This document shows, in pieces, positions 1 to 20,743 of a stretch of 20,743 nucleotides of DNA. The translations under genes were made by a program, and so were the position numbers. The first letter of the stretch is position 1. Each line of letters opens with the position of its first letter. A model generated the notes under the pieces. That model saw nothing but the letters and a program-made list of their open reading frames with translations. It was not told the origin of the DNA and searched no databases. Origin of the DNA: a virus. Location of the stretch: positions 1-20,743 of the IMG/VR virus record IMGVR_UViG_3300028581_002427; one strand, given 5' to 3'.

Positions 1-136
1 ATCATATCTTATAAATTAGTGGTTTAATCTATAAAGATACTGATTTTCAAGGAGTTGACCAAATTTAAAAACGAGATAATTAGCTGAATTTCAATTATTT
101 AACTAAAAACATAACACACTATTGTTAATGCGTATC

Positions 137-442
137 TCATTTTAGCCTAACTTTTAATCTCATATTAAACTCAGTAGATATTTCATTGGCTTCACCTTTA
201 GTGCTAAAGCAATTACCTGCATCCAACAGGCAATTATCCATTTCGGAATCAAACCAAATGTTTTCCCATTCAAAAAAACCACGTATAGCATTGAATGCTA
301 CATACCAATAATGTTCGTTTAATTTTGGCTTTTCGGATTTACTACTTTTCAACACTATGGTAACTCCGGTGGGAGTTTCCAGAATTTCCATAGTGTTTTT
401 TCCCTCTATGTTTATTTCCATGGTTACTCTGTTTGTTTCCAT
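137..442 (-). CDS. Small hypothetical phage protein, distal to the recombination module
   Basis: This 101-aa protein is not recognised with certainty. The ATG lies 2 bases after the stop of the nuclease-translocase gene, so it is the next cistron of the same leftward unit. The first half is a charged beta-type stretch. The second half has an aromatic patch (residues about 43-66, with YWY, FFEWENIWF) followed by GNCFSTKGEAN. That pattern of tryptophans, then 'GN.F.TK.EA', recurs in small phage proteins of unknown role. There is no signal peptide or membrane segment. An in-frame ATG at residue 8 is a possible alternative start. Its place behind the annealing-like and nuclease genes hints at an accessory role in DNA processing, but nothing in the protein shows this. 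Confidence 0.7.
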   Translation of the reverse strand: METNRVTMEINIEGKNTMEILETPTGVTIVLKSSKSEKPKLNEHYWYVAFNAIRGFFEWENIWFDSEMDNCLLDAGNCFSTKGEANEISTEFNMRLKVRLK

Positions 443-444
443 GA

Positions 445-2520
445 TTACTCTTTATAAAATGCTTGAAATCTAACCACATTTAAAAATTCGGGCGATTTTA
501 TAAGTCCATCGCCACGCCCATTTAGTGATTCCGCTCCTGGTTCGTCTATCACTACAATAGAATCAATATCCTTTGGCACACGGAAACATATTTGCACTGG
601 GAAGTTTACTTTGGCATCGCCTGTAATTACTTTAGTGGAAGCCCGCTGTGTTGCTGCAATTATTCTAAAGCCAGACGAACGGCCCTTTTGCAATAGAATG
701 CGAAGATTTTCTTCTAATGATTTATCCACACCTACACATTCTCGCTTCATTTTCGGCTCACCTGTTTTGTAGTGTCCACAAGTTACGTTGTCATAGCGTT
801 TTAGTTCGTTTCCTTTTCGGCTATTAGCCACAGCATCGGCAAACTCGTCAAATATCACAAGCGTTTTTTGCGAAAATCCATTTTTTACCCTGTCTTCCAT
901 TTCTTCTACAAGTATCATCATTTGTAGTTCAATGTCTTCTATTTCGTTCACAACTATTACATTGCTACTTTGGTAAGCTTTAAACTCATGCTTAGGATCC
1001 ATTATCACTATTTTGTTGAAAACTCCTTGTAGAGCATATTCAATTGTCGATTTCAATGATACTGACTTGCCCGAACCTGTGGCACCGCATACAAGCATGT
1101 GGGGTGTGGAGTGGTTGTTTATATCCCAATACACTATTTGATTGAAATTATCAACACCAATAGGAATTTTGCTACCATCAAGTTTAGATTTATCCCACAC
1201 AAGAGTAGAAGTACTTTTCTTGCCCGATTCTATGGCCAAATAAGATTTACCCTCGTAAACCAAAAGGTCTTTTTGAATACGGACGTTTGGCACATTTAAG
1301 GCATTGGCAATATCAAGCCTGTACTTGTTTATTGCATTGATAGAAGTACCTGCGCTTATGTCTAGCAGATAAGAACTGCTGGAATATCCGTCAAAGATGT
1401 GTTGTACTTTGGTTACTATTCCAAAAGAGCGCAGTACGTGTTCTATTTTTTCTTGATTGGTCATATCTTTATTTGATAAATCGTATGGGATAAATTGTTC
1501 TGTAAATTTTTTGAAGTTTCTCAATACAGTAGGCGTTATACTTGCTATTGATACGTCTCTGATTTTCCGCAACCGCTCCTCTATCATTGGTTTTTTCTTC
1601 TCGGCAATATCAAAGTCGTTAATCTCTGCCAGCATTGTTTTAGCCCAAAAGTCATACAGTTCGGCTTTGTCTGTAAAATTGTCGTTATCGTTAATCAGAT
1701 AAACATAATCAGGATCTCCCACGGCTTGTATCATACGCCTTAGTGGCTCGTATATCATTGCTTCATACAGTCGCCTTGTGCTATCGTCCATAATAGATTT
1801 AAAGCACATCAATTGGGGAGTTTTGTCTTTGTTCTTTGGTATCTTGTTTTCGACAAACCAAACTTCATCAATGCTTTCGCCTGTTTCTTCTTCGTAGCCT
1901 TTTACATAGGATATTGCCTGTTTACCAATGGTGAATCGCAATTCGGAATCATCCGTGAATTTGCTTTTAGACTTGTGATCAATGATTACCGTTTTATCAT
2001 CATTGGTTTTAACCACCAAGTCAATCATTAAGTGTAGCGGGAGTGGTATTTCCACGCCATTGATAGTAACCCACGATGCAAGTTTTACTTCCACTTGTAG
2101 CACCTCTTTTATTTCCGATAGATAAACTTCCACCTCACCCATGAAGTTATTAAGTAATTTTGAAGTACTCATTGTGGCACTCTGTATGCATTCTGCTACT
2201 GTTTGATTTGTTTTTTGAAGTTTCCAAGTATCTGCAGGAATATCATCAATGAATGCAAAGGCCACAGCCTCCAAAGCCACAATGTCGGTAGAAATTCCCT
2301 CTCTTAGGTTCAAAAAGAATGTTTCAAGTGCCTTGTGATACGCTTGTCCGGCTATTGTGGTAGCCGATGATTTACCTCGTATGTTGTAGAGGTACGACAT
2401 TTCAAAATCTTTTTCATTCCTGGCAAACGTTGATACTTTGGAATAGGACCAGGATTCAGTCAGGTAGTTGGAAAGATGTTCTTCCAGCTGTTCGGGGGTA
2501 TAATTTTTATATTTACTCAC
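445..2520 (-). CDS. RecB/Cas4-like PD-(D/E)XK nuclease fused to FtsK-type DNA translocase
   Basis: The 691-aa protein has two recognisable halves. Residues about 24-240 read as a RecB/Cas4-type PD-(D/E)XK nuclease: an N-terminal 'YSK.STF' start, His62 in GQAYHKALE, Asp167 in MIDLVV, the Asp181-His-Lys183 motif, and a following Gln201...Tyr205 motif. Residues about 355-691 read as an FtsK/SpoIIIE motor. An alpha-domain-like stretch (about 358-432) precedes Walker A GATGSGKS (479-486), Walker B LVIFDE (554-559), an AATQRAS sensor-like motif (622-628), and the FtsK-like tail with GAESLNGRGDGL (662-673). Residues about 240-350 form a helical linker. The GTG start overlaps the upstream stop as GTGA, so the two genes are translationally coupled. 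The expected activity is ATP-driven tracking along double-stranded DNA coupled to cleavage, probably in phage recombination or end processing. No FtsK membrane segment or gamma domain is seen. The domain calls are strong; the biological role is inferred. Confidence 0.88.
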   Translation of the reverse strand: MSKYKNYTPEQLEEHLSNYLTESWSYSKVSTFARNEKDFEMSYLYNIRGKSSATTIAGQAYHKALETFFLNLREGISTDIVALEAVAFAFIDDIPADTWKLQKTNQTVAECIQSATMSTSKLLNNFMGEVEVYLSEIKEVLQVEVKLASWVTINGVEIPLPLHLMIDLVVKTNDDKTVIIDHKSKSKFTDDSELRFTIGKQAISYVKGYEEETGESIDEVWFVENKIPKNKDKTPQLMCFKSIMDDSTRRLYEAMIYEPLRRMIQAVGDPDYVYLINDNDNFTDKAELYDFWAKTMLAEINDFDIAEKKKPMIEERLRKIRDVSIASITPTVLRNFKKFTEQFIPYDLSNKDMTNQEKIEHVLRSFGIVTKVQHIFDGYSSSSYLLDISAGTSINAINKYRLDIANALNVPNVRIQKDLLVYEGKSYLAIESGKKSTSTLVWDKSKLDGSKIPIGVDNFNQIVYWDINNHSTPHMLVCGATGSGKSVSLKSTIEYALQGVFNKIVIMDPKHEFKAYQSSNVIVVNEIEDIELQMMILVEEMEDRVKNGFSQKTLVIFDEFADAVANSRKGNELKRYDNVTCGHYKTGEPKMKRECVGVDKSLEENLRILLQKGRSSGFRIIAATQRASTKVITGDAKVNFPVQICFRVPKDIDSIVVIDEPGAESLNGRGDGLIKSPEFLNVVRFQAFYKE

Positions 2521-3347
2521 GGCATTTCAGTTTTAGGGGTTGAGTTTGCTTTTAAATCTTGTTTCTTCTCAATAATATCCTTTTTCTGTTTTGCCTGTTC
2601 TTTTAGCATTTCCACAGTAAGCTCTTTGTCTTTCAGGGAAAGCAGAATACCTGTCAAATCTGCTATATGCTCCGCTGTTACAGCCTCTTTGGTGTTGATG
2701 CCTATTATTTTTATTACATCAGCCTCAAACAAAGCGTAAGTGTCTTTAAACACATTGAATATCCTATTTCGCTCCTTAACAAGTTTTGTAGCATCACTCA
2801 AGTCGCCATGTGCAAATTTGAATGCCTCATCGTAAACCCTATCTATTAATGATTTTGGTATTACTTTCAAAATGGCATTTCTTTCGGCAATGGCCATAAT
2901 TGCCATGGCGTTTGTTTCTATTGTTGATTCATCGTAGCGTGTACCATCCTTTTTTAAAATAGACCTACGAGCCTCTACACATACTGCGTAATTTGTTTCC
3001 ATGTCAAAGGCTACAGCTTCGGCAACAATAGATTTGTGGTCGATTGACTTAATGCGCTGTTGGATTCTGATGTTTCCGTACTGCTGGCAGATAATACGTG
3101 CTAGGTGCACACTAGGCCCGTTTATCATTTTACCACCCACAGGTTTGGCATATCTACATGTTTTAGCAGTGGCCACATTCATAGTAGATATTACTATACT
3201 GTTGTCCAGCACCCGCCTAAGGTTGCGGGGGTACTGTTTGGCGGTGGCTACCTGAGAGTTTATTGATGCTCTCTCTTGGGCTTCAAAAACATCAATTCCT
3301 GTGGTTTCGATAATCTTGATGTCCTCGTCATTAATTTTAGTTTCCAT
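2517..3347 (-). CDS. Conserved phage protein, putative single-strand annealing/recombination protein
   Basis: This 276-aa cytoplasmic protein has a conserved core around residues 55-95, with 'C.YAKPVGGK.INGPSVHLAR', and a second block around 145-166, 'NAMA.MAIAERNAILKVIP'. Phage proteins with this 'GGK..GPS..LA ... RNA.L..IP' pattern are common beside exonuclease and ssDNA-binding genes. By analogy it may be an annealing protein that partners a nuclease, as RecT partners RecE, but I cannot confirm the fold from sequence alone. The C-terminal 50 residues are Lys/Glu/Gln-rich and probably helical or disordered. Its TGA overlaps the GTG of the nuclease-translocase gene, which supports a shared complex or pathway. 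The start is ATG after an A-rich leader. Confidence 0.75.
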   Translation of the reverse strand: METKINDEDIKIIETTGIDVFEAQERASINSQVATAKQYPRNLRRVLDNSIVISTMNVATAKTCRYAKPVGGKMINGPSVHLARIICQQYGNIRIQQRIKSIDHKSIVAEAVAFDMETNYAVCVEARRSILKKDGTRYDESTIETNAMAIMAIAERNAILKVIPKSLIDRVYDEAFKFAHGDLSDATKLVKERNRIFNVFKDTYALFEADVIKIIGINTKEAVTAEHIADLTGILLSLKDKELTVEMLKEQAKQKKDIIEKKQDLKANSTPKTEMP

Positions 3348-3366
3348 TTTGTTTTGCTGTTTTAGT

Positions 3367-3552
3367 TTACTTTATTTTGCTTGTTTTGGGGGTCCATCCG
3401 TTGAGCCTGTACACTTCCGTTTCGGCTTCTTGTTTTGTGGGGAACCAATCTACCTTTTCGCCATAGCTGGAAGTGCCTATGTAGGTCATTTGGTATATGT
3501 TCCAGGAACTGCCTACCTTATCATAAGTATAAAGTGGTTGTATTGTAATCAT
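3367..3552 (-). CDS. Small hypothetical protein, first gene of the recombination module
   Basis: This 61-aa protein lies 19 bases upstream of the 276-aa gene on the same strand and looks like the first cistron after the 619-base gene-free stretch. It is rich in aromatic residues (W17, Y20, Y24, Y30, W36, W53) and ends with 'F.TKQEAETEVYRLNGW'. This layout resembles the 101-aa gene at the other end of the module (aromatic half, then 'TK.EA'), so the two may be distantly related small phage proteins. No function is assigned. The ATG at 3552 follows an AT-rich leader. Confidence 0.6.
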   Translation of the reverse strand: MITIQPLYTYDKVGSSWNIYQMTYIGTSSYGEKVDWFPTKQEAETEVYRLNGWTPKTSKIK

Positions 3553-3886
3553 ATTGTAGGTATTATTTTGGTCTTAATTAAGGCACTTTCGTAGTTCCCA
3601 CGCTCGGTTTCTGCTACTGTGCTTCGCAGAATTTGAGAAAAGTTTTCCACCGTTGGTTAATTACGCCACCCGTAGTCGGCATGCTTCAACATATTAAATA
3701 GCATTCAATTGACTTATTGGATAAGAATTTAGTTATCACAACCTTTTTTATGAACCAACTCTTGCAGAACAATAGCAGAATGCTTGTTAATAAAAAATTG
3801 TTAATTGAATTTATTTAATGATTTCAACGCCATGAAATCGTAGTAGGATAACAGTTCAGCGTACACCTACATTTTTTTTTATTGGT

Positions 3887-3914
3887 TGGGGGGGAATGGT
3901 GGAATCGAACCACC
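3887..3914 (-). other. tRNA 3'-end-like element (T-arm, acceptor half, CCA); possible att core or tRNA relic
   Basis: Read on the minus strand, 3914-3898 forms a perfect 5-bp T-stem GGTGG/CCACC around the 7-base loop TTCGATT, matching the invariant T54-T55-C56-R57-A58-N-Y pattern with a G53-C61 closing pair. Next come seven acceptor bases ATTCCCC (3897-3891), a discriminator C and CCA (3889-3887). No D-arm or anticodon arm fits upstream. A possible 5' acceptor GGGGAAG lies at 3993-3987, but the bases between do not fold as a tRNA. Phages that integrate into tRNA genes carry such 3' ends in attP, so this may be an attachment core or a tRNA fragment. No integrase is in the window. Confidence 0.4.
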
Positions 3915-4003
3915 ACATCGCCATGTTCCTTGTCAAAAAAAAACACCTTTATAAGTTTCTGATTTATAAAGTTATTTATGCGTTTACTTCCCCTTTTTTT
4001 GGT

Positions 4004-4067
4004 GGTTTGGGCATTGCACCACGCATCGCCACCAGAGCATTGTTTTGCGGTTCGGGCATTTCACCAC
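4004..4067. repeat. Imperfect 19-base direct repeat (4004-4022 and 4049-4067)
   Basis: The two copies differ at two of 19 positions; both follow GGTTyGGGCATTkCACCAC. The bases after the first copy (CACCACGCATCGCCA, 4017-4031) also resemble those in the tRNA-like element (CACCACATCGCCA, 3911-3923). This suggests that related short sequence was copied within the gene-free stretch. Confidence 0.5.
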
Positions 4068-4171
4068 ACGTACACCGTTGAGTATGTTTTTTGTTTACGC
4101 CCTACCATAAGGGTCGTTCATTTCAGTATGTCAAAGAACTTTTTATTTGCTGAGGCAGTACGTTCAAGTGC

Positions 4172-4321
4172 TCACCCCTTTTTGTACTTATCCCTTTCTC
4201 TTAAGGGATCATAGTTATTACCAAATATATTGTGAGCCACCAGCACCACAAAACTTATCACCATTGCCACCCCAAAAATGATAGCCACCACCGTTATCAC
4301 TCCCATCAATACGGCTTTCAT
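4172..4321 (-). CDS. 49-aa single-membrane-segment protein
   Basis: This is a micro-gene. Its ATG (4321-4319) overlaps the TGA of the 81-aa gene as ATGA, and its own TGA lies at 4174-4172. The protein starts MKAVLMGVITVVAI and has one long hydrophobic segment (residues about 4-30), then a short polar, charged tail (about 31-49, ending RERDKYKKG). This is the layout of a small inner-membrane protein with a cytoplasmic tail. It is the last gene of the micro-gene chain before the gene-free stretch. Function is unknown; a role in membrane or superinfection control would be a guess. Stop-start coupling and the clean membrane profile support a real gene. Confidence 0.6.
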   Translation of the reverse strand: MKAVLMGVITVVAIIFGVAMVISFVVLVAHNIFGNNYDPLRERDKYKKG

Positions 4322-4563
4322 AATCGGGAGTATATTTTGTCGAAGTTCCGTAGCACATAGTTCAGCTCTTGCCGTTGGTCGGTGGTGAGGTGTTGGAACT
4401 CTTTTGATTTGTCGCTGTCGTCCCTGTGTACCACCGCTATCATGGCATCATCCGTATTTCGAAAAATACATATATCCGTAGTGTGGCACACCCCTTTTTT
4501 GGCAGTGATGTGTTTCAGGCGTTTTTTCCCGCTTAGGGAGATAAAATTTTTAATCATTTTCAT
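4318..4563 (-). CDS. 81-aa hypothetical protein
   Basis: This small basic protein has Lys/Arg clusters in the N-terminal half, a beta-type central stretch (CIFRNTDDAMIAVVHRDD, residues 32-49), and a helical C-terminal end (about 57-81). ATG starts exist at 4563 and 4557. Both lie inside the 3' end of the Cys-rich micro-gene, whose stop is at 4550, so the two genes overlap by 8 to 14 bases. Its stop overlaps the start of the 49-aa membrane protein. I do not recognise the family. The tight overlaps on both sides indicate a true cistron of the leftward early operon. Confidence 0.65.
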   Translation of the reverse strand: MKMIKNFISLSGKKRLKHITAKKGVCHTTDICIFRNTDDAMIAVVHRDDSDKSKEFQHLTTDQRQELNYVLRNFDKIYSRL

Positions 4564-4672
4564 TTGTAGGGGTTACTGTGGTTGTTATTTTATAGGAGCA
4601 GTAGTCATCGTTATGGCACAAGTTGTACAAGCAGTGCGAGCATGGGTAACTAAAGGCACATTTTGGTTTCAT
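4550..4672 (-). CDS. 40-aa cysteine-rich micro-protein, possible zinc ribbon
   Basis: The ATG (4672-4670) overlaps the TGA of the 39-aa gene as ATGA, and the TAA lies at 4552-4550. The protein has five cysteines and two histidines in residues 5-25: Cys5, Cys11, His13, Cys14, Cys19, His20, Cys25, in the pattern C-x5-C-x2-C-x4-C-x5-C. This suggests a small zinc-binding knuckle. The C-terminal third is Thr-rich and polar. It is too short for fold recognition by eye. ATGA coupling upstream and an overlap with the 81-aa gene downstream argue that it is translated. No function can be assigned. Confidence 0.5.
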   Translation of the reverse strand: MKPKCAFSYPCSHCLYNLCHNDDYCSYKITTTVTPTNEND

Positions 4673-4788
4673 ATAATGGCAAATAATGTTATTGTTACTA
4701 TGGCTATTATGGCGTAACCTATCAGGTTTTCGGCTTGCTGGGGCGTAAAGTCTACCTCAAAGTAGGTGTTGAATTGTTTTAGTGTCAT
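4669..4788 (-). CDS. 39-aa tail-anchored membrane micro-protein
   Basis: The ATG (4788-4786) overlaps the stop of the preceding gene as TGATG, and its TGA is at 4671-4669. The first 20 residues are polar (MTLKQFNTYFEVDFTPQQAE). The last 19 are almost entirely hydrophobic and run to the C-terminus, so the protein would be anchored by its tail. It is one of two membrane micro-proteins flanking the Cys-rich and 81-aa genes. Bacteroidetes phages carry many such small membrane proteins of unknown role. The overlapping stop/start and the clean two-part profile support the call. Confidence 0.6.
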   Translation of the reverse strand: MTLKQFNTYFEVDFTPQQAENLIGYAIIAIVTITLFAII

Positions 4789-5087
4789 CACATTTTTAGT
4801 AATTGTTGTTTGTCCAATAAAGCCTCCAAGTCTGCCACTTTGTATTCAAAAGTGTTCATCTTGCCGTTCATCTTTATGAATCGCTTGATCTGTCCATTGT
4901 CAAACCACTGTTTTACTTTGGCTCTTCCGTATTTCTTAAAAGCTTCATTTTGGCTTATCATTTTTTTAGGCGCTTCTTTTTTTGCCAATCGCTCGTACAC
5001 ATTGTCTATGTCCGCTATTATGCTTTTGGCTACCTCCCGCCCTATCTCTATGGCCAGGGTTCTTATTTCTTGTTTTGTTGCAGTCAT
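4788..5087 (-). CDS. Winged-helix/excisionase-like DNA-binding protein
   Basis: The open frame extends to 5147, but the ATG at 5087 is preferred. It lies 8 bases after the antirepressor stop (5096) and avoids a 52-base overlap, giving a 99-aa protein. The N-terminal half is helical (about 1-45). The C-terminal half reads 'ISQNEAFKKYGRAKVKQWFD' and then basic residues ahead of a short acidic helix. This resembles the small winged-helix, excisionase/MerR-like proteins of Bacteroidetes mobile elements: a helix-turn-helix with a sequence-reading helix, then a wing. It probably binds DNA as a phage regulator or excision factor. The family assignment is by motif shape only. Confidence 0.65.
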   Translation of the reverse strand: MTATKQEIRTLAIEIGREVAKSIIADIDNVYERLAKKEAPKKMISQNEAFKKYGRAKVKQWFDNGQIKRFIKMNGKMNTFEYKVADLEALLDKQQLLKM

Positions 5088-5095
5088 AATGGGGC

Positions 5096-5872
5096 TTAGT
5101 TGGCTTTTAGTATTTCGTGTAAAAATCTTCTTCCATGTTCCGTCCACACGGTTTGGGTGTTGGTTCCGGTAGTGCCATCAGCTTTTGTAAATGTGGTGGT
5201 GTGGCTCTTGGTATATCCATTGCCTACATATTTGGAGTATAGCACCCATTGTCCGTCCACTTTACGCTGTATTTTTAGTTCTGCCAGCTTTTTGTTCATG
5301 GCTATGGCAGTTAGTCCAAGTTCTTGAGCTATGCGAGTGATAACGTATGTTTCGGTGCTTTGCATCACTGTGTCGTAATACGCTGCTTTGGGGGATATGG
5401 CTCGTATTTCCTTTTGCTGTAGTTCGTTTTGCATCTGTAACCGTGCTTTGGCTTCACGCTCTGCCTTTAGGGCCACTAGGGCGTTTATCATGGCATCGGG
5501 GTCGGATATCATTTGCTCCATCATGCTCTCGGTAGAGGTTACACCGTGTTTTAGCAGTTCCTTAATGCGATCGTTACACCACAGTTTGAAGTCTATGTTT
5601 AACCATTGGGCAAAGTCGAGGGCAATGTCTTCGTGTAGCCAAGTGCCAGGATTAACTCCGCCTCTAATTGTTGCAACTAGTTGATTATCATCAATACGGT
5701 TTTTTCTCGCAATGGCTTCAATTAATTCATTTGTGGATGATAATCTCAAATAGTCATTTGGTAGTTTTCCAAACGGCTTAGCCATTTCCGTTGCCGATAT
5801 AAATACTACGCCATTTTCGTTTTTAAAAGTTACAGGCGTGTTGTTGTAGCTGAATATTTGTAGTGCTTCCAT
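5096..5872 (-). CDS. KilA-N / KilAC phage antirepressor
   Basis: This 258-aa protein has an N-terminal KilA-N domain (residues about 5-107). Its signature includes the 'GVVFISATEMAKPFG' strand-helix and 'WLHEDIALDFAQWL....F..WCNDRI' (78-103). A short Glu/Lys/Gln coiled coil follows (about 130-160). The C-terminal half (about 163-258) matches the phage antirepressor KilAC/ANT domain: 'YYDTVMQSTETYVITRIAQELG', a helix-turn-helix with 'AMNKKLAELKIQ', then 'GQWVLYSKY' and 'WTEHGRRFLHEIL'. Such proteins bind DNA or the repressor and switch temperate phages towards lysis. It lies in the operon controlled by the repressor-proximal promoter, as expected for an antirepressor. The ATG at 5872 gives the full KilA-N domain. 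Confidence 0.9.
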   Translation of the reverse strand: MEALQIFSYNNTPVTFKNENGVVFISATEMAKPFGKLPNDYLRLSSTNELIEAIARKNRIDDNQLVATIRGGVNPGTWLHEDIALDFAQWLNIDFKLWCNDRIKELLKHGVTSTESMMEQMISDPDAMINALVALKAEREAKARLQMQNELQQKEIRAISPKAAYYDTVMQSTETYVITRIAQELGLTAIAMNKKLAELKIQRKVDGQWVLYSKYVGNGYTKSHTTTFTKADGTTGTNTQTVWTEHGRRFLHEILKAN

Positions 5873-5876
5873 TGTT

Positions 5877-6098
5877 TTATAAATCGTCTTTTTGTCGGGT
5901 TACTATGTATGTTTGCTTATCTAGTTTTTTCACTGAGTAGTTACGCTCCGGGTAATTATCTTTTACCCTGCCTATGGTGGTGCTTATGGAGTTTTTTTGT
6001 GAGCTTGGTATTACCACACTGCCACCTATTGTCATATTGCTCAATTCCATTTTAGGATTTTCCAGTTTCATTGCCATGCTGTGGGGTTGCTGTTTCAT
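5877..6098 (-). CDS. 73-aa hypothetical protein upstream of the antirepressor
   Basis: This small basic protein ends four bases before the antirepressor start, so the two are probably co-transcribed. The N-terminal 30 residues are Met-rich and polar. The remainder (about 33-73) reads as a small helix-strand unit ('ISTTIGRVKDNYPERNYSVKKL' in outline, then 'TYIVTR'), a pattern seen in short proteins of Bacteroidetes phages. ATG starts exist at 6098 and at residues 8 and 10, and the longest is given. No function can be assigned. Confidence 0.6.
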   Translation of the reverse strand: MKQQPHSMAMKLENPKMELSNMTIGGSVVIPSSQKNSISTTIGRVKDNYPERNYSVKKLDKQTYIVTRQKDDL

Positions 6099-6131
6099 GC
6101 TACATTCGGTTTTTTGTGTGTTTTTTTCTTG

Positions 6132-6139
6132 TATATTTG
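6132..6139 (+). promoter_or_regulatory. Bacteroidetes-type -7 element (TATATTTG) for the 183-aa membrane protein gene
   Basis: TATATTTG matches TAnnTTTG. A good -33 TTG at 19-21 bases is missing (TTCGG lies near the expected place). A (TTAG)4 run at 6147-6162 follows within the leader. The start codon is 55 bases downstream of the element. Confidence 0.4.
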
Positions 6140-6146
6140 CACTTTG

Positions 6147-6162
6147 TTAGTTAGTTAGTTAG
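6147..6162 (+). repeat. (TTAG)4 tetranucleotide run in a leader
   Basis: Four perfect TTAG units lie just after the -7-like element of the 183-aa gene. Three TTAG units recur at 16741-16752 beside the accessory cassette. Confidence 0.6.
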
Positions 6163-6194
6163 TTGCGTAAAATTTTAAAAAATTTAAAAAACTC

Positions 6195-6746
6195 ATGAAA
6201 AATGTTGCTGTTCTAAGCTTTATGTCAATTGCCATATCTATAATTGCAATTGTACTGGTTATTTTTGAAATCGAACCATTGGATTTTAATTTATTCTCGG
6301 CACTTATCACTGTTTTATCAGTATTAGTTACATGTTTGCTAGGCTGGCAAATTTTTTCGATCATCAATTTAAATGAGTTAACAAAAGAAATTGAGACCTC
6401 TAAAAAACAAATTCTTTATTTAAATAATAATGTGCTTGCACAAAACAGTATGGCTTTTTCTGACTTTTATTATCACCTGAATTTTAAAGATGACACTTCT
6501 AGGATAGAATACAATTACTTGTTTTATAGGCTTTCAAGCATACTACACTCCAGCAAAAATGGCGATATTGAAACTTGCAATGTTGTTGTAAAATCTCTAT
6601 TGGAGCATGTAAACCCAGAGCATATTTTTTTAAGTAAGGATGACATTGGCAATCTTTTTACAGTGATTGGGAACATACAGCACAAGAATGAGATAAAACG
6701 GATGAATGAATTGATTCGACATCTAGCCAAATTGGAGACTGATTAA
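6195..6746 (+). CDS. Rightward two-membrane-segment protein, probable moron
   Basis: This 183-aa protein has two N-terminal membrane segments (residues about 6-26 and 33-57) followed by a cytoplasmic helical domain. It begins MKNVAVLSFMSIAIS, and the segment after residue 58 is Glu/Lys/Asn-rich (NELTKEIE.SKKQI), suggesting a short coiled coil. The gene is opposed to all surrounding early genes and has its own promoter-like element, so it was probably inserted as a passenger gene. Two-helix membrane proteins with a soluble C-terminal domain in prophages are often lysogenic conversion or exclusion genes, but nothing here proves that. Its last 89 bases overlap the end of the convergent 126-aa gene. 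Confidence 0.75.
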   Translation: MKNVAVLSFMSIAISIIAIVLVIFEIEPLDFNLFSALITVLSVLVTCLLGWQIFSIINLNELTKEIETSKKQILYLNNNVLAQNSMAFSDFYYHLNFKDDTSRIEYNYLFYRLSSILHSSKNGDIETCNVVVKSLLEHVNPEHIFLSKDDIGNLFTVIGNIQHKNEIKRMNELIRHLAKLETD

Positions 6747-7038
6747 TAAATAGTCTTCTAAGTTGCTGTTTTTTAATGCATAGTAATGCTTCTTCATGCG
6801 ATCTATATCTAATTATATTTATTAAAAATTCATTTTCTTTACTCATAACTGCAATTCCTATTTTTTTTTTAGGCTTTACAACACCTTTTGTGTTTTTAAC
6901 AATTCTATTACGCACATCTATTTTTGTATCTTTTCGGTAAGCAATACCCACAAAATAATATGTTGTTACTTCTACTATCCTAGGGGTTATAATCTCTGTG
7001 CCGTCTTGGAATTGTTTTGTTACTTTTTTTAATAGCAT
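6658..7038 (-). CDS. 126-aa hypothetical basic protein, 3' overlap with the convergent gene
   Basis: The ATG at 7038 opens a Lys/Arg-rich protein. Residues about 1-70 look like a small beta-rich unit (VTTYYFVGIAYRK, then IGIAVMSKENEFLINIIRY), followed by a helix to about residue 95. The last 28-30 residues are read antisense through the end of the rightward membrane-protein gene and look less natural (Ser/Cys-rich). The ancestral protein may therefore have ended earlier, with the present C-terminus created when the neighbour was inserted. I do not recognise the family. Confidence 0.5.
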   Translation of the reverse strand: MLLKKVTKQFQDGTEIITPRIVEVTTYYFVGIAYRKDTKIDVRNRIVKNTKGVVKPKKKIGIAVMSKENEFLINIIRYRSHEEALLCIKKQQLRRLFINQSPIWLDVESIHSSVLSHSCAVCSQSL

Positions 7039-7052
7039 GATTGATAATATTT

Positions 7053-7080
7053 AAATTTAAAATACTTATGAAAAATGTTG
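7053..7080 (+). repeat. Duplicated leader and start of the 183-aa gene (copy of 6180-6207)
   Basis: The 28 bases at 7053-7080 match 6180-6207 at 26 positions. The match covers ten leader bases (AAATTTAAAA), five spacer bases with two changes, and the first 13 coding bases (ATGAAAAATGTTG). In this copy the reading frame stops after five codons (MKNVV). It looks like a duplicated or residual gene start. Confidence 0.6.
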
Positions 7081-7158
7081 TTTAATCAAATTTTAAAAAC
7101 CTAACTACATCTATCACTAATAACTCTCTATATATAAATAATTAAAAATTAAAAGTTT

Positions 7159-7359
7159 ATGAAATCAGAAAGCATTTTTAAAGTAGGAGACGTTGTAAGA
7201 TTAAAATCTATCATCACTCCGGTTATGGTAATTAAAAAATTCACATGGGATTCTGAAACCGAAGCAAATTTTACAGATAGAGTAGATTGCATTTGGATAG
7301 CCGACAACAAATTGTATCGTGAATCATTGTACACAATTACCTTAATGATTTACAATTAG
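7159..7359 (+). CDS. YodC-like DUF2158 small protein
   Basis: This 66-aa protein has the layout of the DUF2158 (YodC-like) family. An N-terminal 'FKVGDVVRLKS' strand is followed by 'MVIKKF', then a 'VDCIWIADNKLYRESLY' strand pair, corresponding to the family's usual GDVV.LKSGG...V, then 'C.WF...'. These are small beta-barrel-like proteins of unknown biochemical role, common in phages and mobile elements. The gene runs rightward against the early operon and is followed by a good terminator (7416-7461), so it is an independent unit. Its stop overlaps the stop of the convergent 88-aa gene by four bases. Confidence 0.7.
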   Translation: MKSESIFKVGDVVRLKSIITPVMVIKKFTWDSETEANFTDRVDCIWIADNKLYRESLYTITLMIYN

Positions 7360-7622
7360 AAACTCTTATTAGAGCATTGTTTACTGTAAATTAGAATACT
7401 AAAAAAATAAATTTCAACAGCCTCTATTATTTCATAACCACTAGAGGCTGTTATTTTTTTTGTAATCACTCCTCTTTTAAACACCCTGGTATTACTACTA
7501 ACTTTTGTGTTGCTCTGTTCTTTTTTTCTTAATATGCCTTTTTTGTATAATTGATAAATAATTATACCTGCATTGATGGCTGTAGTAATGATTGCTATTG
7601 ATTCTGTATTCATTGTTTCCAT
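7356..7622 (-). CDS. 88-aa protein with an N-terminal membrane segment
   Basis: The N-terminus reads METMNTESIAIITTAINAG, with a hydrophobic helix at about residues 8-25, then a Lys/Arg/Ser/Thr-rich middle (28-57). The C-terminal part (about 58-88) is encoded across the terminator hairpin of the rightward 66-aa gene, so this segment doubles as regulatory DNA. The start context ATGGAAAC is shared with three other early genes. Length and composition fit a small phage membrane protein. Function is unknown, and the true C-terminus may have been altered by the neighbouring insertion. Confidence 0.5.
   Translation of the reverse strand: METMNTESIAIITTAINAGIIIYQLYKKGILRKKEQSNTKVSSNTRVFKRGVITKKITASSGYEIIEAVEIYFFSILIYSKQCSNKSF
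7416..7461 (+). terminator. Rho-independent terminator after the DUF2158 gene
   Basis: An 11-bp perfect stem AACAGCCTCTA (7416-7426) / TAGAGGCTGTT (7442-7452) has a 15-base loop and is followed by eight Ts (7454-7461). It ends the rightward 66-aa gene and lies inside the opposite 88-aa gene. Confidence 0.8.
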
Positions 7623-7647
7623 TTTTATTTCAATTTTTATTTTTAAT

Positions 7648-7980
7648 TTATTTTTTTTCTACCTCCGCTCCCTCTTTCTCTGCCACCTGATATTTTGCCA
7701 GCTCCTTGGCAGTTTTTGCCAGCTCCTTTATCAGCCTTTTGTTTTCGGCAAGCATGGCTTTTATCATCTTTTCGTTGGCATGTATGCGCTCCACCATTAT
7801 TTCCATAGGCGTGGCACTGTTGGCGGTGGTGGTGGTTTCACGCTCTTTTGCCTTTTGAGCTTTACGCTCCCAAAATTCATTGATATGATTTGGATTTTCT
7901 TTTCGGTACTTCTTCATGTACCCACGTTGATACGCATTTCTAGCCTCTTTAGCCTCGGGGCTCATTGTTGTAGTTTCCAT
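7648..7980 (-). CDS. 110-aa coiled-coil phage protein
   Basis: The N-terminal part contains 'SPEAKEARNAYQRGYMKKYR', then 'NPNHINEFWERKA', a basic pattern seen in small phage proteins that may bind nucleic acid. A Thr-rich linker (about 49-57) precedes a long C-terminal helix (about 58-110) full of Glu, Lys and Ala with heptad-like spacing, ending EKEGAEVEKK. It probably oligomerises as a coiled coil. It lies 33 bases downstream of the 75-aa gene in the leftward early operon. The codon for the first Met is in the shared ATGGAAAC context. Exact role unknown. Confidence 0.7.
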   Translation of the reverse strand: METTTMSPEAKEARNAYQRGYMKKYRKENPNHINEFWERKAQKAKERETTTTANSATPMEIMVERIHANEKMIKAMLAENKRLIKELAKTAKELAKYQVAEKEGAEVEKK

Positions 7981-8013
7981 AATTTTGTTTTTTAGGGGGT
8001 TTTTTAAATGTGG

Positions 8014-8241
8014 TTAGTTTTTCTCTTCTTGCTGTTTGTGCAGCTGTGCACCTCTGCGGCGGGCATTCCATATACTACTGCGGGTGTGCAGGTCGTATCG
8101 TTTCATCAGGTAGTCGTCCACCGCTCCCGGCATGGCGCCATCCTCCTTTATCAGCCTTTCGTACTCCGTGTAAATGGCCATGTCCCTACGCTCCATTTTG
8201 AGCTTGTAGTATGTTTTCAACTGTGGTTTTGTCATAATCAT
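8014..8241 (-). CDS. 75-aa basic protein, first gene of the leftward early operon
   Basis: This is the first gene after the promoter and operator region that divides early genes from the repressor, a place usually taken by a Cro-like or other early regulator. The protein is highly basic and helical: 'QLKTYYKLKMERRDMAIY', then 'VDDYLMKRYDLHTRSSIWNARRRG'. The last segment resembles a recognition helix with an Arg cluster. It may bind DNA, but there is no clear family match. Starts at 8241 (MIM) and 8235 (MTK) are both possible. The stop lies 33 bases before the next gene. Confidence 0.65.
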   Translation of the reverse strand: MIMTKPQLKTYYKLKMERRDMAIYTEYERLIKEDGAMPGAVDDYLMKRYDLHTRSSIWNARRRGAQLHKQQEEKN

Positions 8242-8341
8242 TCCTTTTTAATATATTGTTTTAAACCTATTATCTGTTTTTGTTTGTATATTTGTGCGCT
8301 TTTTGTTTTGTGTTTCGTGTGTTGTTTTATTTAAGACAATG

Positions 8342-8372
8342 CAAAGATAGAGCAAATGCAAGCATTATGCAA
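8342..8372 (-). promoter_or_regulatory. Early leftward promoter with overlapping operator-like repeats
   Basis: On the minus strand, TTG (8372-8370), a 20-base spacer and TATCTTTG (8349-8342) match the Bacteroidetes promoter consensus. The spacer is built of two adjacent related units, GCAAATGCAA (8352-8361) and GCATTATGCAA (8362-8372). The second contains the palindrome GCATTATGC. This is where a repressor would block entry. It lies 100 bases upstream of the first early gene and 64 bases upstream of the divergent repressor gene. Confidence 0.6.
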
Positions 8373-8435
8373 TATATTTTAAAATAAATTAAGATATTAA
8401 ATTGTTTTTATACATATTTAAAAATCAAAATAATA

Positions 8436-9092
8436 ATGGAATCTACTGTAAAAGAAAGACTTGTGGCGTTTTTAAAAGAAATAAATATAAGCCAAAAAAA
8501 ATTTGAAATAAGTATTGATGTATCTAATGGCTATGTTAATAATATAAGACAATCAATTCAACCAGATAAAATACAGAGAATATCTCTAACATATCCATAT
8601 TTAAATACTGGCTGGCTTTTAACTGGTCAAGGCGAAATGTTGAACAGCGAAAAAGTGGCAACTCCCCCCTCTCCCCCCACTTCCAAATTAGGCGTACCGA
8701 TTATTCCTTTCGAGGCAATAGCAGGTTATAATGGTCACGATAACGAGGGCATAGGCATAGAGCAGTGCGAGCGTTACATAGTGCCGGAGTTCGACACCAT
8801 GGGCGTGGAGTTTATCGTGCGGGTGAGTGGCAGTAGCATGTACCCTAAGTACAGCAATGGGGATTTGCTGGCGTGCCGTAAAATACGCGAGATAGTTTTC
8901 TTTCAGTGGGGCAAGGTGTATGTTATAGATGGGTCGCAGGGAGTGATGGTAAAACGCATTTTTGAGGATTCCATGCGTGAGGATTACATAATGTGCGTGA
9001 GCGATAACAAGGAGCACTACCCCGCATTCTCCATCCCCAAAACGGACATCCGCAGTTTGAGTATTGTATTGGGGGTTATTAGGACGGAATAA
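8436..9092 (+). CDS. CI/LexA-like phage repressor (HTH plus S24 peptidase)
   Basis: The 218-aa protein has an N-terminal helix-turn-helix (residues about 4-67) and a Pro/Ser/Thr linker (about 74-84). Its C-terminal S24 peptidase domain (about 88-218) contains the cleavage-type dipeptide Ala96-Gly97, nucleophile Ser134 in SGSSMYP, and general base Lys173 in VMVKRIF. Such repressors bind operators as dimers and cut themselves when RecA is activated by DNA damage, releasing the lytic genes. It is divergent from the early operon across an operator-bearing gap, the classic switch layout. Base composition changes sharply between the two domains, being A+T-rich before about 8640 and much richer in G+C after, which suggests domain shuffling. 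Self-cleavage is inferred from motifs. Confidence 0.93.
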   Translation: MESTVKERLVAFLKEINISQKKFEISIDVSNGYVNNIRQSIQPDKIQRISLTYPYLNTGWLLTGQGEMLNSEKVATPPSPPTSKLGVPIIPFEAIAGYNGHDNEGIGIEQCERYIVPEFDTMGVEFIVRVSGSSMYPKYSNGDLLACRKIREIVFFQWGKVYVIDGSQGVMVKRIFEDSMREDYIMCVSDNKEHYPAFSIPKTDIRSLSIVLGVIRTE

Positions 9093-9097
9093 GCTGG

Positions 9098-9118
9098 AGT
9101 GATTATGTGATAATCACT
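9098..9118. promoter_or_regulatory. Inverted repeat after the repressor gene (operator or weak terminator)
   Basis: AGTGATTAT (9098-9106) and ATAATCACT (9110-9118) form a perfect 9-bp inverted repeat around GTG, starting six bases after the repressor stop. The half-site GTGATTAT recurs at 9172-9179. It is A+T-rich with no U-run of note, so an operator is as likely as a terminator. Confidence 0.4.
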
Positions 9119-9151
9119 TTAAAAGACTGGGAAATGTCACTATTGCATCAA

Positions 9152-9171
9152 ATTGTCAAAAAACAGACAAT
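9152..9171. promoter_or_regulatory. Inverted repeat upstream of dinD
   Basis: ATTGTC (9152-9157) and GACAAT (9166-9171) are perfect inverted arms eight bases apart, about 50 bases before the dinD start. Together with TTGCAT at 9143-9148, which also occurs in the early operator, this suggests that dinD may be under regulator control. Confidence 0.35.
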
Positions 9172-9221
9172 GTGATTATTGAATAGAAAAAATTTAAAAA
9201 CACTATTTTGTATAAAAAAAT

Positions 9222-9818
9222 ATGGAAAAAACATCAATAACCAAATTAAACAAGTCATTCGAAGAGTCCGCATACGAACAGGAAGGAGTAGAATATTGGT
9301 TGGCTCGTGAGCTGCAAGAACTATTGGAATATGCCCAGTGGAGAAATTTTGTAAACGTTATTGACAAAGCAAAAGAAAGTTGCAAAACTAGTGGAGAAGC
9401 GGTTTCAGACCATTTTGTTGACGTCAGCAAAATGGTATCCATCGGATCGGGTGCGGAACGTAAGCAAGAAGATATTATGCTTACCCGTTACGCCTGTTAC
9501 CTTATTGCCCAGAACGGAGATCCTAAGAAAGAACAAATAGCTTTTGCTCAAAGCTATTTTGCTATTCAGACACGCAAACAAGAGATTCTGGAGGAGCGCA
9601 TACAATTGATGGAACGGTTGCAAGCTCGTGAAAAATTGGCAGCTACCGAAACCGAACTATCAAAAAACATATTTGAACGAGGTGTTGACAATAAAGGATT
9701 TGCTACCATACGTAGCAAGGGTGATTCAGCATTATTTGGTGGTAATAACACCAGTGCGATGAAACGTAAATTAGGCATTTTAGACAATAGACCTTTTAAT
9801 AAATGTCCATTTGATTAA
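9222..9818 (+). CDS. dinD: DNA-damage-inducible protein D, C-terminally truncated
   Basis: The 198-aa protein matches DinD. The N-terminal part has 'GVEYWLARELQELLEYAQWRNF' (22-43), then 'TRYACYLIAQNGDP.K..IAFAQSYFAIQTRKQE' (about 88-121). The later part has 'IFERGVDNKGFATIRSKGD.ALFGGN' and 'MKRKLGI'. The family is normally about 270-280 residues, with 'RPLADF' and a further conserved tail after the KLG motif. Here, after 'NRPF', the sequence diverges and stops within about six residues, so some 70-80 residues are missing. E. coli DinD is SOS-induced and inhibits RecA filaments; here that role is an inference from family. It follows the S24 repressor on the same strand, so both respond, or once responded, to DNA damage. 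The truncated copy may be inactive. Confidence 0.82.
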   Translation: MEKTSITKLNKSFEESAYEQEGVEYWLARELQELLEYAQWRNFVNVIDKAKESCKTSGEAVSDHFVDVSKMVSIGSGAERKQEDIMLTRYACYLIAQNGDPKKEQIAFAQSYFAIQTRKQEILEERIQLMERLQAREKLAATETELSKNIFERGVDNKGFATIRSKGDSALFGGNNTSAMKRKLGILDNRPFNKCPFD

Positions 9819-9825
9819 CACGCTA

Positions 9826-9855
9826 CAAAGATACGAGTTTTAATATCATTATCAA
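9826..9855 (-). promoter_or_regulatory. Consensus promoter pointing antisense into dinD
   Basis: On the minus strand, TTTTG ending at 9853, a 19-base spacer (9852-9834) and TATCTTTG (9833-9826) match the Bacteroidetes promoter. Transcription would start near 9819 and run leftwards, antisense to dinD and the repressor. No leftward gene lies within 1.5 kb downstream. An inverted repeat TTATCA/TGATAA overlaps its upstream end (9849-9866). Confidence 0.45.
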
Positions 9856-9897
9856 AATAAAATGATAAGTATTTTCGTAAATATCGAAACATTTAAC

Positions 9898-9930
9898 AAA
9901 AAAAGCCCCGACCTTCACAGGCGGGGGCTT
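9898..9930 (-). terminator. Terminator of the late leftward operon
   Basis: On the minus strand the stem AAGCCCC (9930-9924) / GGGGCTT (9909-9903) is followed by a T-run (9904-9898). It lies about 50 bases after the Rz-like gene and separates late genes from the convergent dinD. Confidence 0.8.
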
Positions 9931-9976
9931 CCAAAACAAAACAAAATAGAAAGCAAACTAAAAAAAATAACCCTTT

Positions 9977-10576
9977 TTATCTACATTTAACCCTCAAAAG
10001 CCAAACCCAAAATTTATGCCTTGATTTCCATTCCAAAAAGCAATTGTAATCAGTATTGAGATTTTTATAATAATCAATAAGGTCTTTTTTTGATTCCACC
10101 TCTTCCTGTGCAATTGCGTATTTACATTGGTAAGTATAAGCCAAACTGGAATACTCTTGCGCCTCTATGTCAAGGCTATTAATTAAGCTGTCTTTTGACC
10201 ATATTACGATGTTTTTATGCATTATGGTACTATCGCAACCCTCAATGGTTTTTTGCCTGTTGTAGCGTTCCTCTGCGCTGTCTGCTCGTTCGGTTGCTAA
10301 CCTTACAGCATCACTAAATTTTTCAGTCAAACGCTTTTGAACTTTCAACCTCAATGAATCCACTTTCAAAATGCTATCCTTTTGGTATTGCAACTGTAAT
10401 GAATGAATCGCTTTCAAACTGTCCTCGTTCAGTTTCTGAATCAGAATAGTCCTTGGCTGGTCTTTCAGCAGATCGTCTTTTTGTGTGAAATAGGTTTGTT
10501 TAATTGCATAGCCTATTGACGCTATTATTACAAATAGAAATATGTATTTCAATAAAATTATAAATATATTATTCAT
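9977..10576 (-). CDS. Membrane-anchored coiled-coil protein, candidate Rz-like inner-membrane spanin
   Basis: This 199-aa protein has an N-terminal membrane anchor (residues about 4-25, FIILLKYIFLFVIIASIGYAI) followed by a long helical region rich in Lys, Gln, Asp, Ser and Leu (about 45-115). After a short Cys-containing turn (GCDST, about 112-116) there is a second helix (about 125-172) and an aromatic/basic end. One anchor plus a long periplasmic coiled coil is the layout of Rz-type spanins, which complete lysis in Gram-negative hosts. It is the last gene of the late operon, after the endolysin and holin-like genes but separated from them by the 704-aa structural gene. No o-spanin lipoprotein gene is visible nearby. 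Role by position and shape only. Confidence 0.55.
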   Translation of the reverse strand: MNNIFIILLKYIFLFVIIASIGYAIKQTYFTQKDDLLKDQPRTILIQKLNEDSLKAIHSLQLQYQKDSILKVDSLRLKVQKRLTEKFSDAVRLATERADSAEERYNRQKTIEGCDSTIMHKNIVIWSKDSLINSLDIEAQEYSSLAYTYQCKYAIAQEEVESKKDLIDYYKNLNTDYNCFLEWKSRHKFWVWLLRVKCR

Positions 10577-10591
10577 TTTTAAAACGTTTAT

Positions 10592-10627
10592 AATTTTGGT
10601 CGTCTCATTTATAAGACGACCAAAATT
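10592..10627. repeat. 14-bp perfect inverted repeat between late genes
   Basis: AATTTTGGTCGTCT (10592-10605) and AGACGACCAAAATT (10614-10627) pair perfectly around an eight-base loop. It lies 16 bases upstream of the Rz-like gene start. There is no strong U-run, so it may stabilise or attenuate the mRNA rather than terminate it. Confidence 0.6.
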
Positions 10628-10657
10628 AATTAAAAAAAATATGTCGCTCTTGTCTTT

Positions 10658-10690
10658 AAGTCCCCCTTTCGGGGGATTTAGGGGGCTTTA
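10658..10690. repeat. C/G-rich palindromic repeat at the end of the 704-aa gene
   Basis: TCCCCC (10661-10666) pairs with GGGGGA (10671-10676) around TTTC. A second GGGGG block follows (10681-10685) with CTTTA, which can alternatively pair with the TAAG-side CCCCC. The gene's TAA (10690-10688) lies inside it. It resembles the short palindromic units found between genes in many Bacteroidetes chromosomes and may act as a mild terminator or mRNA-end structure. Confidence 0.5.
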
Positions 10691-12802
10691 CGGTGCTACA
10701 TGTCCATTCACATTCACATACACCCCACCTGTAACAGCAGTACGAGTTTGAATACTCATAGCAGTAGCCACAGTACCTTTAAGTGGAATGTCAAAATGAA
10801 TGTTTTGCGGAGCATTGGCAGTGCCTAGTATTCCCGCCCAAAGCACTTTGTGCAATGTGGCTGTAACTGAACTACCACTTATAGCCAATGTAGAACCACC
10901 ACGAGTAGATGATAATGTAAGCGTAGTACTTGATGGCACTGTAAGCACATAATAACTTTGACCAGCAGTTAAACCAGTAACGCCCGATGCTGTAACGTGT
11001 ACCAAATCGCCCACTGACAAACCGTGTGTGCCAGTAGTGAGTGTATTGCTGGAAATAGTTTGAGAACCAGCACTAATATCCGCATCACGTACAGCTAGTT
11101 CCGTAGCGGCTCCAAGTGTACCGGTACTAAGTTGGATATTGTTCACATAATTACGCAAACCAGCACCCGCACTCTCTTTGATTACAAGTGGCGTGGTAGT
11201 ATTTACCAATCCATTAGCCAATGGCACAGTGCTCCAGCATAACTCAGATGGTGCAAAAGGTTTCATAATTGTACGCCCAATAAGGTCTAATACAATTTGT
11301 GAAATTTTACCCGTAGTAGTTGCCGCCCATGCCGTAAGAGCAACACCAGCAGTATTTATAAATTTAGTTACACTACCACCATGAGTATCTACTGGAACTA
11401 CGGATATATTTACAGCCTTTACCAAATCAACTGGCAATGCATTCATCAAACTACTAACACCCGCACTGGCAATTTCTACCATTTCGGAATTGTTTTGATT
11501 CACCTCAAAAAAACTGAAAGTACAAGTAGTATTACTTGCTGGTGCAGTTGCTAAGTTTTTTAGGCGAATAAACAAGTAAAAGTTAGCTCCCAAAACATCA
11601 GGTATTTCCTTGTTACGCTCACCACGTGGCGAAGTACCTGTTGTACTATTTGCTGACCAATCTCCAAAACTTATGTTACCACGTTTTACTTGCAATCTGT
11701 ACTCGTTTGGTGTACCAGCAGTAGTAATTACGGTAACTGGTGCTGGTGCATCCCACACATTGCGGAAAGTTGAAAATCTGGCATTGGTAGTACTTGTACC
11801 GTTGAATTTTAGTTCAATGGCAGAGTTATAAGCGAAATAAGTAATAGTAGCAGTAGCACCAACACCTCCCACACATGCAAATGTAAATGTATTGTCAGTG
11901 GTAGAAATAATTCTCACGCTGGTAGGGAGAATAGATGCATCACTACTTGTTAGAATCTGCAATTCTTGCCCTGGTAAGTGTCCGTGTGCATCTTCCGTTA
12001 CTGTGGCTATTTGTCCGCTAATGGCGCAAGGTCTACCCACTTCATTTTCCGAAACTTCGTAAAGTCCTACCGTAAGCTCACAGTTGGCAATACGTTGGCT
12101 CATGTGTAGCCCAAAAGTCATATCTAAAGTACCGGTAAATGTACAAGCGGATTTGATAACCGTTTCGCTATTTGGCGTTATACCGCTCAATAGTTGTAAG
12201 TTGCTAATATCTTGCCCGTAACTAAACACACCACTTGATACACCAGCATTTAAACATGAGAATGTAAATGTATCTGTACCTGTAACTGTTACCAATACGG
12301 TAGAGTAGATAATGGCAAGTTCATCGGGAGTGTACAAAATAGTAATCAGATCGCCAGTAACCAATCCGTGTGCCACAACAGTAGCAGTGGCTGTAGTGGT
12401 GGAGCGTGTCCAAGTACCATCACGTTTTACACTTCCTACTCTCACGGTTTGCCCTGGTCCCGTTTGCAATACTTCAAAGTAATCGGTGTTCAGCTGCGAA
12501 CCCCCAAAACCATGTCGCCACATACCTTGTATGTTTTTGGTCAAACAATCTGGATTTTCGGCAAAGAAATCCTTTACCGATGTAATAAACTCATCCAGCG
12601 TGGCATATTTGTCGCCAGCTGCATTTTTGGCAATATCGGTAACTTTCAACCCAATATAAGGGTCAATCCTTGTGTAGTAATCTACCGGAATCAAATCAAT
12701 AGTTTCCCCATTATATTTGGGGAAATACGTTTTAGTAGGCATGAAAGATTTTGAGGTCGAACCCAACACCCAACTATTGCCTGCTTTAAAAAAATAGATC
12801 AT
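10688..12802 (-). CDS. Phage structural protein with three 'HGL' beta repeats
   Basis: This 704-aa, Ser/Thr/Gly/Ala-rich, beta-type protein is typical of tail or fibre components. Residues 1-110 form a distinct head. Three related units follow: 'ATVVAHGLVTGDLITI ... GTDTFTFSC' (about 140-184), 'ATVTEDAHGHLPGQELQI ... TDNTFTFAC' (266-310), and 'TLTTGTHGLSVGDLVHV ... STTLTLSST' (587-633). The C-terminal domain reads 'LRNYVNNIQL...ATELAVRDA' (549-573), then resumes after the third repeat with 'VLWAGILG ... GGVYVNVNGHV' (653-702). The third repeat therefore appears inserted into a fold whose two halves are elsewhere contiguous in my recollection of this domain. It sits between the endolysin and the Rz-like gene. 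Virion location is inferred. Confidence 0.75.
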   Translation of the reverse strand: MIYFFKAGNSWVLGSTSKSFMPTKTYFPKYNGETIDLIPVDYYTRIDPYIGLKVTDIAKNAAGDKYATLDEFITSVKDFFAENPDCLTKNIQGMWRHGFGGSQLNTDYFEVLQTGPGQTVRVGSVKRDGTWTRSTTTATATVVAHGLVTGDLITILYTPDELAIIYSTVLVTVTGTDTFTFSCLNAGVSSGVFSYGQDISNLQLLSGITPNSETVIKSACTFTGTLDMTFGLHMSQRIANCELTVGLYEVSENEVGRPCAISGQIATVTEDAHGHLPGQELQILTSSDASILPTSVRIISTTDNTFTFACVGGVGATATITYFAYNSAIELKFNGTSTTNARFSTFRNVWDAPAPVTVITTAGTPNEYRLQVKRGNISFGDWSANSTTGTSPRGERNKEIPDVLGANFYLFIRLKNLATAPASNTTCTFSFFEVNQNNSEMVEIASAGVSSLMNALPVDLVKAVNISVVPVDTHGGSVTKFINTAGVALTAWAATTTGKISQIVLDLIGRTIMKPFAPSELCWSTVPLANGLVNTTTPLVIKESAGAGLRNYVNNIQLSTGTLGAATELAVRDADISAGSQTISSNTLTTGTHGLSVGDLVHVTASGVTGLTAGQSYYVLTVPSSTTLTLSSTRGGSTLAISGSSVTATLHKVLWAGILGTANAPQNIHFDIPLKGTVATAMSIQTRTAVTGGVYVNVNGHVAP

Positions 12803-12815
12803 AGTCGTAGTTTTT

Positions 12816-13415
12816 TTAGTTAGCGTTAATAATTTTCAAAATACCGTTCACATGAATGTCAACTATCGCTTTTCTTCCAGAATCAGATAACAGAAATTTG
12901 CAATCCTTTTCATTATCCATAAATAGATTTTCTGTCAGCACCGATGGACAAAAAGTGTCTCTCAACATAGCAAAATTACTATCAAAATCAGGGTCTTTGT
13001 CCGCCCAGTCGCCACGCATTTTGGCTGTTTTGCCTGCCAGAATAGTTTCCGCCTCTTTCCAAAATATAGTAGCGTAAACATCAGAAATACTTTGCCCCGT
13101 GTAGGTGTGGACTTCCCACCCTTGCGCCTTACCCTCTGCACTTGCATTTACATGGATGGAAACCAGCAAACAGTTTTTAGGCCCTACAGATTTGGCAATG
13201 TTGTTCACCCGCCTACAACGTTCAGTAAGCGAAATGTCTTTGTCTTCAGTAACTAACAGACTTGCATCGTGTCCGTGCGCTCTGATTTGTTTCACCACTT
13301 CAAGAGCTATTTCCCTTGTATATTTCCACTCCAAAAGTTGTGAGCCATCTTTCCACGCTGGTGAGCGTTTACCTTTGGTGTCCTCACCATGCCCTGTATC
13401 TATTAAAATTCTCAT
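12816..13415 (-). CDS. N-acetylmuramoyl-L-alanine amidase endolysin (Amidase_3)
   Basis: This 199-aa single-domain zinc amidase cuts the bond between N-acetylmuramic acid and L-alanine in peptidoglycan. The family motifs are present: 'ILIDTGHG' with His9, Glu29 in LLEWKY, His88 in SIHVNAS, and Glu162 in VLTENLF, which fit the zinc ligands and catalytic glutamate. The domain starts at residue 2, and there is no signal peptide, so release through a holin is expected; holin-like genes lie just upstream. The protein occupies the usual length for a phage Amidase_3 with no extra binding domain. The start ATG at 13415 gives the complete first strand. Confidence 0.92.
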   Translation of the reverse strand: MRILIDTGHGEDTKGKRSPAWKDGSQLLEWKYTREIALEVVKQIRAHGHDASLLVTEDKDISLTERCRRVNNIAKSVGPKNCLLVSIHVNASAEGKAQGWEVHTYTGQSISDVYATIFWKEAETILAGKTAKMRGDWADKDPDFDSNFAMLRDTFCPSVLTENLFMDNEKDCKFLLSDSGRKAIVDIHVNGILKIINAN

Positions 13416-13424
13416 ATTTTTTTT

Positions 13425-13670
13425 TTAATTGGTTTTTTTTTTAGTAAAAAACTGTAGTACAAAAGCCGTTACAAGCCCCGCCAACGATACATAGCCAATT
13501 ACTTCGGGCTTAATTGCAGCCTGAAAAACAGCGGGTAGTTTATCATAATACGTAGGAATTGCACCAAGTGCCCCCGCCAATGTTTGCAGAAAACGAGCCA
13601 TCACAGGAGTTTCGGCCATCCACCAGCTGGATAATTTGAAAAGTAATTTTTTTATGCTAATTTTTTTCAT
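13425..13670 (-). CDS. Small holin-like membrane protein
   Basis: This 81-aa protein has an amphipathic basic N-terminus (MKKISIKKLLFKL), a Trp pair (16-17), a moderately hydrophobic stretch (about 23-38) and a clear C-terminal membrane helix (about 58-75, VIGYVSLAGLVTAFVLQFF), ending KKKTN. It lies nine bases upstream of the endolysin gene in the same direction, the usual place for a holin or holin accessory. Small proteins of this build are common in Bacteroidetes lysis cassettes. Two membrane segments plus a charged tail fit a class II holin, though an antiholin is equally possible. Confidence 0.6.
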   Translation of the reverse strand: MKKISIKKLLFKLSSWWMAETPVMARFLQTLAGALGAIPTYYDKLPAVFQAAIKPEVIGYVSLAGLVTAFVLQFFTKKKTN

Positions 13671-13686
13671 GCTAATTTTGTGTTTT

Positions 13687-14151
13687 TTAAACGTTTTTGT
13701 GTAAATCCTCCTTACTTAACCTAAAATAGTGGCGCATACGAGTAAATATTTTTGTAGTCAAAATCATGTACATTAGTTTTATCGCTTCATTGTTAGGGAA
13801 TACTTTTGTGGCATTTCTCAATATATTTGCCAAATAGTAATAGGAAACTACAAACGTTATCCAAACAGTTATCTTTGCTGCCAAAGCTTCAAAATGCAAA
13901 GTCGTTAGTGAATTGTGTACATAATAAATCAAAGCCGAGTAAAACATCAATTGCGCTATTGCATCAAAAGCTTTTTTAATATTGAAGTCATTCTTATTCA
14001 CATGAATATCTGTTACTATGCCAGTAAAAATATTGATTATAAAACCAAGCCCAAGTACACACAAAACATCCTGTATTGGCGCTACTATTGATATAATTAC
14101 TGATACAAATAAAAGCAACATCGGCTTTATAAAATTTACATATATTTCCAT
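13687..14151 (-). CDS. Multi-pass holin-family protein
   Basis: This 154-aa protein has about four membrane segments (residues about 8-25, 28-46, 66-83 and 92-112), then a basic C-terminal tail (about 113-154). A conserved-looking 'FIINIFTGIVTDIHVNK' after the second segment and the overall layout resemble the phage holin 4 / Bacteroidetes holin family. It heads the lysis cassette: holin-like protein, small holin-like protein, amidase. It begins about 100 bases downstream of two leftward terminators, so these genes need their own promoter or read-through. The start ATG follows an AT-rich leader. Confidence 0.7.
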   Translation of the reverse strand: MEIYVNFIKPMLLLFVSVIISIVAPIQDVLCVLGLGFIINIFTGIVTDIHVNKNDFNIKKAFDAIAQLMFYSALIYYVHNSLTTLHFEALAAKITVWITFVVSYYYLANILRNATKVFPNNEAIKLMYMILTTKIFTRMRHYFRLSKEDLHKNV

Positions 14152-14178
14152 ACAACTTTACTTCAAATAATTTTTCTA

Positions 14179-14186
14179 CAAAAATA
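14179..14186 (-). promoter_or_regulatory. Possible -7 element before the lysis cassette
   Basis: TATTTTTG on the minus strand (14186-14179) fits TAnnTTTG, and no good TTG lies 19-21 bases upstream. A promoter is expected here because leftward terminators lie just upstream. Confidence 0.3.
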
Positions 14187-14218
14187 ATCAAAATGATTAC
14201 AATATAATCACCAAAAGA

Positions 14219-14238
14219 ATAAAAAAAAGCCAAAGGCT
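14219..14238 (-). terminator. Small hairpin with T-run, second leftward terminator
   Basis: On the minus strand, AGCC/GGCT with a TTT loop (14238-14228) is followed by a long T-run. It lies 15 bases after the stronger terminator at 14253-14284, giving a tandem pair. Confidence 0.45.
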
Positions 14239-14252
14239 CAATTTTTATGCAC

Positions 14253-14284
14253 AAAAAAAGCCCCACCGTTTTAGGGTGGGGCTT
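14253..14284 (-). terminator. Strong rho-independent terminator, leftward
   Basis: A 10-bp perfect stem AAGCCCCACC (14258-14267) / GGTGGGGCTT (14275-14284) has a seven-base loop, followed on the minus strand by seven Ts (14259-14253). It would stop leftward transcription entering the lysis genes from the island. Confidence 0.85.
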
Positions 14285-14318
14285 ATTTTATCCATTTTAG
14301 CAATTTTTGAATTCAATC

Positions 14319-14350
14319 AATAAAAATTATCAAAATTGATAATTTTTATT
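14319..14350. promoter_or_regulatory. 32-base palindrome, candidate HigA operator
   Basis: AATAAAAATTATCAA (14319-14333) and TTGATAATTTTTATT (14336-14350) are perfect 15-bp inverted arms around AA. It lies 32 bases upstream of the -7 element of the toxin-antitoxin promoter. HigA-type antitoxins bind such palindromes to repress their own operon. A TTCGTTTTTT motif is then tandemly repeated (14350-14370). Confidence 0.6.
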
Positions 14351-14381
14351 CGTTTTTTTATTCGTTTTTTATAAACTGTAT

Positions 14382-14389
14382 TATCTTTG
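14382..14389 (+). promoter_or_regulatory. -7 element (TATCTTTG) of the toxin-antitoxin operon
   Basis: TATCTTTG matches TAnnTTTG and lies 22 bases before the toxin ATG, giving a very short leader. A clear -33 TTG is lacking, as may suit a regulated promoter. Confidence 0.5.
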
Positions 14390-14410
14390 TACAAAATTTA
14401 AAGCCATGTA

Positions 14411-14734
14411 ATGAATATAAAATTTGAAGATTCAGCATTAGAGGAATTGTTCACAAATGGAAAAACCTCCAATAAGAAGTATAAAAAACTTCAACCACAG
14501 GTTATAAAGCAATTTATTAAAGCTGTAAATTATTTGCGTGCAGCAAATAGGATTGAGGATTTGTATAAATTTAAAAGCCTGAATTACGAAAAGAAAAGCG
14601 GTGATTTAAAAGATATTGAAGCCGTATGGATAAATGAACAATATCGCTTACTTTTTCAAAGCTCTCCTTTAGGCGATTCATTAATTATAACAGAGGTATC
14701 AATACTTGAAATATCAAAACACTATGACGACTAA
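14411..14734 (+). CDS. higB: HigB/RelE-family toxin
   Basis: This 107-aa protein follows the HigB pattern of the RelE superfamily. It has an N-terminal helical pair with Lys-rich linker, 'LYKFKSLNYEKKSGDLKDIEAVWINEQYRLLFQ' (about 52-84), then 'IITEVSILEISKHYDD'. That corresponds to the usual 'L..L..EKL.GDLKG..S..IN.QYR..F.....I...I.EI.DYH'. RelE-type toxins cut mRNA at the ribosome and stall growth. The gene opens a rightward operon whose second gene is an antitoxin-type regulator and overlaps it by 11 bases. Toxin-first order is typical of higBA. It may stabilise the prophage or exclude other phages. Confidence 0.87.
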   Translation: MNIKFEDSALEELFTNGKTSNKKYKKLQPQVIKQFIKAVNYLRAANRIEDLYKFKSLNYEKKSGDLKDIEAVWINEQYRLLFQSSPLGDSLIITEVSILEISKHYDD

Positions 14735-15836
14735 AACCAATATAAACCAACTTATTCCATTTACTGCAACTCATCCAGGCGAATTACTTAAAGATGAGTT
14801 GAAAGATCGTGGAATGTCTCAAAAAGAACTATCTCTTATTACAGATATGCCAGCATCTGTTATCAATGATATTATTAAGGGTAAAAGAAATATATCAGCA
14901 GAATTAGCAGTTTTGTTAGAATCTGTTTTGGAAACTCCTGCTACTTTTTGGATGAATTTGCAAACACAGTACGAAATTGATTTGGCAAATATCAATGAAA
15001 AGGTAGTGAGAAAAAAGAAAGAGATTGCAATATGGGAAGTGGTATCCGAATTTGTACCAGTTAAAATTTTCAGAAAGTTAGGTGTCATCAATGATAATCT
15101 TTCTGAATCAATAAATAAAATTTGGGAAATTTTCAGAGTTTCTACTGTGGATGAATTAATAAATTCGTACTCTAATGAGCCAAATATTGCATTGTATAAA
15201 AAATCAGAGAAACTTGAAACATTTCCTGTTAATTTGTTTGGCTGGAAAAATCTTGCAATTTGGGAATCAAATAAAATAAACTTATCATCACCATTTAATT
15301 CGGATAATGAAACTAAAATTATCGAAGAACTTAATGCCATATTTTACAAAAATACAGACACAATAAAAAATGTTACTGAAGTTCTAAATAATTATGGAGT
15401 TAAATTTTTGATACTTGGAAAATTTGATAAAATGCCAGTAGATGGATTATCATTTTGGCATGGAGAAAACCCAACAATTGTACTGACAATTAGAATGAAA
15501 AATATCGACAATTTTGCATTTTGTATCATGCACGAATTAGCACATATTGTAAATCATTTATCAAAAAATAACAGTCAAGAGTTAGTAAACATTGATGGAT
15601 TCCATTCTGAAATAGAAACAGAAGCCAATGTTTATGCACAAAACGCTTTGATTCCAAATGATATTTGGAAAGCGTTTATGAAATCAATGTCTGCAATTAA
15701 CCCTTATGCTATTCAAAGTAAAATTAAAACATTATCAAGTAATTATAAAATTAATGAGGCAATAGCATTGGGTTTATATAAACACGAAATGAATTGTTTT
15801 TCTATTAAAACAGATTTTCAAAGAGAAATTTGCTAA
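14724..15836 (+). CDS. higA: HigA-type antitoxin fused to an ImmA/IrrE-like zinc peptidase
   Basis: The ATG at 14724 is chosen over the TTG at 14706; it lies 11 bases before the end of the toxin gene and gives 370 aa. Residues about 12-75 form a HigA-like XRE helix-turn-helix: 'THPGELLKDELKDRGMSQKELS', then 'GKRNISAELAVLLE', then 'TPATFWMNLQ'. The remainder ends in a zinc peptidase-like domain with His-Glu-Leu-Ala-His at 270-274 and 'ETEANVYAQNALIP' at about 298-311 (third ligand Glu). ImmA/IrrE-type proteases cleave repressors or antitoxins. The long two-domain antitoxin is known among Bacteroidetes and other phyla. The HTH domain would bind the 32-base palindrome upstream. Strong A+T richness suggests transfer from another source. 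Confidence 0.88.
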   Translation: MTTKTNINQLIPFTATHPGELLKDELKDRGMSQKELSLITDMPASVINDIIKGKRNISAELAVLLESVLETPATFWMNLQTQYEIDLANINEKVVRKKKEIAIWEVVSEFVPVKIFRKLGVINDNLSESINKIWEIFRVSTVDELINSYSNEPNIALYKKSEKLETFPVNLFGWKNLAIWESNKINLSSPFNSDNETKIIEELNAIFYKNTDTIKNVTEVLNNYGVKFLILGKFDKMPVDGLSFWHGENPTIVLTIRMKNIDNFAFCIMHELAHIVNHLSKNNSQELVNIDGFHSEIETEANVYAQNALIPNDIWKAFMKSMSAINPYAIQSKIKTLSSNYKINEAIALGLYKHEMNCFSIKTDFQREIC

Positions 15837-15861
15837 TAGTAACTACTTTTATTTATCTTTG
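15829..15861 (+). promoter_or_regulatory. Consensus promoter ending in front of a terminator
   Basis: TTTG (15829-15832) overlaps the end of the higA frame; a 21-base spacer and TATCTTTG (15854-15861) complete a Bacteroidetes promoter. Transcription would begin near 15868 and run straight into the terminator at 15874-15918, giving a hairpin RNA of about 50 nt at most. Confidence 0.4.
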
Positions 15862-15873
15862 CCAAACAATTAA

Positions 15874-15918
15874 AACATAAAAAACGCCCATCTTTACAAG
15901 GTGGGCGTTTTTTATGTT
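15874..15918. terminator. Long bidirectional terminator between convergent genes
   Basis: A stem of about 21 bp runs from AACATAAAAAACGCCC (15874-15889) to GGGCGTTTTTTATGTT (15903-15918) with TCTT/AAGG inner pairs, one wobble and a TAC loop. T-runs lie on both strands. It ends rightward higBA and leftward transcription of the 191-aa gene. Confidence 0.85.
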
Positions 15919-15920
15919 TT

Positions 15921-16496
15921 TTAATCAAAGTTATTATAAGTGTCTGAAAAATACATGTTTATTTTATCAATTAAATTTGGGTCTTTTTCAAGCTCGGATT
16001 TTCGTATAAGCATATAGGCGCTCTTATCTATGTTTTCAACATGTTCAAACACTGCTCTTGAAATGTATGTAATCATTATTTGTTTGTATCGCCTATACCT
16101 CTTAGTATTAAAATCATCCTCATCAATATCTACTTTAATAAGCTCTCCAGTCTTTGATTTTTTAATCAATGTACCGATAGAGCCTGACCCAATAAATCCA
16201 AAAGAAGAGTTGTCTATCTCCCTGTGAATATCTAACATTATTTTTATGCACGTAAATATTACTGGGCGTGCCTCTTTTAAATTTGTTAGCACATTATATT
16301 TCAATTCGCTTTCAGAATGTGATTTTAAATGAAACTTTATTCCATAAAAATTCATTGGATAGCACTCTACCCAAACATGATAAGTCTGATTGGATTTAGT
16401 AGATTTAAAGGAATACAACCTCCTTTTAGGTTTGTCCCCAACTGAATTGAAATGTTTTACAAGTCTATATTTATAGTGTTCAAACGAGGTAAGCAT
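15921..16496 (-). CDS. 191-aa accessory protein of unknown function
   Basis: The protein is soluble and mixed alpha/beta. It has a basic N-terminus ('YRLVKHFNS', 'KPKRRLY'), a central beta part ('YHVWVECYPMNFYGIKFHL'), a helix ('ARPVIFTCIKIMLDI'), and a glycine turn 'FGFIGSGSIGTLIKK' (about residues 99-113). An acidic segment 'KVDIDEDDF' follows. I do not recognise the family; the glycine turn is not a standard nucleotide-binding loop. It overlaps the upstream 49-aa gene by 17 bases in a different frame, so the two form a small operon. The pair lies between the toxin-antitoxin pair and the tail tip gene in an island of non-structural genes, which suggests a moron or defence role. Confidence 0.7.
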   Translation of the reverse strand: MLTSFEHYKYRLVKHFNSVGDKPKRRLYSFKSTKSNQTYHVWVECYPMNFYGIKFHLKSHSESELKYNVLTNLKEARPVIFTCIKIMLDIHREIDNSSFGFIGSGSIGTLIKKSKTGELIKVDIDEDDFNTKRYRRYKQIMITYISRAVFEHVENIDKSAYMLIRKSELEKDPNLIDKINMYFSDTYNNFD

Positions 16497-16629
16497 GTAT
16501 TTTTACACGTAATTTAGCCACATCTTCGTCCGAAACCTTTGTAAATTCATAAAGACGATTTCCGTTAGGAGTTAGTTTGAAATTAGATTTAGTATCTGTT
16601 TGGTTTGAATTTGTCTTTGAAGTTCCCAT
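16480..16629 (-). CDS. 49-aa partner gene of the accessory cassette
   Basis: The ATG (16629-16627) opens a 49-aa protein: a Ser/Thr/Asn/Lys-rich N-terminus (1-18), then 'LTPNGNRLYEFTKVSDEDVAKLRVKIHAYLV'. That reads as a short strand followed by a helix. Its TGA (16482-16480) lies inside the start of the 191-aa gene, and such overlap is typical of co-translated pairs. The second half, with 'VSDEDVAKLR', could be a small interaction domain. It might be an antitoxin-like or regulatory partner, but no motif proves this. Confidence 0.6.
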   Translation of the reverse strand: MGTSKTNSNQTDTKSNFKLTPNGNRLYEFTKVSDEDVAKLRVKIHAYLV

Positions 16630-16640
16630 GATGTTACATT

Positions 16641-16719
16641 TTGATTGATAATCAAATATATACAGGTGTATATTTATATGTATATATGTATGTTTGTTTG
16701 TATTATACGCACAAAGATA
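16641..16719 (-). promoter_or_regulatory. Promoter region of the accessory cassette
   Basis: Two -7-like elements lie on the minus strand, TATATTTG (16660-16653) and TATCTTTG (16719-16712), neither with a good TTG partner. An inverted repeat TTGATT-GAT-AATCAA (16641-16655) lies 12 bases before the start codon and overlaps the nearer element, so it could be an operator. The sequence between is a TA/TG-rich low-complexity run. Confidence 0.4.
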
Positions 16720-16802
16720 ATACTTTTACTCAAAAAAATGTTAGTTAGTTAGTTATATTATTTATTACATTAACATAAAAATGGAATTTCTATACTTTTT
16801 TT

Positions 16803-19800
16803 TTATACTGAATAATGTGATGTTACATAAAACGTACCGCTAAAGTAAATCGCACAAATAATAGCTATTGATTTAGTTGTTACATTAAAAGTTGGATATT
16901 CTAAACCATCACCATAATCACTTTGGTTTTGTACGCTATATCTACTTTTAAAAGGTATAGGTATGTACACATAAATATCCTCTAAATTTGAATTTGATGT
17001 TATTGTTGAACCTGATGAGTTATACTTGTTATCTATCCATATATTCAACTCAGAGCCATCTACCCAATTTACATTTCCAATCTCACCAACATGAGGAAAG
17101 TATATTTTTGGGCCACCTGTTATTGTAACTCTTTTTATTTTGAACGAATTGGTAGGGTCGTCGGGTACAACCATGTAATTATTGGTATCAACAACATATT
17201 GATTAACCTTTCGGGTCAACATTCCTTTTAATTCAACATCGCCATTAGCACTTAATTTGAAATTTTGAGTATTAATAATTAACTGTTTAGCCGAATTCCA
17301 AAGTATACTGCCGTAGCCAACATGTCCAGTACCATCTTTTCTAAAAATGGAAGCCACTAAGTTTGGTGTTGCTACCGAATTCAATGCTTCTTCATACGTG
17401 CCACCAGTCCACATTCCTACTAAATCATTAGCCAATCCGCTAAATCCACCTCTTATTGCACCTGCCGTATCTTTTAGCAACAATAGAGTAGTGGCCCACA
17501 AACCCCCATCGGTTGAAGCACTTTCACTTTTCATGGCATCCGTCAAATACTTCGTTGCAGGTTTCCAGTTCGTTGGGCGGTTGCCCTCTTGGAGAGAGTA
17601 GTTATTGATGTACAGCCTACCATACGCATCACTCGCATTAGCTTCGTACAAAAATGCCCCGCAATACAGCACTTCTGTAGCCACTGCCGTAAATACCACA
17701 TATTTAGTCTCTGAATTTACCGTATAAAAATAGATATGTACAGGCTGATAACTCCAATCATTCCTCCATACGTGAATAGCTCCATACCTACCATTATTTA
17801 CGGCTATTTGGTCTAAATTTCCAGTTACTTGAAATACGTAGCTTCTACCAGCCACCACATTGAAAGTCCTGATAGCAAAACCATATATGTGACTATTCTC
17901 ATTGATATAGCTATCTGAAATTAAGTTTTCGCCACCGACTACCATGTTTTCAAAATTGTCGTTTTTCGTTTTTTGAGTAGTTTCGCACAAAGTCAAAACG
18001 GATGTAATTGCATTGTTGCAAGCTATGAATTTTGACGATATTGTTTGACCATCTACACTAGAATTGGTAGTCATATCCTGTAGAAAAGGATTAATATAAC
18101 TATTCAAAGACTGTATGGCACTGTCCATTGCATTATATTGCGTAGGATACAATGAATCAATATTAAGAGAAACTGCTTTGTCATCGGCAGAATAATATTT
18201 AGTAGTAACACTATTTTGCTCTCTTTGAATTACTCTCTTATCATTAGGCGTTAATACATCATCACTCACAACATCATCTATTTGCTTTTGTATGTCTTCA
18301 GGAGATGTTTTGTAATCGGTTGCCTTATTACCTTTCTCAAGTTGAATTTTAGCAAGATGACCATAATCCATCCACGCAGCATGGTAACTTCTAATTGATT
18401 TAGACGCATGTTGAGCCACAAATGGAGTGTTCAATGGAATCTGATAACCATTTGCATAATCATTTACATTGTCTGACAAATTAAATGCCTCATAATCTCC
18501 CTCAGCTATTTTTGCACTCAAAATGTAAGTCTCTCCTACAACCAAATTTTCAGACAGTGGTAGCCAAATGAAAAATCCTGTCTCACCAGCATCCAAAGCT
18601 ACATCTACATCTGAATTTAATATCAGATTCCTACCACCAACTACGATATTGTTAGCTGCATCAATTCCAGACTGTTTAGCTGCTGTTGCAATTGCGTTAA
18701 GTAGATTGGTTCTTGCGTTGTAATAGTCCACAAACTTAGCCCTCATTGTAGCACCACCACCAGCACCCAAATCCCACGTAGTATTTAGGTTGTTTAAGTT
18801 GGTGCCAATAAAGCTATACAAATAATCTTTTTTAGTTTGCAAAGTACCAAAATCAACACCAAAACTACTTGCCTGGTCTGCCAAATAATCCTGTTCGCTA
18901 TCAATAATGTCAAACTCTTTTTTAAGCCTTTGTTTTTCAGATGGGTCAATCTTATCATCATTAGCAATTATTCCAAGCATTTCATTTGCATCATCGCCAG
19001 CTTTTTTGGCAATGGCGATACTTGCATCAATGTCCTCTTGTGATGGCTTCCAATCATTTATTTTCGTACTCCTTTCAAGCATAAAATTATCATAGTATAT
19101 CGTCCCATGTGAGATACTTGCGTTTGGTCTTACAAGAACTAACAGCTCGGCAGTATATGGCACTATCACTTCAACACCACATCTTGTCCATACTGTAGGG
19201 ATGATTTCTGGTGTCGGCAATACGGATAAACCCCAATTAGAATCAATTCCAATATTGATTGGAGACATAAGTTGCTTGTCTGGTAGATTGCTCTTTATAT
19301 CTAAAGAAAACATATAAGTACCAGCAGGCACAGAATTGAATCTCATTAATATATATCCATCTCCACTTACAGGTCTGTAAATGCCAATCGCCTTACTACT
19401 GTTATTTCCAGTAGTTTCTTCTAATATCAAATTAGCTCTATTCGATACAATTGAACCATAGTCAAATTCAAATGAACTATTTTGAATATAATTACGTCCA
19501 CCAATAGCCATATTGTTAAAGGCAGTATCATCAGTGTATTTTGAAGCCTTTTCCCAATGACTAATATTAAAAGCTGTATTTGCAACCTTTGCAGTATTGC
19601 ATCTAAGCAAGTCGTTTACATAGCTTCCCACGGTGGCATTTACCCACAAGTCACCAACATCATAAAATTGTTCAGTTGTTGGCTGAATGGAAAACACTTG
19701 ACGCTTTTTGTCTGCTGTATCTTTCGCTACTGCTGCATCTGCCAAAGCCTTTGTAACATCAGTGTCCGAAATTCGTGTCCAAGAATATACAAGTCCAACT

Positions 19801-20743
19801 TTTTGAAATCGGTAGGCAAAACCTTTTGATGTCCAATAAAACAAATCTCCAAGATGAATTTCCCTTATAGAATTATTATTTGGCTCGTCCAAAACAGACC
19901 AATTAGATGTAGGCTCATTCAAAAGTGTTGGTTCGTAATCATAAAACCATGAAGTTATATTGCCATCAATCTGACTTTGTAAATCTCCTTTTATTTCATC
20001 AACATAGCTTTTGTTTTCTGCAATTTGCGCTGCAATATCTTCGGGAGCAGCACTCCAATCAGTAGGAGGGGTATTTCCTTTACAAACTCCAAACGAATGA
20101 AAACGCCAAGTTCCACCAACTGAATTTATACCAAAGACACCGCTCGACCCTATTGTGTTACCTGCCAAAAAAGTAACATAATACATTGTCCATCCATTGC
20201 CCAAATCTTTAGTCTGACAATTTGAATTTAACATCGTAAATGTTTCATTCCATCCGCCAAAATTCCAATCGCCATCAGAGCTTATTTTTTTAGCAATACA
20301 GTAATAAACTATGTCTATATTTTTAAGTGATGAAACATCAATTCCAAATTGCTTCATAAAGTCGCCACCTCCTTGCGGACGTGAGTACTCAACAACATTT
20401 CCATAAATTGAATCTGAAACCAATGTCGCAGTTCCACCAACATCAGTCGTGCGCCAACCAGCAAGTGAATCAGTTCTTGATTGTTGTAGGTAGTTACGAC
20501 TTGATTGTTTGATATTTTCCACCGCATTTGCAATCCCCTCGCCAACTTCGGTATAATTCCCACTTGTCGACCTAAAAGAAATCTTTCCACCAATCTCACC
20601 ATTTTCCAAATCGAAATAAGTCAATCCGTTTTGCGAAACAATTCTATCAGTTGTAATTCGTCCGGGCAATATCTCTGTAAAACCATACAGTTCACTGAAA
20701 TTTCGCACACCGTCAAACTCGCTTGTAAGTACACCTACAAGTA
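16803..20743 (-). CDS. Tail tip / host-recognition fibre protein, 5' end beyond the window
   Basis: This frame is open to the right edge, so the gene is partial; 1,312 residues lie inside the window. A GTG at 20708 is not a convincing start because coding sense continues upstream (LTSEFDG). After an N-terminal 'LPGRITTDRIVSQNGLTYFDL' region, the protein repeats carbohydrate-binding-like beta modules, each opened by 'RNY/RNL/ENL': near 20500, 19500, 18640 and 17940. Each is closed by 'DW...PEDI' or 'NWKP'. Two helical spacer domains separate some modules, with 'IANDDKIDPSEKQRLKKE' and 'DDVLTPNDKRVIQRE'. The end has 'GGLWATTLLLLKDTAGAIRGGFSG' and beta strands. Such proteins contact the cell surface. 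It is the first late gene in the window, read leftwards. Confidence 0.82.
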   Translation of the reverse strand, partial: LVGVLTSEFDGVRNFSELYGFTEILPGRITTDRIVSQNGLTYFDLENGEIGGKISFRSTSGNYTEVGEGIANAVENIKQSSRNYLQQSRTDSLAGWRTTDVGGTATLVSDSIYGNVVEYSRPQGGGDFMKQFGIDVSSLKNIDIVYYCIAKKISSDGDWNFGGWNETFTMLNSNCQTKDLGNGWTMYYVTFLAGNTIGSSGVFGINSVGGTWRFHSFGVCKGNTPPTDWSAAPEDIAAQIAENKSYVDEIKGDLQSQIDGNITSWFYDYEPTLLNEPTSNWSVLDEPNNNSIREIHLGDLFYWTSKGFAYRFQKVGLVYSWTRISDTDVTKALADAAVAKDTADKKRQVFSIQPTTEQFYDVGDLWVNATVGSYVNDLLRCNTAKVANTAFNISHWEKASKYTDDTAFNNMAIGGRNYIQNSSFEFDYGSIVSNRANLILEETTGNNSSKAIGIYRPVSGDGYILMRFNSVPAGTYMFSLDIKSNLPDKQLMSPINIGIDSNWGLSVLPTPEIIPTVWTRCGVEVIVPYTAELLVLVRPNASISHGTIYYDNFMLERSTKINDWKPSQEDIDASIAIAKKAGDDANEMLGIIANDDKIDPSEKQRLKKEFDIIDSEQDYLADQASSFGVDFGTLQTKKDYLYSFIGTNLNNLNTTWDLGAGGGATMRAKFVDYYNARTNLLNAIATAAKQSGIDAANNIVVGGRNLILNSDVDVALDAGETGFFIWLPLSENLVVGETYILSAKIAEGDYEAFNLSDNVNDYANGYQIPLNTPFVAQHASKSIRSYHAAWMDYGHLAKIQLEKGNKATDYKTSPEDIQKQIDDVVSDDVLTPNDKRVIQREQNSVTTKYYSADDKAVSLNIDSLYPTQYNAMDSAIQSLNSYINPFLQDMTTNSSVDGQTISSKFIACNNAITSVLTLCETTQKTKNDNFENMVVGGENLISDSYINENSHIYGFAIRTFNVVAGRSYVFQVTGNLDQIAVNNGRYGAIHVWRNDWSYQPVHIYFYTVNSETKYVVFTAVATEVLYCGAFLYEANASDAYGRLYINNYSLQEGNRPTNWKPATKYLTDAMKSESASTDGGLWATTLLLLKDTAGAIRGGFSGLANDLVGMWTGGTYEEALNSVATPNLVASIFRKDGTGHVGYGSILWNSAKQLIINTQNFKLSANGDVELKGMLTRKVNQYVVDTNNYMVVPDDPTNSFKIKRVTITGGPKIYFPHVGEIGNVNWVDGSELNIWIDNKYNSSGSTITSNSNLEDIYVYIPIPFKSRYSVQNQSDYGDGLEYPTFNVTTKSIAIICAIYFSGTFYVTSHYSV

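Follow-up and report, generated by a model that had tools for sequence, protein, structure and literature searches.

A RecB-type nuclease fused to an FtsK motor in Bacteroidota phages is paired with annealing proteins of unrelated families that end in a common C-terminal peptide

The window analysed here is the whole 20,743-nucleotide stretch of the IMG/VR viral record IMGVR_UViG_3300028581_002427. On the minus strand of this 20.7-kb viral contig, an ORF at positions 445-2520 begins with a GTG start codon and encodes a protein of 691 aa, in which a nuclease is fused to an FtsK motor. The upstream gene, which encodes a putative annealing protein (SSAP), shares 4 nt with it, confirming the GTGA coupling proposed in the initial annotation. 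The features of the locus are as follows.

445..2520 (-): nuclease-FtsK fusion gene; ORF with PF12705, PF17854 and PF01580 matches, about 100 full-length relatives and an AlphaFold2 model
1627..2460 (-): RecB-type PD-(D/E)XK nuclease domain, residues about 21-298; PF12705, AdnA and 3l0a structure matches, conserved catalytic residues
1228..1464 (-): FtsK alpha domain, residues 353-431; PF17854 (E 8.4e-8), structure match from residue about 353
448..1203 (-): FtsK motor (beta) domain, residues about 440-691, without gamma; PF01580, match to 2ius (Z 33.3)
1063..1086 (-): Walker A GATGSGKS, residues 479-486; from the sequence, near-invariant in the alignment
841..852 (-): Walker B FDEF, residues 557-560; from the sequence, Glu559 invariant and the other positions near-invariant
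2517..2520 (-): GTGA start/stop overlap coupling the fusion and partner genes; from the sequence
2517..3347 (-): partner annealing protein of the phrog_3657 family, 276 aa, predicted Rad52-like fold; phrog_3657 match, model and structure list
2520..2567 (-): C-terminal tail of the partner, KKQDLKANSTPKTEMP, proposed docking peptide; same ending in unrelated partner families, absent away from the fusion

Elsewhere in the window, Pfam identified an S24 (LexA/CI-like) repressor at 8436-9092 (+) and a KilA-N/ANT antirepressor at 5096-5872 (-), which suggest that the window belongs to a temperate phage. Positions 14411-15836 (+) encode a HigB-like toxin and, after it, an HTH protein that resembles an antitoxin and carries an IrrE/M78 peptidase domain.

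The ORF had been read as a single-chain fusion of a PD-(D/E)XK nuclease with an FtsK translocase. Through profile searches, we found that the nuclease, the FtsK alpha domain and the FtsK motor each scored above their own Pfam curated cut-offs in one chain, and that about 100 relatives conserve this arrangement. PF12705 (PDDEXK_1) matched residues 23-231 (E 1e-9; 39.2 bits, cut-off 22). In the AlphaFold2 model of the fusion (pLDDT 87.9, pTM 0.76), the N-terminal half matched the nuclease domain of AdnA over model residues 11-294 and the putative exonuclease 3l0a over residues 20-297, both with Z 16.2, and Foldseek also returned Dna2 and Argonaute-associated Cas4-like proteins. The catalytic residues His62, Asp167, Asp181-x-Lys183, Gln201 and Tyr205 were all found at the positions assigned to them previously; Asp167, Asp181, Lys183 and Gln201 are invariant across a 103-sequence alignment, and His62 and Tyr205 are conserved at 90% or more. 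By fold and active-site residues, the N-terminal half is a RecB-type PD-(D/E)XK (PF12705) nuclease domain. The additional label 'Cas4-type' had to be withdrawn, because no cysteine occurs among the invariant or at least 90% conserved columns of the nuclease half in the same alignment, so that the conserved cysteines for an iron-sulphur cluster are lacking. The four-cysteine signature of the Cas4 and AddB-type Fe-S nucleases is thus missing from this domain.

In the motor half, PF17854 (FtsK_alpha) matched residues 353-431 (E 8.4e-8) and PF01580 (FtsK_SpoIIIE) matched residues 451-554 (E 3e-10), both above the curated cut-offs. The alpha-like domain, Walker A (GATGSGKS), Walker B (FDEF) and GAESL motifs of the initial annotation were all recovered. 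The model superimposed on E. coli FtsK (2ius) with Z 33.3 and an rmsd of 2.3 over 303 residues, at 31% structure-based identity. With its alpha domain, its RecA-like motor carrying Walker A/B, and GAESL, this half resembles the FtsK/SpoIIIE translocases and can be classed with them; it differs in that no Pfam match to the gamma (KOPS-reading) domain was found in the fusion, whose motor forms the C-terminal end of the protein, and in that a nuclease replaces the N-terminal membrane part. The stretch modelled with the lowest confidence, residues about 300-350 between the nuclease and the alpha domain, may be a flexible tether. A beta-hairpin insert of about 35 residues (window 769-730, minus strand; residues about 574-598) separates Walker B of the fusion from the next helix; E. 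coli FtsK lacks this insert in the alignment, and it is a candidate site of DNA or partner contact.

A search with the single sequence gave nine close relatives, and their alignment in turn detected 75 loci in viral sequences and about 33 in genomes. The roughly 100 full-length relatives share 44-77% identity and lie in viral contigs and prophages, which rules out an assembly artefact or a chance fusion of frames; among the loci examined (designated L and a number), the fusion of L010/L071 is split by a frameshift. The hosts are nearly all Bacteroidota, including the prophage carriers Chitinophaga tropicalis, Flavobacterium fluvii and Flavihumibacter petaseus, with one distant member in Puniceicoccaceae, and a few MAGs that carry the fusion under other labels may be mis-binned. 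Among the cultured phages of INPHARED (50,697 phage records) there was no full-length match, only FtsK halves being matched, and the 346-aa N-terminal part had no match there at E 0.01. No match spanning 80% of the fusion was present in 72,556 plasmids. In genome samples of 395 Bacteroidota and 289 Verrucomicrobiota, only the seed genomes were matched; the fusion is therefore a rare accessory gene of phages and prophages. No paper describing it was found in a literature search that covered subscription journals thinly, and it may be mentioned in the 2004 FtsK-HerA survey by Iyer et al.

The partner gene of the window matched phrog_3657 (E 2.3e-41), a family annotated as 'unknown function'. Its model (pLDDT 87.6) gave a structure list led by Rad52 (Z 8.3), Sak (Z 6.5) and Mgm101 (Z 6.2), which are moderate scores, and the top Foldseek match was lambda Red-beta (E 0.02). 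Since the model best matches these annealing proteins, with a predicted Rad52/RecT-type fold at moderate scores, the partner is very probably an SSAP, and phrog_3657 thereby receives a probable function. The earlier proposal of an annealing partner thus holds as far as fold and genomic slot go, while no sequence-family match identifies the protein as an SSAP.

A survey of the neighbours showed that the fusion lies, as had been proposed, in a recombination operon next to an annealing protein gene, and that almost every locus has an SSAP slot upstream. Of 109 non-redundant loci, 105 have a gene of 100 aa or more immediately upstream, and in 66 of these 105 it overlaps the fusion by 4 nt. Clustering of the full upstream sequences merged families, and it was repeated without the last 45 residues. 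The resulting clusters were phrog_3657 (31), RecT (22), Sak4-like (18), the RecT-like phrog_561 (11), an unrecognised cluster (8), ERF (7), phrog_15333 (2) and Rad52 (2), plus single cases, so that recognised partners include RecT, phrog_561, ERF, Rad52 and Sak4-like members. An inserted gene or gap separates the SSAP from the fusion in L042, L044, L073 and L092, and L013 has no SSAP in the stretch examined. On the tree of the fusion, the SSAP family switches at least 33 times; in the pair L019/L020, the fusion DNA is about 97% identical and the SSAP gene has been swapped for one of another family. With an exonuclease gene adjoining an SSAP gene, the locus has the make-up of an SSAP-EXO module.

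These unrelated partners end alike. Among 99 distinct SSAP tails beside the fusion, 75 end in [LM]P and 97 have Leu or Met second-last; the typical ending is K-x-[ED]-[LM]-P, with Glu or Asp before [LM] in about half and Lys as the commonest residue at -5. Other closely coupled genes of the same loci end in [LM]P in only 3 of 159 cases (Fisher p about 1e-39 against the SSAP tails). Members of three partner families (mostly phrog_3657 and Sak4-like) that occur elsewhere in viral contigs served as a natural control: beside the fusion, [LM]P ends 26 of 30 distinct tails, against none of 119 away from it (p 4e-25), and [LM] is second-last in 30/30 and 10/119, respectively. Because these p-values assume independence among tails of which many are related, the repeated exchange of SSAPs seen on the tree carries more weight. 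A profile of the fusion-adjacent phrog_3657 tails did not find the fusion-adjacent Sak4-like tails significantly; the case for the tail therefore rests on the statistics of its ending, the tail being too short for profile methods. The RecT of L031 is without the common tail. By the sequence comparisons, the tail could be shown to follow the fusion rather than the fold of the SSAP. We regard this exchangeable partner, with unrelated SSAP families bearing one C-terminal peptide, as the most informative feature of the system; it was absent from the initial annotation. The SSAP slot and the common tail are also seen in L052:3457-4200 and L094:1985-2716, both from the unrecognised cluster (n=8), and in the singleton L045:4183-5001, and by slot and tail alone these proteins may be undescribed SSAPs.

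Sequence comparison thus establishes that nuclease and motor are fused with their catalytic motifs intact, that the pairing with an SSAP gene is conserved although the SSAP family has been exchanged many times, and that the tail is associated with the fusion. We propose, with a probability of roughly 0.7, that the fusion is the ATP-driven dsDNA-end resection exonuclease of a Red/RecET-like SSAP-EXO module and recruits any annealing protein that bears the docking tail; its activity, hexamerisation and tail binding are the parts that we infer. The FtsK half would form a ring on a phage dsDNA end, possibly the hexamer with six nuclease sites envisaged in the initial annotation. ATP hydrolysis would then move the duplex, while the RecB-type nuclease, placed N-terminal to the alpha domain, would degrade one strand and leave ssDNA. 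The adjoining annealing protein, held by its tail, would be loaded onto this ssDNA and anneal it to homologous DNA. The putative docking tail would consist of a basic segment, a linker and K-x-[ED]-[LM]-P-COOH.

Could the common ending be a by-product of gene overlap, or a remnant of SSAP swaps, carrying no docking signal? The tail adjoins the start of the fusion, and where the genes overlap by 4 nt (ATGA), the final codon must have A as its third base. However, the second-last Leu is written with all six codons across the tails, and [LM]P is retained in non-overlapping genes with gaps of 47 and 78 nt. These two observations indicate, at the level of sequence, that the ending is selected as protein. 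Moreover, other overlapping gene pairs in the same loci end in [LMI]P in only 2 of 72 cases, and the L019/L020 swap took the tail DNA along while the protein ending was kept (VDQKKETMRQSKGKNKEDMP and VKSKKEKMKSSKSKRDSMP are alike, their DNA clearly different). A by-product is therefore very improbable. The tail could also bind a protein other than the fusion. SSB proteins end in D-[IL]-P-F, which [ED]-[LM]-P resembles without its Phe, and the tail might mimic this C-terminus and recruit a host SSB-binding protein instead; but the terminal Phe is missing, P being last in 75/99 tails, and the ending is found only beside the fusion, which makes such mimicry unlikely, though less so than a by-product.

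Other roles for the fusion itself have to be weighed in the same way. As a packaging or segregation motor, its FtsK ring would pump phage DNA, its nuclease would trim it, and the SSAP neighbour would be incidental. DNA of internal-membrane viruses is packaged by FtsK/HerA-type ATPases (PMC7824862), and one terminase profile, phrog_2666, matches the ATPase of the fusion weakly (E 4e-9). Yet 16 of 25 tested host contigs carry a terminase large subunit of their own (few families were tested in the others), and the gene sits in an exonuclease slot with an SSAP neighbour in nearly all loci. The packaging-linked role that had been suggested for this protein is accordingly disfavoured, and we consider it the least likely of the alternatives. 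Hardly more can be said for an anti-phage or counter-defence nuclease-ATPase like SIR2-HerA or DUF4297-HerA: the motor is structurally related to HerA defence ATPases, and the PADLOC models mad8, SspH and HerA match it, but the PADLOC matches are confined to the ATPase. Moreover, the gene conserved next to the fusion encodes an annealing protein, and the fusion takes the place of a YqaJ exonuclease beside the same SSAP families.

The proposed resection exonuclease resembles several known systems. As in lambda Red (Exo/Red-beta), RecE/RecT and YqaJ/RecT, an annealing protein adjoins an exonuclease in the same slot, and the SSAP C-terminus is the likely contact; the C-terminal domain of Red-beta binds lambda Exo (PMC8303780). 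In contrast to these modules, the exonuclease here bears its own FtsK motor, and one exonuclease family is combined with seven or more SSAP sequence families, probably by way of a short peptide at the SSAP terminus and not of a folded domain. HerA-NurA likewise combines a pumping ATPase with a nuclease acting on dsDNA ends (PMC9960219, PMC12977600), whereas the fusion is a single chain with a RecB-type PF12705 nuclease, and its motor is nearer to FtsK than to HerA (Z 33 and 20). It therefore does not belong to HerA-NurA, with its separate HerA hexamer and NurA subunits. With AdnAB, AddAB and RecBCD, the fusion shares the RecB-type nuclease domain (AdnA Z 16.2) and the proposed order of resection followed by loading of a recombination protein, but its dsDNA-translocating motor is of the FtsK type, where those enzymes have an SF1 helicase, and its partner is an annealing protein instead of RecA. 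An exonuclease with its own FtsK motor, and one exonuclease serving many SSAP families via a common C-terminal peptide, both appear to be novel.

Away from the fusion, the SSAPs often adjoin YqaJ-type exonucleases (of the members tested, one matched PF09588 and another matched it weakly). In the viral loci L164-L326, SSAPs beside 'FRCSS' and 'TSS' YqaJ-like exonucleases carry other C-terminal modules, again common to unrelated families. A profile of phrog_3657 tails from beside 'FRCSS' exonucleases picked up the tails of RecT proteins that adjoin this type (E 7e-22), and a tail profile from beside 'TSS' exonucleases picked up Sak4-like tails next to 'TSS' exonucleases, with E values to about 5e-14. 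Since the exonuclease types were assigned by short motifs, this matching is preliminary, but among RecT, phrog_3657 and Sak4-like proteins the tail generally seems to go with the type of exonuclease. We consider it reasonably probable that phage annealing proteins possess a portable C-terminal code that specifies the partner and moves independently of the fold, in which K-x-[ED]-[LM]-P-COOH would fit many SSAP families to an FtsK-driven resection machine, and small helical modules would be matched to particular YqaJ-like exonucleases. The principle of such a tail has precedent, while a short peptide and a motor-nuclease partner appear to be new.

If the proposed mechanism is true, one chain combining motor and end-resection nuclease would be a minimal analogue of RecBCD or HerA-NurA, with annealing proteins replacing RecA, and would provide a recombination engine native to Bacteroidota phages. 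A recognised limit of recombineering is that foreign SSAP-exonuclease pairs recombine dsDNA inefficiently (PMC8093625), and the SSAP tail, if its role is true, would give a testable rule for which annealing protein fits which exonuclease.

Two further observations were made at the loci of relatives. Near the fusion in the viral contig L007, positions 9975-12716 encode a protein of 913 aa that looks like Cas9, having an HNH_4 domain and a segment rich in arginine. In L020, at about 2606-3430 (aligned with L024:3040-3335), overlapping BLAST matches are stepped by 24 bases, a pattern that points to an array of 24-bp tandem repeats lying upstream of the SSAP gene and differing in length between L020 and L024.
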